Below the pieces are notes generated by a model. The model ran no database searches. It had not been told where the DNA came from and saw nothing but the letters and a program-made list of their open reading frames with translations. Shown one piece after another: positions 1-64,000 of a stretch of DNA of 64,000 bases. The translations under genes were made by a program, and so were the position numbers. The stretch covers positions 620,001 through 684,000 of the forward strand of contig NZ_JAGSYD010000002.1 in NCBI RefSeq assembly GCF_025685575.1, given 5' to 3'. Numbering within the stretch: the stretch's first letter is position 1; every line of letters begins with the position of its first letter. Origin of the DNA: Granulicella cerasi. GTDB taxonomy: Bacteria > Acidobacteriota > Terriglobia > Terriglobales > Acidobacteriaceae.

Positions 1-1079
1 CGGCCTACAGCGCCGTCGGCATTCCCAGCGGACTTCTTGGCAACGAGACCTCCCCAAAGTATTACGGTGGGGGTTTCACTGCAACGGCGGCGTGGAACCT
101 CGATTTCTGGGGACTCTATCGGCGTCAAAACGAAGCCGCACGAGCCGAACTGCTGGCGACAGAGTGGGGCCGCCGCGCCACGCTTAGCTCTATTGTCATC
201 AACGTTGCGTCGGCCTATGTCCAGCTTCGTGCGCTCGACGCCCAGCTCGAAATTACAAAGGCCACGCTTGATTCCCGGAAGGCGTCCCTGCGTCTGGTGA
301 GTCTGCGGGAGCGGACCGGAGCAACCACGATGGCCGATGTCCATCAGGCGGAGCAGCTTCTGTATGCTGCCGAGTCAGTTCAGCCGCAGCTTGAAAGCCA
401 GATTCGCCAGCAGGAAAACAGCTTGTCACTCCTGCTGGGACGCAACCCAGGGCCCATTGTGCGCGGCAAGCGCAATACCGAGCAGCCTCATCCGGAAGAG
501 ATTCCGACGGGGATTCCCTCTCAACTCCTGGAGCGGCGTCCCGACATCCAGAGAGCCGAAGCAGAACTGGTGGCTGCCAACGCCCGCATCGGTGTGGCCC
601 GCGCGCAATTCTTTCCTCAGATCAGCCTCACTGCGCTTGGAGGAACGTCAACAAGCCAGCTAAACAAGCTCTTCGATTCAAGCAGCAGCTATTGGCTTGC
701 GAACGGCGCGATCAGCCAGCCGCTGTTTGCCGGCGGACGACTGAAGAACGATCTCAAGGCGGCTGAGGCCACGCAGCAAGAGGTGGTCGTCAACTACCAG
801 AAGACGATCGCCTCCGCATTCCGGGATGTCTCGAATGCTCTGATTGTTTACCAGAAGTCGAAGGAAGACCGTATCGCACAGGAGAAGCAAACGGAAGCTG
901 CAAGTCAGTCGGTGAAGCTTGCGCGGCTTCGCTACGACAATGGCCGCAGCAGCTATCTCGAAGTTCTTACAAACGACACCAATCTCTTCTCCGCGCAATT
1001 GAATCTGGCAAGTGTGCAGGAGCAGGAGGCACTTTCTCTCGTCCAGCTATACGCCGCCCTCGGTGGCGGATGGCAGTAA
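1..1079 (+). CDS. Outer-membrane efflux protein, NodT/TolC family (C-terminal part)
   Basis: This gene is cut by the left edge; its reading frame is open from base 3, so the product is larger than the 260-residue piece that starts at the GTG at 297. TolC/NodT proteins form trimeric outer-membrane channels for RND tripartite efflux pumps. Visible are the family's repeated motifs: 'WNLDFWGLYRR', 'YVQLRALDAQL', 'PSQLLERRPDIQRAEAELVAANARIG' in part (residues around 178-200 of the visible piece), 'AQFFPQISLTALGG', 'SQPLFAGGRLKNDL' and the C-terminal 'YLEVLTNDTNLF'. It ends shortly before the glgP cassette on the same strand, inside the integrative element. The inner-membrane pump and adaptor genes probably lie left of the window. 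The family call is safe; the substrate cannot be told. Confidence 0.93.
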   Translation, partial: AYSAVGIPSGLLGNETSPKYYGGGFTATAAWNLDFWGLYRRQNEAARAELLATEWGRRATLSSIVINVASAYVQLRALDAQLEITKATLDSRKASLRLVSLRERTGATTMADVHQAEQLLYAAESVQPQLESQIRQQENSLSLLLGRNPGPIVRGKRNTEQPHPEEIPTGIPSQLLERRPDIQRAEAELVAANARIGVARAQFFPQISLTALGGTSTSQLNKLFDSSSSYWLANGAISQPLFAGGRLKNDLKAAEATQQEVVVNYQKTIASAFRDVSNALIVYQKSKEDRIAQEKQTEAASQSVKLARLRYDNGRSSYLEVLTNDTNLFSAQLNLASVQEQEALSLVQLYAALGGGWQ

Positions 1080-1163
1080 TGTTCTCGGCTGCGACCCCGC
1101 TGGACGGGTCTGGTGCCGTGAAAACTGAAGTATGTGTCTCGGCATAGAAGGAGAGATGCACCA

Positions 1164-3674
1164 ATGGCTCAACGGGCGGTTAAGAAGAATGCAATTACAT
1201 CTGACGGAATCCGCAGTGGATTTCTCAGCCATCTCACCCACACGATCGGGAGACCTCTCGAGTTCTCCTCGATGGTCGAACGGTATCACGCGCTCTCCCA
1301 TACGGTGCGCGACCAGTTGATGGAGCAATGGATCCAAGCCGTCGAGAGCTATAAGAACAAGAACGTTCGCGTGGTCGGCTACCTCTCGGCCGAATATCTT
1401 CCCGGACCTCACCTGATGAATGATCTGCAGGCATTGGACGCGACCGAGTCGTGTCGCGAGGCCTTGGTTTCTCTGCAGGTCGATCTCGACGATCTTGCGC
1501 GCGAGGAACCGGAACCTGGGCTCGGGAATGGTGGATTGGGACGGCTTGCGGCCTGCTTCATGGACTCGCTCGCCACTCTCGGAGTCCCCGCCATTGGTTA
1601 TGGCCTCCGTTACGAATTCGGAATCTTCCGCCAGGAGATTCGGGATGGCTGGCAGGTGGAACGAACAGACAAATGGCTCCAATTCGGCAACCCATGGGAA
1701 CTCCCGATCATGGACGCCAGCTTCGAGGTAGGCTTCGGCGGTCGCACGGAGACCTATACGGACGACTCCGGTCTTGTACGCTGGCGCTGGATTCCAGGAC
1801 GTAAGGTGAGAGGGGTCCCACACGATACCCCGGTCCCGGGGTATCGGAACGGTTTCGTCAACCGGTTGAGGTTGTGGAGCGCTGAAGCCGTGGACTCGTT
1901 CGACCTCTCCGACTTCAATGCCGGCGACTATATGGGCGCAGTCCGTCAGAAAGTCGAGTCGGAGACCATCTCGAAGATCCTATATCCGAGTGACGACAAC
2001 GATGCGGGCAAACGCCTCCGTCTTGCGCAGCAGTACTTCTTCACTTCTTGCTCTTTGCAGGACATGGTTCGTTTGCACAAGCTGCAGGGTAAACCGATCA
2101 CAGAATTTCACCAGAAATGGTCGATCCAACTGAACGACACCCACCCTTCGATCGGCATACCGGAGTTGATGCGGATCTTGCTGGATGAAGAATTGCTCGG
2201 ATGGGAGGAAGCCTGGGAGATTACGCAAGCGACCTTCGGCTACACAAATCACACACTGCTCCCTGAAGCATTGGAACGCTGGTCGCTTCCGCTCTTCGCC
2301 GCCCTCCTGCCTCGCCATCTGGAGATTATTTACGAGATCAACGAACGTTTTCTGGACCGGATGCGGAACCGCTTTCCGGGTGACGCAGACAGGATCAGGA
2401 GGATGTCCATGATTGGAGAGGAAGGCGAACGAACTGTTCGTATGGCCAACCTCGCAGTCGTGGGCAGCAAAGCGGTCAATGGCGTCGCGGAGCTTCACTC
2501 GGATCTCCTGAAGCAGAGCACGCTGCGCGATTTCTACGAGGCGCTTCCCGACCGATTCAGCAACAAAACGAACGGTGTAACCCAGCGGCGCTGGATGATG
2601 CTGGCGAACCCTCCCTTATCTAGTCTCATCAACGAGGCGATCGGGACCAAGTGGCATACCGACCTCTGGGAATTGCGTGAGCTCGAGCGATTCGTCTCGG
2701 ATTCGGCGTTCCTTGAACGCTGGCGTAGGACCCAGGAAGCGACGAAGGCAAAGCTGTCGCAGTACATCGAAGAGACTCAGGGCATCAAGACCGATCCACA
2801 ATCGATCTTCGACATTCAAGTGAAGCGTATTCACGAATACAAGCGGCAACATTTGAATGCGCTGCACATTCTCAGTCTGTACTGTCAGCTCAAAGGGAAT
2901 CCTAATGTGACGTTCACTCCACGGACATTCATCTTCGGTGGCAAGGCTGCTCCCTCCTATGTGATGGCGAAGCTGATAATCAAGCTGATCTGCACGGTGG
3001 GCGATCTCGTCAATAACGATCCTGACGTGAAAGGCCGCCTGAAGGTCGTCTTTCTTCCCGATTACAACGTTTCCCTCGGACAACGGATTTATCCCGCCGC
3101 TGACGTCTCGGAGCAGATTTCGACGGCAGGCAAAGAAGCGTCAGGAACAGGCTGCATGAAGTTTCAGATGAACGGCGCGGTGACCATCGGAACGCTCGAT
3201 GGTGCGAATGTCGAGATCCGCAAAGAAGTCGGCCAGGACAACTTCTTTCTATTCGGCCTGACGACCCAGGATATCGACCAGATTACCCAAAAGGGATATC
3301 GACCGCAGGAATTCTATGAACGCAGTTCGAAGTTGCGTGAGGTCATTGACGGGCTCTCGGAAGGAAGGTTTAGTCGCGGCGATCGCGAAGTGTTCCGTCC
3401 TATGCTCGATCAATTGCTGAATGTCGATCCTTACTTCCTGCTCGCCGACTTCGATTCGTATACATCCACCCAGGCCCAGGTAGGCGCAGCCTATGCGGAT
3501 GCGAAGCGATGGAACCGCATGTCTATCCTGAATTCGGCACGTTCCGGCAAGTTCTCTTCGGATCGAACCATCCGGGAGTATTGCAGCGACATATGGAAGG
3601 TACCGGTTCCGTCATCTTCAGGTGCCCCGAAGAATACCACTCCCAACCCGCAAACCAAACGGAGATCGAAATGA
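1164..3674 (+). CDS. glgP: Glycogen/alpha-glucan phosphorylase
   Basis: GT35 phosphorylase that releases glucose-1-phosphate from glycogen or maltodextrin with inorganic phosphate and pyridoxal phosphate. Its 836 residues are close to the usual family length. Recognisable blocks are '[18 protein letters not shown]' (about residue 119), '[19 protein letters not shown]', '[17 protein letters not shown]' and the PLP-lysine motif '[19 protein letters not shown]' with the lysine in MKF. I chose the ATG at 1164 because AAGGAGAG lies about ten bases upstream; an in-frame ATG at 1134 has no such signal. The stop overlaps the start of the phosphoketolase gene (ATGA), so the two are translationally coupled. 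It is the first gene of a glycogen-to-acetate cassette carried on the element. Confidence 0.97.
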
Positions 3675-6052
3675 GCCCCACTGTCGAAGTCGTACTCACC
3701 GCCGAAGAGCTCAGGAAGATGAATGCCTACTGGAGAGCCTGCAACTATCTGGCGGTCGGCATGATCTATCTGAGGGAAAATCCTTTGCTCAGAGAGCCGC
3801 TGAAGCCGGAGCACATCAAGAACAGGTTGCTGGGCCATTGGGGTTCTGACCCAGGGCAGTCGTTCACATGGATTCATCTCAATCGGTTGATCAAGAAATA
3901 CGATCTGAATGTGATTTACGTCTCCGGTCCGGGGCATGGAGCGCCCGCAACACTTGCTAATAGCTACCTCGAGGGGCATTACTCCGAAATCTATCCCGAT
4001 CGAAGCCAGGACGAGGCGGGCATGCTTCGCTTCTTCCGGCAATTCTCATTTCCAGGTGGTATAGGCAGCCACTGCACCCCGGAAACACCGGGTTCCATCC
4101 ACGAGGGTGGAGAACTTGGTTACAGCCTCTCTCACGCGTACGGCGCAGCCTTCGATAACCCCGATCTGATCGTGACCTGCGTGGTGGGCGATGGAGAAGC
4201 TGAGACCGGCCCCCTTGCCACGTCATGGCATTCCAATAAATTTCTTAATCCCATCCGCGATGGCGCCGTACTGCCTGTCCTTCACCTGAATGGGTACAAG
4301 ATCGCCAATCCCACGATCCTGGCGCGCATCTCGCGCCGTGAGCTCGAAGGGCTCTTTCTTGGATACGGCTACACGCCCTACTTCGTTGAGGGAAACGATC
4401 CCGATACCATGCATCAGCTCATGGCGGCGACCATGGAAAAATGCATTCTTGAAATACGGTCGATTCAGGAACAGGCGCGAAGCACCGGGAAGTTTGAGCG
4501 GCCACTCTGGCCGATGATCGTGCTTCGCTCACCCAAAGGCTGGACTGGTCCAAAAGAGGTCGACGGCCACAAGGTCGAAGACTTTTGGCGGGCCCACCAG
4601 GTGCCGGTGCTGGATCCGGTGACGAACAGCAAGAGTCTGAAAATCGTCGAAGACTGGATGCGGAGTTATAAGCCGGAAGAGCTCTTCGACGAATTGGGAA
4701 GGTTCGTCCCGGAACTGCAGGAGCTGGCTCCGGAGGGTTCGCGCCGTATTAGCGCGAACCTGCATGCGAACGGCGGTCTGCTTCGCAAGCCGTTGAACCT
4801 TCCCCGCTTCCAGGACTACGCGGTCGAGGTGAAGACTCCCGGGCAAAAGTATGTCTCTCCGACCGCGACAGCCGCAACGTTCCTGGCCGACGTCATGCGT
4901 CAGAACATGACCAGCTTCCGCGTTTTCGGTCCGGACGAAACAGCTTCCAACAAACTGGACGGGATCTATAAGGCCTCGGAGAAGATCTGGGTCGCCGAGT
5001 ACAAGCCGGAAGACGCGGACGGAACCGAGATAGCAGTCGATGGACGTGTGATGGAGATGCTCAGCGAGCATACGCTTGAGGGCTGGTACGAGGGCTATGT
5101 TCTTACGGGACGTCATGGCTTCTTCTCCACCTATGAGTCCTTCGTTCATGTTATCGACTCCATGTTCAACCAGCATGCGAAGTGGCTCGAGAAATCGAAG
5201 ACCGAACTTGGATGGCGAGCCCCAATCTCCTCGATCAACCTGCTGATCACCTCCCTCGTATGGCGGCAGGACCATAATGGCTTCACGCATCAGGATCCGG
5301 GCTTTCTGGATGTAGTCACGAATAAGAGTCCTGAAGTGGTCCGGATTTATATGCCACCGGACGCGAATTGCCTGCTCAGCGTGGTAGACCACTGCCTTCG
5401 CTCCGAGGACTACTACAACGTCATCGTCTCGGACAAGCAGCCCCATCTGACCTTCCTCGATATGGATGCCGCGGTGAAACACTGCACCAAGGGGATCGGC
5501 ATCTGGGATTGGGCCAGTACAGATGCAGGCGATGATCCCGACGTCGTCATGGCCTCTGCCGGCGATGTACCAACCATGGAGTCTCTCGCCGCAGTTGCGA
5601 TTCTGAAAGAAAAGTTTCCTGATCTGAAGATTCGGTTTGTCAACGTTGTGGATCTCTTCCGGCTGATGCCGGACATCGAACATCCCCATGGACTATCGGA
5701 CCGCGATTTCGACTCGTTGTTCACGAAAGACAAGCCGGTCATCTTCAATTTTCACAGCTATGCATCGCTCATCCACAAACTGGCATATCGGCGAACCAAT
5801 CATGCGAACTTTCATGTGCGCGGATACAAGGAGAAGGGCAACATCAATACGCCGCTCGAGCTCGCAATCATCAACCAGATTGATCGGTTCAATCTGGCGA
5901 TCGACGTAATTGACCGTGTGTCGCACTTGCAAAAGACGGGTGCACACGTGAAGGACTGGCTCAAGGAGCAGATCATCGAACACCTGAACTATGCCTATGC
6001 GGAAGGAATCGATAAGCCGGAGATTCGTGATTGGACCTGGCCCATCAAGTAG
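3671..6052 (+). CDS. xfp: Xylulose-5-phosphate/fructose-6-phosphate phosphoketolase
   Basis: Thiamine-diphosphate enzyme that splits xylulose-5-P or fructose-6-P with phosphate into acetyl-phosphate plus glyceraldehyde-3-P or erythrose-4-P. The product has 793 residues, which is typical. Signature motifs are present: '[19 protein letters not shown]' near residue 80, the ThDP motif '[20 protein letters not shown]' near residue 175, and '[19 protein letters not shown]' in the pyrimidine-binding half. The start at 3671 is set by GGAGATCGAA directly before the ATG and by homology; the frame is open further upstream inside glgP but that part is not phosphoketolase-like. It overlaps glgP by four bases, and acetate kinase follows after nine bases. 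Confidence 0.98.
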
Positions 6053-6061
6053 GAGTATTTC

Positions 6062-7234
6062 GTGGCAGATGAGCACAAGAATACAATTCTCATCCTGAAC
6101 AGTGGTTCCTCTTCTCTCAAGTTCGGTCTGTTCGCGCCGGGTTATGAGGATGAGGAACAGCTGCTTTCAGGGAGTGCTGAAGGCATCGGGCGCGAGTCCG
6201 GAAGCCTCCGTATTCGAGCAGCCGATGGGACCGTACTTAGGGAACAGTCGCCTGTACTCGAATCGCAGCCAGATGCGCTGCGTTCTCTCGCGGCCGCACT
6301 CGACGAACACCTCCGCACATCCCCGGTTGCGATCGGACACCGCATTGTTCATGGCGGCCCTCATCTCCGGAACCATCAGTTGCTGACTCCTTCCGTTCTC
6401 GATCAACTCGCTGCCGCCGAACACTTCGCGCCGTTGCACATCCCCCTTGCCTTGACGCTCGTAAAGCAGGCTCAGGAGATCTTCCCTCAAATTCCTCACT
6501 TTGCCTGTTTCGACACGGCCTTTCACAACACGATGCCCGAAGTTGCGACCCATCTTCCATTGCCGCAACGCTATTTCGAGCAAGGAGTAATGCGCTTCGG
6601 GTTTCACGGACTCTCCTACGAGTCCATCGTGCATCGTCTGGGCACGGCGGTTCCTGAGAGGGCTGTGTTCGCGCATCTTGGGAATGGGTCGAGTGTTACA
6701 GCCGTGCGGAACGGACTGTCCATCGATACCTCTATGGGTTTGACGCCAACCGGAGGAGTTCCCATGGGAACCCGCACCGGCGATCTCGATCCCGGCGTTC
6801 TGCTGTACCTGATGAGGAGCGAAGGTCTGGGCGTCGATGCTCTCGAAGCCCTGGTCGATCGGGAGAGCGGACTATTCGGTCTGTCCAAGGGCGAGAGCGA
6901 CATGCATCAGCTGCTGCAACGTGTGGCGGCCCGGGATGCCGCGGCCGTGCTTGCCCTGGAGGGATTCTGTATAGCCGTACGGAAATTCATTGCCAGCTAC
7001 GCTGCCCTCATGGGAGGCCTGGACCTTCTCGTTTTCACCGGCGGAATCGGAGAACACAGCGCCGAAGTAAGAGAGAAAATCTGCGCTGGTCTATCATTCC
7101 TTGGTCTCGATCTCGGAGACCGCGACGGAAAGCTTATGGTGATGCGTGCAGAGGAGGAACTTCAGATGGCTCGGCACTGCCGAAGACTACTCGGCACTCT
7201 CTCGGCTTCAGGTGCTGGCGTCGAGGAGGAATAG
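6062..7234 (+). CDS. ackA: Acetate kinase
   Basis: Converts acetyl-phosphate and ADP to acetate and ATP, and so harvests the acetyl-phosphate made by the phosphoketolase just upstream. The product has 390 residues, normal for the family. Motifs in order: 'NSGSSSLKFGLF' at the N terminus, 'GHRIVHGG', 'FGFHGLSYE', 'AHLGNGSSVTAV', 'PMGTRTGDLDPG' and 'VFTGGIGEHSAEVREK'. The start is a GTG at 6062 preceded by AGGAGTATTTC. It is the third gene of the glgP-xfp-ackA cassette. Its stop codon lies one base from the stop of a converging glgX fragment on the other strand. Confidence 0.97.
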   Translation: MADEHKNTILILNSGSSSLKFGLFAPGYEDEEQLLSGSAEGIGRESGSLRIRAADGTVLREQSPVLESQPDALRSLAAALDEHLRTSPVAIGHRIVHGGPHLRNHQLLTPSVLDQLAAAEHFAPLHIPLALTLVKQAQEIFPQIPHFACFDTAFHNTMPEVATHLPLPQRYFEQGVMRFGFHGLSYESIVHRLGTAVPERAVFAHLGNGSSVTAVRNGLSIDTSMGLTPTGGVPMGTRTGDLDPGVLLYLMRSEGLGVDALEALVDRESGLFGLSKGESDMHQLLQRVAARDAAAVLALEGFCIAVRKFIASYAALMGGLDLLVFTGGIGEHSAEVREKICAGLSFLGLDLGDRDGKLMVMRAEEELQMARHCRRLLGTLSASGAGVEEE

Positions 7235-7235
7235 C

Positions 7236-7720
7236 TCACTCAGAAGTGCGCCGCGCCATGAAGGACAGATCAGGCCACTGCCTTTTCTCGCTCTTAATTC
7301 CCAACAGAGCAATTGACCGAGGCTGCAGAAGATACTCTGCTCCTACGATCTGTTTGTCCGCGTCTTCGAGGCTGCACTCTGGAGTCGTTTCGAAGGTATC
7401 CAACACTCTGAACCAATGGAGGGTGGCATCGGGTACAGGAGGTATCGCAAACTGCAGGGGCTGCCAGAAGGCATTCAGCATCATGTGAAGTGCCAGTCCA
7501 TCTTCTGCATATACGGTAGCGGCCAGTGTATTAGAGTCATCCGAAAAGTCAGGACAATACAGCTTCGCTCCATGCCATTCGATGTGGGAGTGCTCCAACA
7601 TTTCGCGCAGCGAAAGTCCGTGGCCGCGAAACGTCGAGCCAAAGCGTCTTCTCATCCTGGTCAGCATCGACACAAAGCGGCGCAAGTCAGCATTCTTCGA
7701 ACAGAGGCTCCAGTCGAACG
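7236..7720 (-). pseudogene. glgX: glgX (glycogen debranching enzyme) C-terminal fragment
   Basis: Only about the last 160 residues of a GlgX-type (GH13) glycogen debranching enzyme are recognisable. They run from 'FDWSL' through 'DLRRFVSMLTRMRRRF', 'IEWHGAKLYCPDFSDDSN', 'MLNAFWQPLQFAIPP' and 'WFRVLDT' to a normal stop at 7236. The open frame continues upstream to 8465 but stops resembling GlgX near base 7720, where an IS66 tnpA begins on the other strand; the catalytic barrel is missing. The fragment converges on ackA. Debranching belongs with glycogen phosphorylase, so the complete gene probably once completed the cassette. The exact break point is uncertain by a few tens of bases. Confidence 0.75.
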
Positions 7721-7776
7721 TAAGCGTCCGGTGAAGGCACCTGGACGAGGTGTGCTGCCGAGTTGACGATGTCAGT

Positions 7777-8202
7777 ATGGCAGGCATGGAGATGGGCCAG
7801 TTCGTAGCTGTGCGGTCACCGCGGCGGCGGTGGAGTGTTGAGGAGCGGCGAAGGATCGTAGAAGAGACGCTGGAGCCTGGCGCATCGGTTGCGCGTGTGG
7901 CGCAGCGATATGGAGTGAACGCGAACCAGGTCTTCGGGTGGCGCAGGCTGTACGAGGGCGGCGGCTTACAAGCGCTGCCGCAGGCCTCCGTTAAGCTGCT
8001 GCCGGTCAGCATCGACGACGTGCCCGAAGCAGCCCAGGCGCAGGTGAGCCCCAGTGCTTCGTCTCGCGGCACGATCCACATCGAACTGCCCGGGCGAGCG
8101 ATGATCAGCGTTGAAGGCGCCGTGGATGCGGCGCTTTGGGACCGATTCGACAGAAGGCGGCTCCGCATCTCCAAGAAAACTCCCTTCGAATGGCGATTTT
8201 GA
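7777..8202 (+). pseudogene. IS66-family accessory protein TnpA, 3' end replaced
   Basis: The N-terminal part is a helix-turn-helix of IS66 TnpA: 'RRRWSVEERRRIVEETLEPG', 'VARVAQRYGVNANQVFGWRR', followed by the usual 'IHIELPGRAMISVEGAVDAAL' region in part. After about base 8135 the sequence changes to residues that do not belong to the family and run into the next open frame, so the natural end is lost. No TnpB or TnpC transposase of IS66 follows. This is the stump of an IS66 element, probably left by the recombination that joined it to the unknown gene downstream. Start codon choice among several nearby ATGs is uncertain. Confidence 0.75.
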
Positions 8203-9821
8203 ATGAGCTTTATAAACGTCCCGAAACAACACAGAAGTTTCTTGCTGAAGCTCTGACGTGGGCGAAGAAGCACGAGAACGTCTTCGACAACCGACTGGAG
8301 TTCGATGTCACCGGGGATTTTCTGACAATGGCGGAAGCAGTCGTATCTACTGCAACGCTCGTGGCGCGTAGTGGTTCGATGGAGCTTCTGGAGGAAGAAG
8401 GCTCCTGGGTGCGGTCCATATTTGAACGAGTGTATGAAGGTGAGGCTGACCCGGTCTATTTGCATCGGGACGGTTTGCGTTTCAATCCACCAGCCATTGC
8501 CTTTGCGGGACAGGTTTTACTAATGCGTCGTTCCCGTCGTGCCGGAGATGAAGACCAACTCCTTCGGTTCGCCTGCGCTGTTGGGTATGGCGCTGCTCAC
8601 GGCTATGGGGCGACCTTACCTCTGATTCAGCAAACCCAGCCCAATCTCACTGCTTCGCTGATGCGCTGTGCTTTTGAAGGAGCGATCAGGCCTGACAACG
8701 CATGGAATATCTCAGAGGAAGAAAAGGCTCAACGGAGCAAACTCCTAGAAGACCGGCTCTCGGAACGTATCCGACATGAACTGAGCTGGCTCAACGGTGG
8801 CGCAAGCGAACCGGCGTGGCCGGCGTTCCCGATCAAGCGCGCAAAGCCTAAACCACCACGGAAGCAAACGCCTTCTCCTGAAACACCTGAAGCTGCCCCA
8901 AAAGAGTTGAGACATGTGCGTGTTGACTATCATCGCGCAGCTTTGTGGCTCAGACATAGCCGTTCACTGCTTGGAAAGACTCCCGCGCCATGGCTGACGG
9001 AGATGATTGAGGCCTACCTGATCTGGACGCAGCAAGCAAACGGATATGGAGGAGATAAACAGGAGCGTTTTGAACGTGGCCCCTCTGAGTGGAATTCCGT
9101 CTACTTTGAAGCTGCAGCCAGATGTATGAAGCACATGGAAGAGGAAGCGTTTGACCAGCGACTCCGCGACTTCTTTGCGGAGCTTCCAGAGGAGCCCTTG
9201 ATGGATACCGTGACGCCGTTTCTACGCAGTGCCGATGTTGGTTATCTTGATTTCCAAACTCTCTCCGTCTCGCAAATGACTAGGGTTCGTGCTTTCGTTA
9301 TGGCGCAACTGCAAAGTACACGCATGTTTACCTGGAACAAGGATCGGGACGAAACAACTGTGACATCAGATATCGCCACTGCGTTTGCAGCGGTTTGCTT
9401 CAATATCTATTACGGTGGCTTTGCTCCTGCAAAATGTTTTGTTCCTCCGAACCTCATTCGAGACACAGACTCGTTTCTGCCTCTTCTTGAAGAGTTCATC
9501 GACGTTTGCCGTTCTCCGTTTTTGACCTTTCTTTATTTGAACTACTTCGAGGTTGCTCCGCATGAAGTTCAGGTGCCATGCGTATTAGGCTGCGCTGAAA
9601 AATGGCTCGAACGGTTTCCCGAGAGCAATCAGTTTTGGGTCGAGTGGAGCGTCGGTCGTCGCATCTGTGCTGTTCTTGTAAAGATTTTGAACGAATCACC
9701 ACAGGCATTCGATGTTGACGCTGTGCGGACACGGCTGGACAGGTTCCTGAGCCATCTAGTGGGCCTCGGTGTCACGGAAGCTCACGAAATGGAACGTCTA
9801 CTGTATAGAGTCGGTGCCTAA
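8136..9821 (+). CDS. Uncharacterised protein, probably the C-terminal part of a larger protein
   Basis: I do not recognise this gene. The frame encodes up to 561 residues, but it opens inside the IS66 stump, and the first ATG that could serve outside it is at 8190 without a clear ribosome binding site. The sequence looks soluble and mostly helical, with a proline- and lysine-rich linker near residues 230-255 ('KRAKPKPPRKQTPSPETPEA') separating two helical parts. There is no signal peptide and no obvious catalytic motif. The lack of an own start and the abrupt junction suggest loss of an N-terminal domain. A large helical C-terminal region of this kind occurs in some multidomain defence ATPases, but nothing here proves that. 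A small membrane-protein frame starts two bases after its stop. Confidence 0.5.
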   Translation: MGPIRQKAAPHLQENSLRMAILNELYKRPETTQKFLAEALTWAKKHENVFDNRLEFDVTGDFLTMAEAVVSTATLVARSGSMELLEEEGSWVRSIFERVYEGEADPVYLHRDGLRFNPPAIAFAGQVLLMRRSRRAGDEDQLLRFACAVGYGAAHGYGATLPLIQQTQPNLTASLMRCAFEGAIRPDNAWNISEEEKAQRSKLLEDRLSERIRHELSWLNGGASEPAWPAFPIKRAKPKPPRKQTPSPETPEAAPKELRHVRVDYHRAALWLRHSRSLLGKTPAPWLTEMIEAYLIWTQQANGYGGDKQERFERGPSEWNSVYFEAAARCMKHMEEEAFDQRLRDFFAELPEEPLMDTVTPFLRSADVGYLDFQTLSVSQMTRVRAFVMAQLQSTRMFTWNKDRDETTVTSDIATAFAAVCFNIYYGGFAPAKCFVPPNLIRDTDSFLPLLEEFIDVCRSPFLTFLYLNYFEVAPHEVQVPCVLGCAEKWLERFPESNQFWVEWSVGRRICAVLVKILNESPQAFDVDAVRTRLDRFLSHLVGLGVTEAHEMERLLYRVGA

Positions 9822-9823
9822 AT

Positions 9824-10062
9824 ATGGTTCCTCGTGCATCTATCCGAGGATTCTTAGGTGTACTGCTCAAAGACACCGGATCGCTTATGTCCGGCTCTCT
9901 CTCAGTGATAGCCGCACTCTTTGCGCACTTCTATGACGCAAGCCATGCCCGGATGGGATTCGGGATATGTGCTGCGATCTGCGCGCTCATTGCTACTTAC
10001 CGCATCTGGGCAACAGAAAGACAGCAACGTATCGCAGCAGAGGAATACCTCGCCGCTCCAGA
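9824..10062 (+). pseudogene. Small two-helix membrane protein, truncated
   Basis: The frame starts with ATG two bases after the preceding stop. It encodes about 80 residues with two hydrophobic segments ('LMSGSLSVIAALFAHF' and 'GFGICAAICALIATYRI') followed by a charged stretch 'WATERQQRIAAEEYL'. This layout (two membrane helices, then a coiled-coil-like tail) is seen in small bacterial proteins whose tail continues into a larger domain. Near 10063 the frame enters the out-of-frame remnant of an oxidoreductase gene, so the natural C terminus is missing; the chimeric frame stops at 10573. It probably formed a unit with the gene before it. Function unknown. Confidence 0.5.
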
Positions 10063-10065
10063 CCT

Positions 10066-10573
10066 CAAAATTGACGACGCTGGAACAGTTCAGCAACATG
10101 ATTGCGCTCAACAACACCGCACTGACGGCCTTATCCAAAGCAGCACTTATGCTCTTCCAAAAGAAGAACACCGGAAGCATCGTCAATATCGGCTCAGGAG
10201 TTGGTTTTGCCCCGTTGCCCATGGTTCCTGTCTATGGTCCCACCAAGGCATACGTGATGCAGTTCACACAGATTCTTCAGCCGCAGGTAGCCGGAACGGG
10301 AATTCGCGTTCAGCTTGTTACCCCTGGCGCAGTGCTGTCGGAAGGATGGGATGTTGCTGGGGCGCTGATCTTGACCCCTTGAACCCTTCCGTCATCATGA
10401 CGACAGAAGATTGCGTGGACGCAGCACTTATGGGACTGGATCGCGGCGAGCAGATCACGGCTCCCTTGCTGGAAGATGAGGCCCTGTTGAGCAACTACGA
10501 AGCTGTCTCTGGAGCTCTGCTGCAAGGGATGTTTCGTGGCACGCCCGCGACCCGTTACAGATCGCGAGAATAA
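10066..10573 (+). pseudogene. SDR-family oxidoreductase remnant, frameshifted
   Basis: The C-terminal two thirds of a short-chain dehydrogenase lie here in two frames. The first frame carries 'MIALNNTALTALSKAAL', 'TGSIVNIGSGVGFAPLP' and the catalytic 'YGPTKAYVMQF' (Tyr-x3-Lys), then reaches a stop at about 10380. The second frame picks up at 'LNPSVIMTTEDCVDAAL' and continues to the stop at 10573, so a single frameshift separates them. The N-terminal Rossmann nucleotide-binding half is absent; the sequence before about 10063 belongs to another gene. The gene cannot make a working enzyme. Confidence 0.8.
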
Positions 10574-10790
10574 AACAGTTCATGAGTAAGTTGCCTAGCC
10601 AAACAGCCTGGAGCTTATTTTGAAAGCGCCTCCTTCGGAGGACCTGCTAATCCGGGAAGCTGAACCCAATGGGCCTATGGTCCTGTCTCTTTGTCATTCT
10701 GAATCGGTGAATTTCGGTAAGCGCTAAATCACAATCGCACTCAGTACGAGAGGGCGGCTTGGCGGAAGTTGAGGGGTGCCTTTAGGGCTC
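10574..10790. other. Spacer between the gene scar and the type IV secretion operon
   Basis: No gene is visible in these 217 bases. There is a short hairpin (CCTCC-TTC-GGAGG near 10629-10641) without a following T run, so it is not a convincing terminator. Confidence 0.4.
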
Positions 10791-11160
10791 TCACTGCGAA
10801 AGAGCCAGCCCTAACCCGTTCACCTGCTTCGAGAGTTGGGGCTGCGTTGTGGCTATTGACGGCACCTGAGCAGCGTGCTTCCCAAAGTCCAAAGCAGAGG
10901 TTTTCGACATATCCGCGCTGAGGCGTTCTGCGAGGTTAGAGGCGTCGTTTGTGAAGACTTGCGCGTCGTGAGACGCACGGGAAACCGAGACGTAGGCGAA
11001 TCTTGCGTTGATGAGGTCGGAATGGACGTCGGTGTCCATGTTCACGAGAACGCGCTGCGATGTTAGTCCTTGAGAACTGTGCGACGTGACGGCGTAGCCG
11101 TGGTCAAAATGACGCATCTCCTTCGGATCGAAGGAGACATCCTTATCCTCCGTCAGGAAG
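10791..11160 (-). pseudogene. MobF (TrwC/TraI-like) relaxase C-terminal remnant
   Basis: This is the in-frame tail of the virB11 gene. The segment from about 'FLTEDKDVSFDPKEMRHFD' on matches the end of the helicase part of MobF relaxases: motif V-like 'GYAVTSHSSQGLTSQRVLVN' and motif VI-like 'YVSVSRASHDAQVFTND', then a short low-complexity end. The HUH relaxase domain and helicase motifs I-IV are absent from the window. The junction lies near base 11150-11165. The simplest history is one deletion from the end of virB11 into relaxase codons, in frame. Confidence 0.85.
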
Positions 11161-12089
11161 CGCTGCTCAGCGTGGCTATATCCGGAGACCGTAATCAGCT
11201 CCCGGACGCGGCGGCGGCCCTTGTGATCGCGCTCGCAATGGAGAACGAAGTCGACCGCTCTTCCGGTCTGTGACCGAACGAATGTCTGGTCCAGATTGGT
11301 CCTGGCGCTCAGCGCCATGTCTGCGAGCCTATCGAGGGCATCCACGGCCGAATCCGCATGGAGAGTCGCCATCGTCCCGCCGTGGCCGGTGTTCATGGCC
11401 TGGAGCAAGTCATAGCCCGATTCATCCCGAATCTCGCCCATGATGATGCGGTCGGGACGATGGCGTAGAGCAGCGGCCACGAGCTGGCTCGGAGTAACGG
11501 CAACCTGTCCCGGAATCGCGGCGACAGCCTCCCACCGAACGGCGTTCGGATGAGCGATCTTCAGCTCTGCCGGTTGCTCGATGACGACGAGGCGTTCGTC
11601 CATCGGAACGTGATCGAGGAGCGCCTTCATCAGGGTCGACTTACCCGAGCCCGTACCGCCGCTGATGATGCCGTTCTTCCGCTTGCGAATTAGCTCCACC
11701 ACATCATCGCGAACCGACTGGGGAAAACTGCCAGCTTCGACCAGCTGATCACTCGTATACCAGCGGTTGAATTTGCGGACAGTCAGGGTCGGCCCGTTGA
11801 TGGACGATGGCGCTCCGACGACAGCCACGCGCGAGCCGTCAGGCAAGCGTGTGTTGAGGATCGGATTCTGGCCGGTGAGGTCCTGGCCAAGAATGCGGGC
11901 GACACGCTCGATTGCAGCCTGAAGGCGGTCGTTGGCATACGGTGCGGAGAGTGCGATGTGTCCCACGACTCCGCCGCGATCCGCGAAGACACCCGTAGTC
12001 CCGTTAATCATGAGATCGGAGATCGAGTCGTCCTGGAGGAGTGCGCGAAGCTCCTCCGGGAAGAACGGCAATATGAGTTCGAAGCTCAT
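10791..12089 (-). CDS. virB11: VirB11-type secretion ATPase fused to a MobF relaxase tail
   Basis: Residues 1 to about 308 are a VirB11/TrbB hexameric ATPase that powers type IV secretion at the inner membrane. They contain Walker A 'GGTGSGKST' (144-152), 'LRHRPDRIIMGEIR' (208-221) and the His-box 'GGTMATLHADS' (237-247). The usual end of VirB11 ('RRVRELITVSGY', 293-304) is followed without a stop by about 120 residues of a different protein: the C-terminal part of a TrwC/TraI-like conjugative relaxase-helicase, with motifs 'HGYAVTSHSSQGLT' and 'RFAYVSVSRASHDAQ'. The family normally ends near residue 310-340, so this 432-residue product is a fusion. The start ATG overlaps the virB8 stop (ATGA). 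Whether the ATPase still works with the tail is unknown. Confidence 0.93.
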   Translation of the reverse strand: MSFELILPFFPEELRALLQDDSISDLMINGTTGVFADRGGVVGHIALSAPYANDRLQAAIERVARILGQDLTGQNPILNTRLPDGSRVAVVGAPSSINGPTLTVRKFNRWYTSDQLVEAGSFPQSVRDDVVELIRKRKNGIISGGTGSGKSTLMKALLDHVPMDERLVVIEQPAELKIAHPNAVRWEAVAAIPGQVAVTPSQLVAAALRHRPDRIIMGEIRDESGYDLLQAMNTGHGGTMATLHADSAVDALDRLADMALSARTNLDQTFVRSQTGRAVDFVLHCERDHKGRRRVRELITVSGYSHAEQRFLTEDKDVSFDPKEMRHFDHGYAVTSHSSQGLTSQRVLVNMDTDVHSDLINARFAYVSVSRASHDAQVFTNDASNLAERLSADMSKTSALDFGKHAAQVPSIATTQPQLSKQVNGLGLALSQ

Positions 12090-12892
12090 CGTCCTGCCCC
12101 CGGAGTGGGCTGGGCGATGGCGTTCGTATTCGCTTCGGTTGTGCCGGGCGTCTGTACGTCCACAGAAACACGGTTCTCATGGAACTCTGTCAACGTAAGC
12201 CCGAGCGGATTGATGAACTCATACTGAGGGAAGATCTTCGCCTGATCGCTGACCTGCTTCGGATTCAGATAGTACGTTGCGGACAGCAGCCAATGCTCCG
12301 TACGCGGCTGATGAGAGGTGTGTTCTGAGTAGAGCTTGTCCAGCGTGATGAGCGCCGTTCCTCGGGCCACACGGACGCCTTGGACGGTCTCCTCGGACAT
12401 GGAGGTGATGGTCACGTTGCGCACCTGAACATCACCCGACTCGACCTGTCCTCCCGTGACCTGAGAGACAAGATGGCTATCGTTGTCAGTAGCCATGAGC
12501 TGCGCAGCCAGCGGCTGCGCGAGGAAGTAGTAGTTCAACGGATATTTCTTTGCGATGACCTCCCGATTGATGGTGAAACGATAGTTCACCCAATCCGTGA
12601 GATAGGTACGCACTTCCCCTTCGCGTGGGCTGTAGTTCAGATCACTGTATTGAATTGCCTGAGCGCGCCCCATCTCGTCGATTCGGATGTATCGACTGGC
12701 GATCGGGCGATGAGCCAACGAGAAGTTGAGCCACATGGATCCGCAGAGAAGCATAGCGCCGCAACCAATCACAAAGCGGTAGGCTTGGCGCTCTGAGTAG
12801 TGCGACGAGTAGACCTCGTTGCCGATCTTGTCCGTGAGCAAGGCTTGCTCCGATGTAAGCGCCGATCCAACGTGAACTGTGTGTGCTGACAT
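12086..12892 (-). CDS. virB8: Type IV secretion protein VirB8/TrbF
   Basis: Bitopic inner-membrane protein that helps assemble the secretion channel. Its 268 residues show a short cytoplasmic N terminus, one membrane segment (about 43-58, 'VIGCGAMLLCGSMWLNFSL') and a periplasmic NTF2-like domain with 'VRTYLTDWVNYRF' and 'ATYYLNPKQVSDQAKIFPQ'. The C terminus is extended by a Pro/Thr-rich stretch. It overlaps virB11 by four bases and lies 141 bases after virB6 in the same operon. Identification rests on topology, domain flavour and operon position. Confidence 0.85.
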   Translation of the reverse strand: MSAHTVHVGSALTSEQALLTDKIGNEVYSSHYSERQAYRFVIGCGAMLLCGSMWLNFSLAHRPIASRYIRIDEMGRAQAIQYSDLNYSPREGEVRTYLTDWVNYRFTINREVIAKKYPLNYYFLAQPLAAQLMATDNDSHLVSQVTGGQVESGDVQVRNVTITSMSEETVQGVRVARGTALITLDKLYSEHTSHQPRTEHWLLSATYYLNPKQVSDQAKIFPQYEFINPLGLTLTEFHENRVSVDVQTPGTTEANTNAIAQPTPGAGR

Positions 12893-13033
12893 AAGGACTG
12901 ATTCCCCTTTCCAAAATGCTTTCCGGGAGTGTGACTAAGCAATCTGCCGTGGCAAAGACAGCGATGTAGCGTAATGGGAGAGATAGCTTAGCTCACACCC
13001 GCGAGCACCATGCGGGTAAAAAGCGGCGATCGA

Positions 13034-13957
13034 TCAAGCGGCTCCCGCGCCCGCCATGGCGGCGCTTGAAGCCACTTTGCCGATCGCATTTCCCACGCTT
13101 CCAGCCATACCAGCGGCACCGCCGAAGATCGCCTGAGTCATGCTCGGGATGAAAAGCATGTTGATGACGAAGGCAACGAAGACCATCAGGCATGGGATGA
13201 GATTCGCGATCCACATTTCCATCGAGTAGTTCCCATTGAACGTTTGCTGAAGGAACCCGTTCATGAATCCAGCCCAGACATAAATGAACGCGGCGGCAAC
13301 GGCGCGGATCATGGCGAAGCTGATGAGCACGTCAAGAAACTGGAAGAACTTCGCACGATAGCTCTGCATCATCAGAAGAGGAATGAAGACCGGACCGAAG
13401 AGAGCAGTCACTCCGTACAGGATGAAGGCGCTTACATTGATGACGAAGAGGATCGCCGAGGCGAGGCCGAGCATGATCTGGACGAGCACATAGCAGAGGA
13501 TCTCAACGGGCGCAGTGAAGGACGGCATTGCCGTCCCGTCCCCGGCGGTCTTCAGAAGCTGTAAGAGTTGATCGAGCGAATTCTGATCAAATGCCGCCAC
13601 CATCGCTTGGGCGATGTACGAGAAGAAGTGATTGATGCCAAAGCTCGCTCCGGGAAACGGGTTGACCCAGTAGTTGAGCATCAAGCTGCAGATGATGAGC
13701 TTCATCAGGAAGTTGGTGAGATCGCCAGCGCGGACAGGATGATGATGAAGCCGCAAGGTCATCCCACTCGTGTTCCAGTTCACGACCATACTCACAAGAG
13801 TGAAGAGCGCGATGCAGCTCAGCTCGATTGCACCGAGTTGAGTCAGCGCACCACCGTTCTGCGTGGTGAGATTCGTGAGGTTGTTCGTGAACTGGTAGAG
13901 CCAGTCCATACCCGAGCTTGCGGAAGGTAACGCTTGTGCGAGAAGTGCGATGCTCAT
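13034..13957 (-). CDS. virB6: Type IV secretion polytopic membrane protein VirB6/TrbL
   Basis: 307-residue integral membrane protein with several strongly hydrophobic segments ('LIICSLMLNYW', 'ILCYVLVQIMLGLASAILFVI', 'FILYGVTALFGPVFIPLLM', 'MIRAVAAAFIYVWAGF', 'LIPCLMVFVAFVINMLFI'). The central 'GPVFIPLLMMQSYRAKFFQ' is typical of TrbL/VirB6, which forms part of the inner-membrane pore. The C terminus is Gly/Ala-rich. It sits between a 68-residue membrane protein and virB8. Start ATG at 13957; a GGAG-like signal lies a few bases upstream. Confidence 0.87.
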   Translation of the reverse strand: MSIALLAQALPSASSGMDWLYQFTNNLTNLTTQNGGALTQLGAIELSCIALFTLVSMVVNWNTSGMTLRLHHHPVRAGDLTNFLMKLIICSLMLNYWVNPFPGASFGINHFFSYIAQAMVAAFDQNSLDQLLQLLKTAGDGTAMPSFTAPVEILCYVLVQIMLGLASAILFVINVSAFILYGVTALFGPVFIPLLMMQSYRAKFFQFLDVLISFAMIRAVAAAFIYVWAGFMNGFLQQTFNGNYSMEMWIANLIPCLMVFVAFVINMLFIPSMTQAIFGGAAGMAGSVGNAIGKVASSAAMAGAGAA

Positions 13958-13975
13958 GACGAATCTCCAATGCCT

Positions 13976-14182
13976 CTAAGGGATGTAGCTCTTCCACGTC
14001 TTGCCTTCACTGCCTGCTGCGGAGTTCTGCTTGCGCTTGTTCTCTTCGACCGTCTTGCGGATGGTTATCTCTTCCTTCTTGCGGTGCTCGGCTTCGTGGC
14101 GTTGGTAAAGGACGGCGCTGGCGAGTAGGGTCAGCGCCGCAAGAATCGCAATCAACAACTTGGTGTTGAGCAGCTTCAGCAT
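13976..14182 (-). CDS. Small membrane protein of the type IV secretion operon
   Basis: 68 residues: a hydrophobic N-terminal segment ('LLIAILAALTLLASAVLY') followed by a very charged helix ('RHEAEHRKKEEITIRKTVEE') and the end 'GKTWKSYIP'. It looks like a single-pass or signal-anchored protein facing the periplasm. It lies between virB5 and virB6 with close spacing (9 bases after virB5), where other systems encode small proteins such as the entry-exclusion or VirB7-like lipoprotein; no lipobox cysteine is present, so it is not a classical VirB7. Its last nine residues resemble those of the preceding VirB5 (NTWQTYLP), see findings. No family recognised. Confidence 0.7.
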   Translation of the reverse strand: MLKLLNTKLLIAILAALTLLASAVLYQRHEAEHRKKEEITIRKTVEENKRKQNSAAGSEGKTWKSYIP

Positions 14183-14191
14183 GTCGTCTCT

Positions 14192-14980
14192 CTACGGCAG
14201 ATAGGTCTGCCAGGTATTGCTCTCTGTGGCGGCGCTCATGTCGTGCGTTGAACGCTGAGTCTGCACGAAAGCAGCATCGTTGAGGTCGGTGGCGGCTGCA
14301 TTGCGCCGCTCCATATTGGCCACGGCCATCTGAGAAGCAACGCAAGCCTGAAGAGCGCCCTGGTTCTGAATCTCGGACATCTTCTGTGCCTCCGCTGCAT
14401 TAAGTAGGTTCAGCTGCTGCACTTCGCTGTTGGTCGTGCTCGACCCATCAAGCTGGTTGGCTGTCAGGGTGCTGTTAGCCGTTGCGTTCTGCGTGCGGCC
14501 TGCACGGTACGCTCCGACCGCCGTGATGCAGTCGGGCGAGATGGCGTCAGACATCTCGACCATCGCAAGCTGCGACATCTGCGGAGTGCCAACCGTCTGG
14601 CCTTGGAAGTAACTACTCACGTTCGAACTGACGGGAGTAGTCGCCGAATTCCAAGCGGTGGCTGACGCCGAGGTTGAACCGCCGTTGAGCGCGACCGTCA
14701 TGCCGGCAGTTTCGCCGAATGTATTTGCAACATTCACGCTCTTCAACGCAGTCATCGCCGTCTGCCATTGCTGCTTCAGGCTGAAGTGCTCGACGTTGTT
14801 CTTGAGCATCGTGTACTGTGACTCGAGCGTCGTGAGCTGCGAGACGAGGCTTGCATAACTGGTCGGGTCGAAGACGATGTCGCCGATCCCGAACAGAGCA
14901 AAGCTAGGTGTGGCGGTCAGTAGGAGGACTCCTCCTCCAATGAGCCATCTACGCGGGTGTTTGAGCTGGATCTTCATCAT
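14192..14980 (-). CDS. virB5: Type IV secretion protein VirB5/TrbJ
   Basis: Secreted minor pilus-tip or periplasmic component. A signal peptide is visible ('RRWLIGGGVLLLTATPSFA'), followed by 'FGIGDIVFDPTSYASLV' and 'LTTLESQYTMLKNNVEHF', the characteristic TrbJ/VirB5 opening ('VFDPTNY...Q...L..QY..L'), and a mostly helical, Ser/Thr/Asn-rich body. I chose ATG 14980 (ATGATG) because TTTGGAGCTC precedes it and the signal peptide starts there; the open frame extends to 15097 without signal. 262 residues. It lies between the two small ORFs of the operon. Confidence 0.85.
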   Translation of the reverse strand: MMKIQLKHPRRWLIGGGVLLLTATPSFALFGIGDIVFDPTSYASLVSQLTTLESQYTMLKNNVEHFSLKQQWQTAMTALKSVNVANTFGETAGMTVALNGGSTSASATAWNSATTPVSSNVSSYFQGQTVGTPQMSQLAMVEMSDAISPDCITAVGAYRAGRTQNATANSTLTANQLDGSSTTNSEVQQLNLLNAAEAQKMSEIQNQGALQACVASQMAVANMERRNAAATDLNDAAFVQTQRSTHDMSAATESNTWQTYLP

Positions 14981-14999
14981 GAGCTCCAAAGGGAAATGT

Positions 15000-15203
15000 T
15001 TAGAAGTAGCAGGGACACGTCGGATTGAAGCCTTCATAGAAGCAGGCCTTATCAAGGCCGCCGATGAGAGAACCGACGAACTCAAGAGAATCCTCACCCG
15101 GACGCGCTATGCGGAAGGTGTTCCCCATCAAGGCGAGCAGCGCGCCTGCGAGGCACACTTCAACTCCAACGCAGAGGAACGGACGTACGCGGGGAAGGAT
15201 CAC
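15000..15203 (-). CDS. Small membrane protein with cysteine-rich C terminus, secretion operon
   Basis: 67 residues starting at GTG 15203, preceded by a strong AAAGGAGG eight bases upstream, which is the main reason to believe the gene. One hydrophobic segment ('FLCVGVEVCLAGALLALMG') is followed by a soluble stretch and the unusual end 'KACFYEGFNPTCPCYF', with four cysteines in the last 17 residues or so. It lies between virB10 and virB5, separated from each by about 20 bases. I know no family; a VirB7-like or channel-stabilising role is possible by position, but that is inference. Confidence 0.7.
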   Translation of the reverse strand: MILPRVRPFLCVGVEVCLAGALLALMGNTFRIARPGEDSLEFVGSLIGGLDKACFYEGFNPTCPCYF

Positions 15204-15219
15204 AACGAGCCTCCTTTCG

Positions 15220-16494
15220 TTACAGAGTTGGGTCGACGCGATGCTCCGCGTACGAAGGAATAAGGATGTCGCGACCGATGTAGATGCGCGCGCGTGAGCC
15301 TTCCTTGAGCGTGATAACCGGCAGACGATTGAGGAAATGATTCAGTACCTGCTCGCCCTCAGAGGAAGTCTGCTCCGAGATGCCGTTACGAATCTGCGTT
15401 GATGGCGTGAAGACACTGCCGTTGTTGCCGATCTGCGCCAGGCCGCCGAGGCCACCGATAGCAGCGGCAGCGCCGAACGCCATCAGGTATCCGTGATCGA
15501 TCTTCGTGGCCAGGCCTGTCGTCCCAATCTGATCGAGACCGACATACTTGTCGAAGTCGAGCGAAAACCCGTCCGGGCACACAGCGCGATGGAAGGTGAC
15601 GAACATCTTTCGCTGCTGTGCGTTGCCTACGTTCTGCACCGTGCCGATCAAGCGAGTACCCTGCGGCATGAGCAGTTGCTGATGATCGTGCGAGTAGTAA
15701 TCGGTGGTCAGCATCACAAGGATGGGGCCGGACAGGCCGCCGTCGATGTGGTTGGTAACGACACCTTCTAGCACCGTTCCCTCGAAGACCCGGTAGAGCT
15801 GCCCCTGATAGTTGTCGAAGTTATAGGACGACATCGGATCGGTCTTTGCGGTCTGAGCCACGGTCTGCTCTTTGGACCCCGTATGGCCTGACAAATCCTC
15901 TTCGGAACCCTTGTCGCTGGCCTCCGACTTCGCCGCAAGCACTGCGGTGGGCGCAGCTCCCACTCCCTGATGGGAGAAATCAATGGCCACGGTGTCGCTG
16001 TTCCGCGCGTCCTGTCGCTGCTTCTCGATAGCCAGCCTCTTCTGTTTCGCCTCAGCCTGAGCTTCAGAGACATTCGAGGTGTGTTGCGGCGCATTTGCGC
16101 TGTCGCCATAAATCTGTGATTTCTGCGCAGCCGTCATCGGTGGTGTACCTGCCGACTCCGGACTGGGCACCGCTTGCTCTTGCTGCAACTCCTGCATGGC
16201 ATCGGCTAGCGCCTTCTTTCGCTGCAACTCTTCTGCGTCATGGCGAGCCTGATTCTGTTGCTGGGCCTGGAAGCTCGATACTTGCTGGGCATTGGGCGTC
16301 ATTGGGCTTGTGGTCAGCGCACTCTGAGGAGCGGCTTTCTTGCTGCCGCTGACCAGGCTGGAGAGATTCGCTATCCCAATGAGGGCAACGATCACCACAA
16401 GGGCAATGACGACGGGCATGGTCTTCCGCAGAGGAGGCTTCGCCTCCGGCTGCTCGGGGACGCTTGCTGAGGGTGTGTTGATCTCTTCCGGCAT
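15220..16494 (-). CDS. virB10: Type IV secretion protein VirB10/TrbI
   Basis: Channel scaffold spanning inner membrane to outer membrane. The product has 424 residues: a short cytoplasmic N terminus, one membrane helix (about 26-48, 'MPVVIALVVIVALIGIANL'), a Gln/Ala-rich periplasmic linker, and the conserved C-terminal beta-barrel domain with 'VLEGVVTNHIDGGLSGPILV', 'LMPQGTRLIGTVQN' and 'AFGAAAAIGGLGGLAQIG' (the antenna region). The ATG shares one base with the virB9 stop (TAATG). Confidence 0.95.
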   Translation of the reverse strand: MPEEINTPSASVPEQPEAKPPLRKTMPVVIALVVIVALIGIANLSSLVSGSKKAAPQSALTTSPMTPNAQQVSSFQAQQQNQARHDAEELQRKKALADAMQELQQEQAVPSPESAGTPPMTAAQKSQIYGDSANAPQHTSNVSEAQAEAKQKRLAIEKQRQDARNSDTVAIDFSHQGVGAAPTAVLAAKSEASDKGSEEDLSGHTGSKEQTVAQTAKTDPMSSYNFDNYQGQLYRVFEGTVLEGVVTNHIDGGLSGPILVMLTTDYYSHDHQQLLMPQGTRLIGTVQNVGNAQQRKMFVTFHRAVCPDGFSLDFDKYVGLDQIGTTGLATKIDHGYLMAFGAAAAIGGLGGLAQIGNNGSVFTPSTQIRNGISEQTSSEGEQVLNHFLNRLPVITLKEGSRARIYIGRDILIPSYAEHRVDPTL

Positions 16495-17330
16495 TACTGC
16501 CTCCCTTCAGGTGAGCGGTGAAAGTCAACCTTCTGCTTGCCAATTTCGAGATAACCGCCGTCGATCTGCTTCGGCACGATGTACAGGCCATTCGAGAAAT
16601 CGAAGTTGATGAGCGAGGGCTTCTTGTCCTTCACCTCATAGAGAGCGGGCGTCTCCTGAAACTGGCCGCGCAGATAGGTGAACTTGTCATCCCGCCAAAT
16701 CTGCTGAAGTCCAAGCTCCTTACCTTTCTTCTCGTCCCAGGTGAAATCGAAGTGGAGCGAGCCGGGATACTGACTGCGGTACTGTTCTGCTTTCGCCGCT
16801 TCTGCCTTCAGTTCGGCGGCCTGAGCCGCTTTGGCTGTAGCAGCTTCCTGCTTTGCTTTATCGAGGTCTGCAGCAGGTACGAAGACGGGAAGCTGGGCGA
16901 GGCGATCCTTGGCAGCTTTATCGCCGGGGTCGATGCGGATCTTCGAGTCAAAGTGCGCGTCCGCGTCGTTCGACACTTCCTGAAGCTGAAGGGTGTACTC
17001 GTTGCCGTGGTCGGAGACGATATGGATGTCCGTCGATCCGTTCACCACCTTTGGCTTCACGCTCACGAAGCGCGATGCGACATGCCCGCCGTCGAATACC
17101 CAGTCCACCGTGTCGCCTGCAAAGACATTCGCAACCTTCTCCTCGGCGGGCAGCACGATCAGTGTGCACTGGAGCAGGCCAGCCCGGATAATGGGCGGCG
17201 TCTGGGACTCCGAGACGGACACAGTGCGCGGAGCGGACGGCTGGAGAGGATGGTTCAGCTCAAGCGCCCGCAGCGGCAGCGATGGGAGCATGATTCCGGC
17301 GGCAACAAAGAGAGGGATGAGTGGTTTCAC
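16494..17330 (-). CDS. virB9: Type IV secretion protein VirB9/TrbG
   Basis: Outer-membrane-associated ring component that partners VirB10. It has a signal peptide ('LIPLFVAAGIMLPSLPLRA'), an N-terminal domain with 'CTLIVLPAEEKVANVFAGDT' (the typical 'VLP..E.I..V..GD' motif), an Ala/Lys-rich helical linker (about residues 175-200), and the C-terminal domain with 'FDFTWDEKKG', 'IWRDDKFTYLRGQF' and 'GLYIVPKQIDGGYLEIGKQ'. I chose GTG 17330, which follows AAAGGACTGAAGCC and starts just before the signal peptide; an upstream ATG at 17378 would overlap virB4. 278 residues. Confidence 0.93.
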   Translation of the reverse strand: MKPLIPLFVAAGIMLPSLPLRALELNHPLQPSAPRTVSVSESQTPPIIRAGLLQCTLIVLPAEEKVANVFAGDTVDWVFDGGHVASRFVSVKPKVVNGSTDIHIVSDHGNEYTLQLQEVSNDADAHFDSKIRIDPGDKAAKDRLAQLPVFVPAADLDKAKQEAATAKAAQAAELKAEAAKAEQYRSQYPGSLHFDFTWDEKKGKELGLQQIWRDDKFTYLRGQFQETPALYEVKDKKPSLINFDFSNGLYIVPKQIDGGYLEIGKQKVDFHRSPEGRQ

Positions 17331-17355
17331 GGCTTCAGTCCTTTCGAGTGCTGGG

Positions 17356-19725
17356 TTATGCGGTCTCACCTTCGGCAAAGCGGGCGATGCCTTCGGCGAG
17401 ACCGTACTTGGCGATGAGTTGAGACCGGCGAACGCGGTCCTTTGGCTTAGTGGAGAAGGTGGCGTAACTACGCTTGTCGAGATTGAGGCGGATGACCTTG
17501 GTCAATCCATCGCGCCTCATGTAGAGACCTTCGCGATCCTGCAAGCTCTCGAAGAGAGTGAGTTGTTGTTCGTTCATCTTGAACAGCTCGGCATACCTCT
17601 TCCGGTTGAAGGTGGCATCCTTCAGGAAGAGGAACGAAGTGCAAGAGTTCACGATGGAATCGGCATTTGCTCCGAGGTCTTCGGCTGATTGGCCGATCAT
17701 CGTGACGCCACCAAGGTTCTTGCGGACGGTCTTGATGGAGGCCAATGCCGCGTCAAGCAGTTGCTTGTTCTTCATCGAAGAGAAGATCTCTTCGATCAGG
17801 ATGTGTTTCGGCACCCCGAGATTGGCGGGGTTGTAGAGCACATCATTGATGCGTCGCAACAACCAGACCATCAGCGGCTCGATCAGGTCAGCATATTGCT
17901 GGTTGTTCACGCCCTGGAAGTCGAAGCACTGGATACGCGAGAGCGAAAGGCTGTCGTCGATGTTGTCGAAGATCGCGCTGTAGACGCCCTTGCCAACCCA
18001 CTTGGACAGGTAGCGGTCGAGCTTCTTTGGCAGAAATAGATTCGAGAGACGACGATTGCTGGCATCGAGCAGATATATATCCTGCACGGCCTTATGGATC
18101 ACGTCGTCGTCTTCCGGCTCAAGTTCCGCACCGCTATTCGAGAGGAGCAGCTTGATGAAGCTGTAGAGGAACTGGATGTTGCTCTCGGTCGGCTCCAGGC
18201 AAAACGGATTGACGCGCGGACCATCTTTCCCAATGCGATCAACCCTGCCGCCGTACAGCTCGACGACGCTTTCGTAGCTTCCACCAATGTCGAAGATGTA
18301 GGTGAAGCCCGCATACTTCTGCTCATGTGCGATGGCCATATTGCCATGTACCGATTTGCCACTGCCCGTAGGCCCGAGGATCAGTTGCACACGGACGCCA
18401 TCAACATACGCATCCTGAAAGAACGGCGTCCCTGTGCGTGTCTCGAAGATGTTGAGGTACTCGTTGTCGAGGTCTTCGGAATACGGATGACCAAGATGAG
18501 GAGCAAAAACGGAGGCCAGCCGCGCGTTGTGATCTTCCGCGAGCCACAGAGGAAAGACGTTGAACTTCCCATTGCCGGGGAACATCGCATAGAAGGCGGA
18601 GAGATTGCCAAGCGTCTCTTCCATTACCTGAGCACGCGATTCCACGAAGACGCGGTGAACCATAGGAGCGATGCCGACCAGTTCCATCCGGCTGCGAGAT
18701 GCGATCAGTAGCCGGAGCGAAAACTCGCCCTGTGCCTTCTTATCGAGCGAGCGAATGACATCGCCAAGGTCATCGACCTGATTATTCGCGGCTCGTGCGC
18801 CCGCGCCTTTATCAAGTGAGGCAGTGTCGCGCCCGCTCATGACGCGGGTCAGCACGCCGACTTTGAAGAACTCGATGAACTTTTCCTGCCGGTCGATCTC
18901 TCCACGCGCTGCTGTCGTGGATTTCGGCCTCCATGTCGTACAGAGGATACTGTCGCAATCGAGCTTAGCGAGATCAGAGAAGAGGCATGGGCGCGATGCT
19001 TCCGGCGTCATCTTCAAAGAGAACATCTGCACGAATCGCTTGCCGACGCGAAGATGGTCGCTCTCCCAATGAACGGGGCTTTTCACGATCTGGCGATCTA
19101 CGCCGTCATTAGAGCGGAGACGATCCTGCTCGGCCCAGTCTTCAAGGTTGAACAGATAGCTGAAGAACTTAAACGCTTCTTCTTTGCCGAGAACCTTCAA
19201 GCCAAGCAGGCTGCCGAGGTTCCCGGCGAGCAATGTAGCTGTCTTCTCCAAGTCAGCCAACATGCGCGATGTGGCGAACTCATTCTCGTGTGGATGCTTC
19301 TTGAAGGCCTCTGCCTTCTCCGGCTCGACGGTCAGGCACCAGTGAATGTCCATTCGTCGAAAGGCAGCTTCCTTTTCAAGGAAGCGCACACGTTCACTCA
19401 CGATGACATCCGTCATCAGGTGGGGATAAAGATCGCGCTTTGGCAGGGCGAAGCCCGACCGAATGCGCGAATACTGATACAGGCAAGCGCCTTCCGGCAG
19501 ACCTCGCAGAGCACCTTCGATCATGCGGAGATGTGAATTGAGTTCCTGATCGGTCAGGCACTCTTCATCCAGGCCGGAGAGACTGAACAAGCACCCGTAG
19601 CCTCCGCTCTTGAGAGCAAAGAGGCGATCGCTCACGAAGCGAGCAATCGGCACGATGCTGCAGGCGGCCCCAGCCTTCGCGAACCACGGCACGGATTGGG
19701 TCTGCTCACTGTTTGCGCGGGTCAT
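17356..19725 (-). CDS. virB4: Type IV secretion ATPase VirB4/TrbE
   Basis: The large AAA+ ATPase that energises pilus assembly and transfer. 789 residues, normal for the family. The N-terminal CagE/TrbE domain contains 'GGYGCLFSLSGLDEECLTDQ'; Walker A 'GPTGSGKS' is at 451-458, and a Walker B-like 'PKHILIEEIFSSM' follows about 180 residues later, then 'GGVTMIGQSAEDLG'. All ATPase motifs look intact. The start overlaps virB3 by 20 bases, a common arrangement for these two genes. Confidence 0.96.
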   Translation of the reverse strand: MTRANSEQTQSVPWFAKAGAACSIVPIARFVSDRLFALKSGGYGCLFSLSGLDEECLTDQELNSHLRMIEGALRGLPEGACLYQYSRIRSGFALPKRDLYPHLMTDVIVSERVRFLEKEAAFRRMDIHWCLTVEPEKAEAFKKHPHENEFATSRMLADLEKTATLLAGNLGSLLGLKVLGKEEAFKFFSYLFNLEDWAEQDRLRSNDGVDRQIVKSPVHWESDHLRVGKRFVQMFSLKMTPEASRPCLFSDLAKLDCDSILCTTWRPKSTTAARGEIDRQEKFIEFFKVGVLTRVMSGRDTASLDKGAGARAANNQVDDLGDVIRSLDKKAQGEFSLRLLIASRSRMELVGIAPMVHRVFVESRAQVMEETLGNLSAFYAMFPGNGKFNVFPLWLAEDHNARLASVFAPHLGHPYSEDLDNEYLNIFETRTGTPFFQDAYVDGVRVQLILGPTGSGKSVHGNMAIAHEQKYAGFTYIFDIGGSYESVVELYGGRVDRIGKDGPRVNPFCLEPTESNIQFLYSFIKLLLSNSGAELEPEDDDVIHKAVQDIYLLDASNRRLSNLFLPKKLDRYLSKWVGKGVYSAIFDNIDDSLSLSRIQCFDFQGVNNQQYADLIEPLMVWLLRRINDVLYNPANLGVPKHILIEEIFSSMKNKQLLDAALASIKTVRKNLGGVTMIGQSAEDLGANADSIVNSCTSFLFLKDATFNRKRYAELFKMNEQQLTLFESLQDREGLYMRRDGLTKVIRLNLDKRSYATFSTKPKDRVRRSQLIAKYGLAEGIARFAEGETA

Positions 19726-19969
19726 AGTAGCTCTTCTGGTTGAGGCCCAGGCCCCATAGCTGGAACATCTTTGGGTGTTTGCGCACGATGAACCATGCGC
19801 CGATTGCGAGTGCTGGAAACGCGAGCATCGCGAGAAAACGAAACCCGACGAGGAAAACCGTCACGCAGACGAATACGATCGCCATCCATGCTGAGAGGTC
19901 CAATCCGAGCTTGGCTCGGGGCCGGTTCAGCGCTTGATTGATTGGTGACGGCTCTCCTCGACGAGTCAT
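19706..19969 (-). CDS. virB3: Type IV secretion protein VirB3/TrbD
   Basis: 87-residue inner-membrane protein with one or two adjacent hydrophobic segments ('AWMAIVFVCVTVFLVGF' and 'FLAMLAFPALAIGAWFIV') and the N-terminal 'INQALNRPRAKLGLDLS', where the 'NRP' is the usual VirB3 signature. The start ATG at 19969 is preceded by a perfect AGGAGG ten bases upstream, which overlaps the virB2 stop codon. It is followed with overlap by virB4, as in most type IV systems. Confidence 0.9.
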   Translation of the reverse strand: MTRRGEPSPINQALNRPRAKLGLDLSAWMAIVFVCVTVFLVGFRFLAMLAFPALAIGAWFIVRKHPKMFQLWGLGLNQKSYYDPRKQ

Positions 19970-19983
19970 AGTCGATGTACCTC

Positions 19984-20274
19984 CTACATCGACTGCCCGG
20001 TCAGCGAGCCAATCCAACCAGCTCCCCAACCGAGAACTCCGGCACCAAACAGCGCACCGAAGAGTCCGGGAATCGCATCTTGAAAGCGACCGCTCATCAT
20101 GCGGATGCCCGCGAAGATCAGGCCGCCAAGACAGATGACCGCACCGGCGTACATCGCGAAGGTTTTGAACGTTCCCATGAGCGTTTGTGCTCCGGAAAAA
20201 TCCATCGTTCCTTGCGCATGGGCGGCCGAGACGAGACCGAGTGTAAGAAGAATGGGAATCAGCTTGCGAATCAC
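19984..20274 (-). CDS. virB2: Type IV secretion pilin VirB2/TrbC
   Basis: Major pilin precursor. It has an N-terminal signal sequence ('LIPILLTLGLVSAAHAQ') and two hydrophobic helices ('FKTFAMYAGAVICLGGLIFAGIRM' in part and 'LFGALFGAGVLGWGAGWI') joined by a short polar loop, the standard VirB2 layout. I start it at the GTG at 20274 because the signal peptide begins there; an upstream ATG at 20358 would add 28 unrelated residues. First gene of the leftward operon; a LysR-type dyad lies 180 bases upstream. Confidence 0.87.
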   Translation of the reverse strand: MIRKLIPILLTLGLVSAAHAQGTMDFSGAQTLMGTFKTFAMYAGAVICLGGLIFAGIRMMSGRFQDAIPGLFGALFGAGVLGWGAGWIGSLTGQSM

Positions 20275-20453
20275 TTCGATCCGAGGCTGAATGCGATGAC
20301 CTCTCTTGCGAGAAACCAATATTGAATTAGCGGTACTAGAGCTGGACCACATCGGCACCTCCTGACGACTGCAGTCAGTCGCGGTATGCCGTCATCATTG
20401 GCGAGGTGCAGGTTAGCCGTCTAATACTTCTTATTTATCGGGTGCATATCGTG

Positions 20454-20474
20454 CGATAGGTGCGGACTATCGGG
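20454..20474. promoter_or_regulatory. Putative LysR-type operator before the secretion operon
   Basis: CGATAGGT-N5-CTATCGGG, containing the inverted repeat CGATAG/CTATCG and a T-N11-A core (T at 20457, A at 20469), the classical LysR-type box. It lies between the LysR-type gene and virB2. A further half site, TATCGGG (20436-20442), lies just upstream. The same 16 outer bases recur at 21740-21760. Binding by the adjacent regulator is inferred, not shown. Confidence 0.6.
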
Positions 20475-20523
20475 ATGCATGCAGGAAGAGTTCAACCGCA
20501 CCTCAGTCGCAATCTGAATTTGC

Positions 20524-21522
20524 TCATCGAATCAATCGAAGCTGAATCGGGACTTTCGGCTTGGGACTTGAAGTTTCTTCTCTTGCATGGAGGAAGTTAG
20601 CAAGTCGCTTTTGCTCTGTAGGACTTGCATTACGCAAGATGCTCTTCTGCAAACGCCGGATAATGATCGGAAGCGTCTTCGGATACTTTTCACGACGGCA
20701 AATGATCGCGCTATCGATTGTCCATTCGACATCAATAAGCCTTCTTGTCGTCAGTTCTGGCTCGTGCACTCCGCCCTCACGAACGAGTGCTAAACCATAG
20801 TCTTCGAGGACAAGCATCTGCATTTCTATTGGATGTGATCCGCTGGAATACTCTTCAATGCAAACGCCCGACTGCGCAAGGAGTTCGAGCAGTCGGGCAT
20901 GTGCTTGCGGGTGCCGATCGGGTTCGTAGAAGACACCCAATTTGCCCTGCAAGTCTTTGACCTGAAGGGCAGCATGTTCCGCGAGTGGATTGTCCTTTCG
21001 CATGCAGACAACAAGTTTGTCTTTCCGAAGGCGATCGAGACGTAACTCCGGATGCGTGAAAGGAAGAGTGATCAACGCCGCGTCCAGCTTGCCCTCCAAA
21101 ACTTGTGCGGCAAGGTACACCGTGTCTCCGTGTGCCGAGCGGATTGTACAGTTCGGCAGTAGCTCTTTGTGTAGGGAACATAGCGTTCTGAAAAGCTCTT
21201 GATCGACGAGCGGACTGCACCCAAATCGAATGGTCTCGAGTTCTCCTCTATCGATCGCGATCAGAGCCTCAATCGCTTCGTCGCGAGCTTCCAGAACATG
21301 TTTCGCAAGCGTTATGAAAGCGAGCCCTGATTCGGTTGGATGAATTCTTCCATCCTTCGCCTTCCTATACAACGTGACGGAAGCATTTTCCTGGAACTGT
21401 CTAGCCTGCACGGTGAGGTTTGGCTGCGACGTATGCAGCATCTCCGCAGCGGAGCGAAAGCCTCCGCGCTCAAGAATCTTTAGCAAATACAAGAAGTGAC
21501 GAAACTCAGCCCAATCGTGCAT
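20524..21522 (-). CDS. LysR-type transcriptional regulator
   Basis: 332-residue DNA-binding regulator with an N-terminal winged helix ('FLYLLKILERGGFRSAAEML', 'TSQPNLTVQARQFQE', about residues 10-45) and a periplasmic-binding-like effector domain ('DAALITLPF', 'EMQMLVLEDYGLALV'). It lies between the secretion operon and the alpA-integrase end of the element and is transcribed in the direction of virB2. Near-identical T-N11-A dyads occur upstream of it (21740-21760) and downstream, before virB2 (20454-20474), which suggests autoregulation plus control of the secretion operon. The effector ligand is unknown. Confidence 0.92.
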   Translation of the reverse strand: MHDWAEFRHFLYLLKILERGGFRSAAEMLHTSQPNLTVQARQFQENASVTLYRKAKDGRIHPTESGLAFITLAKHVLEARDEAIEALIAIDRGELETIRFGCSPLVDQELFRTLCSLHKELLPNCTIRSAHGDTVYLAAQVLEGKLDAALITLPFTHPELRLDRLRKDKLVVCMRKDNPLAEHAALQVKDLQGKLGVFYEPDRHPQAHARLLELLAQSGVCIEEYSSGSHPIEMQMLVLEDYGLALVREGGVHEPELTTRRLIDVEWTIDSAIICRREKYPKTLPIIIRRLQKSILRNASPTEQKRLANFLHAREETSSPKPKVPIQLRLIR

Positions 21523-21942
21523 AGCTCAGCTCACCGTATAGCCAAAGGTGAAGACCGCATATCCCATGCGGCTTCTCATACAGCGTTTGGTTCTATGAAT
21601 CGCAAGCTGCCCACGGAGTTGTGCTGTGGCCAAATTTACTCCCGAGAGCGGAAAGGGTTGGCAGAAGTGATCGATACCAGGCGCTGCAGTTGTCGCTCAG
21701 TGAATCCGTCAGAGATTGGAACGACCTCATCAGCGGTCGCGATAGGTCACACCTATCGGGCCATAAATGGGAAGTATTGGACGGCTCGTTGATCTCGCTC
21801 GAAGCTGACTGTGTAGTAGACGAAGAAGATGGATAGCGAAGACAGTGGAAGCAACGATCACTCCTAACAGGTCAGTCTCGACCGCGTCGTACGCGAGATG
21901 TGTCGAGATTTATGTCTTGCAGGAAGAAAATCGGAGAGGGAC
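21523..21942. other. Divergent intergenic region between the LysR-type gene and alpA
   Basis: These 420 bases carry no convincing gene; the short open frames lack ribosome binding sites and family resemblance. They contain the dyad at 21740-21760 and a second inverted repeat, TCTCGAC (21876-21882) with GTCGAGA (21902-21908), about 35 bases before the alpA start, which could be an operator for that gene. Confidence 0.5.
21740..21760. promoter_or_regulatory. Putative LysR-type operator upstream of the LysR-type gene
   Basis: CGATAGGT-N5-CTATCGGG with a perfect 8-bp inverted repeat CGATAGGT / ACCTATCG around a 3-base centre and a T-N11-A core (T at 21743, A at 21755). It lies 218 bases upstream of the LysR-type start and about 180 upstream of alpA. 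Its 16 outer bases are identical to those of the site before virB2. Confidence 0.65.
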
Positions 21943-22251
21943 ATGAGAACAATGTTGATGGTAGAGACGGAATCAAGGACGCAGAACGAAGAGATCATCT
22001 TCCTGCGCCTTCCTCAGGTCAAAGCGGCTACAGGACTGTCGAAGACGAGCATCTACGAAAAAATCAAATGCAATGCCTTTCCGTTGCCCATTCCAATTGG
22101 AAAGCGAGCTGTGGGATGGATCGCCTCAGAGATCAAGCAGTGGGCTGCAAATCAAGTACTGGCTGCAAGAGAGGAACGTCGGCACATAGAACTCCGGCAA
22201 CTACGGCGAGGCCCCGCGAACTCCCGCATCGCCCTCCGCCGCACTGCATGA
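21943..22251 (+). CDS. AlpA-family excisionase-like regulator
   Basis: 102-residue small protein with the AlpA/MerR-like helix-turn-helix 'FLRLPQVKAATGLSKTSIYE' and 'FPLPIPIGKRAVGWIASEI', the pattern of prophage P4 AlpA regulators. Such proteins activate or act as directionality factors for the neighbouring P4-type integrase. The ATG at 21943 follows GGAGAGGGAC; longer frames from 21898 lack a signal. Its stop lies next to the stop of the convergent integrase gene. The C terminus is Arg-rich. Confidence 0.88.
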   Translation: MRTMLMVETESRTQNEEIIFLRLPQVKAATGLSKTSIYEKIKCNAFPLPIPIGKRAVGWIASEIKQWAANQVLAAREERRHIELRQLRRGPANSRIALRRTA

Positions 22252-22252
22252 C

Positions 22253-23482
22253 TCAATGATTTAGCGTTGCGGCGTTTCCTTTTTCCAACTGGGTGTCCAG
22301 GTAGTCGGCCCACCATTGCATCATTGCGGTTCGCTGCTTCAAATATTTTGCATGGTTGTATGCCGCCGAGACCTTGTTGCGCTTCATATGCGCCAACTGG
22401 AGGTCTACATGCTCTTCGTCAAAGTCATTCTCATTGAGAATCGTTGACGCCAGCCCACGGAAGCCGTGGCCGGTCATGCGCCCTTTGTAGCCGAGTCTGT
22501 AGAGCGCGTAGAGCAACGTGTTGTTGCTCATCGGAATCGTCTTGTCATTCGCGCCCGGAAACACGAGGCGGCTTCTGCCGGCGAGGAGTTTCAAAGCCTT
22601 GAGGACATCAACAGCCTGGCGCGAGAGCGGAATGATATGAGGTGTCTTCATCTTCATGCGTTCGCGTGGGATCTCCCAACGCGCACGCACGAGATCGATC
22701 TCCGTCCAAGGAGTTTCGATGAGTTCGCTCGTTCGCGGGAAGCAATACGCCATTAGCTTCAACCCAAGTCTAGTGAGTGCATCGCCTTCATAGTTGTCCA
22801 TTTTTACGAGCAACTCAGGAAGGTCAGTCTCATCGACACGAGCGAAGTTCTCTGACTCGACTGCGGCCAAGACATCTCTGGGCTTGAAGTCGCCAGCAGG
22901 GTTTCGGGTGGCCAAGTCACGAGCGATGGCAAAGCGGAAGATTTGACCAATAGTTTGGTGTGCTCGCTTTGCAACGTCGCTAGCGCCGCGAGCCTCAATC
23001 GCAGTGATGATGTTGCGAACCTGCCCTGGCTGGATATCATCGGCAGATAGATGGCCGATTGCCGGAAAGACATCCGCTTCCAAACGATTCATCACAGTTT
23101 CTGCATGTCGCGGAGACTTTCCGATCGCCCACCAATCCCACCAACAACGCGCGATCTTTTCAAAGCTCTTCTCCGACTCGCGCTGCTCATCACGAATCGC
23201 CTTCTGTTTGTCCTGAGCTTCAGCCTTTCGCTTCGCCATAGGATCGGAGCCAGAAATAAGAATTCTCCTGGCTTCGAAATGGAGTTCTCGCACGTCTTTC
23301 AGCCCGAGTGCGGGATACTCTCCGAAGGCCATCATCTTCTCCTTGCCGTCGAAACAGTAGCGCCAGCGCCAGAGCTTCGCGCCGGTCACGGACACAAGGA
23401 GACATAAGCCTCCACCATCGGAGAGCTTGTAAGGCTTTGTCTTCGGTGATGCGTTTTCGATTTGTTTGAGGGTGAGCGGCAT
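22253..23482 (-). CDS. int: P4-type tyrosine integrase
   Basis: 409-residue site-specific recombinase that inserts and excises the element. The N-terminal DUF4102 arm-binding domain is visible ('LSDGGGLCLLVSVTGAKLWR', 'MMAFGEYPALGLKDVRE'), followed by the core-binding domain and the catalytic domain with the first arginine in 'FPRTSELIETPW', the 'HGFRGLAST' box (His-x2-Arg), 'LQLAHMKRNKVSAAYNH' with the probable nucleophilic tyrosine in 'AAYN'. All catalytic residues seem present, so the enzyme may be active. The gene starts about 190 bases from tRNA-Gln, the typical arrangement for tRNA-directed P4 integrases. Confidence 0.96.
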   Translation of the reverse strand: MPLTLKQIENASPKTKPYKLSDGGGLCLLVSVTGAKLWRWRYCFDGKEKMMAFGEYPALGLKDVRELHFEARRILISGSDPMAKRKAEAQDKQKAIRDEQRESEKSFEKIARCWWDWWAIGKSPRHAETVMNRLEADVFPAIGHLSADDIQPGQVRNIITAIEARGASDVAKRAHQTIGQIFRFAIARDLATRNPAGDFKPRDVLAAVESENFARVDETDLPELLVKMDNYEGDALTRLGLKLMAYCFPRTSELIETPWTEIDLVRARWEIPRERMKMKTPHIIPLSRQAVDVLKALKLLAGRSRLVFPGANDKTIPMSNNTLLYALYRLGYKGRMTGHGFRGLASTILNENDFDEEHVDLQLAHMKRNKVSAAYNHAKYLKQRTAMMQWWADYLDTQLEKGNAATLNH

Positions 23483-23502
23483 GGGGCCTCCAAGCGGGAA
23501 AG

Positions 23503-23537
23503 ACGATACCCGTATGACTGCCTTACGATACCCGTAT
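23503..23537. repeat. Two 13-bp direct repeats between integrase and att site
   Basis: ACGATACCCGTAT occurs at 23503-23515 and 23525-23537 (22-bp spacing), about two helical turns apart, followed by a partial third copy (CCGTACCCAT). They lie just upstream of the integrase start, inside the element. They are candidate arm-type integrase or excisionase sites, or operators of the int promoter. Confidence 0.6.
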
Positions 23538-23546
23538 CCGTACCCA

Positions 23547-23572
23547 TAAAAAAGTCCGGCTCTCGCCGGACT
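23547..23572 (-). terminator. Rho-independent terminator behind tRNA-Gln
   Basis: Read on the minus strand: stem AGTCCGGC / GCCGGACT with a four-base loop, followed by six T. It stands about 100 bases downstream of the tRNA-Gln 3' end and before the integrase gene, so it insulates int from tRNA transcription. Confidence 0.85.
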
Positions 23573-23647
23573 CTATCGAACCTTTTCGAACCATCTTTAC
23601 CGCTAAGTGGTTCATTTATCGCAACCTACGCTAATTCCAAGAGGTTC

Positions 23648-23692
23648 GGCGAAGTTCGCCAAAGTGCGTAGTTGGTTGCCCCCCAGGGATTC
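23648..23692. other. Element attachment-site region (one end)
   Basis: The junction of element and tRNA-Gln. The 3' part of the tRNA (from about 23673) should be the shared att core. A 13-base palindrome GGCGAAGTTCGCC (23648-23660) lies just inside the element. I found no second copy of the tRNA 3' end in the window, so the other boundary is left of base 1. The core length cannot be fixed without that copy. Confidence 0.55.
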
Positions 23693-23746
23693 GAACCCCG
23701 ATCGAGCGAGTCAGAGTCGCTAGTCCTACCATTGAACGAGAGGGCA
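23673..23746 (-). tRNA. tRNA-Gln (anticodon CTG)
   Basis: Full cloverleaf of 74 bases including an encoded CCA: acceptor TGCCCTC / GGGGGCA (one G-T pair), D arm with AATGGTAGG, anticodon stem AGCGA / TCGCT around loop CTCTGAC (anticodon CTG), and T arm with TTCGAAT. Read on the minus strand, its 3' end points to the integrase, so the element is inserted at the 3' end of this gene without destroying it. The chromosomal ybb genes begin on its 5' side. Confidence 0.95.
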
Positions 23747-23820
23747 ACACAGGTTGTGACCGGCAGGTTGCAGACTCTTGCGAGCCACGATCAACTGCCT
23801 GAAGCAAGTATACAACGCTT

Positions 23821-26430
23821 CTACTCTTCTCGCAAAACCTCCAGCGGCTTTTGGCCGAGGATGCGAAAACTCGCGGCCCAGCCTGCAATTACTGCAAGTG
23901 CAGCCGTCGCGATCCACATCAGCAGCGTAGCTGTGATGTGGAAACTGTAGGCGAAATGCATGGCGTGCACTAGCAGGAGTCGCGCCAGGATATTTGCGAA
24001 GACCAGCCCTACGAATCCAGACACCAGCCCGAGCACCGCGAACTCCCACGAGAAAATGCTGGCGATGCGTGCGCGTGTACCGCCGAGCGTTTTCAGCACG
24101 ACGACCTCCCTCATGCGGCGATAGCGCTTGCCCGCTATGGCGCTCGCAAGAATGATCACGCCGGCGAGGATTGAGAACGCAGCGAGAAACTGGATGACAT
24201 ATGTCACTTGCAGGATGACCTGGCGCACGGTCTCCACGGTCGCCGCGACATCGATGACCGTGACCGTCGGATAGTGCTCGTAGAGCACGCGACGAAGCAT
24301 CGCAGTTTGTGACGGCTCGCAATGCACGCCGCCGTACCAGATAACGGGCAGGCCGGTGAGCGAGGCCTTTGGCATGATGAAACTGGCGCGCGAGTACGCG
24401 TGTCGGCTGTCGGCATCGAAGAAGGCCGCGACTGTTGCTGTGAGTTGATCGTCCTGCGCGGCGAGCGTCAGATGCTGACCGATACTCAGGTGCATTCGCC
24501 TGGCCTGTTCGCGCTCTACTGCGATGACAGGATGTCGCGCGGCATCGTTGGCCTGCGCAAGTGTCCACCACTCGCCAGCGGTGATGGTGTCGCCCGGCGG
24601 CGGCGCGTCGTCCTGCGGCGCCCAGGTGAGATTCAACGACTGCATCGCACGCTTCGGCATGTGCTCGAAGTGAAGTTGCGCAACGGGCGTGCCATCCACT
24701 GCGATGAGCCGCGAGCCGACGACAGGAAGAATCTCAGGCTCGCCTTTGATCGACGGTTGTGACGAGAGCAGCGTGCGTAGACCATCGACTTCGCGTGGGC
24801 TGATGTCGAGCAGGAAGAGGTTCGGCAAACGTGCCGAGGTGGAAATCTGCATCTCCTCCACCACCGCGCGTTGTACGAAGTAAACCGCGCCCATCTGCAT
24901 CACGCCGAGGCCAAGCGCGGCGAGGAGCGCAGCGCTCGGGTTACCGGGGCGATAGAGGTTCGCGAGCCCGTGGCGCAGGCTCGATGGCAAGGACATGCCC
25001 GTGCTGCGAAGGAATATGCGCAGCAGCTTGAGCGTCAGCGCCGACATCGCCAGCAGCACCAGCAACACCAGTGCGAGGCCTGCAGCGAAGAAGCCGCCGA
25101 CCGCCCGAGAATCTGAAACAGCAGCCGCAAGCGCAGCGAGTCCCGCAATGAGCGCCAGGCTTGCGATGATCTGCGCGCCCGAGGAGCGAAGTTTGCTGGT
25201 GAGGCGCGCGACGAACGGATCGTCAGAGCCTTCCACGTTGCGGCGAAGGATGAGGATCGGCCGCACACCGCGAATGTCGAGCAGCGGCGGAACGGTGAAG
25301 AGCAACGTGGTCAGCAGACCCGCTGCAATGCCCAGCGCGACCGAGCCAGCGTTGATCGTGAAGTGCGGCGTGATGTGCAGCAGCCTGGCAAGGAAGAGGG
25401 GAAAAACCGCCTGTACGCCAAGGCCTAAAAGCGCGCCTGCGATGCCACCCGCAAGCCCGAGCAGTAGCGTCTGCACGACGTAGATCTTCATCACCTGCGT
25501 GCTGGTCGCGCCCATGGACTTCATGATGGCGATGGACTCCATGCGCTGCTGCAGATGCGCACGCATCGACATCGCGACACCCACCGCACCAAGCACCAGC
25601 GCGACGAGACTCATCAACGACAGCAAGCCTGTCGCGCCGTCGAGCGTCTTTGTTACCGCAGGGCTGGCCTCGCGATAATCCTGCACCTGCGCTTCGGGCA
25701 ACGCCTGCTCAAGCTGCGCGCGCAGCTGTGCGACCTCACTATCACTCGCGACCTTGCCCTGCGTGGGCTTCATGCGGAACAGGTAACGACGCGTTGCGTG
25801 AGACTCCGGCGCAAGCAAGCCACTTTGCGCGAGTGCCTGTTGCGAAAGAAGAACGCGTGGCCCTGCGGCGAACATGCCGCTAAGGCGATCGGGCTCCTGC
25901 TGCACGGTCGCAGCGATGCGGTAGTTGTGGTTGCCGAGGCGAATGCTGTCGCCGACGTGCAGATGGAGGCGGATCAACAGGTCGTCCGCAACGGCCACGG
26001 TGTCTTGCGTGAGCGCGGAGGAAAGTGAAAGGTTCGGCGACAGCTCCACACGACCGTAGAACGGATACTTCGCAGGGTCGACCGCTTTCAATGCAACGAG
26101 CAGCGGATCAAACGAAGCGGTGCTCGAGGCCATCGAGAGTAGCTCGGTCACGTCCGTCTGCTCGACGCCGTTGCTCTTCCCTATTGCAGCGAGTGATGCG
26201 GACTCGTCCTTCGTCAGCGGCTGTGTGCTGCGCACGGAGATGTCCGCCGCCATGATGGAGCGAGCCTGCAACAGCAACTCGCGGCGAAAGCTGGCCGAGA
26301 AGCCGCGCACGCCGGTGAGCGCGCCGACGCCAATGGCGACACTGAGGATGACGAACGCAAACTTCACGCGCGAAGAGCGAATTTCACGCAGAGCGATGCG
26401 AGTAGCGGTGGAGAAACGAAGCGCGGCCAT
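23821..26430 (-). CDS. ybbP: ABC transporter permease, YbbP/FtsX family
   Basis: 869-residue permease with two FtsX/MacB-type cores, like E. coli YbbP: an N-terminal membrane helix ('FAFVILSVAIGVGALTG'), a periplasmic MacB-type domain, a first three-helix block (about 'LMSLVALVLGAVGVAMSM', 'LLLGLAGGIAGALLGLGV'), a central pair, a second periplasmic domain and a last three-helix block ending in 'EVLREE'. The start is ATG 26430, four bases after the ybbA stop; an open extension to 26589 lies within ybbA and is not homologous. YbbAP exports or extracts lipidic or hydrophobic molecules from the membrane; the substrate is not settled. Confidence 0.92.
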   Translation of the reverse strand: MAALRFSTATRIALREIRSSRVKFAFVILSVAIGVGALTGVRGFSASFRRELLLQARSIMAADISVRSTQPLTKDESASLAAIGKSNGVEQTDVTELLSMASSTASFDPLLVALKAVDPAKYPFYGRVELSPNLSLSSALTQDTVAVADDLLIRLHLHVGDSIRLGNHNYRIAATVQQEPDRLSGMFAAGPRVLLSQQALAQSGLLAPESHATRRYLFRMKPTQGKVASDSEVAQLRAQLEQALPEAQVQDYREASPAVTKTLDGATGLLSLMSLVALVLGAVGVAMSMRAHLQQRMESIAIMKSMGATSTQVMKIYVVQTLLLGLAGGIAGALLGLGVQAVFPLFLARLLHITPHFTINAGSVALGIAAGLLTTLLFTVPPLLDIRGVRPILILRRNVEGSDDPFVARLTSKLRSSGAQIIASLALIAGLAALAAAVSDSRAVGGFFAAGLALVLLVLLAMSALTLKLLRIFLRSTGMSLPSSLRHGLANLYRPGNPSAALLAALGLGVMQMGAVYFVQRAVVEEMQISTSARLPNLFLLDISPREVDGLRTLLSSQPSIKGEPEILPVVGSRLIAVDGTPVAQLHFEHMPKRAMQSLNLTWAPQDDAPPPGDTITAGEWWTLAQANDAARHPVIAVEREQARRMHLSIGQHLTLAAQDDQLTATVAAFFDADSRHAYSRASFIMPKASLTGLPVIWYGGVHCEPSQTAMLRRVLYEHYPTVTVIDVAATVETVRQVILQVTYVIQFLAAFSILAGVIILASAIAGKRYRRMREVVVLKTLGGTRARIASIFSWEFAVLGLVSGFVGLVFANILARLLLVHAMHFAYSFHITATLLMWIATAALAVIAGWAASFRILGQKPLEVLREE

Positions 26431-26434
26431 CGGT

Positions 26435-27130
26435 TTACTGCGCCTCTTCGAGGCGATCGTCAGAGACGATGGCGCCATCGCGCAGCACGATCCGTCGCGA
26501 CGCATGAGACGCCAGGCCGGGGTCATGCGTGACAAGCACGAGCGTCGTACCTTCGGCGCGGTTGAGATCCAGCAAAAGTTGCAACACATGCTGGCCGTTC
26601 ACGGAGTCAAGGTTGCCGGTCGGTTCGTCAGCGAGCACGATGGGCGGCCGCAGCATGAAGGCTCGTGCCAGCGCGACACGCTGCTGCTCACCGCCGGAAA
26701 GCTGGATCGGATAATGCTCCATGCGCGAGGTGAGCCCCACAGAGCCGAGCAACGACTTTGCGCGCTCCACGCCCTCGCGCAACGAGCCGGCATCGTTGTT
26801 GAGCTCGTACGGCAGCAGCACGTTCTCCAGCGCGGTTAGCGTGGGGATCAGCTGATAGCTCTGAAAGACAAAGCCGAGGAGCTTGCCGCGCAGTTGCGCG
26901 AGGTTGTCTTCGGGCAGGTTCGAGATCGTCGTGCCGTGCAGCGCGACGCTGCCCGAGGTCGGATGATCGAGGCCCGCGAGCAAGCCGAGCAGCGTGGATT
27001 TGCCCGAACCGGACGCGCCCATGATCGCGACGAACTCGCCGCGCTCCACGGTGAAGCTGACACCCTTGAGGATTTCAAGCGAGGTGACGCCGCTGCGAAG
27101 GCTTTTGCGGAGGTCTTGTACGGCAATCAT
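26435..27130 (-). CDS. ybbA: ABC transporter ATP-binding protein, YbbA family
   Basis: LolD/MacB-type ATPase of about 231 residues with Walker A 'GASGSGKST', Q-loop 'FVFQSYQLIPTLTALENV', signature 'LSGGEQQRVALARAF', Walker B 'PIVLADEPTGNLDS' and the switch His in 'LVTHDP'. I start it at the ATG at 27130, with AGGA just upstream and homology beginning there; a GTG ten codons earlier (27160) is also open. It couples with ybbP four bases downstream and is divergent from tesA, the same order as ybbP-ybbA / tesA in E. coli. Confidence 0.93.
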   Translation of the reverse strand: MIAVQDLRKSLRSGVTSLEILKGVSFTVERGEFVAIMGASGSGKSTLLGLLAGLDHPTSGSVALHGTTISNLPEDNLAQLRGKLLGFVFQSYQLIPTLTALENVLLPYELNNDAGSLREGVERAKSLLGSVGLTSRMEHYPIQLSGGEQQRVALARAFMLRPPIVLADEPTGNLDSVNGQHVLQLLLDLNRAEGTTLVLVTHDPGLASHASRRIVLRDGAIVSDDRLEEAQ

Positions 27131-27243
27131 GGTTTCCTGAGGCAAGTAAATCTCCTTCACCCTGCAATACGGCGCAGCGCGTACATAAGTTCTATTGAGA
27201 CGGATGTGACGACAAATTATTGCAAACCGCTAGACTGATATCT

Positions 27244-27942
27244 ATGCGACGCACGCTCACGGCCATCTTATCCGCCTTTACCCTGCTCACCTTTGGATGC
27301 AAAGCCGACGGCGGCAAGGTCGATCCCGGCCTGAGTTCAGGCGCCACGCAGACCACGTACGAGCCGACGCGTGCTGCGCGCGTCGCCGATGGCCGGCCCG
27401 TGCTCGTCTGCTTCGGCGACTCGATTACCGCAGGCTATGGTATCGACAACGGACAGACATACCCACAGTATCTGCAGTCGTTGCTGGATCGCGACGGCTA
27501 TCCCTACCGCGTGGTAAACGCGGGTGTGTCCGGCAACACGACGAAGGACGCTCTCGATCGCGTCGCCGATGTATTGGCGAAGTCGCCCGCAATCGTCGTC
27601 GTGGAGTTTGGCGGCAACGACGCGCTGCGAGGCCTGCCGCTCGAACAGACAAAGGCGAACCTTGCGAGCGTCGTCGAGCAGCTACAGGCAGCGAACGTGC
27701 GCGTAGCACTGGCAGGTATCACGATCCCGCCGGACTACGGGCAGCAGTACGTCAGCCGATTCAACGCGATCTATCCCGCAGTGGCGGCGAAGTACCGCGT
27801 GCCCTATCTGCCCTTCGTGCTGAAGGGCGCCTACGGCGTGGCAGGATCGATGCAGGCAGATGGCATCCACCCGACGACGCAGGGCGCGGCGCAGGTGGCA
27901 CTCAACATTGAAACGCTTGTGAAGCCACTGCTGAAGCACTAA
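27244..27942 (+). CDS. tesA: SGNH/GDSL esterase, TesA-like (arylesterase/lysophospholipase), lipoprotein
   Basis: 233-residue SGNH hydrolase with block I 'VCFGDSITAGYGID' (Ser nucleophile), block II Gly in 'VVNAGVSGNTTKDAL', block III 'EFGGNDALRG', and block V 'ADGIHPTTQGAAQVA' with catalytic Asp-His. The N terminus 'AILSAFTLLTFGCKA' has a lipobox (LTFGC), so it is probably a membrane-anchored lipoprotein, unlike the soluble periplasmic E. coli enzyme. Divergent from ybbAP, which supports a joint role in lipid turnover. It converges on truB with a 4-base overlap of stops. Confidence 0.92.
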   Translation: MRRTLTAILSAFTLLTFGCKADGGKVDPGLSSGATQTTYEPTRAARVADGRPVLVCFGDSITAGYGIDNGQTYPQYLQSLLDRDGYPYRVVNAGVSGNTTKDALDRVADVLAKSPAIVVVEFGGNDALRGLPLEQTKANLASVVEQLQAANVRVALAGITIPPDYGQQYVSRFNAIYPAVAAKYRVPYLPFVLKGAYGVAGSMQADGIHPTTQGAAQVALNIETLVKPLLKH

Positions 27943-28811
27943 CCCATCACGACGATCGGCTGCATCAGCGTACCGGCGATGCGCTTTGCGATGCAAAGCA
28001 ACTCGCGTGGGCCGGTGAAGACCTTGATCAGCGGCGCATTTGAAAACTCCGGCAGATTCGTCTGCATCCCATTGCGAAGACGGCCCGCAGTGGTTTCGTT
28101 CACCGTGACCGAAGGCATCTCCGGCAGCAACGTACGCGGATGCGGCAGGCGCGCTTCGATGCCTTCAGGTGTGAGCGAGCGCAGGTCTTCGACGGTGATA
28201 CTCTGCGACAGGTCGAAAGCTCCCGCCTGCGTACGACGCAGCGACGAAAGATGCGCGCCACAACCGGCCGATTCGCCGAGTTCATGCGCAACAGAGCGTA
28301 CATAACCACCCGAGGAAACCGTCATTTCAAAGGTGGCCGTATCGCCTTCGAGACCTGTCAGCGCGAAGCGATGAATCACGATGCGCGCCGGCTTCACGTC
28401 GACTTCTTTGCCCGCGCGAGCGAGCTTGTGAGCTGCCACGCCATTGATCTTTTTCGCGGAGAAGATGGGCGGCATCTGGTCCATCGGGCCATCGAACTTC
28501 TTTGCGAGTTCGCGGAGTTCCTCGAGGGACTGCGTTAGCGGCTTCGGCTCTGTCGTAGGAGAACCGTCCGCATCGAAGCTGTCGGTCGCGAAACCGAAGC
28601 GGATGTGGCCGGTGTAGCTCTTCTCCGCCTGGCCGAAGAACTGCGCAAGGCGTGTGTGCTTCCCGAGCAAAAGCGGCAAAACGCCCGTGGCCATGGGGTC
28701 CAGCGTTCCAAGGTGTCCGACAGACCGCTCCCCTGTCGCGCGACGCACGATGGAGACCACGTCATGCGAGGTGACTCCGGCTGGCTTGTCCAGCACGATC
28801 AAGCCGTTCAA
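27939..28811 (-). CDS. truB: tRNA pseudouridine-55 synthase
   Basis: Makes pseudouridine at position 55 in the T loop of tRNAs. 290 residues with the N-terminal '[18 protein letters not shown]' and the catalytic '[20 protein letters not shown]' (Asp in TLDP), then '[18 protein letters not shown]'. The start is a TTG (28811) overlapping the folE stop as TTGA; homology begins exactly there. Last gene of a tightly coupled run: PTPS-PTPS-folE-truB. Confidence 0.97.
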
Positions 28812-29461
28812 CGCTGCGGCCTCACGAGGGAGAGGAATTCGTTGCGCGTCTGCACCTGCTCCTTGAACACACCCAGCATGGAGCTGGTGACGGTCGAGGA
28901 GTTCTGCTTCTCAACGCCACGCATCATCATGCAAAGGTGCGACGCTTCCAAAACGACACCAACGCCCTGCGGATTTACGGCTGCTTGTACCGCTTCGGCA
29001 ACCTGCTGCGTCAGGCGCTCCTGCACCTGAAGGCGACGCGCGAAGACGTCGACGATTCGCGGCAGTTTGCTGAGACCGAGCACCTTGCCGTTCGGCACGT
29101 AAGCGATGTGCGCCTTGCCGAAGAACGGCAGAAGGTGATGCTCGCAAAGCGAGTAGAACTCGATGTCTTTGACGATCACCATCTCGTCGTAATCGACGTC
29201 GAAGAGTGCTTCATGCAGCACTTCTTCCACGGTCTGGTTGTAGCCGCGCGTCAGGAACGCCATGGACTTCTCCATGCGTTCAGGCGTGCGCAACAAGCCG
29301 TCACGCGAAGGATCTTCGCCAACGCGCATCAGCATCTCGGCGTATAGCTGTTGCATGGTGGCGTCACCAAGTGCAACGCTGCGGCTCTCTTGCGCGATCT
29401 GCGCAGGAACTTTACCGGGCCGCGAGGGCGTCGGATTTTCTACGGGCTCTTTGGTGCTCAT
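28808..29461 (-). CDS. folE: GTP cyclohydrolase I
   Basis: Converts GTP to 7,8-dihydroneopterin triphosphate, the entry to folate, queuosine and biopterin synthesis. 217 residues, with '[20 protein letters not shown]', '[20 protein letters not shown]', '[10 protein letters not shown]' and the zinc motif region '[15 protein letters not shown]', where Cys and His ligands are present (Cys in SHLCM, His and Cys in LCEHH). The start ATG overlaps the upstream PTPS stop (ATGA) and its stop overlaps truB. The upstream PTPS-family genes would use its product directly. Confidence 0.97.
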
Positions 29462-29892
29462 GACACTTCCTTCTCACCTTCACCAAAGTAGTCGAAGGCG
29501 TTGTTGCCGGTCTCTTCCACGTGAATGCGCGTCAGCTTTGCGTGAGGATAAGCGCTGAAGATGCGCCAGACCTCGACCGCGAGGTTTTCCGTCGTGGGCA
29601 CAAGCGTGAGAAACGGCTTGATGGTGTTGAGGTTCTGATGATCGTACCGTTCCAGCAGCTCAGCCTTCGCAAACGCATCGAGGTCCGCGAGATTCGTCAC
29701 CATCCCGGTCGCTTCATCGACAGGGCCGGAGAAGGTCGCCTGCACGATGTAGTTGTGGCCGTGGCCATACGGGTTATTGCACTTGCCGAAGATCTCGCGG
29801 TTCTGCTCCGCGGGCAGCGAATCCACGTGCAACCGATGCGCTGCGACAAAGCTCCAGCGACGCGATAGATGGGCGATGGGGCGCGCGCTCAC
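29458..29892 (-). CDS. 6-pyruvoyltetrahydropterin synthase family protein (copy 1)
   Basis: 144-residue T-fold enzyme acting on dihydroneopterin triphosphate. Zinc ligands are visible: His in 'FVAAHRLH' and the pair in 'YGHGHNY'; the catalytic Cys is in '[13 protein letters not shown]' (Cys-x5-His-Gly-His). This spacing is that of animal 6-pyruvoyltetrahydropterin synthase, not the Cys-x3-His of E. coli QueD. 'YDHQNLN' and '[11 protein letters not shown]' are the conserved catalytic Asp-His and Glu regions. Start is GTG 29892 overlapping copy 2 (GTGA). The product could be 6-pyruvoyl- or 6-carboxy-tetrahydropterin; motif reading favours the former. Confidence 0.9.
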
Positions 29893-30302
29893 AGGCCTTC
29901 TCCGTAGAAGTCTGCGAAGAGCTCGGGCATTTCGTAGACGCGAATGCGGTGGAGCTTCGCATTGGGAATCTTGCCGTCGAGTCGTCGCCAGATTGCGATG
30001 GCCATGTTCTCGGTGGTCGGTTGCATCGTGGCGAACTCAGGCACTTCGTGGTTGAGATGGCGATGGTCGTAAACGTCCACGACCTCGCGCTCGATGATGT
30101 CCTTGAGCAGCTTCAGGTCCACGACGAAGCCGGTCAATGGATCGATCTCACCCGCGACTGTGACCTCGAGCGTGTAGTTATGGCCGTGGCTGTTGCGATT
30201 GGAGCACTTGCCGAAAACGCGCGCGTTTTCCGCCTCGCTCCAGGCAGGGTTCCAGTAAAAATGCGCGGCGGAAAAATCGGCTTTTCGGGTCAGTAAGATC
30301 AT
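29889..30302 (-). CDS. 6-pyruvoyltetrahydropterin synthase family protein (copy 2)
   Basis: 137 residues and the same fold as the neighbouring copy 1, with 'DFSAAHFYW', 'FGKCSNRNSHGHNYTLEV', 'YDHRHLNHEVPEF' and 'PTTENMAIAIWRRL'. Catalytic Cys and zinc His residues are all present, again with Cys-x5-HGH spacing. The two copies differ clearly (moderate identity), so this is an old duplication or two specialised enzymes rather than a recent tandem copy. ATG 30302 is preferred over the TTG two codons upstream. It opens the coupled pterin-truB run. Confidence 0.9.
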   Translation of the reverse strand: MILLTRKADFSAAHFYWNPAWSEAENARVFGKCSNRNSHGHNYTLEVTVAGEIDPLTGFVVDLKLLKDIIEREVVDVYDHRHLNHEVPEFATMQPTTENMAIAIWRRLDGKIPNAKLHRIRVYEMPELFADFYGEGL

Positions 30303-30354
30303 CGGCAACCAGCTTCTCAGTGTATCGGATGCAGGAGGGTGTGCCGAGGTCGCG

Positions 30355-31107
30355 TTAGCTCATGCAGGCTTCGGCGAGCGCGCGCACGGTGGCTTCCCGT
30401 GCTTCGGCATGTGCGGGATAGCCTGCCTCAGCGAGCGTCGCCGACGTCACCGGACCGATGGAGACGCGGCGCACGTTCTCGGGAAGTGCGATGCCTGCAG
30501 CCTCGAACAGCGCGAGCAGGTGGCTCACCGCAGAAGAGCTCGTGAAGGTGATAGCGTCGGGCGGTGCGGTCGCAAAGAGTGCGCGCAGGGCATCGGCCGA
30601 CTCATGTGGGATGACGTTGCGATACGCCGGGGCGATGACAACATCGCGGCCGGCGGCGGTAAGCGCATCGGGCAAAACCTCGCGGGCCTCTGCAGCGCGT
30701 ATAAGCAGGAAGCGCTGCCCTGCTTGCGAGTTTGCGAGCAAGACTTCTGCGAAAGACTCAGCGACCGCCTTCTCCGGAAGCAGCTCCACACTGAGCCCAG
30801 CGGCGACCAGTTGCCTGGCTGTGGCGTTACCGATGGCCGCAACGCGCGGCCGACGGCGCGCGGTGCTCCAGCGTTCGTAGAGGCCACGTCCGAGGGCGGC
30901 TTCGACGGCGTTTGCGCTGGTGAAGAGCAACCAGTCGAACATCGAGATCGCCATGAAGGCGTTATCGAGCGCAGCGAAAGACTCCGGCGCGACGATCTCA
31001 ATCGATGGAATGACGACCGGCTCTGCGCCGAGTGCGCGCAACTCCGCTTCCAACGCAGAGGCCTGGTGTAGCGCGCGAGTGACAAGGATGCGAGGCGATG
31101 TTGGCAT
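30355..31107 (-). CDS. hemD: Uroporphyrinogen-III synthase
   Basis: Closes and rearranges hydroxymethylbilane to uroporphyrinogen III in haem synthesis. The 250-residue product has the weakly conserved HemD pattern: 'PRILVTRALHQASALEAEL', 'PSIEIVAPESFAALD', 'DWLLFTSANAVEAALGR', 'VAAIGNATARQL', 'ITFTSSSAVSHLL' and 'VSIGPVTSATLAEAG'. The ATG at 31107 follows AAGGAGGG. It stands apart from hemC and hemA, which lie 15 kb to the right. Confidence 0.92.
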   Translation of the reverse strand: MPTSPRILVTRALHQASALEAELRALGAEPVVIPSIEIVAPESFAALDNAFMAISMFDWLLFTSANAVEAALGRGLYERWSTARRRPRVAAIGNATARQLVAAGLSVELLPEKAVAESFAEVLLANSQAGQRFLLIRAAEAREVLPDALTAAGRDVVIAPAYRNVIPHESADALRALFATAPPDAITFTSSSAVSHLLALFEAAGIALPENVRRVSIGPVTSATLAEAGYPAHAEAREATVRALAEACMS

Positions 31108-31201
31108 AGCGGTCCCTCCTTACGTTAGCAGCGATGCGACCTGCCTGGCTGCTACATTGAGGGCAGGTTTGTCGCCATCCCCTCCCCAAGGAGCTACTCT
31201 C

Positions 31202-33208
31202 TTGCGCGCTTTCGCATTGCCGCTTTCGCTGCTGCTATTCACTTCGTCGCCCTTCGCCGTTGCCCAAGCGAAGCGCTTCTCTGCCGATGATCTTCCGCGC
31301 ATCGTGCGCGTGGGCTCGCCGCAGCTTTCGCCTGATGGCAAAACGATCTCGATCACCGTCGGTCGCGCGAATCTGAAGGAAGACCGCATCGATAGCGAGC
31401 TCGTCTTCGTCGATGTAGCCAGCAAAACGCAGCGCGTGATGACGCATGATCGCAGCGGCCTGGGCAACGTGAAGTGGTCGCCCAACGGCGATCGCATCGC
31501 GTTCCTCGCACAGGACAAGGACAGGAAGGCGCAGATCTTCGTGATGCCCGTCAACGGCGGCGATGCCGAGCAGGTAACGCACTCGAAGACGAGCATTCAG
31601 GCCTTCACGTGGCGACCGGACGGCAAGGCCTTTGCCTTCACCGCAGCCGATGAAGTTCCGGAGAAGAAGGACGAAGCGAAGTTCGAAGATGCGTTTGAAG
31701 TCGGCAACAACAGCTATCTCGAACGCACGGCGGCGGTGCCGGTGCATCTGTGGACGATCGAGCTCGGCGCACAGGCAAAGCGCCTTACAAACGGCGCGTG
31801 GTCGGTACCGCAACACATGGCTCCCAGCGGGCCGCCGGCTGCGCTGGAGTACACGCCCGACGGCAAGAGCCTCGTCTTCGAGAAGGCCGATTCGCCGATC
31901 ACCGGTGAGTCGGACTCGGCACGCGTGGTCGTGATGGATGTCGCCAGCGGAGCGATGCATACGCTGACGAACGCCAAGGTGGCAGAGGGTTCGGCGAGCG
32001 TGTCCCCGGATGGCTCCATGGTGGCGTACGAGTACCCTCGCGAAGGACACCAGCGTTTTGAGGAGACGGTGTATGTCGCTCCGCTTACTGCGAAGCCTGG
32101 TGATGGACATGATGTGGCCTACGCGCTGGACCATGCTGTGGGCGATGCGCAGTGGTTTGCCGACGGGAAAGCGTTGCTCCTCAAAGGCGCGGATGGCACG
32201 AAATCGCGGCTCTGGGTGCAGCCGCTTGAAGGCAAGGCGAAGGCAGTGGAGCTGGGTGCGTTGACTCCGGGCGCAAGCGATCTCGGCAAGGATGGCGCGC
32301 TCGCGTTTACGGCGACCGATGGAATGCATCCTGCTGAGTTGTTCTACGTGGCACACCTCGGAGATGCGCCAGTGCAGATGACGCACCTGCAGACCGTGAC
32401 CGAGGGCATGACGCTCGGCAAGCAGGAGACGGTGACGTGGAAGAGCGATAACTTTACGGTCGATGGCGTGCTGACGTATCCGCCGGATTACACGCCGGGC
32501 AAGAAGCTGCCGCTCGTGCTCTACATTCACGGCGGCCCCACGGCGACTTCGCTCGAGACGTTCACCACAGCTTCGCAGATTCTCGCAGCGCAGGGATGGC
32601 TTGTGCTCGAGCCGAATTATCGCGGCAGCAACAACGAAGGCAATGCGTTTGAGTCGTCGATCATCAACCACGCGAGCGCAGCTCCGGGGCGCGACATCAT
32701 GGCCGGTGTGAAGGCGATCGAAGCGCGCGGCATCGTTGACTCATCGCGCATCGCAGTCAGCGGTTGGAGCTACGGCGGACAGATGACCGCGTGGATGATC
32801 GGTGCGTATCCGACCATGTGGAAGGCCGCCGTTGCAGGCGCGCCCGTGACCGACCTCGTCGATCAGTACACGCTGAGCGACAACAACGTGGAACGCGCGG
32901 CAGGCTACGGCCCTTCGCCGTTTGTCGGCAAGGATGCGATGAAGCTCTACGCAGAGGAGTCGCCGATTACTCATGCGTGGGCGGCGAAAACGCCGACCCT
33001 CATCATGAGCGATGTGGGTGATTGGCGCGTGACAACGACGCAGGCCTACAAGCTCTACCACGCGCTGAAGGACAACAACGTGCCGGTGAAGTTCGTGGCG
33101 TATCCGGTCCCCGGCCACTCCCCTGCGGACCCCATTCGCTCGCGCGATGTGTGGCGCCGCTGGACGGCGTGGCTGCATCAGTACCTCGATGAACCGGCAA
33201 CGAAGTAG
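31202..33208 (+). CDS. Secreted S9-family prolyl oligopeptidase-like peptidase
   Basis: 668-residue serine peptidase with a signal peptide ('FALPLSLLLFTSSPFAVAQA'), an N-terminal beta-propeller made of WD40-like repeats ('PQLSPDGKTISI', 'VKWSPNGDRIAFL', 'FTWRPDGKAFAF', 'ASVSPDGSMVAY'), and a C-terminal alpha/beta hydrolase. The nucleophile is Ser in 'VSGWSYGGQMT'; the catalytic Asp and His are probably in 'SDVGDWRV' and 'YPVPGHSP'. I chose TTG 31202 because AAGGAG lies eight bases upstream and the signal peptide begins there. Probably a periplasmic aminopeptidase or acyl-peptidase. Confidence 0.93.
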   Translation: MRAFALPLSLLLFTSSPFAVAQAKRFSADDLPRIVRVGSPQLSPDGKTISITVGRANLKEDRIDSELVFVDVASKTQRVMTHDRSGLGNVKWSPNGDRIAFLAQDKDRKAQIFVMPVNGGDAEQVTHSKTSIQAFTWRPDGKAFAFTAADEVPEKKDEAKFEDAFEVGNNSYLERTAAVPVHLWTIELGAQAKRLTNGAWSVPQHMAPSGPPAALEYTPDGKSLVFEKADSPITGESDSARVVVMDVASGAMHTLTNAKVAEGSASVSPDGSMVAYEYPREGHQRFEETVYVAPLTAKPGDGHDVAYALDHAVGDAQWFADGKALLLKGADGTKSRLWVQPLEGKAKAVELGALTPGASDLGKDGALAFTATDGMHPAELFYVAHLGDAPVQMTHLQTVTEGMTLGKQETVTWKSDNFTVDGVLTYPPDYTPGKKLPLVLYIHGGPTATSLETFTTASQILAAQGWLVLEPNYRGSNNEGNAFESSIINHASAAPGRDIMAGVKAIEARGIVDSSRIAVSGWSYGGQMTAWMIGAYPTMWKAAVAGAPVTDLVDQYTLSDNNVERAAGYGPSPFVGKDAMKLYAEESPITHAWAAKTPTLIMSDVGDWRVTTTQAYKLYHALKDNNVPVKFVAYPVPGHSPADPIRSRDVWRRWTAWLHQYLDEPATK

Positions 33209-33217
33209 CAGTAAGAA

Positions 33218-33252
33218 AGAGGCCACCGATGCATCGGTGGCCTCTTGATTTT
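33218..33252. terminator. Bidirectional hairpin terminator
   Basis: Perfect palindrome AGAGGCCACCGATG / CATCGGTGGCCTCT (33218-33245) followed by TGATTTTT on the plus strand, with a partly A-rich stretch before it. It separates the S9 peptidase gene from the converging alpha-mannosidase gene. Confidence 0.9.
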
Positions 33253-33276
33253 TGGATCACGAATGAAGCCTGCGTG

Positions 33277-36200
33277 CTACTTTTTCGGATACGCCGCTTC
33301 GACGGTGAGGATCTCATACGGCTTGATCGGCACCGTGATCGTGTCCTTCGCCAGCGGCAACGCGCCCTGCGGTGACTCCATCAGATTCACCTCACGCGCG
33401 CCGCTTGCTCCTTGCGGAATATGCAGCGTGACCGTCGTCGCCTTGCCTTCCGCTTCATACATGCGGAAGACGAGGGCGTCGGCGTCCTCGGCCTTCTTCA
33501 CAGCGGTCAGGATGACGTTCGGCTGGTCGACGCTGACAAAGCTCATCTCAGCAGGGAGATTGCCAGTGTGCGCGAAGGTTTGCGTTGCGATGAGCGGCTG
33601 GTTCAACTCATACGCGCGACGGATGGTGTCAGACTTATGCCACTCGCCGGTATGCGGGTAGATGGCGTAGCGGAAGTGCTGGATGCCCTGATCGGCATCG
33701 GCATCCGGCCACGTAGGCGACCGCAGCAACGTGAGACGAAGTACGTTGCCGACCGCGTCGTAGCCGTACTTCGAGTCGTTCAGGATCGACACACCCTGCT
33801 TCGCGTCGCCGAGATCAGCCCACTGCAGCGCAGGGACTTCGAACTGCGCCTTCTGGTAGCTGTTGTCGCGCGTAGTCGGACGCTGGATGCTGCCGTAGGG
33901 GATTTCGTAAGTGGCCTTCGGTGCCGTTGCAGCGAGCGGGAACGCAGCCTTCAGCAGGACGTGCTTCTCGTGCCAGTCGATAGTGGTGTCAATGACAACG
34001 GTGTCAGCGTAGTTCGTCATCGAGATGTCTTGAGTGATATGGCTCTTGTTGTATGTGTACTGGACTCGAACAACAAAACCCAACCCGTCAGCATGCACGA
34101 CGCGAACAGAATCAGCCTTCGCTATGATTTCGGGAGCTTTATCTAGAGTGCCCGGATCGATGTTCCATGCGTCGTAGTTCTTTGGATTGTCTGCGAAGGC
34201 TTGGAGCTGATTGGAGCAGCCCTGAGCCAGCATCTCCCGTTTCCCACCATCGATTCGCAAGTGAGTTATACAGCCGTTCTTCTTGTCGATAGAAAGTTCA
34301 GAGCTGCTGTTGGATACCGTGATCTCGTCAGCAGATTCATTTACGGGGAGAAAGTTCCTGGTGAGGGCGGTGCAGCTAAGCTTACCGCACCCTTTCTGCG
34401 GATGGATGACCGTGTAGCCCAAAGCCGGGACTCGAACCTCCACCAATGCTCCACCATCTACAACACGCGAAGGCACTATGCCGCCGCTAGTTGGAGAGTA
34501 GTCACCGAACTGATCGCCTGTTGATCCTTCAGGAAGTACATCAACGCGAACAATATCCTTACGTTCCCATGGCAGTGGATTGAATACGACGATCGGGCCG
34601 CCGACCGGCACCTGCGTATTCACCTGAGCGGCAATTTGCTTGATAGCGCCTTCGTTGATCAAGGCATCCTGATTCAACACCTCTTTGTAATCCTTCGCGG
34701 CATCGCGATAGATCGTCGCCACGCCGGAACCTGCGGCAAGGTCGTGAAACTGGTTGAAGGTGATCTTCTTCCAATTCTCCGTCAGTTCCTCCGCCGGATA
34801 CTTCTGCCCAAAGAGCCACGCGAAGCTCGCAAGCTTTTCTGCATCGAGCGTCTCGGCCTCGGTGCGGCGCATGAAGGCCTTGTGCTTGGCCTGCGTCGTG
34901 TAGATGCCGCGGTGGTATTCAAAGTAAAGCTCGTCATTCCACGTCGGAATCGATAGATTTCCGTTCGCGTCAGGGGCTGCGGGCTTGTAGCTCAAAACGT
35001 TGTCATAGTTCAGCACCGGTGAGTTCGCAGAGAGTTTCGTCTGCACATTGTCGAAGTACTGTTGCGCGGTGGTGAAACGGAAATTTGGCAGCGCGGTGAG
35101 CTGCTTGCTCAGCGCCATCCAGTGCTCGGCAGAGTCGAGCATATCGCGCGTGGGGCCGCCGCCGTGGTCACCTACGCCGTAGAGGTCGAGGTGCTCAGCG
35201 GTGCCGGGGTTGCGCTGCGACGACTCTGCGTAATCCGCCGAGAGGCGCGTGGGGTTGACGTTCGTCCAAGCGTAGTCCGTCGGGAAGTATGTGAGGACCT
35301 TGGAGCCGTCGGGCGACTGCCACCAGAAGAGGCGCAGTGGAAGCTGGTTCGTGTCGTTCCAGTGCATCTTCTGCGTGACGAAGTAGTCGAGCCCCGAGCG
35401 CTTATAGATCTGCGGCAGCTGCCAGTTGTAGCCAAACGAATCCGGGTTCCAGCCGATGCGCGCCGTCACGTCGTAGAGGTTCTTGAAGACGCGCTGCCCC
35501 ACTAGCAACTGCCGCACGAGCGACTCGCCACCGGGCAGGTTCAGGTCCGGCTCAATCCACATGCCGCCGACGATCTCCCAGCGACCCTCCTTCACGCGCT
35601 GCTTGATCTGCGCATCGATATCCGGATACTTGTCCGCCATCCACGCCGAATACTGCGAGGCCGACTGCGAAAACTTGTAGTCCGGATACTCATTCATCAG
35701 CTGCAGCGCGGTGGAGAAGGTGCGCTTCACCACGTCCACCGTCTCGCTCGCAGGCCACAGCCACGCGGCGTCGATGTGCGAGTTGCCCACAAGGTCCACC
35801 GTTGCCGTATGCGTCGCCGGAGCGAGGGTAGCGAGCACCGCCTGCGCCTTCACCAGCGACACGTCGAAGGCCTTCTGGTTAGCGTGTTCGAGCGCTTTGA
35901 AATCGATCGCGGCGATGGCCTTATGCACCTCGGGCAGAAGGTCCGGACGCGGCTTCGGCAACGCCGGCAGCAGGTTCGCAGCGGCGATGATCTGCGTACG
36001 GATGTCGTTAGGGCTGGGACGCGTGGAGTCCGCCGGCGGCTCAATGCGCAGGCTCACGCCGCGGAAGCGCTTCTCGTCCACCGTGCGCAACAACTTCACG
36101 GCGACGAGGATTTTATCGCCCGGCTTCGCACTTTCGGTCAGCACGATCGGCTCGAGGTCCTCGCCGATGGCGACGCGGCGGCCGTTGAAGTAGATGATCT

Positions 36201-36579
36201 CCGGCATAGGGCCGTTCGCGTCAGCCTGGAACTGAAACCAGATGCGGGAACCCGTGATGTCGTAACCGCCGACGGTCTTCGGGATCTCGATCACGCGGCG
36301 ATACCAGACCGCATCCATCGGCGCGAGGATGGGCTTACGCGGCGCAGGCATGTCGACCGACGGCCAGCCCGCATCCTCGAGCGTGGGCGCTTCGCCATGC
36401 GGTAGGTCGCCCGCGTGGAAGCGCCATGCACCGCCAGGCAGCACCGAAAGCTCTTCAAGCGAATGCAGTCGGGCCACGTCTTCCTGGCTAAGGTTCTTCA
36501 ACTCACGCACCGGCGTGAACGACTGGGCGGAAGCAAGTGAGGCCACTAGAGCGAGCGGAGCAAGCAAACGGAATCGCAT
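33277..36579 (-). CDS. Secreted alpha-mannosidase, GH38
   Basis: 1100-residue retaining glycosidase that trims alpha-mannosides. It has a signal peptide ('LLAPLALVASLASAQ'), an N-terminal beta-sandwich region with 'WYRRVIEIPKTVGGYD', then the GH38 catalytic domain: 'VGNSHIDAAWLWPASETVDV' (zinc-binding His and Asp), 'VGGMWIEPDLNLPGGESLVR', 'GWNPDSFGYNWQLPQI' (nucleophile Asp in WNPD), and later 'GVGDHGGGPTRDML' with a further metal-binding His. The large C-terminal beta-domains follow. Length fits the multidomain bacterial GH38 enzymes. Outer periplasmic or extracellular location is inferred from the signal peptide. Confidence 0.95.
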   Translation of the reverse strand: MRFRLLAPLALVASLASAQSFTPVRELKNLSQEDVARLHSLEELSVLPGGAWRFHAGDLPHGEAPTLEDAGWPSVDMPAPRKPILAPMDAVWYRRVIEIPKTVGGYDITGSRIWFQFQADANGPMPEIIYFNGRRVAIGEDLEPIVLTESAKPGDKILVAVKLLRTVDEKRFRGVSLRIEPPADSTRPSPNDIRTQIIAAANLLPALPKPRPDLLPEVHKAIAAIDFKALEHANQKAFDVSLVKAQAVLATLAPATHTATVDLVGNSHIDAAWLWPASETVDVVKRTFSTALQLMNEYPDYKFSQSASQYSAWMADKYPDIDAQIKQRVKEGRWEIVGGMWIEPDLNLPGGESLVRQLLVGQRVFKNLYDVTARIGWNPDSFGYNWQLPQIYKRSGLDYFVTQKMHWNDTNQLPLRLFWWQSPDGSKVLTYFPTDYAWTNVNPTRLSADYAESSQRNPGTAEHLDLYGVGDHGGGPTRDMLDSAEHWMALSKQLTALPNFRFTTAQQYFDNVQTKLSANSPVLNYDNVLSYKPAAPDANGNLSIPTWNDELYFEYHRGIYTTQAKHKAFMRRTEAETLDAEKLASFAWLFGQKYPAEELTENWKKITFNQFHDLAAGSGVATIYRDAAKDYKEVLNQDALINEGAIKQIAAQVNTQVPVGGPIVVFNPLPWERKDIVRVDVLPEGSTGDQFGDYSPTSGGIVPSRVVDGGALVEVRVPALGYTVIHPQKGCGKLSCTALTRNFLPVNESADEITVSNSSSELSIDKKNGCITHLRIDGGKREMLAQGCSNQLQAFADNPKNYDAWNIDPGTLDKAPEIIAKADSVRVVHADGLGFVVRVQYTYNKSHITQDISMTNYADTVVIDTTIDWHEKHVLLKAAFPLAATAPKATYEIPYGSIQRPTTRDNSYQKAQFEVPALQWADLGDAKQGVSILNDSKYGYDAVGNVLRLTLLRSPTWPDADADQGIQHFRYAIYPHTGEWHKSDTIRRAYELNQPLIATQTFAHTGNLPAEMSFVSVDQPNVILTAVKKAEDADALVFRMYEAEGKATTVTLHIPQGASGAREVNLMESPQGALPLAKDTITVPIKPYEILTVEAAYPKK

Positions 36580-36694
36580 GAGCAGAAGGGTATCGCAAGC
36601 GAGCTAAGAGGTATAAACTGATCCGCGAGACGTACTACAGTGGCCTGCCGTTGCTCGGCGGGCCGAATTGTTTTGATTGGGAAGAAGGGTCCAG

Positions 36695-37723
36695 ATGACC
36701 ACAAAGACAGAGACCACCGCCTCGGGCGCACACACTCCAACCGCCGAGCTTCCAGTGACGCTGCACGGGCGCGAACTGACGCCGAACAAGCAGATTCCGC
36801 TGAACCTCGACTGGGTGGAAGAGATTCAGGTAAACACCTCAGCGGTCGAACGGCGCGCCGCGACGATCGGCTCACGCCGCTCGGTGAAGAAGGAGTGGCA
36901 GGTCGCGTGGCTGTTGCGCGCCATCGCCTGCATGGACCTCACGACACTCGCGGGCGACGACTCGGCCGAGCGCGTAAAGCGCCTCTGCGCCAAGGCGCGT
37001 CGACCGCTCGAAGAGAAGATCGTCAACGCGCTGGGCATCGAGAGCCTGAGGCTCACGACCGGCGCCGTCTGCGTGTATCACACGTTTGTGGAGACGGCCG
37101 TGAAGGCGCTCGAAGGCTCGGGCGTGCCAGTGGCCGCTGTGTCGACGGGCTTCCCTGCTGGTCTCGCCCCGCTGGAGACGCGCGTCGAAGAAATTCGCCG
37201 TTCGGTAGAAGCAGGCGCAAGCGAGATCGACATCGTCATCACGCGCTCGCATGTCTTCAACGGCGAGTGGAACGCGCTGTACGACGAAGTCGCAGCCTTC
37301 AAGGAGGCTTGCGGTCCGGCGCACATGAAGACGATTCTCGGCACGGGCGACCTGCTGACGCTGCGCAACGTGGCCCGCGCATCGTGGGTTTCCATGATGG
37401 CGGGTTCGGACTTCATCAAGACCTCGACGGGCAAGGAAGCCGTGAACGCGACGCTGCCGGTCTCGCTGGTGATGGTGCGCGCGATCCGCGACTACGCCGA
37501 GCGCACAGGCATGTCGGTCGGCTACAAGCCCGCAGGCGGCATCAAGACGGCTAAGCAGTCGCTGGACTGGCTCTCGCTGATGAAGGATGAGCTGGGTCGT
37601 CCGTGGCTCGAGCCGTCACTCTTCCGCTTTGGTGCAAGCTCGATGCTCGGCGATATCGAGCGCCAGCTTGAGCACTACGTGACCGGGCGGTATTCAGCAA
37701 CGTATCGGCATCCGTTGGCGTAG
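36695..37723 (+). CDS. deoC: Deoxyribose-phosphate aldolase
   Basis: Cleaves 2-deoxyribose-5-phosphate to glyceraldehyde-3-phosphate and acetaldehyde. 342 residues; the core is DeoC-like: 'MDLTTLAGDDSAERVKRLC', 'VCVYHTFVETAVKAL', 'GASEIDIVITRSHVFNG', 'HMKTILGTGDL', 'SDFIKTSTGKEAVNATLPVS' (Schiff-base Lys in 'FIKTSTG') and 'VGYKPAGGIKTAKQSLDWL'. It has an N-terminal extension of about 70 residues compared with the short 220-260-residue enzymes, as in the longer class. The ATG at 36695 follows GAAGGGT. With the ALDH gene downstream it forms an acetaldehyde-producing and -oxidising pair. Confidence 0.96.
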   Translation: MTTKTETTASGAHTPTAELPVTLHGRELTPNKQIPLNLDWVEEIQVNTSAVERRAATIGSRRSVKKEWQVAWLLRAIACMDLTTLAGDDSAERVKRLCAKARRPLEEKIVNALGIESLRLTTGAVCVYHTFVETAVKALEGSGVPVAAVSTGFPAGLAPLETRVEEIRRSVEAGASEIDIVITRSHVFNGEWNALYDEVAAFKEACGPAHMKTILGTGDLLTLRNVARASWVSMMAGSDFIKTSTGKEAVNATLPVSLVMVRAIRDYAERTGMSVGYKPAGGIKTAKQSLDWLSLMKDELGRPWLEPSLFRFGASSMLGDIERQLEHYVTGRYSATYRHPLA

Positions 37724-37725
37724 GC

Positions 37726-38709
37726 ATGTCCGTCCACATGCCAAATGACGCACCAATGGACTCCCCAAAATCCAAGCAATTGCTTGGATTCCTGTTCCGT
37801 GCGCAAAAATGGGGATTCAATAGATGTTTAGCGCCAGGAGACGAGTGCAAGTCGCATGCGATAAATTCTCACTCAATCCAAAACGCGAAGGTTCTTGACC
37901 TTCTTAGCCGAAATGGTCATGTAAAGATGATCAAATATGAAATGAAGAAAGACGATTTCATCATCGCCTTTCAGGATATCGGCAGGAATCAAGCATCAAC
38001 ATTTGGCGGGTTCTGCTCAGATCATGACACGGAAATTTTTAAGCCCATAGATTTGCAGCAAATAGATGAAGCAAACACCGAGCAACTATTTCTGCTGGCA
38101 TATAGATCAGTGGCGAAAGAGGTCCACTCGTCAATGCAAGCGGCATCTATTTCTCAATCTGCCTATCAAAAACGCGTTACGCTTGGTATCGACAACGGCA
38201 ACGAACCCGAACCAGCAGGAATGATGGCGATTGAACGAATGATGGCGGCCTATAACGCTCATCAATACAAGCTCCTGCTAGATGAAGCCATCGGGCAGGC
38301 AGACTATTCAAGACTCGAGCACATCAGCTTCTGGATAGATCATGCACAACCTAGTTGTGCTGTGAGCGCGTTATTCGATATCGACAAGCAAGCGGTAGAC
38401 ACGGAAGCTCCTTGGGTTGCGATGAATCTGTTTCCTGTCTCAAATTCTAAGAGTTTTGTGCTCTTCAGTTTTCTGCCCGAAGAAGCTCCAAGAGCGAGAG
38501 ACTACCTAAGAGAAGTCGTCTCGGCATCAGGCGACTACCAGAAATATCTCTTGAGCAGATTAGTTATCAAGCATTGCGAGAATTTCGTTGTTGCACCCGC
38601 CATTTTCGACACTTGGAGTCAAGACAAGGCAAAAGATATATGCGAATTCTTTCGCGACACTCTTCGCTTCGATAAAGCAGTCGACAATTCTAATCTTTAC
38701 CTTTTTTAA
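37726..38709 (+). CDS. Uncharacterised protein with Cys/His zinc-like motif
   Basis: 327 residues, no family named. The N terminus carries a probable metal site: 'CLAPGDECKSHAINSHSIQ' (two Cys, two His) and 'FGGFCSDHDTEIF' about 60 residues later. The rest is helical and soluble, with no membrane segment. It lies two bases after deoC and 26 bases before the aldehyde dehydrogenase gene, so it splits what looks like a natural pair. Its DNA is visibly richer in A and T and uses codons (AAA, AAT, TTT, ATA) rare in its neighbours, which points to recent acquisition. Start is uncertain among 37726, 37738 and 37756; none has a clear ribosome binding site. Confidence 0.75.
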   Translation: MSVHMPNDAPMDSPKSKQLLGFLFRAQKWGFNRCLAPGDECKSHAINSHSIQNAKVLDLLSRNGHVKMIKYEMKKDDFIIAFQDIGRNQASTFGGFCSDHDTEIFKPIDLQQIDEANTEQLFLLAYRSVAKEVHSSMQAASISQSAYQKRVTLGIDNGNEPEPAGMMAIERMMAAYNAHQYKLLLDEAIGQADYSRLEHISFWIDHAQPSCAVSALFDIDKQAVDTEAPWVAMNLFPVSNSKSFVLFSFLPEEAPRARDYLREVVSASGDYQKYLLSRLVIKHCENFVVAPAIFDTWSQDKAKDICEFFRDTLRFDKAVDNSNLYLF

Positions 38710-38735
38710 GACCTGTGTATTGCGAGACAAATCAT

Positions 38736-41126
38736 ATGAGCAACAGCATCGTGGAGAAGTACCACAGCATGGAATACGGTCCGGCACCGGAAGACGCAAG
38801 CGAAGTGATCAAGTGGCTCGACGCGCACAAGCGCAGCTTCGGGCACTATATCGACGGCGAGTGGACCAAGCCCGGCAAGGCGACCTTCGCCACCAAGAAC
38901 CCCGCGACCGGCGAGACGCTCGCGACCATCGCCAGTGCCGATGCTACGGAAGTTGACCGTGCCGTGAAGGCTGCTCGTGCGGCTCTGCCTGCGTGGCAGG
39001 CGCTCACCGGGCACCAGCGTGCGCGCTACCTCTATGCGCTGGCACGGCAGGTGCAGAAGCACTCGCGCAAGCTCGCCGTGCTGGAGACGTTGGACAACGG
39101 CAAGTCCATTCGCGAGTCACGCGATATCGATATTCCGCTGGTAGCGCGTCACTTCTACCACCACGCCGGTTGGGCGCAGTTGATCGACGAAGAGTTCCCC
39201 GGCTATGAGCCGTGCGGCGTCGTCGGCCAGATCATTCCGTGGAACTTCCCGCTACTGATGTTTGCGTGGAAGGTCGCTCCGGCGCTGGCTGCGGGCAATA
39301 CTGTCGTGATCAAGCCCGCCGAGTACACGCCGCTCACCGCCATCGCGCTCGGCGAGATCGCCGACGAAATCGGCCTGCCTAAGGGCGTGCTGAACATCGT
39401 GCAGGGCGACGGCAAGACCGGCGCCGCGATCGCCGAACACCCCGGCATCGACAAGGTCGCCTTCACCGGTTCGACCGAAGTGGGCCGCATCATTCGCAAG
39501 GCGACCGCTGCGTCGTCGAAGAAGCTCTCGCTCGAGCTCGGCGGCAAGTCGCCGTTCATCGTCTTTGACGATGCCGACCTCGACTCCGCGGTCGAAGGCC
39601 TCGTGGATGGCATCTGGTTCAACCAGGGCCAGGTCTGCTGCGCAGGTTCGCGCCTGCTCGTGCAGGAGCGAGTGGCCGAAAAGCTCTACGACAAGATCCG
39701 CGCGCGCATGGCGACGCTGCGTGTCGGCTCCCCGCTGGACAAGGCGGTCGACATCGGCGCCATCGTCGATCAGGTGCAGTACGACCGCATCCAGTCGCTG
39801 ATCAAGAAGGGCTGCGACGAGGGCGCGACCTGCTGGCAGCCGGAGATTTCGCTGCCCGAGAAGGGCCTCTTCCTCAAGCCGACGCTGCTCACCGGCGTCT
39901 CCCCTGCCTCCACCGTGGCGCAGGAAGAGATCTTCGGGCCGGTGCTCTCGGCGATGACCTTCCGCACGCCCGCCGAGGCGATTGAGCTTGCGAACAACAC
40001 CGTTTACGGCCTCGCCGCGAGCATCTGGAGCGAGAACATCAACGTCGCGCTCGACGTTGCCGCGCAGGTGAAGGCGGGTGTCGTCTGGATCAACGCGACG
40101 AACGTCTTCGACGCGGCCGCAGGCTTTGGCGGCTATCGCGAATCCGGCTACGGGCGCGAGGGCGGCAAGGAAGGGATGTACGAGTACCTCGTACCGAAGT
40201 GGTTCCACGACGAGGTGAAGGCGAAGCCCGTGCAAGCGCTGCCCGAGCCCGAGGTCGAAACTACCGACGAGCCCGCCGACGCCTTCGGCATCGACCGCAC
40301 CGTGAAGCTCTACATCGGCGGCAAGCAGGCGCGTCCGGACTCGGGCTACAGCTACCCGGTCTATGGTCGCGACGGCAAGCAGGTCGGCGAGGCTCCGCTG
40401 GGCAGCCGCAAGGACATTCGTAACGCCGTGGAGGCCGCTCGCGCCGCCACCAAGTGGGGCAAGAACACCGCTCACGGCCGCGCACAGGTGCTCTACTTCC
40501 TCGCTGAAAACCTTGTGCAGCGCCGCGAAGAGATCGTCGCGAAGCTTGCGCAGTTCGTCGGACCGGAGCAGGCGGCGATTGAGCTCGACTACACCGTCGA
40601 GCGCACCTTCGCCTACGCGGGCTGGTGCGATAAGTACGAGGGCTCGGTCCACAACCCGCCGATGCGCATGGTGACTCTGGCGATGAAGGAAGCCATCGGC
40701 ACCATCGGCATCCTCGCGCCGGACGACGCTCCTCTGCTCGGCCTGATGTCGCTGGTGCTGCCGGCGGTCGCGATGGGTAACACCGTCATCGCCGTCCCGA
40801 GCGAACGCACGGCGACGCTGATGGGCGAGCTCTACCAAGTCTTCGACACCAGCGACCTGCCCGGCGGCGTCGTGAACTTCGTCTCCGGCAAGGCCAGCGA
40901 ACTCGGTAAGACGCTCGCCGAGCACGATGACATCGACGCGGTCTGGAGCTTCCGCGATGAGGCCGCTTCCACCCAGGCCAAGGCGCTCTCCATCGGCAAC
41001 CTGAAGCAGATTTGGACCAACGAAGGCCGTCAGATTGACTGGTTTAACCCCGCCGAGGCCGAGGGCCGCTGGTTCCTCCGCCACGCCACACAAGTCAAGA
41101 ATGTGTGGGTTCCGTACGGAGAGTAA
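38736..41126 (+). CDS. Double-domain aldehyde dehydrogenase, ALDH16-like
   Basis: NAD-dependent oxidation of an aldehyde, probably acetaldehyde from DeoC. 796 residues in two ALDH folds. The first (about 1-480) is complete: 'GQIIPWNFPLLMFAWKVAPA', 'FTGSTEVGRII', catalytic Glu in 'LELGGKSPFIV' and catalytic Cys in 'FNQGQVCCAGSR'. The second (about 500-796) keeps the fold ('GRAQVLYFLAENLVQRREEI', 'IGILAPDDAPLLGLMSLVLP') but shows no equivalent catalytic Cys motif. One active and one degenerate ALDH domain is the layout of ALDH16. ATG 38736 is used; the open frame starts slightly earlier. Confidence 0.93.
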   Translation: MSNSIVEKYHSMEYGPAPEDASEVIKWLDAHKRSFGHYIDGEWTKPGKATFATKNPATGETLATIASADATEVDRAVKAARAALPAWQALTGHQRARYLYALARQVQKHSRKLAVLETLDNGKSIRESRDIDIPLVARHFYHHAGWAQLIDEEFPGYEPCGVVGQIIPWNFPLLMFAWKVAPALAAGNTVVIKPAEYTPLTAIALGEIADEIGLPKGVLNIVQGDGKTGAAIAEHPGIDKVAFTGSTEVGRIIRKATAASSKKLSLELGGKSPFIVFDDADLDSAVEGLVDGIWFNQGQVCCAGSRLLVQERVAEKLYDKIRARMATLRVGSPLDKAVDIGAIVDQVQYDRIQSLIKKGCDEGATCWQPEISLPEKGLFLKPTLLTGVSPASTVAQEEIFGPVLSAMTFRTPAEAIELANNTVYGLAASIWSENINVALDVAAQVKAGVVWINATNVFDAAAGFGGYRESGYGREGGKEGMYEYLVPKWFHDEVKAKPVQALPEPEVETTDEPADAFGIDRTVKLYIGGKQARPDSGYSYPVYGRDGKQVGEAPLGSRKDIRNAVEAARAATKWGKNTAHGRAQVLYFLAENLVQRREEIVAKLAQFVGPEQAAIELDYTVERTFAYAGWCDKYEGSVHNPPMRMVTLAMKEAIGTIGILAPDDAPLLGLMSLVLPAVAMGNTVIAVPSERTATLMGELYQVFDTSDLPGGVVNFVSGKASELGKTLAEHDDIDAVWSFRDEAASTQAKALSIGNLKQIWTNEGRQIDWFNPAEAEGRWFLRHATQVKNVWVPYGE

Positions 41127-41155
41127 CCACTGCGCGGTTACCTCCGGAAATGAAG

Positions 41156-41190
41156 CAGGCGCCTCACTTGAGGCGCCTGTACCCTTTTTT
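41156..41190 (+). terminator. Terminator after the aldehyde dehydrogenase gene
   Basis: Stem CAGGCGCCTC / GAGGCGCCTG with a four-base loop, followed by TACCCTTTTTT on the plus strand. Confidence 0.9.
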
Positions 41191-41348
41191 GACGCCATGA
41201 AACATAGAGTCCAAGGTAACCGCAGGTAACCCGAAAGTAGTAATGTCATGCGCCCCCCGTGCAATGGGGGAAAACAGGGGTAGCCGCTGTAATGAAGGTA
41301 CTCTCTGGAACGGGTTGTCGACGTTCCGTGAGTACGGGTACCCCATCT

Positions 41349-43355
41349 ATGTCGATCGTTTTTACTGTGCAGCACCTCGGTCTCTTCGATTCCTCCATGG
41401 CAGCTCTCGCGCTCCAGCGCGTAGCGGCGTTCCCGCTTTCTGTGGCGACGGTTATTCCGGTTTCGGCAGCTGCTCTTCTGGCCTTCACGCTCGGCTCCTC
41501 GCTGCGTAAGCGCCGCGTGCCTGCAACGCCGGAAGTAGACGCACCTGCACGCATCTCCAAGACGGTAGCGAACCAGCCCGAGTTCCGTTCGACGCTTCAG
41601 AGCGCACCCTTTCCCATGATCCTGACGGATGCCGCGGGAACGATCCTCGAGATCAACGCCCCCGCGCAGCACCTGACGCTTTACACCGCTCCGGAGTTGA
41701 TGGGGCGTCGCAACATCACCCATCTGCACAAGCTTGAGGAGTTGCGCTCACGCGCTCAGACGCTCCAGTCCTCGAAGCGCTCCGCGCGCTCGGATTTCGA
41801 AGTGCTCTGCCAGGCGTCCGAGTGCCCCGAGCAGGACGGTCGCCGCGAGTGGACCTACGTACGCAAAGACGGCACCGAGATCCCGGTACAGGTGGCTGTT
41901 TCACCGCTCCGCGACAAGTCCGCCGAGATCACCGGCTACATCGTTCTCCCCTTCGACGCGACGGAGCGCAAATCTCTCACCGAGTCGGTAGAGTTCATGT
42001 CGAAGCATGATGCGCTGACGCGTCTGCCGAACCGCGCCTATCTGAACTCGCTCCTCGCTGGCGCGCTGGAAGACGCAAAGCGCGACGAAACGCCGCTCAC
42101 GCTCTTCCTGATCAACCTCGACCACTTCAAGCGCATCAACGACTCGCTCGGCCACTCCGAAGGCGATCAGCTTCTGATCACCGTCGCGAACCGTCTGCGT
42201 GAATCCGTACGCGCATCGGACTTCGTAGCGCGCACCGCCAGCGATGAGTTTGTAGTTGTCGCGCGCAATCTGGGTGAGCCGTCTGCTGTGGCGCACTCTG
42301 CGAGCCGCTTGCATGCCGCACTCTCGCAGCCGTTGACGATGGCTGGCCACGAGATCAACATCACGGCGAGCATCGGTTCATGCACTTTCCCCGACTGCTC
42401 CTTCGATACGTCATCGATCGTCCGTCACGCGGATCTCGCCATGCACGCAGCCAAGCGCCGCGGCGAAGGCAACTTCCACGCCTTCAACGAGCAGATGCGT
42501 GAAGACCGCGCCGACCGCCTCGCGCTGGAGGCTGAACTCCGCTACGCGATCGACCGCGACGAGATGGAGATCTACTACCAGCCGCAGGTGAACACGCGCA
42601 CGCGCACCATCACCGGCATGGAAGCCCTGCTGCGCTGGAAGCATCCGAAGCGCGGCATGGTGCCGCCGCTGACCTTCATCCGTGCTGCCGAAGAAAGCGG
42701 CCTCATCGTTTCCATCGGCGAGTGGGTGCTAGAGAACGCTTGCCGCGAAGCGCGCGCGATGCAGATCCAAACCGGTCGCCGACTGACGCTCGCCGTCAAC
42801 CTTTCGCCCCGCCAGGTCTTGAGCGATGGCCTCTTCGACACCGTGCAACGCGCGCTGCTGAAGAGCGGCCTGAACCCGCGCGACCTCGAGCTCGAGATCA
42901 CAGAGAACACCTTGATGATCAGCTCGGCGGAAACGCTTTCAACGCTGGCTCGCCTGCGCGAGCTCGGTGTGCGCCTTGCTGTCGATGACTTCGGCACCGG
43001 CTTCTCGAGCTTCCAGTACATCCTCGAGTACCGCGTGGACCGCCTGAAGATCGATCGCAGCTTCATCACAAACTGCGCTACGGACGTGAACGCTGCGGCC
43101 ATCGTTCGGGCTGTCGTCGCAATGGCACACGGCCTCGATATGACCGTAGTCGCTGAAGGCGTGGAGACCGAAGAGCAGCTTGCGTTCCTGCTGCGTCGTC
43201 GCTGCGAAGAAGCGCAGGGCTTCCTCTTCGGCAAGCCGCAGCCGATCCACATCCTCTACGAGCAGATGGCGCAGCTGACACAGGAATCGGAAGAGCTGCA
43301 GATCGTACCGATCACGGAGAGCTCCGACGAAATCCCGATCGCGAAGCCGAACTAA
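41349..43355 (+). CDS. PAS-GGDEF-EAL protein with degenerate GGDEF, probable c-di-GMP phosphodiesterase
   Basis: About 668 residues: one N-terminal membrane segment ('LSVATVIPVSAAALLAFTLG'), a PAS domain ('SAPFPMILTDAAGTILEINA'), a GGDEF domain and an EAL domain. The GGDEF signature reads 'ASDEF', so diguanylate cyclase activity is unlikely. The EAL domain has its key residues: 'MEALLRWKHP', 'NLSPRQ', 'ITENTL', 'AVDDFGTGFSS', 'LKIDRSFI' and 'VAEGVETEEQ'. It is therefore likely to hydrolyse c-di-GMP, with the GGDEF part perhaps sensing GTP. The start is uncertain: ATG 41349 is placed just before the membrane segment, but ATG 41292 or 41259 are open too. Confidence 0.92.
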   Translation: MSIVFTVQHLGLFDSSMAALALQRVAAFPLSVATVIPVSAAALLAFTLGSSLRKRRVPATPEVDAPARISKTVANQPEFRSTLQSAPFPMILTDAAGTILEINAPAQHLTLYTAPELMGRRNITHLHKLEELRSRAQTLQSSKRSARSDFEVLCQASECPEQDGRREWTYVRKDGTEIPVQVAVSPLRDKSAEITGYIVLPFDATERKSLTESVEFMSKHDALTRLPNRAYLNSLLAGALEDAKRDETPLTLFLINLDHFKRINDSLGHSEGDQLLITVANRLRESVRASDFVARTASDEFVVVARNLGEPSAVAHSASRLHAALSQPLTMAGHEINITASIGSCTFPDCSFDTSSIVRHADLAMHAAKRRGEGNFHAFNEQMREDRADRLALEAELRYAIDRDEMEIYYQPQVNTRTRTITGMEALLRWKHPKRGMVPPLTFIRAAEESGLIVSIGEWVLENACREARAMQIQTGRRLTLAVNLSPRQVLSDGLFDTVQRALLKSGLNPRDLELEITENTLMISSAETLSTLARLRELGVRLAVDDFGTGFSSFQYILEYRVDRLKIDRSFITNCATDVNAAAIVRAVVAMAHGLDMTVVAEGVETEEQLAFLLRRRCEEAQGFLFGKPQPIHILYEQMAQLTQESEELQIVPITESSDEIPIAKPN

Positions 43356-43370
43356 GCATCATCACAAAAC

Positions 43371-43402
43371 AGAAAGGCCTCCACAAAGGTGGAGGCCTTT
43401 CT
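43371..43402. terminator. Bidirectional hairpin terminator
   Basis: AGAAAGGCCTCCAC / GTGGAGGCCTTTCT around AAAG; the A- and T-rich ends of the stem serve transcripts from both sides. It separates the EAL gene from the converging EF-P family gene. Confidence 0.85.
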
Positions 43403-43417
43403 GCTGCGCGTCGGAGC

Positions 43418-43993
43418 TTAGGCGCGGCTGGAGAATTCGCGCGAGTCTGTGTTGACGATGATCTTCTCGCCTTCCTTCACAAAGAGCGGCACGCGGATCT
43501 CGGCACCCGTCTCGAGGCGAGCAACCTTCGTCACCGATCCCGACGATGTATCGCCACGCACGGCAGGCTCGGTGTACTCCACCGTCAGGGTGACCTGAAT
43601 CGGCAGATCGAGACCGATGGGGTTACCGTTGAACTTGTTCACCTGCACGATCATGCCTTCGAGCAGCATCTCGAGCGCATCGCCCATCATCTCCTGCGAG
43701 AGCGTCAACGTTTCGAAGGTCGTCTGATCGAGGAAATACGAACCGTCGCCGTCGCTGTAGAGATACGACGCGTCGACGCTCTCGAGATCAGGCTCTTTGA
43801 ACTTGTCTTCCGCCTTGAAGGTCTTGTCCATCACCGCGCCGGTGAGCATGTTGCGCATCTTCACGCGCACGAGCGTCTGTCCGCCACGAGCGGTGGGGGT
43901 GGAGATGTCCTTATCGAGGCAGCGGTACGGCACGCCCTCGAATTCAAAAAAGTTCTTGCGCTTCAGTTCGATGGCATCGAGCAATGCAGCCAT
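43418..43993 (-). CDS. efp: Elongation factor P family protein with PTARGG loop
   Basis: 191-residue three-domain translation factor: KOW-like N domain ('NFFEFEGVPYRCLDKDI'), OB domains, and C-terminal 'VKEGEKIIVNTDSREF', the EF-P signature end. EF-P relieves ribosome stalling at proline stretches. The loop that normally carries the modified lysine or arginine reads 'PTARGGQTLV', with Arg where classical EF-P has 'PGKG'. 'SPTARGG' is the loop of the EF-P paralogue YeiP/EfpL. I cannot see from this window whether a classical EF-P is encoded elsewhere. The gene converges on the EAL gene across a shared terminator. Confidence 0.9.
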   Translation of the reverse strand: MAALLDAIELKRKNFFEFEGVPYRCLDKDISTPTARGGQTLVRVKMRNMLTGAVMDKTFKAEDKFKEPDLESVDASYLYSDGDGSYFLDQTTFETLTLSQEMMGDALEMLLEGMIVQVNKFNGNPIGLDLPIQVTLTVEYTEPAVRGDTSSGSVTKVARLETGAEIRVPLFVKEGEKIIVNTDSREFSSRA

Positions 43994-44050
43994 AGTGAGT
44001 CGTTCCCTTCCGCCAGGTTTGGCGCCTCTCTGAGTGTAGCGGAGAGTGAG

Positions 44051-46093
44051 CTACTCTTGCGCTGCGCACCACTTTGCCCACGCTTTCCGGAGTGCTGCCG
44101 CGAGCGCGTTCGCGACGACTTCCGGCTGACCAAGCGGAGACGCGAGGAAACGTTCTCGCATCGTCGGGCGTAACTCTGCTAGTCTCCGCGCGTCGAAAGC
44201 ATGTTGCACCGCACTACATACGAACTCCTCCTCGGAACTCGCGATGAACTCCTCCAGCCCGGTATGCAGGTTGAGCGTCGTACCCATGCGGCCGGGGATC
44301 GTATCCCCCGTCAACGTGAGCGTTGGCACTCCCATCCACAGCGAGTGGCTGCTGCTGGTCGAGCCGTTGTAGGGCACGGTGTCGAGCACCAAATCGATTT
44401 CGCGGTGAAGTTCGAGGATGCGCATGACGCTGTGCATGTGGACAAAGTGCAGACGCTCTGCCCCGATGCCTTCAGCAGCGAACCACGCCAGCAGAGGCTT
44501 TGGAGGTTCGCCGTCGGCCATCGTCGCAAGCATCAGACGAGCGTGCGGCGCAGCCAGCAAAATGCGCGACCACAACGCCACAGCACGCGGGCTTATCTTG
44601 TTCATGCGAGCGAGACACGCAAATGTGAACACGCCGCTAGCCAACGCGGGCTGCGGTGCGACATCGGGTGCGTCGGTGCAGGGCTGAAAGGCCGTTGTCG
44701 CAGGGAGCATCATCAGCTCTTCGGTGAACTGCGCACGCGGCTCTTCCGGCACCAGCACCGGATCAGCGATGAAGTAATCCATCGACTTCATGCCGGTGGT
44801 GCCAACATATCCCATCCAACTTACTTGCACCGGCGCAGGCTTACGCGCGAAGCTCAGCAAACGATGGCTGCCGCTATGGCCGTTGAGATCGATGAGGATA
44901 TCGATGCGATCAAGCCGTACCTTGTGCGCGAACGCCTCTGCGCTCAAGTGTGCGACATCGTTCCACTCTTGAAAGAGCCCCTGGTACAACTCAGTTTCTG
45001 CGTCGCGCGAGGTGTAGTTGTAATAAGCGATCAGGCAAAGCTCAGGATGCTGACGCTGAAGATGCTCCAACACCCACGGCAGATAACGCACCACAGGATG
45101 ATTACGAAGGTCCGCCGACACGAAGCCTACGCGCAGCGGGCGATCCGGGTCCGGCACGTTCGCATGGGGCAGTTGTGAAGCCAGCAACGGATGCTCGAAG
45201 CGCGCAGCAAACGCGAGGTGTTCCGCAAACATCTGCTCGCGCGTGATGCCATCGACATGCCCCAACGTGAAGAGCAGATTGCTGAACGATTCCACATGCT
45301 GCGGATCGGTAGAAAGCGCTTCGCGCAACAGCATCATCGACTCGTGCATGAACCCATGCAGCGCCATGAACTCCGAGAAGTTCGACAGCGCGGCAACGTA
45401 ATGCGGATCGATCTCCAGCGCGCGCCGGTAATGCTTCTCGGCCTCGGCGTAACGGTTCTGACGACGCAGACACAGCGCAAGATTATTCTGTAACTTCACG
45501 TTGTCTTCCATGCCATGCAGCGCCGCACGATAGTGCAGCTCCGCTGCAGCGTGGCGCCCCTGCATGTTGTACACGTTGCCAAGATTCAGGTTGCCCATCG
45601 GATGCATCGCATCGACGTTCAGCGCAGCGAGAATGGTGAGTTCGGCGTTCTTCAAATCTCCGAGCTGTATGTACGCCAGGCCGAGGTTGTAGTGCGGATC
45701 GAGCGTCTTCGCAGGTACCAGAACGCAGGCGCGTCTGTAGTACTTCACGCTCTCCGCAACATAGCCCGACATCTTCAATGCGTTCGCGTAGTTGTTCAGG
45801 AACTGCCAATCACCCTCGCATGCGGAGAACGCACGCCGATACACCTCCAGCGCTTCAGTCCACCGCTCTTGCCCAGCGATCGCTGCAGCCAACAACTTCA
45901 GGCCGAAGACGTGGCGCGGATATTTCTGCAATAAACGGTGCGCTTCTTTCTCTGCCTGCGAATATTGCTCGCTGGCGATCCATTCGATCGCAGCGTCCTG
46001 CTCATCGAGCGAAGGCTGAATACGAAGGCTCGCCAAGCGGCGCTGATGGTTCCGTGTAGTGATGTTCAGTGACGATGGCTTCTCAATGGACAC
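44051..46093 (-). CDS. TPR-containing O-GlcNAc transferase-like glycosyltransferase (GT41)
   Basis: 680-residue cytosolic-type protein: about eight to nine tetratricopeptide repeats (residues 40-300, e.g. 'AMHPMGNLNLGNVYNMQGRH', 'NRYAEAEKHYRRALEIDPHY') followed by a GT41 catalytic domain with 'LRVGFVSADLRNHPVVRYL', 'IDILIDLNGHSGSHRLLSFA', 'RKPAPVQVSWMGYVGTTGM' and 'LVLDTVPYNGSTSSSHSLWM'. The family transfers GlcNAc or another sugar to Ser/Thr of proteins in eukaryotes; bacterial members are little studied. GTG 46093 follows CGGAGAA; a TTG at 46114 is an alternative start. No signal peptide. Confidence 0.92.
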   Translation of the reverse strand: MSIEKPSSLNITTRNHQRRLASLRIQPSLDEQDAAIEWIASEQYSQAEKEAHRLLQKYPRHVFGLKLLAAAIAGQERWTEALEVYRRAFSACEGDWQFLNNYANALKMSGYVAESVKYYRRACVLVPAKTLDPHYNLGLAYIQLGDLKNAELTILAALNVDAMHPMGNLNLGNVYNMQGRHAAAELHYRAALHGMEDNVKLQNNLALCLRRQNRYAEAEKHYRRALEIDPHYVAALSNFSEFMALHGFMHESMMLLREALSTDPQHVESFSNLLFTLGHVDGITREQMFAEHLAFAARFEHPLLASQLPHANVPDPDRPLRVGFVSADLRNHPVVRYLPWVLEHLQRQHPELCLIAYYNYTSRDAETELYQGLFQEWNDVAHLSAEAFAHKVRLDRIDILIDLNGHSGSHRLLSFARKPAPVQVSWMGYVGTTGMKSMDYFIADPVLVPEEPRAQFTEELMMLPATTAFQPCTDAPDVAPQPALASGVFTFACLARMNKISPRAVALWSRILLAAPHARLMLATMADGEPPKPLLAWFAAEGIGAERLHFVHMHSVMRILELHREIDLVLDTVPYNGSTSSSHSLWMGVPTLTLTGDTIPGRMGTTLNLHTGLEEFIASSEEEFVCSAVQHAFDARRLAELRPTMRERFLASPLGQPEVVANALAAALRKAWAKWCAAQE

Positions 46094-46208
46094 GCTCGTT
46101 CTCCGCGCGAGCAAGCTGCACGTGGGTCGCCAATTTCTTGTGGAGGACGTTGGCTCGCTCTAAGAGATAGATCGGCTCGCGCAGCCAGACCATTAGCGGC
46201 TGCTAACG

Positions 46209-46235
46209 AAAAAACCAGCCCGCAGGCTGGTTTTT
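46209..46235. terminator. Terminator after hemC
   Basis: AAAAACCAGCC / GGCTGGTTTTT around CGCA; the flanking A and T runs make it usable in both directions. It lies between hemC (46251) and the GT41 gene start; on the minus strand it ends the hemX-hemA-hemC run. Confidence 0.88.
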
Positions 46236-46250
46236 ACGCAAGTGCGATCG

Positions 46251-47210
46251 CTACGCATCCTGCCGCGAATCACCGCGCAGCAGCTCCAGCGCGCCACGCT
46301 GTTTCAACAGCTCTGCGCCGCGCTCGCCTAGCTCCTTCGCCGACATCGCCAGCGGCACGGAGAGCTTCACATGCGCGACCTGCTCACCATCGAGCGACGC
46401 GACCTGTGCATGCAAATGCCACTGCTCGTCTACGCGATGGACATAGGCACCCAACGGAAGCTGGCAGCCTCCACCGAGAGCGTGCAGCACGTGACGTTCC
46501 GCCTGCGTTGCATACTCGGTGTCCGCACAGTTCAACGCGCGCACAGCCGCGATCGTCTCCGCATCATCAGCACGCGTCTCCAGCCCAAGAGCACCTTGGC
46601 CGGGCGCTGGCGTAAGTTCGTCCACCGCGAAACGCTGATGCACATTCTCCGCACGACCGATGCGATCGAGCCCAGCGGACGCGAGGATGAGTGCGTCCGC
46701 AACGCCTTCCTGCCACTTACGCAGACGCGTATCGATGTTGCCGCGGAACTCGACGAAGGTCACGTCAGGACGCAGAGCGAGGATCATCGCCTTGCGTCGC
46801 GGCGAGGTCGTGCCGATGCGCGAACCGCCAGGCAGCATGTGCAAACCCCAGTAGTCTTCGCACACGAAAGCATCACGCGCGTCAGCACGCTGCGGAATGG
46901 CCGCCAACGCGAAGCGCGCGTCGAGCTGCGTGGGCAGGTCCTTCAGCGAGTGCACGGCGAGGTCCACGCGCCCGGCCAGCAACGCGTCTTCGATCTCTTT
47001 GATGAAGATGCCTTTCGCGTCGAGCGGCGTGCCATCTTCAAAGGTCGCAGGGGCCTTGAAGTTGGGGTCCTGCATACGATCGCCGACGGTGCGAATCACT
47101 TCGACCTCGGCGTTCACACCCTGCTCGCGAAGGCGATCAGCGATGTGGTGGGCCTGCCAGAGCGCGAGCTGCGAGCCGCGCGAACCGATGCGAATAGTCT
47201 TCTGAATCAT
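46251..47210 (-). CDS. hemC: Hydroxymethylbilane synthase (porphobilinogen deaminase)
   Basis: Joins four porphobilinogen units into hydroxymethylbilane. 319 residues with 'IRIGSRGSQLALWQAHHI', 'DLAVHSLKDLPTQL', 'RIGTTSPRRKAMI', 'FVEFRGNIDTRLRK', and the dipyrromethane-cofactor Cys in 'ALGGGCQLPLGAYV'. Follows hemA after 44 bases in the order hemX-hemA-hemC, as in Bacillus. The last residues are followed by a strong terminator. Confidence 0.97.
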   Translation of the reverse strand: MIQKTIRIGSRGSQLALWQAHHIADRLREQGVNAEVEVIRTVGDRMQDPNFKAPATFEDGTPLDAKGIFIKEIEDALLAGRVDLAVHSLKDLPTQLDARFALAAIPQRADARDAFVCEDYWGLHMLPGGSRIGTTSPRRKAMILALRPDVTFVEFRGNIDTRLRKWQEGVADALILASAGLDRIGRAENVHQRFAVDELTPAPGQGALGLETRADDAETIAAVRALNCADTEYATQAERHVLHALGGGCQLPLGAYVHRVDEQWHLHAQVASLDGEQVAHVKLSVPLAMSAKELGERGAELLKQRGALELLRGDSRQDA

Positions 47211-47254
47211 CTGGATAAGAATACGCCGAACTAAGAATTCCGCCGAACCGGGCG

Positions 47255-48508
47255 CTAGTCGCGCGTTTGCGAGCCTTCACGCAGCGCAGTGATCTGGCTG
47301 TGGAGCAGCTTGTTCGTAAGCTGGCGCGTCATCTGCTCGATCGCCTCGCGTTGTAGGTCGCTGATCGGCTGCGGCATCTTCGCCAACGCCTTCGCAAGCT
47401 CGGTCTCACGCACCAGCTCGGCCTGCGCAAGCAGTTCGCGGATCGCACCCGCCTGCTCGTTTTGCGCAAGACGCTGGTTGTAGCGCTCGACCTCATTGCG
47501 AACGATCGTCTCGGCGGCTTCGGCTTCCTTCGTGCGCGTCGCCTGGTTCTGCTGTGCGGCCTGCTGGAGATCGTCAACGTCGTAGACGAAGCAGCCTTCG
47601 ATCTCGTTGACCTCTGGCGCAACGTCGCGCGGCACAGCGATGTCGATGAAGAACATCGGGCTATTCTTGCGGCGTTGCAGCAGGGCCTTCGCGTGTTCGC
47701 GCTGGAAGATCTGCCCTGCTCCCGTGGAGGTGATGATGATGTCCGCGCGATGGGCGCGCTCATGCAGTTCGACGAAGGGGATGACGCCGGTGGTGATGTT
47801 CGGCGTGCGCAACTCCGCAGCCATACGCTCGGCGCGAGCCTCTGTGCGGTTCGACACGAGCAGCGTCGTCGCGCCCTGCTGAATAAGATGACGCGCGGCG
47901 AGATCCGACATTTTGCCCGCGCCGACAAGCAGCACCGTCTTGCCGGCGAGTGAGCCGAAGATCTTGCGCGCGAGTTCAGCAGCCACCGACGCCACGGAAA
48001 CCTGTGAGGCACCGATCTGAGTCTCTGTGCGAACACGCTTGGCGACCGAGAAAGCGCGCTGCAGCAGCGGATCGAGCATGTTACTCACCGCGCCAACCTC
48101 GCGCGCCACGCTCCACGACTGCTTCACCTGGCCAAGAATCTGCGGCTCGCCAACGACCATCGAGTCCAGCGACGAAGCCACGCGGAAGAGATGGCGCACC
48201 GCCTCGTTCTCGCGGTACTCGTAAAGATGCGGCTGCAAATCCGTATCGCGAAGGTTCAGATACTCGCGCAGGAATGACAGCGTGCGCGCAGTCTCAGCCT
48301 CGGACTCGTGCACCGTGATGAGCTCCACACGATTGCACGTCGAGAGGATGAGGGCCTCGCGTACGCCGGGCTGATGCGCCAACGCGCGCGTCGCTTCGCC
48401 GAGACGCGAGGCCTCAATCGCCAGCCGTTCACGCACGGCCAGAGGCGCGGTCGTGTGGTTCACGCCGACCAGCAGCAGCGACGATTTGTTCTGGGTCGTC
48501 TCACTCAT
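47255..48508 (-). CDS. hemA: Glutamyl-tRNA reductase
   Basis: First enzyme of the C5 haem pathway; reduces glutamyl-tRNA to glutamate-1-semialdehyde with NADPH. About 417 residues: 'LLVGVNHTTAPLAVRERL' at the N terminus, catalytic Cys in 'ALILSTCNRVELI', 'VVGEPQILGQVK', NADP-binding 'GKTVLLVGAGKMSDLAARHL', and the C-terminal helical dimerisation region. ATG 48508 overlaps the upstream hemX-like stop (ATGA). The frame stays open further upstream inside that gene, but homology starts at the ATG. Confidence 0.97.
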   Translation of the reverse strand: MSETTQNKSSLLLVGVNHTTAPLAVRERLAIEASRLGEATRALAHQPGVREALILSTCNRVELITVHESEAETARTLSFLREYLNLRDTDLQPHLYEYRENEAVRHLFRVASSLDSMVVGEPQILGQVKQSWSVAREVGAVSNMLDPLLQRAFSVAKRVRTETQIGASQVSVASVAAELARKIFGSLAGKTVLLVGAGKMSDLAARHLIQQGATTLLVSNRTEARAERMAAELRTPNITTGVIPFVELHERAHRADIIITSTGAGQIFQREHAKALLQRRKNSPMFFIDIAVPRDVAPEVNEIEGCFVYDVDDLQQAAQQNQATRTKEAEAAETIVRNEVERYNQRLAQNEQAGAIRELLAQAELVRETELAKALAKMPQPISDLQREAIEQMTRQLTNKLLHSQITALREGSQTRD

Positions 48509-49320
48509 GGCGCGCGGAACCTGTGGACGTTCGAAAGCGCGTTCGCGGCCCACACCGCGAGCACGAAGATGAAGGCAAAGCTCGAGAGATACACCGCGCG
48601 ACGACCGCGCATTCCCGAGTGCTGACGGATCCAGATCATCAGCATGTACGCCAGCCACATCGCCAGCGAAAGCAGCACCTTGGGGTCTGCAAAAAACGCC
48701 GGGCCGATGCTCTCGAGCGCTACGACAGAGCCGATGAGCAAGCCTGCGGTCATGCAGGGCAAGCCGAAGAGCAGGCTCTTCACGGCGATCTGGTCGGTGA
48801 CCGCGAGCGGCGGCAGCCACGAGCGCGTCTGCGGCGCGCGCTTCTGCTTCAGGCGGCGCTCCTGCACGATGTAGAGCACACTGGCCACGAGCGACAGCAG
48901 CAGCGCAGCGTAGGCCGCCAGCAGGAACGCTACATGCAGCAACAGCCAGCCCGTGCGGATGAACGGATAGTGGATGACCTCAGCGCCAGGATGGACGGCG
49001 GGCACCATCGTCAGCAGCACGCAGAGCGGCAGCAGAAAGATACCGAAGGAGACCGTGCGATATATCTGCGTGAGGACGAGGAACGCGATGCCCAGCAGAA
49101 GGCCGAACATCGAAAGCGTCTCATGCGAACCGACCGGCAGCGCGCGATGCGCGGCGACCAGCGTTTCGACCAGCGCTACAAAATGAAAGAGAACCGCAAG
49201 CCCCGCAGCCGGCATAGCGACATGGCGCCAGCGCGGGCGGTTGTACAACGCTGCTGGCAGCACCGCGAACGCCGCAACGGCGTAGAAGGTGACCGCGAAT
49301 CGTAACCAGAGCAGAGACAT
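48505..49320 (-). CDS. hemX: Cytochrome c assembly / HemX-like membrane protein
   Basis: 271-residue polytopic membrane protein with about eight helices, of the CcsA/CcmC/HemX superfamily. Visible segments include 'FAVTFYAVAAFAVLPAALY', 'LLLHVAFLLAAYAALLLSLV' and 'VLLSLAMWLAYMLMIWI'; conserved His residues in 'LLHVAFL' and 'WIRQHSG' fit haem-ligand positions of the family. Coupled to hemA by a four-base overlap. In Bacillus HemX limits glutamyl-tRNA reductase level; a cytochrome c maturation role (CcsA) is the alternative. Confidence 0.88.
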   Translation of the reverse strand: MSLLWLRFAVTFYAVAAFAVLPAALYNRPRWRHVAMPAAGLAVLFHFVALVETLVAAHRALPVGSHETLSMFGLLLGIAFLVLTQIYRTVSFGIFLLPLCVLLTMVPAVHPGAEVIHYPFIRTGWLLLHVAFLLAAYAALLLSLVASVLYIVQERRLKQKRAPQTRSWLPPLAVTDQIAVKSLLFGLPCMTAGLLIGSVVALESIGPAFFADPKVLLSLAMWLAYMLMIWIRQHSGMRGRRAVYLSSFAFIFVLAVWAANALSNVHRFRAP

Positions 49321-49411
49321 GCGTTCAGGTGCGCAGAGTGCGACACCTCAGTATATCGTCCGCGCTCCGCGCCATTACGAAGAACGCACATGATGGCCGA
49401 TCTTCGCGCAG

Positions 49412-49672
49412 CTAGCTTTGCGGCTGGTCCGGCGAGGCGGTAATCCCCATGCTGCTGAAGTAGTGCGCCAGACGCTCCTCGATCATGTTCACCGGCATGA
49501 AAAACGGGCGCTCGACGACCTCGATCACCAGCTTTTCACCGTTGAACTCGTAGCGCGCCTTGATGCCCTCTTTGGTGATCTCGCCGGAGCGACCTTCGAT
49601 AGGAACACCAAAGGCAGTGAGCTTCTTGGCAGCTTCGTCAAACATCGTCTCGGACATCGGAATCTCGATCAT
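49412..49672 (-). CDS. Small uncharacterised protein
   Basis: 86 residues starting 'MIEIPMSETMFDEAAKKLTA', with no signal peptide or membrane segment and no family I recognise. The pattern of alternating strands ('YEFNGEKLVIEVVERPFF') and a helix near the end suggests a small alpha/beta domain. The upstream extension of the open frame (to 49765) is rich in Arg and Cys and overlaps the tRNA promoter region, so ATG 49672 is preferred. It lies between hemX and tRNA-Arg. Confidence 0.65.
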   Translation of the reverse strand: MIEIPMSETMFDEAAKKLTAFGVPIEGRSGEITKEGIKARYEFNGEKLVIEVVERPFFMPVNMIEERLAHYFSSMGITASPDQPQS

Positions 49673-49781
49673 GGGGCGAGTGTATAGGGTCGCGTCGTTC
49701 CTTGCCCATACGCTTCTTCCACAGGCGCACTTGCACGATCCCCCGAGTCGCGATATTCTAACCAAGTTGCAAATGCAATGT

Positions 49782-49857
49782 GCGGCCGTAGCTCAGTGGA
49801 TAGAGCAACTGGCTACGAACCAGTAGGTCGGAGGTTCGACTCCTTCCGGCCGCACCA
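49782..49857 (+). tRNA. tRNA-Arg (anticodon ACG)
   Basis: 76 bases including encoded CCA: acceptor GCGGCCG / CGGCCGC, D arm with AGTGGATAGAGC, anticodon stem ACTGG / CCAGT around CTACGAA (anticodon ACG), T arm GGAGGTTCGACTCC. No integrase lies beside it, so it is not used as an attachment site here. Confidence 0.97.
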
Positions 49858-49939
49858 CTTCCCCCTCAAAACTCAACGTTAGCCTTCAGCGGGAACCCTT
49901 GTGTTCTGGCTGCGATTTGCTATGTGCGCGGCATCTCCG

Positions 49940-50992
49940 CTAATTTCGCGGCGCTTTCGGCAGCAATCGCGGCAATTGACGCTCTGTCAGGTATGACAGC
50001 ACGATCAGCAGTACAACGCCCGCGCAGAAGCCCGCTGCAGAATGCGCCCCGTGCCACTTGATCAGCAGCGGGAAATGCAGGATGTACAGGCCATATGAGA
50101 TCGAGGCGATGGCCACCGCGGGTCGCTGCACGCGCAGCGAGACCCCGCCCAGCGCCCTGCCCAAGGGGCTGAAGAAAATCACCAGCATCAATGCAGCCAC
50201 AGCAAAGTGGCGCGCCGGAAGTGCCGGATAGTATCCGACCGAGCGGATGCCCAGGTGAACGGCAACTGCCACCGCGATAGCGGTGAGAACCAGCAACCAC
50301 CCTAGCGTCGGCAGCATGGAGAAGACGCTGTCGCCGCCCTGGAGATAAGCCTCTGCGGCCATCGCTCCCGCCCACCAGACCAGGAAGTATGCGCCCACCA
50401 GCAGGAAGTGGTTCGGATGCAGCACGAACGCTACATAGAGCAGACAGCAGAGGAGGCCCACGCCGTGATTCGTAATGGCCTCACGCCGTGTCCACGCCCG
50501 CAGCACCAGGGGGAAGATGATGTAGAACGCGATCTCGTAGGAAAGCGACCAGAGAGGATCGTTGCCGAGGTAAGGGTCGGTGATGACGCCCGGCTTCAGC
50601 GCAGAGACGTCCTGCACTGAGAGCAGCGTCCCCCAGAAACTGCGCTGCGTGAACTGCGTCGCCAGATCATGGTTTGCGAGCGCCACCGCCGTGGAGACCA
50701 ACATCGCCACCAGGAGCGGCGGATAGATGCGCCGGAGGCGCCGGAGGAAGTATCCGCGAGGGCGAAGCGCACGCTGCTTCTCATTTGCGAAGATCACAAA
50801 CCCGCTCAGCAGAAAGAACACCAGCACCGCTTCCTGACCGAAGCGCAGCGAATAGCCAAATCGGTCCAGCGCACTGTAGGACGTGCGCAGATGGTGCAAC
50901 ACCACGTAGATCGCCGAAACGGCGCGAGCTGCGTCGAGCGAGGCGACAACTCTTGGAGACAGGCCTCTTCGGGGACCGGGCATATGTCCCAT
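49940..50992 (-). CDS. Acyltransferase family 3 membrane protein
   Basis: About 350 residues with some ten hydrophobic segments and the family's N-terminal 'SLDAARAVSAIYVVLHHL' (conserved Arg and His), 'GQEAVLVFFLLSGFVIF' and 'FLRRLRRIYPPLLVAMLV'. Members O-acylate surface sugars such as lipopolysaccharide, peptidoglycan or exopolysaccharide at the inner membrane. ATG 50992 is chosen; the open frame extends to 51094 but its first 34 residues are polar and unlike the family. It is divergent from feoAB. Confidence 0.9.
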   Translation of the reverse strand: MGHMPGPRRGLSPRVVASLDAARAVSAIYVVLHHLRTSYSALDRFGYSLRFGQEAVLVFFLLSGFVIFANEKQRALRPRGYFLRRLRRIYPPLLVAMLVSTAVALANHDLATQFTQRSFWGTLLSVQDVSALKPGVITDPYLGNDPLWSLSYEIAFYIIFPLVLRAWTRREAITNHGVGLLCCLLYVAFVLHPNHFLLVGAYFLVWWAGAMAAEAYLQGGDSVFSMLPTLGWLLVLTAIAVAVAVHLGIRSVGYYPALPARHFAVAALMLVIFFSPLGRALGGVSLRVQRPAVAIASISYGLYILHFPLLIKWHGAHSAAGFCAGVVLLIVLSYLTERQLPRLLPKAPRN

Positions 50993-51135
50993 CGTATAAC
51001 GCACGGTTCGTGCGAAAGGCGAACGCCCCGAACGATCTTCCTGCAAGGGCCGCACACTTTCGTCTATCATCAAAGAGGACTGAAGCGGTCGCACTTAGGC
51101 CTCCGCGAGTTCGGGTCCGAGATTGGGTGTGCGCG

Positions 51136-51393
51136 ATGGTGTTGTTGAGCGAAGTTCAGGTCGGGCAGTCAGGCGTCTTGCAGCGCGTCGACCTGAGCGA
51201 GGACATCTCCGACCACCTGGCGCATCTCGGTTTTCTGCCCGGAGCAGAAGTGCAAGTGCTGCGCCGTGCCCCCGCCGGCGACCCCACGGTCTATCGCATC
51301 GACGGCGTCGAAGTAGGACTGCGCTCGGAAACCGCGCGTCACATCGAGATTGAGCTGAACCACGAGCGCTCTTCCGTCGCCGAGGTTCGCTAG
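51136..51393 (+). CDS. feoA: Ferrous iron transport protein A
   Basis: 85-residue SH3-like domain protein: 'LSEVQVGQSGVLQRVDL', 'HLAHLGFLPGAEVQVLRRA', 'VYRIDGVEVGLRSETARHIE', the classical FeoA pattern (L...G..PG..V.V). It supports FeoB in ferrous iron uptake. It lies three bases before feoB. The upstream promoter region overlaps the open frame of the divergent acyltransferase; no clear Fur box was seen. Confidence 0.93.
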   Translation: MVLLSEVQVGQSGVLQRVDLSEDISDHLAHLGFLPGAEVQVLRRAPAGDPTVYRIDGVEVGLRSETARHIEIELNHERSSVAEVR

Positions 51394-51396
51394 CCG

Positions 51397-53304
51397 ATGA
51401 GCTGTCACGTCACCGCCGCACCTGAGATCCCCATCGAGCCCATCGAAGAAGGCAAGCAGCGCCGCATTCGTACGGTGGCGCTGGTGGGGCCGCCGAACTG
51501 CGGCAAGTCCACACTCTTCAATCGCCTGACCGGCCTGCGCCAGAAGACCGCGAATTACCCCGGCGTCACCGTCGATCATCACTCCGGCAAGATGAAGGGC
51601 ATCGGTCGCGCCGACCTCACGCTGATCGATCTGCCGGGCATCTATTCGCTGGCAACATACTCTGAAGACGCGCGTGTCGCCGTCGATGTGCTCACCGGAC
51701 GCATGCCCGGCGTGCCGGCTCCTGACGTTGTCCTGCTCGTGCTCGACGCTGTGCACATGAACCGCCAGCTCATGCTCGCGCAGACGGTCTTTTCGCTCGG
51801 CCTCCCGACGATGGTGCTGCTGAACATGAGCGATCTGCTCGAAGAGCGCGGCGGCAAGGTCGATCCTCTCGCACTGAGCGCAGAGCTCGGCCATCCTGTC
51901 GCGTTGATCTCCAGCGCAAAAGGACGCGGCCTCGATCTCATCTCTGCGTTCATCCACCAGACGACCGCCGAGACCGTAGAGCATCGTCAATCGCTGCGTC
52001 TGCCCGTGCTTCAGCCCGCGGCGACGAGCCGCAAATGGGCCGCGCAGGTTTCGCAGCGCACACAATATCGCGCCCCCGAAGCTCCGCAATGGACACGCCG
52101 TCTCGACGCAATTCTGCTGCACCGCATCTGGGGTCCGATCATCTTCCTGATGGTCGTGATCGCCGTCTTCCAGGTGGTCTTCTCGCTTGGTCAGCCGCTT
52201 AGCGACGCTTTCGGCGATGTGCTGACAAAGCTCGGCGCGCACGTGGCCAATGCACTGCCCGATAACTGGCTCCGTCCGCTGCTGCGCGACGGCTTGTGGA
52301 ACGGCGTGCAGAGCGTGCTCGTTTTCCTGCCGCAGATTCTGCTGCTCTTCCTGTTCATCGGCATCCTCGAAGATTCGGGCTATCTGGCGCGCGCGGCACT
52401 CATCGCGGATCGCGTCATGCGTGTCTTCGGCCTCAATGGCAAGGCGTTCATCCCGCTGCTCAGCGCTTATGCGTGCGCGGTGCCCGCGATCATGGCCACG
52501 CGCACCATCGAGAACAAGCGCGAGCGCATCGCCACGATCCTCGTTGCACCGTTCATGACCTGCTCAGCACGCCTGCCGATCTACACGTTGATCATCGCGG
52601 CCTTCGTGCCCGACAAGCGCTTCCTCGGCTCGATCTTCGGCCTGCGCGCTGCGGTCATGCTCGGGCTCTACGCGCTGGGATTCTTCGCCGCGCTCTTCAC
52701 CGCTCGCATGTTGAAGTCCAGCGTGCTCAGGGCGCAGCCCACTCCCTTCGTGCTGGAGCTGCCACAGTACCGCTGGCCCACGCTGCGCGGTCTCGCCTTG
52801 CGTCTGTATGACCGCGCGGGCCTCTTTCTCAAGAAGGCAGGCACGATCATCCTCGGTGCCACGTTTGTGGTGTGGCTGCTCAGCGTACTGCCGGTCCATG
52901 GCGGCCAGTTCTCGGAGATCTCGTCCTCGATCATCGGCCACATCGGCCACTTCATCGAGCCGATCATTCACCCGCTGGGCTTCAACTGGAAGATCGGTAT
53001 CGGCTTGTTGAGCTCCATCGTGGCGCGTGAGGTCATCGTCGGTACGCTGGGCACGCTCTACGGCGTGGACCCTGCAACCCACGCACAGAACCTGCAGCTC
53101 GCCCTGCACCATGACATGACCGTCGCCGGCGCGATCGCGCTCGTCGTCTTCTTCGCATTCGCGATGCAGTGCACCTCAACGCTCGCCATCGTGAAGCGCG
53201 AAACAAACAGCATCAAGTTCCCGCTGCTGCAGTTCTGCTATATGACCGGCGTGGCATATATCGCCGCACTGCTCACGAACCAACTGCTGATGCGCATCCT
53301 CTAA
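51397..53304 (+). CDS. feoB: Ferrous iron transporter B
   Basis: GTP-gated Fe2+ importer in the inner membrane. 635 residues: an N-terminal G domain with G1 'GPPNCGKST' (31-39), 'KTANYPGVTVDHHSGKM' (G2 region), G3 'DLPGIYSL' and G4 'NMSD', then two gate motifs with 'SGYLARAALIADRVMRVFGL', 'CAVPAIMATRTIENKRER' and 'MTCSARLPIYTLII' (conserved Cys), and a last helical set 'SSIVAREVIVGTLGTLYG'. It is somewhat shorter than the about 770-residue E. coli protein but all key motifs are present. Confidence 0.97.
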   Translation: MSCHVTAAPEIPIEPIEEGKQRRIRTVALVGPPNCGKSTLFNRLTGLRQKTANYPGVTVDHHSGKMKGIGRADLTLIDLPGIYSLATYSEDARVAVDVLTGRMPGVPAPDVVLLVLDAVHMNRQLMLAQTVFSLGLPTMVLLNMSDLLEERGGKVDPLALSAELGHPVALISSAKGRGLDLISAFIHQTTAETVEHRQSLRLPVLQPAATSRKWAAQVSQRTQYRAPEAPQWTRRLDAILLHRIWGPIIFLMVVIAVFQVVFSLGQPLSDAFGDVLTKLGAHVANALPDNWLRPLLRDGLWNGVQSVLVFLPQILLLFLFIGILEDSGYLARAALIADRVMRVFGLNGKAFIPLLSAYACAVPAIMATRTIENKRERIATILVAPFMTCSARLPIYTLIIAAFVPDKRFLGSIFGLRAAVMLGLYALGFFAALFTARMLKSSVLRAQPTPFVLELPQYRWPTLRGLALRLYDRAGLFLKKAGTIILGATFVVWLLSVLPVHGGQFSEISSSIIGHIGHFIEPIIHPLGFNWKIGIGLLSSIVAREVIVGTLGTLYGVDPATHAQNLQLALHHDMTVAGAIALVVFFAFAMQCTSTLAIVKRETNSIKFPLLQFCYMTGVAYIAALLTNQLLMRIL

Positions 53305-53311
53305 GCTCTAC

Positions 53312-53357
53312 GCAACACAAAGGCCGCGAGTCGATGGACTCGCGGCCTTTGTGTTGC
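53312..53357. terminator. Long hairpin between feoB and the OYE-family gene
   Basis: A 21-bp perfect stem (GCAACACAAAGGCCGCGAGTC with its complement) around a GATG loop. No long T run follows, but the stem contains AAA and TTT and sits exactly between converging genes. Confidence 0.85.
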
Positions 53358-53365
53358 GCTGCAGA

Positions 53366-54415
53366 TTACAGCGTCGGGTAATCGATGTAGCCTTCCGGGC
53401 CGTGCAGGTAGAACGTCGCAGGCACGGGCTCGTTCAAAGCAGCATCCTGCTTGAAACGCTCCACAAGATCGGGGTTCGCAATGTACTTCACACCGAAGCT
53501 CACGGCGTCTGCATCGCCACGCTGAATCGCAGCCTCTGCACTCTCGCGCGTGAAGCGTTCGTTGGCCACATAGACTCCACCAAACTGCTGCTTCAACTGC
53601 GGGCCAAGCCAGTCCGGAGCTTCGTACTCACGCGCCATGATGAATGCGATCTTGCGCTTGCCAAGCTCCGTCGCCACATAGCCGAAGGTCTCCGCGCGGT
53701 TCGCATCGCCGGGGCACTGACCGTCGGCGCGCGGCGAGAGATGCATGCCCACGCGACCAGCACCGAAGACTTCGCTCACGGCGTCAGTAGCCTCGAGCAT
53801 CAAGCGCGCGCGATTTTCAATCGAGCCACCGTAGGCATCGGTGCGATGGTTGCTGTTCGACTCGAGGAACTGGTCAAGCAGATAGCCGTTCGCGCCATGC
53901 AACTCCACACCGTCAAAGCCCGCGTCCTTGGCGTGTTGTGCACCGCTCTTGTACGAAGCGATGATGCCCGGAATCTCATCAAGGTCCAGCGCACGCGGAG
54001 CGTCATACTGCTTCATCGGGCGAATCAGGCTGACGTGTCCATGCTGTGCGATCGCGCTCGGCCCTACAGGCAGTTTTCCATTGAGATACACCGGGTCGCT
54101 CACGCGGCCCACGTGCCAGATCTGCGCAAAGATGCGCCCACCCGCCGAGTGCACAGCCTCGGTGATCGGCTTCCAAAGCTCGGCGTGACGCTCGCTCCAG
54201 AGCCCCGGCACCTGCGGATACCCCACGCCCATCGGATCGATCGGCGTGCCTTCGGTGATGATCAGGCCAGCGCTGGCACGCTGCTTGTAGTAGTCGATCA
54301 TGATCGGCGTCGGGAAGTGATCGCCGGTGCCACGCAGACGCGTGAGCGGAGCCATCAGGATGCGGTTCGGCAATTCAAGATCGCCCACCTTCAAGGGGTC
54401 AAACAAACCAGGCAC
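53366..54415 (-). CDS. nemA: Old-yellow-enzyme family FMN ene-reductase (NemA-like)
   Basis: 349-residue TIM-barrel flavoenzyme reducing activated C=C bonds (N-ethylmaleimide, nitro-esters, enones) with NAD(P)H. Motifs: 'LPNRILMAPLTRLRG', 'GRIFAQIWHVGRVS', 'GFDGVELHGANGYLLDQFL', 'NHRTDAYGGSIENRARLMLE' and 'VSFGVKYIANPDLVER'. Start is GTG 54415 with AGGAGAG before it. The exact physiological substrate is unknown. Confidence 0.95.
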   Translation of the reverse strand: MPGLFDPLKVGDLELPNRILMAPLTRLRGTGDHFPTPIMIDYYKQRASAGLIITEGTPIDPMGVGYPQVPGLWSERHAELWKPITEAVHSAGGRIFAQIWHVGRVSDPVYLNGKLPVGPSAIAQHGHVSLIRPMKQYDAPRALDLDEIPGIIASYKSGAQHAKDAGFDGVELHGANGYLLDQFLESNSNHRTDAYGGSIENRARLMLEATDAVSEVFGAGRVGMHLSPRADGQCPGDANRAETFGYVATELGKRKIAFIMAREYEAPDWLGPQLKQQFGGVYVANERFTRESAEAAIQRGDADAVSFGVKYIANPDLVERFKQDAALNEPVPATFYLHGPEGYIDYPTL

Positions 54416-54516
54416 AGTTCTCTCCTAAAGCGCGAACGCGCTCACCTTGTAGGATGAGCGCGCTTGCGGGAAAGATTCGACGAGCATCGAAATTTCAAAA
54501 CAAACCCAGCACGAAT

Positions 54517-54619
54517 GGGTGCCCCACATCTCGATTTTTGAGATGTGGGTTTGCAGGATGCGCGTGAGGCTAAATCTTCGCTCTCCCATATCTGCATAAA
54601 GCGCAGATGTGGGGCACCC
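54517..54619. repeat. Inverted GGGTGCCCCA repeat with nested hairpin
   Basis: GGGTGCCCCACATCT (54517-54531) is repeated as a perfect 15-bp inverted copy at 54605-54619. Inside, CCCACATCTC / GAGATGTGGG (54523-54549) forms its own 10-bp hairpin. The same core 'GGGTGCCCCAT' recurs at 60518. It fills the space between the OYE-family gene and glyS. Confidence 0.75.
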
Positions 54620-54630
54620 GACGTTCACGG

Positions 54631-56715
54631 CTAACCTGCCGCGACAATCTCCGCGAAGTCCGCAATCGCAGCAACACTCGCGACGATCTTCGCGAGCAGT
54701 GTCAGACGGCGCTCACGCACGGCTGCGTCAGGATCGTTGACCATCACGCCTTCGAAGAATGCGTCCACTTCCTTGCGTAGCGTTGCAATCGAAGCCAATG
54801 CCGCAGCGTAGTCTTGCGAGGCTGCAGCCTTCGTCACAACAGCTTCAACCTCATTGAACTTGGCGATCAGCGCATCTTCAACAGCGACGCCCGCGGGCGC
54901 AAGCTTCGCATCTGCAGCAAGCGCAAAGTTCGCCTGCGTCAGAATGTTCTTCATGCGTTTGAAGGCCGCAGAGACAGCAATGAAGTCATCACCGCCGCGA
55001 GCCGCGCTCACCGCCGCAGCACGAGCCACAGCATCACGCACGTCGTAGAAGCCCGCAGCGAGCACCGCAGCGACGACGTCATACGACGTGCCGTTCACTT
55101 CGCGCATGTAGAACTCAACGCGATCGCGGAAGAAATTCAGCATCTTCGTCGCGGTCGCTTCATCCTTCGCAGCGTGTTCGACGATCTGCTGCAACGTCAG
55201 CGCGAGCTCACCTTCTACGAGGATCTTCACAATGCTGTTCGCCGCGCGGCGCAGAGCAAACGGGTCCTTCGACCCTGTCGGCTCCAGGCCAAGCCCGAAC
55301 ATACCCGCGATCGTGTCTGCGCGGTCCGCAACGCCAAGCAGCGCGCCTTCAAGCGAACGCGGCACACCGTCTTCCATGCTCGCCGGCGTGTACTGGTCGT
55401 AGATCGCATCCGCAGCCACAGCAGACACGCCCTGCGACTTCGCGTACAAGCCGCCGATCACGCCCTGCAGCTCAGTGAACTCCTTCACGAGCTCCGTCGT
55501 AAGGTCGGCCTTCGCCAGACGGGCAGCCTCTGCAAGCGCAGCTGTATCGACGCCGTCAATGCCCTGCGCGAGCTTCGCAGCCAACGCGCCGATGCGCTCA
55601 GACTTCAGTGCATACGTGCCGAGGTCCTTCTGGAACGTGACATTCTCGAGCAGCTTCACACGCTCTTCGAGCGGCGTGCGCTGGTCGAACTCCCAGAAGA
55701 AGCGAGCATCGTTGAAACGCGCACGCAGCACGCGCTCGTTGTTGCCCTTGATGATCGGCGCGTTCGCTTCCGTCAGCGAGATGTTGGTCACGGCGAGGAA
55801 GTAGGGCAGCAGCTTGCCATCTGCACCTTCGAGCGCGAAGTAATTCTGGTGATCACGCATCACGGTCACGAGCACCTCTTCCGGCAACGCGAGATACTCG
55901 GGCTCGAAGGAGCCGAGCAACACATCGGGCCACTCGACGAGGTGCGTCATCTTTTCGACGAGCGCTTCGTCCTCACGCCAACGCGCGCCGGGCACGGTGC
56001 GGCAAACATGATCAAGTGTCTTGCGAATCTTGTGGCGGCGCGCTTCAACGTCAGCAAGCACATATTCGCCTTCGAGTTGCGCGAGATAGCTTGCAGGCGT
56101 CTGCACTTCAAATGCTTCGCCGCTCGAAAGCACGCGATGACCGAAGCTCACACGCTCTGCCGTCTTGCCTGCGAACTCGACGGGAACGACAGCGTCGCCG
56201 AGCAGGCAAACCATCCACTGCACCGGGCGCACAAAGGTCTGCGTCGATCCGGGGATCCAGCGCATGTTCTTCGCCCAGTAGATCGCGGCGAGTTCCTTCG
56301 GCAGTTCGCTTGCAATGACCTCTGCAGCGCTGCGGCCCTTCTTCACGGTCGAGGCAGCGATGTACTCGCCCTTCGGCGTCGTGATCGTCTTGAGCTCGCT
56401 GACGGCGATGCCGTTCTTCTTCGCGAAGGCTTCCGCAGCAGGCGTAGGCACGCCGTCCTTGAACGCGATCTTCACCGCAGGGCCAGTCGCCTCTTCGGTG
56501 ATGTCCGGCTGCACCGCGAGCACGTCGCTGATGTACACCGCAAGACGACGCGGCGACGAGTAGCTCTTCGCATCACTCAACGCCTCAAAGCCCTCAGGCA
56601 GCAGATGCTCTTTGCCCAGCAACGCAACGACGCGACGCAGCAACTCCGCCTCTGCGCCGGGAATCATGCGCGCGGGGACTTCTTCCAGACCAATCTCAAA
56701 CAGAAACTCTGCCAC
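54631..56715 (-). CDS. glyS: Glycyl-tRNA synthetase, beta subunit
   Basis: 694 residues, standard length. Motifs: 'FLFEIGLEEVPARMIPGAE' at the N terminus, 'SPRRLAVYISDVLA', 'FVRPVQWMVCLLGDAVVPVE', 'GHRVLSSG', 'VVLAGGDQ'-like region and 'ALRRAANSIVKIL'; the DALR-like anticodon part is at the end. With GlyQ it forms the alpha2beta2 enzyme. GTG 56715 shares one base with the glyQ stop (TAGTG), so expression is coupled. Confidence 0.97.
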   Translation of the reverse strand: MAEFLFEIGLEEVPARMIPGAEAELLRRVVALLGKEHLLPEGFEALSDAKSYSSPRRLAVYISDVLAVQPDITEEATGPAVKIAFKDGVPTPAAEAFAKKNGIAVSELKTITTPKGEYIAASTVKKGRSAAEVIASELPKELAAIYWAKNMRWIPGSTQTFVRPVQWMVCLLGDAVVPVEFAGKTAERVSFGHRVLSSGEAFEVQTPASYLAQLEGEYVLADVEARRHKIRKTLDHVCRTVPGARWREDEALVEKMTHLVEWPDVLLGSFEPEYLALPEEVLVTVMRDHQNYFALEGADGKLLPYFLAVTNISLTEANAPIIKGNNERVLRARFNDARFFWEFDQRTPLEERVKLLENVTFQKDLGTYALKSERIGALAAKLAQGIDGVDTAALAEAARLAKADLTTELVKEFTELQGVIGGLYAKSQGVSAVAADAIYDQYTPASMEDGVPRSLEGALLGVADRADTIAGMFGLGLEPTGSKDPFALRRAANSIVKILVEGELALTLQQIVEHAAKDEATATKMLNFFRDRVEFYMREVNGTSYDVVAAVLAAGFYDVRDAVARAAAVSAARGGDDFIAVSAAFKRMKNILTQANFALAADAKLAPAGVAVEDALIAKFNEVEAVVTKAAASQDYAAALASIATLRKEVDAFFEGVMVNDPDAAVRERRLTLLAKIVASVAAIADFAEIVAAG

Positions 56716-57692
56716 TACGCACCCACCAATGTTTGTTCGTTGCTCGTTGCCTTCAGGCGTTCCTGCTCGGCGTAGATCTTCGCCACGCCCACGATCAGGT
56801 TACGGATGCGCGCCATCACGCCGACGCGCTCGGTCACCGAAATCGCGCCGCGTGCATCGAGCAGATTGAAGGTATGCGAGCACTTCAACGCAAGCTCATA
56901 CGCACCCATCGTCGGGAAGCGCAAGATCGTCAGCGTGTCGCCGCACTCTTCGACCAACACATCCTTCGCGCGCGCGAGCAACGCCTTGCACTCTTCCTCA
57001 TAGAGGTTGAGGTGCTGCCAGAGCTTGTCCACGTCCGCGTAGTCAAACGCATAGGCCGAGAACTGCTGCTCTTCATGCAGGCGCACGTCGCCAAAGGTCA
57101 GCTCCTTCCCCGTCACCGCATCGCGCGACCACACGATGTCATACACCGAATCGAGGTCCTGCACGAACTGCGCGAGGCGCTCCAGGCCATAGGTGATCTC
57201 CCCGGAGATAGGGTCAAGGTCCATGCCGCCGCACTGCTGGAAGTAGGTGAACTGCGTGATCTCCTGGCCGTCGAGCATGACCTGCCAACCGACGCCCCAG
57301 GCGCCGCCCACCGGCCACTCCCAGTTGTCTTCCTCGAACTTGATATCGTGCTCCGCGAGCACGATACCGATCGCCTCCAGCGACTGCAGGTAGAGTTCCT
57401 GCACGCGCTCGGGTGGCGGTTTCAAGATGACCTGCAGCTGCGTATGGCGGAAGAGGCGGTTCGGGTTCTCTCCGTACCGGCCGTCCGCAGGGCGGCGCGA
57501 GGGCTGTGCGTAGGCGATGTTGATGGGCTTCGGCCCCAACACGCGCAGGAAGGTGTCGGGCGACATGGTTCCCGCGCCGACCTCGAGGTCATACGGCTGC
57601 TGCAACACGCACCCATGCTCGGCCCAGAACTTCTGCAGCGTAAACAGAAGCTCCTGGAAGGTCAGGGCTTTCTTCTGGCTTTCGGATTTCAT
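56715..57692 (-). CDS. glyQ: Glycyl-tRNA synthetase, alpha subunit
   Basis: Class II catalytic subunit that activates glycine. 325 residues: '[20 protein letters not shown]', '[19 protein letters not shown]', '[20 protein letters not shown]', '[19 protein letters not shown]', '[20 protein letters not shown]' and '[13 protein letters not shown]'. It is followed by glyS with a 1-base overlap. The promoter faces the divergent GH2 gene. Confidence 0.98.
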
Positions 57693-57789
57693 CCTTTACA
57701 GTGTAGCCAACTTAGGGCCGAGGATATTGCGGCTCGACGGTGGTCCCGCGGCGGGAGCATAATACTTTCGCTCGACGAAATAATCACCC

Positions 57790-60504
57790 ATGACACCCTT
57801 CTCCCGCGCCGCCCTCGCTGTCCTCGTCTCCGCCGGAACCCTCTTCCCCGCCATCGCCGCTGCCCAACAGCCGCGCGAGAAGGTGTTGATCGACCGTGAC
57901 TGGCGCTTCACGCACGGCGACCCCGCTGGTGTGGACTCCCGCACACTGCTCTACGACGTGCGGCCGGTGGCGAAAAGCGATGATCAGAAGCCGCACGTGG
58001 CCGAGGCCGTTTCTGACGCCGCGAAGCTCGAAGAAGCCAAGTTCCCGGTGCTAAAACCGTGGATTCTGCCGAGCGGCGATGCCTTCCTGCCCGATGCGTC
58101 GAAGCACCACGCGCGGCCTGCGGGCAACCCCGGCGAGAGCGTGGCCTACACGCATACGGATTTCGACGACAGCGGCTGGCGCAAGCTCGACCTGCCACAT
58201 GACTGGGCGATCGAGGGCCCGTTCACCGACAGGGTCGGCGGCGGTATGGGCAAGCTCCCCAGCCCGGGCATCGCGTGGTATCGCAAGGCGCTGGACGTGC
58301 CCGTGAGCGACAAGGGCAAGCGCATCTTCCTGCAGGTGGACGGCGCGATGAGCTATGCCGAGGTGTGGTGCAACGGCAAGCTCGTCGGCGGCTGGCCCTA
58401 CGGCTACGCGACGTGGCAACTCGACCTCACGCCGTATCTCGTGCCCGGCGGCAAGAACGAGCTCGCCATCCGCCTCGACAATCCGACGAACTTCTCGCGC
58501 TGGTATCCCGGCGCGGGCATCTATCGCAACGTGTGGCTGGTGAAGACGCAGCCTGTCCACGTCGGCGAGTGGGGCACGTTCGTCACAACGCCGATCATCG
58601 ATAAAGACTCTGCACGCGTGGACCTGAAGGTGACCGTGGACAACGACTCGGCCGCGGCAACCGACGCAGAGGTCAATACGAAGATCTACGCGCTCGACGC
58701 AAACGGCAAGCAGATAGGCGCCCCGCTCGCAGCGATGAAGCCGGTGAAGCTTTCGCTCGCGGCTGGCGCGCATGAAGACGCGCTTGCGACCGCCAATCTC
58801 GCGCATCCGAAGCTCTGGGGCCCGCCGCCCACGCAGCAGCCGAATCGCTACGTCGCCGTCACCACGATCACGCAGCGCGGCAAGCTCGTAGATCGCTACG
58901 AAACGCGCTTCGGCGTGCGAAAGATCGAGTACAAACCCGACGGCCTCTACGTGAACGGCGAGCGCATCCGCATCCAGGGCGTAAACCAGCATCATGATCT
59001 CGGCACGCTCGGCTCAGCGTTCAACGAGAACGCGGCCAAGCGACAGCTCGACGAATTGCGCGAAGCCGGCGCGAACGCCATCCGCATGTCGCACAACCCG
59101 CCCGCGCCGGAGCTGCTTGAGCTCACCGACAGCATGGGCTTCCTCGTCATGGACGAGATCTTCGACGGCTGGGTGCGCCAGAAAACCACCGGCGACTTCC
59201 ACCTCATCTTCCCCGACTGGCACGAGCAGGACCTGCGCAGTTTCATGCGCCGCGACCGCAATCATCCCTCGGTCTTTCTCTGGAGCGTCGGCAATGAAGT
59301 CGGCGAGCAGCAGAACGGCGAGGTAGGCGTCAAGGTCGCGCAAGAGATGGTAAAGCTCGCGCATGAAGAGGACGCCACGCGCCCAGCGACCGCGTCGATG
59401 AACTTCGCAAAGTCCGACTCCGGCTTCGCGAAGGCGATGGATGTGGTCAGCATCAACTACCAGGGTGAAGGCATCCGCGACACCGTGGAGTACACCGGAT
59501 TCAAGGGCCTGAAGACGCTGCCGCAGTACGACAACTTCCGCGCTGCTTTCCCGCAGCGCATGATCTTCACCAGCGAGAGCGCAGCGGCGATCAGTTCGCG
59601 CGACAGCTATCTCTTCCCCGTGCCTCCGGGCAAGAGCTACCCCGCGCGTGATGGCTCCGGCAGCGACGACAAGACGCACCAGGTGAGCGCGTACGAGCTC
59701 TACGCCGCCGACTTCGGCTCCTCCGCCGACAAGGTCTTCAGCGCGCAGGACCATCACCCCTACGTCGCCGGCGAGTTCGTCTGGACCGGCTGGGATTACA
59801 TCGGCGAACCCACGCCGTACTACACCTCGCGCTCCTCGTACTTCGGCTTCATCGACCTCGCGGGCTTCCCGAAGGACCGCTTCTACCTCTACCAGTCGCG
59901 CTGGCGCGCAGATCTGCCGATGGTGCACATTCTTCCGCATTGGACGTGGCCCGACCGCGTCGGCAAGGTCACGCCGGTGCACGTCTTCACCTCCGGCGAC
60001 GAAGCCGAACTTTTCCTCAACGGCAAGTCGCTCGGTCGCAAGAAGAAGGCTCCATTTGAGTACCGCTTGCGCTGGGATGACGTGGTCTATCAACCGGGCG
60101 TGCTGAAGGTCGTTGCCTACAAGAACGGCAAGCTCTGGGCAACAGATGAAGTGAAAACCGCAGGCGCCGCAACCCAGATCAAGCTCGCACCGGAAGAGAA
60201 GCAGATCGCCGCAAACGGCACCAACCTCGCCTTCATCCGTGCCTACGTGGAAGACAAAGCTGACATCATCAACCCGAATTCCGACGCCGCGATTACCTTC
60301 AGCGTCACCGGCGCCGGCGAGATCGTCGCGACCGACAACGGCGACGCCACCGACCTCAACGCCTTCCCGGATCACACCCGCAAAGCGTTCCACGGAAAGG
60401 CTCTGGTGATCGTGCGCGCCAAGCGCGGCGAACACGGCATCCTCCACATCACCGCAAAGGCCGACGGCCTCACCCTCGGCTCAACAAGCATCGCAATTCG
60501 CTAG
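57790..60504 (+). CDS. Secreted GH2 beta-galactosidase-like glycoside hydrolase
   Basis: 904 residues with a signal peptide ('AALAVLVSAGTLFPAIAAA'), the sugar-binding domain ('LDLPHDWAIEGPF', 'GIAWYRKALDVP', 'YPGAGIYRNVWLV'), an Ig-like domain, and the TIM barrel with acid/base Glu in 'WSVGNEVGEQ' and the probable nucleophile in 'FTSESAAA'. A C-terminal DUF4982-like segment ('VHVFTSGDEAELFLNGKSLG') and a further Ig-like domain follow. Substrate could be beta-galactosides or related plant glycans. Divergent from glyQ. Confidence 0.94.
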   Translation: MTPFSRAALAVLVSAGTLFPAIAAAQQPREKVLIDRDWRFTHGDPAGVDSRTLLYDVRPVAKSDDQKPHVAEAVSDAAKLEEAKFPVLKPWILPSGDAFLPDASKHHARPAGNPGESVAYTHTDFDDSGWRKLDLPHDWAIEGPFTDRVGGGMGKLPSPGIAWYRKALDVPVSDKGKRIFLQVDGAMSYAEVWCNGKLVGGWPYGYATWQLDLTPYLVPGGKNELAIRLDNPTNFSRWYPGAGIYRNVWLVKTQPVHVGEWGTFVTTPIIDKDSARVDLKVTVDNDSAAATDAEVNTKIYALDANGKQIGAPLAAMKPVKLSLAAGAHEDALATANLAHPKLWGPPPTQQPNRYVAVTTITQRGKLVDRYETRFGVRKIEYKPDGLYVNGERIRIQGVNQHHDLGTLGSAFNENAAKRQLDELREAGANAIRMSHNPPAPELLELTDSMGFLVMDEIFDGWVRQKTTGDFHLIFPDWHEQDLRSFMRRDRNHPSVFLWSVGNEVGEQQNGEVGVKVAQEMVKLAHEEDATRPATASMNFAKSDSGFAKAMDVVSINYQGEGIRDTVEYTGFKGLKTLPQYDNFRAAFPQRMIFTSESAAAISSRDSYLFPVPPGKSYPARDGSGSDDKTHQVSAYELYAADFGSSADKVFSAQDHHPYVAGEFVWTGWDYIGEPTPYYTSRSSYFGFIDLAGFPKDRFYLYQSRWRADLPMVHILPHWTWPDRVGKVTPVHVFTSGDEAELFLNGKSLGRKKKAPFEYRLRWDDVVYQPGVLKVVAYKNGKLWATDEVKTAGAATQIKLAPEEKQIAANGTNLAFIRAYVEDKADIINPNSDAAITFSVTGAGEIVATDNGDATDLNAFPDHTRKAFHGKALVIVRAKRGEHGILHITAKADGLTLGSTSIAIR

Positions 60505-60517
60505 TCCCCACAAATCT

Positions 60518-60558
60518 GGGTGCCCCATCCGTACGCGGCTTCTTGCGGACGGATGGGC
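60518..60558. repeat. Second GGGTGCCCCAT hairpin repeat
   Basis: GGGTGCCCCAT (60518-60528) begins a hairpin CCCATCCGT (60524-60532) / ACGGATGGG (60549-60557). The core matches the repeat at 54517. It sits just after the GH2 stop, before a converging small gene. Confidence 0.65.
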
Positions 60559-60574
60559 AAGCGAGAATGCCTGC

Positions 60575-60946
60575 CTACCGCACCAACCGCCAAATCCAAA
60601 CGAGCAATCCGGCCATCAACACTACCTTGAGCCAGCCGACAATTTGCTTGCAGACCGCAAGCGTCTTCCGCTTCGTCTTAAGGCTTGTGCCTTCGGGCAG
60701 ATTCACCGCTTCCACTGGAAGGAAATTGACGGCGCTCATCAGCACGAAGCACCAGCCGGCCATCATCAGCAGCAGCCATAGATGATCGCGACTGCCCATG
60801 CCGTGCGCATCGCCTGCGCCATTGATCGGCGTATGCATTCGCAGCGGCAGCGCGCGATAACGCATCGCAAGCAGCGCCGCCGAAGCCAGCAGCAAGGCCG
60901 CCGCGAGCACTTCACGTGCCACCGTTCCAGTTCGCTTGAGATTCAT
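60575..60946 (-). CDS. Small membrane protein of unknown function
   Basis: 123 residues with about three hydrophobic segments ('VLAAALLLASAALLAMRY', 'HLWLLLMMAGWCFVLMSAVNF', 'VVLMAGLLVWIWRLV') and a loop 'LPLRMHTPINGAGDAHGMGS' that resembles the DUF1648 motif (LP..I..H.n..G.pdg.g.K), a family of small SdpI-like membrane proteins. Membership is a guess. ATG 60946 is chosen at the first hydrophobic segment; the frame is open to 61078. It converges on the GH2 gene. Confidence 0.65.
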   Translation of the reverse strand: MNLKRTGTVAREVLAAALLLASAALLAMRYRALPLRMHTPINGAGDAHGMGSRDHLWLLLMMAGWCFVLMSAVNFLPVEAVNLPEGTSLKTKRKTLAVCKQIVGWLKVVLMAGLLVWIWRLVR

Positions 60947-60978
60947 GGATAGGCCGACTCTACACCGCGCTGGCGCGT

Positions 60979-61725
60979 TTAGACGAGCGTAAAAGCGCTG
61001 CGCAGTCGGCGCTCCAGATGCCGCTCCAGCATCGCCACCGCAAGCTGTCGCAGATCGCGAGCCGTCGCCGACGTCCACTGCTGTTCGAGCAGTGTCTCCA
61101 GCCCGTTGCGCATCAGATGTTGCGCGGTCACGATGCTCTCAGCGGACAACCTGCGGCTCTGCGGCCTTCGATCGTCCATGCAGGTTACGCCATCGGCCAC
61201 AGGCGACCACCATACGTCCTGCCCGCGCAGGTCCAGCCCACACACCACGCAATGCCCCAGCTCCGGCCAGCAGCCCATCAGGCGCGCCATCCATACCGCG
61301 AAGTACGTCACCGGCAGCCAAATCGGATGCTCGTCCATCGCGGTGAGACAGGTCATCGCGAGGCGGAAGAGATTGTCCTCGCGCGCGCCCTCGGGGACCG
61401 CTTCTTCCAGCACTTCGGCGATCAGTTGCAGCCCTGCGAGCCGCTCCAGCGAAACCGTCGCCTTCATCGGCGACCAAAGGATCTCAAAGCTATCGAGCCG
61501 TACCAGTTCGACGCGCGGGCGCTCCGTATAGTGCGCGCGGACGTAACTTGCAGGCTCCAGCGCACCACCAAAACGTTTGCGCGACTTCATCGCATGGCGC
61601 GCCACGCCCTTCACCTTACCCTGCTCGCGCGTGAAGAGGCTGACGAGCAGATCGGCCTCATGAAACGGCCAGGTGCGCAGCACGATCGCTTCGCTGTGGT
61701 GCGGGATTTGCCTGCCTTGAGCCAC
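60979..61725 (-). CDS. recO: DNA repair protein RecO
   Basis: 248-residue protein of the RecFOR pathway that loads RecA on single-stranded DNA. It has the N-terminal OB-fold ('SEAIVLRTWPFHEADLLVSL', 'FTREQGKVKGVARHAMKSR', 'FGGALEPASYV') and a helical C-terminal part with zinc-site-like cysteines ('HCVVCGLDLRG', 'GVTCMDD'). Start is GTG 61725. Shared terminator region with the ferredoxin gene. Confidence 0.94.
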   Translation of the reverse strand: MAQGRQIPHHSEAIVLRTWPFHEADLLVSLFTREQGKVKGVARHAMKSRKRFGGALEPASYVRAHYTERPRVELVRLDSFEILWSPMKATVSLERLAGLQLIAEVLEEAVPEGAREDNLFRLAMTCLTAMDEHPIWLPVTYFAVWMARLMGCWPELGHCVVCGLDLRGQDVWWSPVADGVTCMDDRRPQSRRLSAESIVTAQHLMRNGLETLLEQQWTSATARDLRQLAVAMLERHLERRLRSAFTLV

Positions 61726-61752
61726 TGTTTCTATCGTCTCATCTCGCGCAAA

Positions 61753-61788
61753 GCAAAAGGCACAGAGCGGAAGCTCTGTGCCTTTTGC
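61753..61788 (-). terminator. Terminator after the ferredoxin gene
   Basis: GCAAAAGGCACAGAGC / GCTCTGTGCCTTTTGC around GGAA; on the minus strand it closes the ferredoxin transcript just before recO. Confidence 0.88.
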
Positions 61789-61804
61789 GAATCTCTCGCG
61801 AGGT

Positions 61805-62065
61805 TTAGCGGCCGAAGTGGGTCGCGTTCAGATCGCGGAAGTGTACCCAGTTGTCCGGCAGATCGTCGCTGGCGTAGATCGCCGAAACCGGGCAAACCGG
61901 AACGCAAGCGCCACAGTCGATGCACTCGACCGGGTCGATGAAGAGCTGGTCGAGCTCTTCGGAGCCGGGTTCGCCAGCCTTGGGGTGGATGCAGTCCACC
62001 GGGCAAGCGTCAGTGCAAGCGCGGTCCTTGGTGCCGATGCAGGGTTCTGCGATTACGTAAGCCAT
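61805..62065 (-). CDS. fdxA: Ferredoxin with two iron-sulfur cluster motifs (7Fe/8Fe type)
   Basis: 86-residue electron carrier. Cluster ligands: 'CIGTKDRACTDACPVDC' (first group, Cys-x7-Cys-x3-Cys-P) and 'CIDCGACVPVCPVS' (Cys-x2-Cys-x2-Cys-x3-Cys-P). The stretched spacing of the first group is that of 7Fe-type FdxA ferredoxins of actinobacteria and others. AAGGAGATC lies ten bases before the ATG. A minus-strand hairpin terminator follows. Confidence 0.95.
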   Translation of the reverse strand: MAYVIAEPCIGTKDRACTDACPVDCIHPKAGEPGSEELDQLFIDPVECIDCGACVPVCPVSAIYASDDLPDNWVHFRDLNATHFGR

Positions 62066-62204
62066 TGTTCGTTGATCTCCTTGGTGCGAAAACTTTGAGC
62101 TCTGAGTCCCTCAACCCTGCTCGCTTAGACCAGTCGATAGTAGCAAGGATTTCGCGGAATCCAAAGCAGGAAGTTTTTCACAAATAGGACTAAATCAGGC
62201 CTAT

Positions 62205-62660
62205 TTACGCGGGTTTTCGCTCCGCCAGCACCTGCCGGGCGAGCCCCGCAAGCTGCTCTGGGAAGACACGTTCCGTGCTGCTGGCAAGCTCCTCCAGCGA
62301 CCACCAGCGCGCCTCGGTCATCAAGCGAATCTCGTCCGCGGTCACGCCAGAGAGCTTCGGCGCATCGTGCTCACACCATGCCGCGAAGTAGACATCGTAG
62401 TTGCGCACGGTCTCGCCAAGGTGTGTGTACGTGCCGCCGGTGTTCTCCAGAACCGGCCCGATCAGCGGCAGCGACAGCCCCACTTCCTCGAGCAGTTCAC
62501 GTGACGCAGCGGTGTGATCGTCCTCGAGCAGTTCTACCTCACCACCGGGCGTCACCCAGAAGATGAAAGGCTTGCCGTCGAGCTCTGCGGTGAAGCGAAT
62601 CAGGAAGATATTGTCCTGCGCATCGAAGAGCAAAACGCGAGCGGAACGACGAAGTCGCAC
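62205..62660 (-). CDS. Nudix hydrolase
   Basis: 151 residues with a full Nudix box: 'GEVELLEDDHTAASRELLEE' followed by VGL (G-x5-E-x7-REUxEExGU). It hydrolyses nucleoside diphosphate derivatives; the real substrate is unknown. The GTG start overlaps the suhB stop by one base (TAGTG), so it is coupled to it. Confidence 0.94.
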   Translation of the reverse strand: MRLRRSARVLLFDAQDNIFLIRFTAELDGKPFIFWVTPGGEVELLEDDHTAASRELLEEVGLSLPLIGPVLENTGGTYTHLGETVRNYDVYFAAWCEHDAPKLSGVTADEIRLMTEARWWSLEELASSTERVFPEQLAGLARQVLAERKPA

Positions 62661-63529
62661 TACTGCTCGCCCGCTGCGCGCCGTGCCGCAAACTCTGCAG
62701 GCGTCGGGATCGGCTCAAGCCCTTCCCCAGCCATCATCTGCATGAAGAGCGCTTGCATCTCGTCGTGGATGTTGCCATTCGTCGCAAGCACTTCGACGCT
62801 GTCGAGCGTGAACTTAGCGCCATCGATGTGCGTAATCTTGCCGCCAGCTTCTTCCACCAGCAGATAGCCGGCGCTCGTGTCCCACGGGTTCAGCTTGAAC
62901 TCCCAGTAGCCATCGAGGCGGCCGCAGGCGACGTACGCAAGGTCAATCGCTGCCGAACCCGCGCGGCGGACGCCATGCGAGCGCAGCGTGAACTCCTGGT
63001 AGAAGTGCACATTCGGCGAGCGGTGGCGCTTGTGGCTCGGGAAGCCCGTCGCGATCAGCGACTCCTGCAGCAGCTTCGCCTTGGAAACATGAATGCGCTC
63101 CCCGTTGAGAAACGCACCTTCGCCTTTCGCGGCCGTGAAGAGCTCATCGCGCAGCGGATCGTAGATGATGCCCGCGACCATCTCGCCGTCTTCCTCCGGC
63201 TTCAGGTCCGGCATGCGACGTTCGCAGCCAAGTACCACGCAGAAGACCGGAAAGCTGTGAGCGAAGTTTGTCGTGCCATCGAGCGGATCGACGTACCAAC
63301 GATACTCGGCTTCGAGACCGGAACGCGTCCCCTCTTCGCCGTAGATGCCGTGGTCGGGAAAGACCTCCTGCAGTCGCGAGACGATAAGCTTTTCGCTGGC
63401 GCGGTCGGCTTCGGTGACGAGGTCCACATCGCCCTTGTACTCAGCGCGCACGCCCGTCTTGTAATACTCGCGCAGTAGCGCGCCGGCTTCGCGCGCAATC
63501 GCCGAGGCTTTCTCTACAAACTCACTCAT
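62660..63529 (-). CDS. suhB: Inositol monophosphatase family protein
   Basis: 289-residue Mg2+-dependent phosphatase: 'DLVTEADRASEKLIVSRL', 'IYGEEGT' (metal-binding Glu), 'WYVDPLDGTTNFAHSFPVF' (motif with Asp-Pro-Leu-Asp-Gly-Thr) and 'NPWDTSAGYLLVEEAGG'. Acts on inositol or related phosphates; SuhB homologues also serve in rRNA transcription. ATG 63529 is preferred over the TTG five codons upstream. It is coupled to the Nudix gene. Confidence 0.95.
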   Translation of the reverse strand: MSEFVEKASAIAREAGALLREYYKTGVRAEYKGDVDLVTEADRASEKLIVSRLQEVFPDHGIYGEEGTRSGLEAEYRWYVDPLDGTTNFAHSFPVFCVVLGCERRMPDLKPEEDGEMVAGIIYDPLRDELFTAAKGEGAFLNGERIHVSKAKLLQESLIATGFPSHKRHRSPNVHFYQEFTLRSHGVRRAGSAAIDLAYVACGRLDGYWEFKLNPWDTSAGYLLVEEAGGKITHIDGAKFTLDSVEVLATNGNIHDEMQALFMQMMAGEGLEPIPTPAEFAARRAAGEQ

Positions 63530-63553
63530 CGCCACAAACTCCAAAGGAAAAAC

Positions 63554-63832
63554 TTACAGATCGTCGCGGTTGCCGTTACGCTTCAGGCCCGAGCCCTGCG
63601 TATTTTCGGTGATGGTGCGCACCTGCGCCTTGTAGATGAAGAGGTTCGGCTGACCTTCGCGCGTCAGACGCAGCATCATGTCGTCGAAGTACTCGATCCA
63701 ACCCGCGACCGTCTCGCCATCGCGCAGCTTCACCTGCACCTGCACCTGTCGGTCGGAAAGCGATTTCAGATACAGCGCTTCCTGCCCGGTGTCGCCCGTG
63801 GGCGTTTTCTGCCGCCGATTCCAGATTCTCAT
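63554..63832 (-). CDS. hfq: Divergent Hfq-like Sm RNA-binding protein
   Basis: 92 residues with an Sm fold: 'QEALYLKSLSDRQVQVQVKL' (N-terminal helix and first strand), 'DGETVAGWIEYFDDMMLRLT' (Sm1), and 'NLFIYKAQVRTI' (Sm2, equivalent to the 'YKHA' motif of Hfq, here YKAQ). The proximal-site residues are therefore changed, and an N-terminal extension of about 15 residues is present. RNA chaperone function is likely but the RNA-binding face may differ from E. coli Hfq. Confidence 0.8.
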   Translation of the reverse strand: MRIWNRRQKTPTGDTGQEALYLKSLSDRQVQVQVKLRDGETVAGWIEYFDDMMLRLTREGQPNLFIYKAQVRTITENTQGSGLKRNGNRDDL

Positions 63833-63866
63833 GCGCTGATTGTACGTCCTGACGTAGCGAATCGCC

Positions 63867-64000
63867 TCAACGCGCGTAGTACGAGGTCCGGTAACGAAGC
63901 GTGTATTTTGCGCGCAGGCTCTGGTCTTTCAGACGCAGTTCGATGCGGTGGAGGTTGTCGCGGCCCAGCTTTTGCTGCGGCGCGTAATAGCCCACCGTGT
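63867..64000 (-). CDS. Acidobacterial VWFA-type protein, C-terminal end (partial)
   Basis: Only the last 44 residues or so are in the window, ending at the TGA at 63867-63869. The frame reads 'VGYYAPQQKLGRDNLHRIEL' and 'YTLRYRTSYYAR', which resembles the C terminus of the large secreted 'VWFA-related Acidobacterial domain' proteins ('GYY...FHRI.V.......VRYR.GYYA'). The rest lies to the right of the window. Confidence 0.65.
   Translation of the reverse strand, partial: TVGYYAPQQKLGRDNLHRIELRLKDQSLRAKYTLRYRTSYYAR

Follow-up and report, generated by a model that had tools for sequence, protein, structure and literature searches.

An in-frame fusion of a VirB11-like ATPase to the end of a MobF-type relaxase in a truncated conjugative element of Granulicella cerasi

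The stretch of DNA analysed, referred to below as the window, comprises 64,000 nucleotides of the soil bacterium Granulicella cerasi (contig NZ_JAGSYD010000002.1, positions 620,001 to 684,000). It contains a virB operon, a LysR-type regulator gene and a tyrosine integrase gene adjoining a tRNA-Gln gene (Table 1). The genes virB2, B3, B4, B9, B10, B5-like, B6 and B8 have full-length frames in comparison with relatives. Together with virB11, the set found includes B2, B3, B4, B5-like, B6 and B8–B11; VirB1 and VirB7 were not identified at the locus. The virB11 gene is located at the end of the operon, overlapping virB8, and its frame runs on into a stretch of relaxase sequence.

Table 1. Features of the locus and related derivatives. 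Positions refer to the window unless a locus or contig is named; junction types are given as virB2 residue/relaxase residue, for a virB2 head of 77 and a relaxase of 923 residues.
Feature	Position	Strand	Remarks
virB11::relaxase-tail fusion ORF, 432 aa	10791..12089	-	start codon ATG at 12089, stop codon ending at 10791, open throughout; ATGA overlap with virB8 (12086/12089)
VirB11-like ATPase part, codons 1-315	11145..12089	-	T2SSE 7e-42; 90-91% identity to relatives
VirB11 Walker A GGTGSGKST	11634..11660	-	residues 144-152
VirB11 His box GHGGTMATLHADS	11349..11387	-	in place
Deletion junction ACGGAGGAT/AAGGATGTC	11144..11145	-	~7.3-7.4 kb absent relative to intact elements
MobF/TrwC-type relaxase C-terminus, 117 codons + stop	10791..11144	-	counterpart of residues 809-923 in a 923-aa relaxase
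Relaxase helicase motif V HGYAVTSHSSQG	11067..11102	-	residues 330-341
Relaxase helicase motif VI YVSVSRAS	10971..10994	-	residues 366-373
virB8	12086..12892	-	PF04335; full length vs relatives
virB6	13034..13957	-	PF04610; full length vs relatives
virB5-position gene	14192..15097	-	66-86% identity to same-position gene in relatives; no Pfam match; true start probably ~40 codons inside
virB10	15220..16494	-	PF03743
virB9	16494..17378	-	PF03524
virB4	17356..19725	-	TIGR00929 VirB4_CagE 4e-67, below cut-off; PF19044 and PF03135 above cut-off
virB3	19706..20029	-	PF05101
virB2 pilin, intact here	19984..20358	-	PF04956 1.6e-5, slightly below cut-off; 73-99% identity to relatives
LysR-type regulator	20524..21522	-	LysR gene at the same place in sister elements
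Tyrosine integrase adjoining tRNA-Gln	22253..23482	-	
tRNA-Gln(CTG), probable attachment site	23673..23746	-	no second copy of its 3' part found
virB2::relaxase fusions	L139:5287-5979, L140:6187-6795, L162:7602-8363, L163:7722-8459		
virB2::relaxase fusions	L164:8542-9075, L165:4136-4828, L172:7033-8577, L174, L226		
virB2(19)::relaxase(461) in-frame fusion	L243:7071-7727		own genome C3, ~775 kb
Loci with TGGATHGG-cut virB2	L203-L207, L211-L218, L222 and others		

By sequence comparison, residues 1–315 of the fusion frame belong to the VirB11/TrbB/CpaF group of secretion ATPases. The Pfam T2SSE model matches residues 20–308 (E = 7e-42), and the Asp box, the Walker A motif, the Walker B region and the His box are all retained. 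The head is 90–91% identical to its counterparts in Acidipila sp. EB88, Granulicella sp. dw_53 and genome G302; the native protein of the nearest relatives has 322 residues, of which only the last seven are missing here. The NCBIfam equivalog model for VirB11 (TIGR02788) scores 205.8 bits, below its cut-off of 249.95 bits, and the TadA-family and TrbB models give similar scores, likewise under their cut-offs. Since no NCBIfam cut-off was reached and the closest solved chains in the PDB set are those of CpaF, the protein is labelled VirB11-like.

The remaining part of the frame is, on the same kind of evidence, a fragment of a MobF/TrwC relaxase and not a relaxase. Its similarity to MobF relaxases spans from just upstream of helicase motif V to their stop codon. 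The Pfam UvrD_C_2 model matches fusion residues 330–375 at 5e-5 and the tail alone at 9e-6, both slightly under the gathering score; the NCBIfam relaxase models TraA_Ti and TraI cover residues 312–407, and in the PDB set the tail aligns with residues 1398–1475 of F TraI. The best relative is a relaxase remnant in genome G145, 77–78% identical over 116–117 residues (E = 6e-54); the match takes in the entire tail, including the variable extreme C-terminus, and the homology is therefore not due to chance. The TrwC relaxase domain (PF08751) was found neither in the fusion frame nor elsewhere at the locus. AlphaFold gave the tail very low confidence both alone and within the fusion, both input alignments being shallow, and these poor models were left out of fold searches. 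A mixed VirB11/tail alignment (A1) was dropped, as the tails were smeared across its whole length. With separate Pfam, NCBIfam and PDB matches for each part and an open frame throughout, the in-frame fusion described in an earlier note, made from the sequence alone, is confirmed, and its placement of the Walker A motif was correct.

The homology to VirB11 ends and the homology to the relaxase begins at adjacent codons, 315 and 316, with the reading frame preserved; the junction had previously been put near base 11155. The 322-aa orthologs of EB88 and dw_53 terminate in FLTED/IYRASDA, and the window aligns with them through codon 315: the EB88 protein ends in YSHAEQRFLTED/IYRASDA, and the window reads YSHAEQRFLTED/KDVSFDPKEMRHFDHGY. 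At the same point the G145 relaxase reads RMDSG/KDVTFDPKEM, matching the window tail from codon 316. In dozens of related Acidobacteriaceae loci, the gene order and spacing define the missing segment. The order is virB2-3-4-9-10-5-6-8-11, SSB, RepB-type primase, NikA-like gene, virD4, trwC and parB; the two breakpoints lie ~7.3–7.4 kb apart in intact relatives (from the coordinates of loci L050 and L051), and the DNA between them encodes SSB, the RepB-type primase, the NikA-like protein, VirD4 and the TrwC relaxase/helicase. Since the related loci carry the same genes in the same order plus this segment, ~7.3–7.4 kb can be said to be missing from the window. The order virB11, virD4, relaxase assumed in the earlier note holds in relatives, except that virD4 does not directly follow virB11, the SSB, primase and NikA-like genes intervening.

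A single deletion, as that note had proposed, very probably accounts for both the fusion and the gene loss, leaving a transfer-defective remnant with a scar chimera. The element would belong to an integrated conjugative family specific to Acidobacteriaceae and would have lost the segment via illegitimate recombination between the seventh-last virB11 codon and a point ~117 codons before the relaxase stop. What such a deletion took, as the intact relatives make apparent, are the intervening genes and the body of the relaxase; what it left behind is the in-frame chimera with all VirB11 motifs kept, along with the VirB2–B11 genes found, all with complete frames. No long microhomology was seen at the junction, where at most one base is common with the closest relaxase, the true parent not being among the sequences found. 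The exact size of the deletion and any microhomology are inferred, since the progenitor element was not found.

The tail is not a natural extension of VirB11, the case against which the fusion had to be checked: 80 related VirB11 frames (coordinates taken from the fetched loci) have 321–347 residues, none carries the tail, and the window alone reaches 432. Nor is the fusion common to relatives. Among 398 genomes of the family, a whole-length match was present in the window's genome only, and the same fusion was absent from the 78 best GTDB loci and the best plasmid hits; a full-length match would have topped the ranking in both the family and the GTDB search. Viral contigs queried with a VirB2::tail fusion yielded no relative, and no paper describing a VirB11–relaxase fusion or a comparable Acidobacteria ICE was recognised among the search results listed.

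A misassembly that linked virB11 with the end of an unrelated relaxase is conceivable in a genome with several relaxase copies or pieces and a second T4SS, and is highly improbable given how these sequences differ. Nowhere else in the genome is there a stretch more than ~51% identical to the tail, and the DNA identity of the two virB operons is only ~71–79%, so the junction has no long repeat. The assembly, in seven contigs, is 98.7% complete, and the stranded partner sequence was not found. An intact sister element on contig C3 and a system at C2:403–411 kb each contain one VirD4 and one TrwC; beyond these two systems, no VirD4 or TrwC was found elsewhere in the genome. Stranding of the missing virD4 and relaxase on another contig is thus ruled out, each genomic copy being assigned to another system. 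A 446-aa relaxase C-terminal remnant beside a HATPase-domain gene was also observed on contig C6 (L009:6168–7508).

The element looks truncated and transfer-defective. The integrase at a tRNA gene expected of an autonomous ICE is present, and VirD4 and a relaxase are absent from the element. A second attachment site, which would show as a repeated tRNA 3' end, was found neither in the window nor in the rest of the genome. Since the relaxase and coupling protein are gone and the right attachment site was not found, the element would be unable to transfer itself. The left flank (7236–10573) is occupied by apparent gene debris: an isoamylase fragment, an IS66-like orfA (identified by eye), short-chain dehydrogenase fragments and a 561-aa ORF with no Pfam or PADLOC matches.

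Similar deletions were found in sibling elements, where virB2 is joined in frame to the C-terminal part of the relaxase. Four junction types were distinguished, three of which recur across genomes: 19/461 (L172, L226 and L243, the last in the window's own genome), 19/809 (L164), 51/771 (L162 and L163) and 70/821 (L139, L140, L165 and L174). The window junction, virB11 315/809, has the same relaxase breakpoint residue as L164. By inspection, 3–6 bases are common to both parents at some of the virB2::relaxase junctions. At L161 (9000–10490), the relaxase C-terminus follows an integrase gene out of frame, and the tail at this locus is the one most closely related to that of the window.

Silvibacterium bohemicum S15 (L119:10001–11625) resembles the window in that virB11 is followed only by a relaxase tail, virD4 and trwC being lost. 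It differs in that virB11 is intact with its own stop, a 348 bp spacer precedes a separate 98-aa tail ORF, and virB4 and virB9 are broken. The two tails group with different relaxases, so the loss is independent, and a common origin of the two is ruled out by the affinities of both tail and virB11. Judged from these sequences, the element family is one that repeatedly gives internal-deletion derivatives.

Anti-phage genes adjoin virB2::tail fusions: Gabija and AbiE at L165:1839–8397, a Septu PtuA-like gene at L140:6872–9263, and AbiE near arsenic-resistance genes (the latter recognised by eye) at L162:5013–6666.

A second pattern concerns more than 12 loci. In these, virB2 breaks off at precisely the same position (TGGATHGG, codons GWIG) and is mostly followed by an internal part of a ParB-like gene, out of frame, and otherwise by other genes. 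Upstream of the cut gene there are usually an integrase gene, an AlpA-like gene and LysR. The cut virB2 heads show strong amino-acid constraint (dN/dS ~0.02). Since ParB lies ~2 kb downstream of the relaxase in the intact element L070, the virB2–parB joins are also internal deletions.

The recurrence of in-frame joints raises the question of whether the product is selected: a fusion of a T4SS gene to the relaxase C-terminus might be advantageous, through continuous downstream translation or an action of the tail, and would then recur. The five direct T4SS gene–relaxase junction types (four with virB2, one with virB11) are all in frame, several of them in more than one genome, and the virB2 heads of such derivatives have a dN/dS of 0.02. 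Counting L161, five of six directly joined junction types are in frame, with a chance probability of ~0.02 at one third each in a test framed post hoc. Against a single random deletion, it can be said that such deletions need not leave all four virB2::relaxase types in frame, as they are. The argument is nevertheless post hoc, the L161 joint is out of frame and the L119 tail unfused, the short sequences common to both sides at some junctions could give in-frame products by chance, and the tail trees were built on ~100 residues. A selected product is thus quite improbable, and it is improbable that in-frame virB2/virB11–relaxase fusions are a recurrent, selected outcome of which the window chimera is a working variant. 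If this were true, selected fusions would yield integrase–LysR–virB2-head mini-elements with defence cargo. Because identical breakpoints in virB2 and the relaxase occur in several genomes, it can be tested whether such deletion is random or favoured.

In the single-deletion reading, the chimera would be translated through coupling from virB8, and its VirB11 part would still fold, the tail being a probably disordered passenger. The channel may assemble alone or with the VirD4 of the C3 sister element. The mean pairwise dN/dS of the virB genes is 0.05–0.16 for the window vs. 0.05–0.10 among relatives. The virB genes thus appear to show no clear relaxation of constraint, and most of the dN/dS signal probably predates the deletion. 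The dN in window pairs is somewhat above that of the relatives in most virB genes, which leaves room for slow decay; selection on the chimera is unproven.

Of the two outcomes suggested in the earlier note, dead conjugation is well supported as regards loss of self-transfer, and a secretion machine with an altered motor is conceivable. In the latter case, the VirB core and fused motor would be kept by selection for a role other than DNA transfer, as in the VirD4-less T4SSs with real functions, Bartonella Trw (PMC2610397), Bordetella Ptl and Brucella VirB (PMC12857230). The complete frames and low dN/dS of the VirB genes found (B2–B6, B8–B11) agree with such domestication, and GFP placed at the N-terminus is tolerated by Agrobacterium VirB11 (PMC4234268), a result that bears on the N-terminus and not directly on the C-terminus. 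We consider it rather unlikely: the VirD4-less arrangement was seen in one genome only (398 family genomes, 78 GTDB loci), the low pairwise dN/dS is mainly a record of the period preceding the deletion, the DNA beside the fused virB11 yielded no candidate substrate gene, and the left flank is debris. By analogy, some residual or new function of the VirB core is plausible. The exact breakpoint shows how VirD4 and the relaxase can be lost in one step from an element that keeps an apparently complete VirB channel, the way in which VirD4-less secretion systems have been proposed to arise.

Decayed ICEs and CIME-like deletion derivatives retain an integrase and part of the conjugation genes, the transfer module being lost. 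The window element likewise keeps its integrase and partial conjugation genes, but differs from them by the in-frame VirB11–relaxase chimera. Bordetella Ptl and Brucella VirB (PMC12857230) also consist of a VirB core without VirD4; they export known substrates, whereas no candidate substrate gene was identified beside the window system. Bartonella Trw, derived from an R388-type Trw, similarly has a VirB core colinear with a conjugation system from which the coupling protein gene was lost (PMC2610397). It is fixed across species, its pilin gene and trwJ are amplified and its role has been shown (PMC2610397), whereas the window arrangement occurs in one genome, has no duplications and bears a scar at which virB11 runs into the end of the relaxase.

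Follow-up and report, generated by a model that had tools for sequence, protein, structure and literature searches.

An atypical gene between deoC and an aldehyde dehydrogenase gene

The stretch of DNA analysed here, i.e., a window of 64,000 nt from Granulicella cerasi, contains an accessory gene of 327 codons (37726..38709, + strand), which encodes a protein of 327 aa, fills the gap between two metabolic genes and is called here the focal gene. The left flank is deoC (deoxyribose-phosphate aldolase; 36695..37723, + strand, with an in-frame TTG start at 36677), whose best PDB match is 5eky (E 1.7e-43), and the right flank (38736..41126, + strand) encodes a two-module aldehyde dehydrogenase (ALDH; PDB 6mvr, E 8e-276). 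The spacing given in a preliminary description of this DNA agrees with the coordinates: the deoC stop codon ends at 37723, the focal gene begins 2 nt after it, and 26 nt then separate the gene from the ALDH ATG at 38736. The region from the deoC stop to the ALDH start (37724..38735, without strand), which differs as a whole between close relatives, is referred to as the slot. The start codon of the focal gene is unsettled, with further in-frame ATGs at codons 5 and 11, and the translation contains the peptides CLAPGDECKSHAINSHSIQ and FCSDHD.

Across the focal gene the GC content drops from about 0.64 to 0.45 (gene GC 0.453). When the 45 window ORFs of at least 120 aa were compared, a set that was chosen mechanically by length and that includes at least one shadow frame (39252-41729, minus strand), the focal gene had the lowest GC3 (0.479, against a median of 0.716) and also ranked first in synonymous-codon distance, so that the deviant base and codon use first reported for it was borne out. 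The ORFs with the next-lowest GC3 (8136-10573 and 20524-21522, 0.51-0.54) are possibly foreign too. The gene had also been described as a clean insertion into a metabolic pair, and indeed the 120-nt stretches at its two junctions have no direct or inverted word of at least 7 letters in common. No excess of promoter-like (2 vs 1.3 in shuffled sequence) or terminator-like elements (4 vs 2.9 in shuffled sequence) was observed around the gene.

The deoC-ALDH gap across the genus and beyond

Among the 28 genomes of the genus, deoC was found in 26, and ALDH followed deoC in all 17 genomes that were compared. The gap between the two genes was 33-131 nt in 11 of the 26 genomes, 366 and 415 nt, with no ORF of 100 aa, in two (G017 and G012, respectively), and held at least one ORF of 100 aa or more in the other 13, the contents being mostly unrelated to one another. 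Eleven of these 13 occupied gaps were measured together. In all of them the longest ORF was co-directional with the flanks, in 9/11 it began 2-15 nt past the deoC stop, and in 8/11 it covered 0.91-0.99 of the gap (a smaller share in G027, G015 and G025); the GC content of the occupied gaps was 0.45-0.53, as against 0.60-0.67 for deoC. The other two occupied gaps, of 1681 nt (G019) and 2601 nt (G018), contain several ORFs each and were partly profiled. The occupants that could be named with Pfam were LprI (G009), a PIN toxin with a MazE-type antitoxin (G025), a RibD_C protein (G019) and an HTH protein (G018), while those of G006, G027, G007, G015, G016, G018 (143 aa), G001 and G013 reached no curated Pfam cut-off. 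Membrane and secreted proteins are also among the slot contents, i.e., not all of them are defence-like. In addition, G010 and G015 (loci L010 and L013) have a AAGAAAAGCAAGAGCAAC-type stretch in common just before ALDH, which is perhaps a dispersed repeat.

Outside the genus, 23 loci were taken as the best-scoring places in a sample of 200 genomes rather than as a full count, and one of them (L121) was left out since it lies at a contig edge. The gap was 5-231 nt in 19 of the 22 measured loci; in the remaining three (L132, L140 and L142) it was 463-748 nt and contained one of 100-213 aa among its ORFs, which in L140 encodes an EthD domain.

Turnover at the slot and a possible mechanism

The genomes nearest to that of the window (G000) are G006 and G009, with 93% amino-acid identity in deoC and 94 and 96% in ALDH. 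The slots of these three genomes hold three unrelated genes, namely the focal gene, a membrane-protein gene and LprI, and the mutual best match between the gap contents is no better than E 0.19. Homology breaks at the deoC stop and restarts at the ALDH ATG, and position-by-position DNA identity among the three amounts to 0.81-0.90 in the final 300 nt of deoC and to 0.89-0.90 in the initial 300 nt of ALDH. No word of 7 nt or more was common to the junctions in G000 and G006, and one 8-nt inverted match was found in G009. The gap upstream of deoC (aMan-deoC) is near-constant, with 116, 117 and 119 nt in G000, G006 and G009, respectively. The gap from ALDH to GGDEF measures 136, 1804 and 746 nt in the same genomes (the GGDEF match being partial), so the deoC-ALDH gap is not the sole variable site. 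In the window the gap from ALDH to the next gene, which looks by eye like a GGDEF/EAL gene, lies at 41127-41258.

In a deoC tree, the group of seven genomes that includes the window genome (support 100/100) has an occupied slot in 7/7 cases, with six kinds of content, and the short gap as opposed to all other states requires two changes over 26 genomes, when G017 and G012 are counted as not short. Some occupants recur. The focal family is present in G000 and G022, the sister of the latter (G013) carrying a different gene, and the membrane-protein family is present in G006, G015 and G025 at 35-38% identity; within the 28 genus genomes both families were found at the deoC-ALDH slot only. LprI of G009 gave a single additional match, a weak one located elsewhere in G000 (E 7.9e-4). 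The slot of G025 is two-layered, with a membrane-protein gene that matches in two pieces and different frames, followed by the genes for the MazE-type antitoxin and the PIN toxin. Since relatives have differing and recurring occupants, these behave like alleles of the slot. The G022 homologue is just 44% identical to the focal protein, and therefore the data do not demonstrate a recent exchange of the focal gene itself. As a control, 200 kb around the locus (G000 and G006; 160 kb in G009) yielded 13 and 16 usable orthologues and six co-directional pairs each, of which 2/6 and 1/6 differed by more than 250 nt; deoC-ALDH itself was excluded, because the simple ORF caller had picked a shadow frame of ALDH. 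These pairs are too few for a ranking of gaps, so that the hotspot claim rests on the turnover of the slot itself. We conclude that the deoC-ALDH gap is, with very high probability, an exchangeable slot whose present occupant is the focal gene.

For hotspots without mobile elements, recombination between homologous flanks has been proposed as a mechanism (PMC5635113, in the part available to us), and we infer that flank recombination would be the simplest mechanism for exchange at this slot as well. Incoming genes would arrive together with their flanks from other strains, and homologous recombination within deoC and ALDH would swap them, the slot occupants carrying no recombinase of their own. 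Being placed in line, mostly 2-15 nt behind deoC, the occupants would share the transcript of deoC. The slot resembles the hotspots described in the available part of PMC5635113 in the turnover of unrelated accessory genes between two core genes, in its recurring occupants and, tentatively, in junctions that were repeat-free where examined. It differs from them, as far as that part describes them, in that it lies within a co-directional gene pair and is mostly a single-gene slot, with the ORF 2-15 nt behind the stop in 9/11.

A broad, sporadic and mobile protein family

The gene had been called an orphan, a claim that did not hold, since relatives were found in many phyla, on plasmids, on viral contigs and in E. 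coli. Within a set of 101 genomes (the window genome and its relatives), four had a match: the window genome, G022 (same genus), G059 (same family) and G080 (same class). The G022 homologue sits at the same deoC-ALDH site, and there too the GC content of the gap (0.49) is far below that of deoC (0.65). Within the genus, the family was found in 2/28 genomes (the window genome and G022), instead of being present at the same site, with matching codon use, in most relatives. A family profile matched 4/396 genomes of the phylum, one of them weakly, over 41 positions.

When an alignment of four sequences was used as the query against GTDB species genomes, with STFxGFC[SG]xH or EQ[LC][FY]LL[AG][YF]R as retrieval patterns, 114 stretches encoding relatives were obtained, the best 80 of which were 22-43% identical. 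The named members among the 26 placed in a tree belong to Pseudomonadota, Chloroflexota, Bacillota, Bdellovibrionota, Planctomycetota, Actinomycetota and Acidobacteriota, and the window and G022 proteins form a pair (SH-aLRT 81). Three of the loci (L036, L037 and L038, titled Parvibaculum sp., Stappia sp. and Parvibaculum indicum) have an identical printed protein start and equal neighbour sizes, and in each of them an in-frame stop interrupts the relative at one shared codon position, which might reflect a shared contig, mis-binning or recent transfer.

Of 72,556 plasmid records, 30 contained a relative, which in six of them matched 80% or more of the query. Further relatives were detected at 29 loci of viral contigs and in 2 of 50,697 phage records, both of which are unannotated Listeria phage contigs of 23,813 bases. 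With the relative from the plasmid collection as a DNA query, 92 of 5,426 E. coli genomes gave a match, in 89 cases over at least 80% of its length. Four of the E. coli regions were read: in two, the relative is flanked by the late-control gene D and by ogr, within a P2-like prophage, and the other two have it near cobT, on an island that also carries repL and H-NS-like genes. The available part of PMC8628076 does not mention the D-ogr gap. One E. coli "plasmid" with a relative (L114, CP061244.1) is 1.4 Mb long and carries uvrC, pgsA and P2-like tail genes beside it; it looks like a chromosome piece filed as a plasmid.

The public labels seen for relatives are "hypothetical", "SEC-C domain-containing" and "YecA family", and among the best-ranked matches in the open-licence literature no paper was recognised as treating the family. 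The E. coli and Lactococcus proteins, which are labelled SEC-C/YecA by annotation only, were retrieved with the window protein and belong to the same core family; they have an N-terminal SEC-C motif (PF02810), and the window protein does not. This motif is present in 34 of 69 aligned members and lacking in 35, the window protein included. The focal family is broad, undescribed, mobile and sporadic.

A conserved core and a predicted zinc site

The alignment of 69 members comprises the window protein, L002-L004 and 65 of the 80 GTDB loci, loci with in-frame stops and near-copies having been excluded. Eight residues are invariant in 69/69 sequences (C34, H49, T92, C97, H100, D101, F105 and R127), and two more are near-invariant, C41 being Cys in 67/69 and N286 being Asn in 68/69. 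The retrieval patterns cover part of the core, so that the search itself accounts for some of the conservation seen within them; C34, C41, H49, D101 and F105 lie outside these patterns. The conservation of C34, C41, H49, C97, H100 and D101 in relatives is far beyond chance, and the probable zinc site that the preliminary description had proposed matches these invariant residues, together with C41. The presumed metal site consists of a first half, C34-x6-C41-x7-H49 (37825..37872, + strand), and a second half, S91-T92-F93-x-G95-F96-C97-x2-H100-D101 (37996..38028, + strand), the former taken from the alignment and the latter from both the alignment and the structure model. C34 and C41 are separated by 4-9 residues, C41 and H49 by seven in 67/69 sequences, and C97 and H100 by two in all 69, with 40-57 residues between the conserved His and the second metal pair. 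The fixed core of the family can be written as C-x(4-9)-C-x(6-7)-H ... T-F-x-G-F-C-x2-H-D ... F ... Y-R. The pattern C..C..H..C..HD was present in the forward frame at 28 of the 29 viral-contig loci, none of which had been used to derive it; since these loci were fetched with FxGFC[SGN]xHD, the first half of the pattern alone was tested independently.

An AlphaFold2 model built from the 69-row alignment reached a pLDDT of 89.6 and a pTM of 0.88, and the zinc domain modelled alone a pLDDT of 84.1. The model orders the core as strand 46-49, helix 53-60, hairpin 65-86, strand 92-96 and helix 98-110, followed by two long helices (118-152 and 163-190), strands between 198 and 249, and helices up to 312. 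From these data the focal protein would, in all likelihood, possess a zinc-binding core, in which C34, C41, C97 and H100 may hold one zinc ion in a treble-clef-like arrangement. H49, D101 and R127 might form an active site, laid out as in nucleases of the His-Me type (HNH / endonuclease VII), H49 and D101 being possible catalytic or metal residues, whereas the two-helix hairpin (118-190) and the alpha/beta domain (196-327) would serve recognition.

Comparison with known families and folds

The pattern of endonuclease VII consists of a Cys pair, a strand with the His, a further strand, and a helix that opens with C-x2-[C/H] and a further metal-type residue. The focal family shares this order of parts (Cys pair, His strand, strand, helix) with His-Me finger nucleases such as HNH, endonuclease VII and YbcO/DUF1364. 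As in those enzymes, H49 is located on a strand (46-49) after the first ligands, and C97-x2-H100 is located at the start of helix 98-110. In the available part of PMC4999995, the catalytic His of His-Me nucleases is placed on the primary hairpin of the treble clef, an arrangement that the fixed residues of the focal family resemble in their order and kind. Unlike in His-Me nucleases, the first Cys pair of the focal family is separated by x4-9 rather than x2, 40-57 residues lie between the His and the second pair, and no sequence or fold match to these enzymes was found.

Matches were sought at several levels. The window protein matched nothing in Pfam, NCBIfam or PADLOC, the sole yield of the profile libraries being PHROG 24516 at E 0.17. 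The shared core of the family had no Pfam match either; 15 Pfam families were matched across the 69 members, none of them HNH. In PHROGs, five members matched phrog_24700 (best 4.3e-5) and one matched phrog_18195, both of unknown function. PADLOC-DB 2.0 contains no model that matches the window protein, and the recurrent matches of E2-type, E1-E2 and PDC-S12 models in 28-34 of the 69 members are read as presumable SEC-C matches, because these counts approximate the number of members with that motif. Against PDB sequences, the family profile hit SecA zinc tails, at E 0.09 or above, as well as unrelated chains, and these hits were rejected.

Fold searches gave a similar picture. With Foldseek, none of the 721 PDB matches listed for the whole model and none of the 123 listed for the zinc domain reached E <= 0.001, nor did any of 568 matches in BFVD. 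With VIA-align, Z stayed below 2 in all 201 chains compared with the zinc domain, and the rows of up to Z 6.6 extend mainly over the two-helix hairpin (116-193), which was considered a common arrangement. Kinship with HNH proteins was also tested directly, by hhalign, and was not supported (Prob 0.4 against HNH_2 and 0.1 against HNH, with small sets of 5 and 11 sequences from a single genus). Endonuclease_7 (PF02945) was not found in the 28 genus genomes or the controls, which therefore offered no comparison set for it. As the direct HNH tests were negative, the focal family is not placed among the HNH nucleases.

Neighbours of the relatives

The neighbourhoods of 81 of 82 loci were readable (L101 was dropped), and the bulk scans covered 150 of the 221 candidate neighbours. 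The largest recurrent cluster is of serine-recombinase type and occurs at 7/81 loci, from which it follows that the family is mostly solitary; no neighbour family exceeds seven. A UvrD-type cluster was found at five loci, three of which are copies of one contig, and topoisomerase IV genes of Psychrobacter at four. Within the first 25 of 308 families, the bulk PADLOC scan gave three matches to the LmuB model and two each to GajA, GajB and a methyltransferase, and within the first 25 of 104 families the bulk Pfam scan gave four to Resolvase. Ten neighbours picked by hand yielded six strong matches, one weak match at the tail and three without any. AbiLii and AbiLi adjoin L004, which belongs to the same taxonomic family as the window, a type II methyltransferase gene lies upstream of L041 and Old upstream of L097, and a UvrD helicase (GajB-like) and LmuB are encoded near L036; the relative at L036 has an in-frame stop, and L035 combines related neighbours with an open frame. 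Genes of AbiL (AbiLi/AbiLii), Lamassu (LmuB) and OLD thus adjoin some relatives, but none of these models matches the window protein and none recurs among the 69 members. The neighbourhoods have no matched control, so that this defence company is suggestive only and provides leads rather than statistics.

Function of the focal gene

The reading that we prefer, at a probability of roughly 0.45, is that the focal gene encodes a solitary, mobile, zinc-containing effector of defence type, in a slot whose contents would be swapped by flank recombination. Its likeliest task would be to protect the host, on its own, from phages or other mobile DNA through cleavage or binding of nucleic acid. Judged from sequence, defence is the best single guess, and the initial suggestion of a solitary defence or toxin gene appears plausible. 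The separate parts of this reading differ in strength: a role of the family in conflict between mobile elements and their hosts is slightly favoured, and nuclease chemistry of the focal protein is a distinctly more tentative proposal. Still less probable is the most far-reaching version, in which the focal gene would be an early representative of a class of immune effectors, each encoded by a single gene, that combine a His-Me-like catalytic zinc core with an otherwise new fold and occur alike on chromosomes, plasmids and P2-like prophages, and in which an operon-internal slot of this genus would swap immune and other accessory genes as alleles by recombination in deoC and ALDH.

The alternative that survives best, though we consider it improbable, is that of a moron serving prophages or plasmids, which would exclude rival phages, counter host defence or tune the host, the chromosomal copy being a leftover. 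The D-ogr position in P2-like prophages (2 of the 4 E. coli regions read), the two Listeria phage records of equal length, the 29 viral-contig loci and the serine-recombinase type as the largest neighbour cluster (7 loci) are consistent with it; however, many relatives are on chromosomal contigs and have no recurrent partner, the focal gene itself sits in a metabolic pair, and no phage gene was recognised by eye among the window ORFs. Moreover, superinfection exclusion itself counts as defence. A growth inhibitor with a non-nuclease, zinc-dependent mechanism and abortive infection as the outcome seems somewhat less likely again. It would fit a gene that is solitary and sporadic (4/101 relatives; 4/396 in the phylum, one of them weak), and toxin-related genes do occur at the slot (the MazE-type antitoxin and PIN toxin of G025, the HTH protein of G018), but the relatives have no recurrent antitoxin-like partner, the sole HTH cluster among their neighbours comprising three loci.

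Position and orientation make co-expression of the focal gene with deoC and ALDH likely, as would be expected of a zinc protein that senses or regulates their products as an accessory to deoxyribose/aldehyde metabolism. Such a role is nevertheless very unlikely, given that 24 of the 26 deoC-bearing genus genomes do without the focal gene, that the two genes are 5-231 nt apart at 19/22 loci of other genera and that the relatives elsewhere adjoin unrelated genes. Finally, a chance AT-rich frame or a decayed, functionless insertion, for which the foreign composition and the unsettled start codon could speak, is scarcely credible in view of the intact frame, the eight residues invariant in 69/69 and the confidence of the model (pLDDT 89.6, pTM 0.88), the conservation refuting this reading for the family, while the window copy itself might have lost its function.

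The interest of the family is that a fixed metal core present in many phyla, on plasmids and in prophages has matched no curated core model and no solved fold, and that the public records seen name its members after an accessory motif (SEC-C, YecA) or call them "hypothetical". Should the family prove to be an immune effector, an entire set of solitary genes could be interpreted. The slot also offers a search route, namely the comparison, between close relatives, of single-gene gaps in tight core pairs, in genomes that lack mobile-element marks.

A separate observation concerns four Psychrobacter genomes (L068, L094, L102 and L104), in which the relative lies 81-164 nt downstream of a gene for topoisomerase IV / gyrase subunit A, a position that is possibly another fixed slot.
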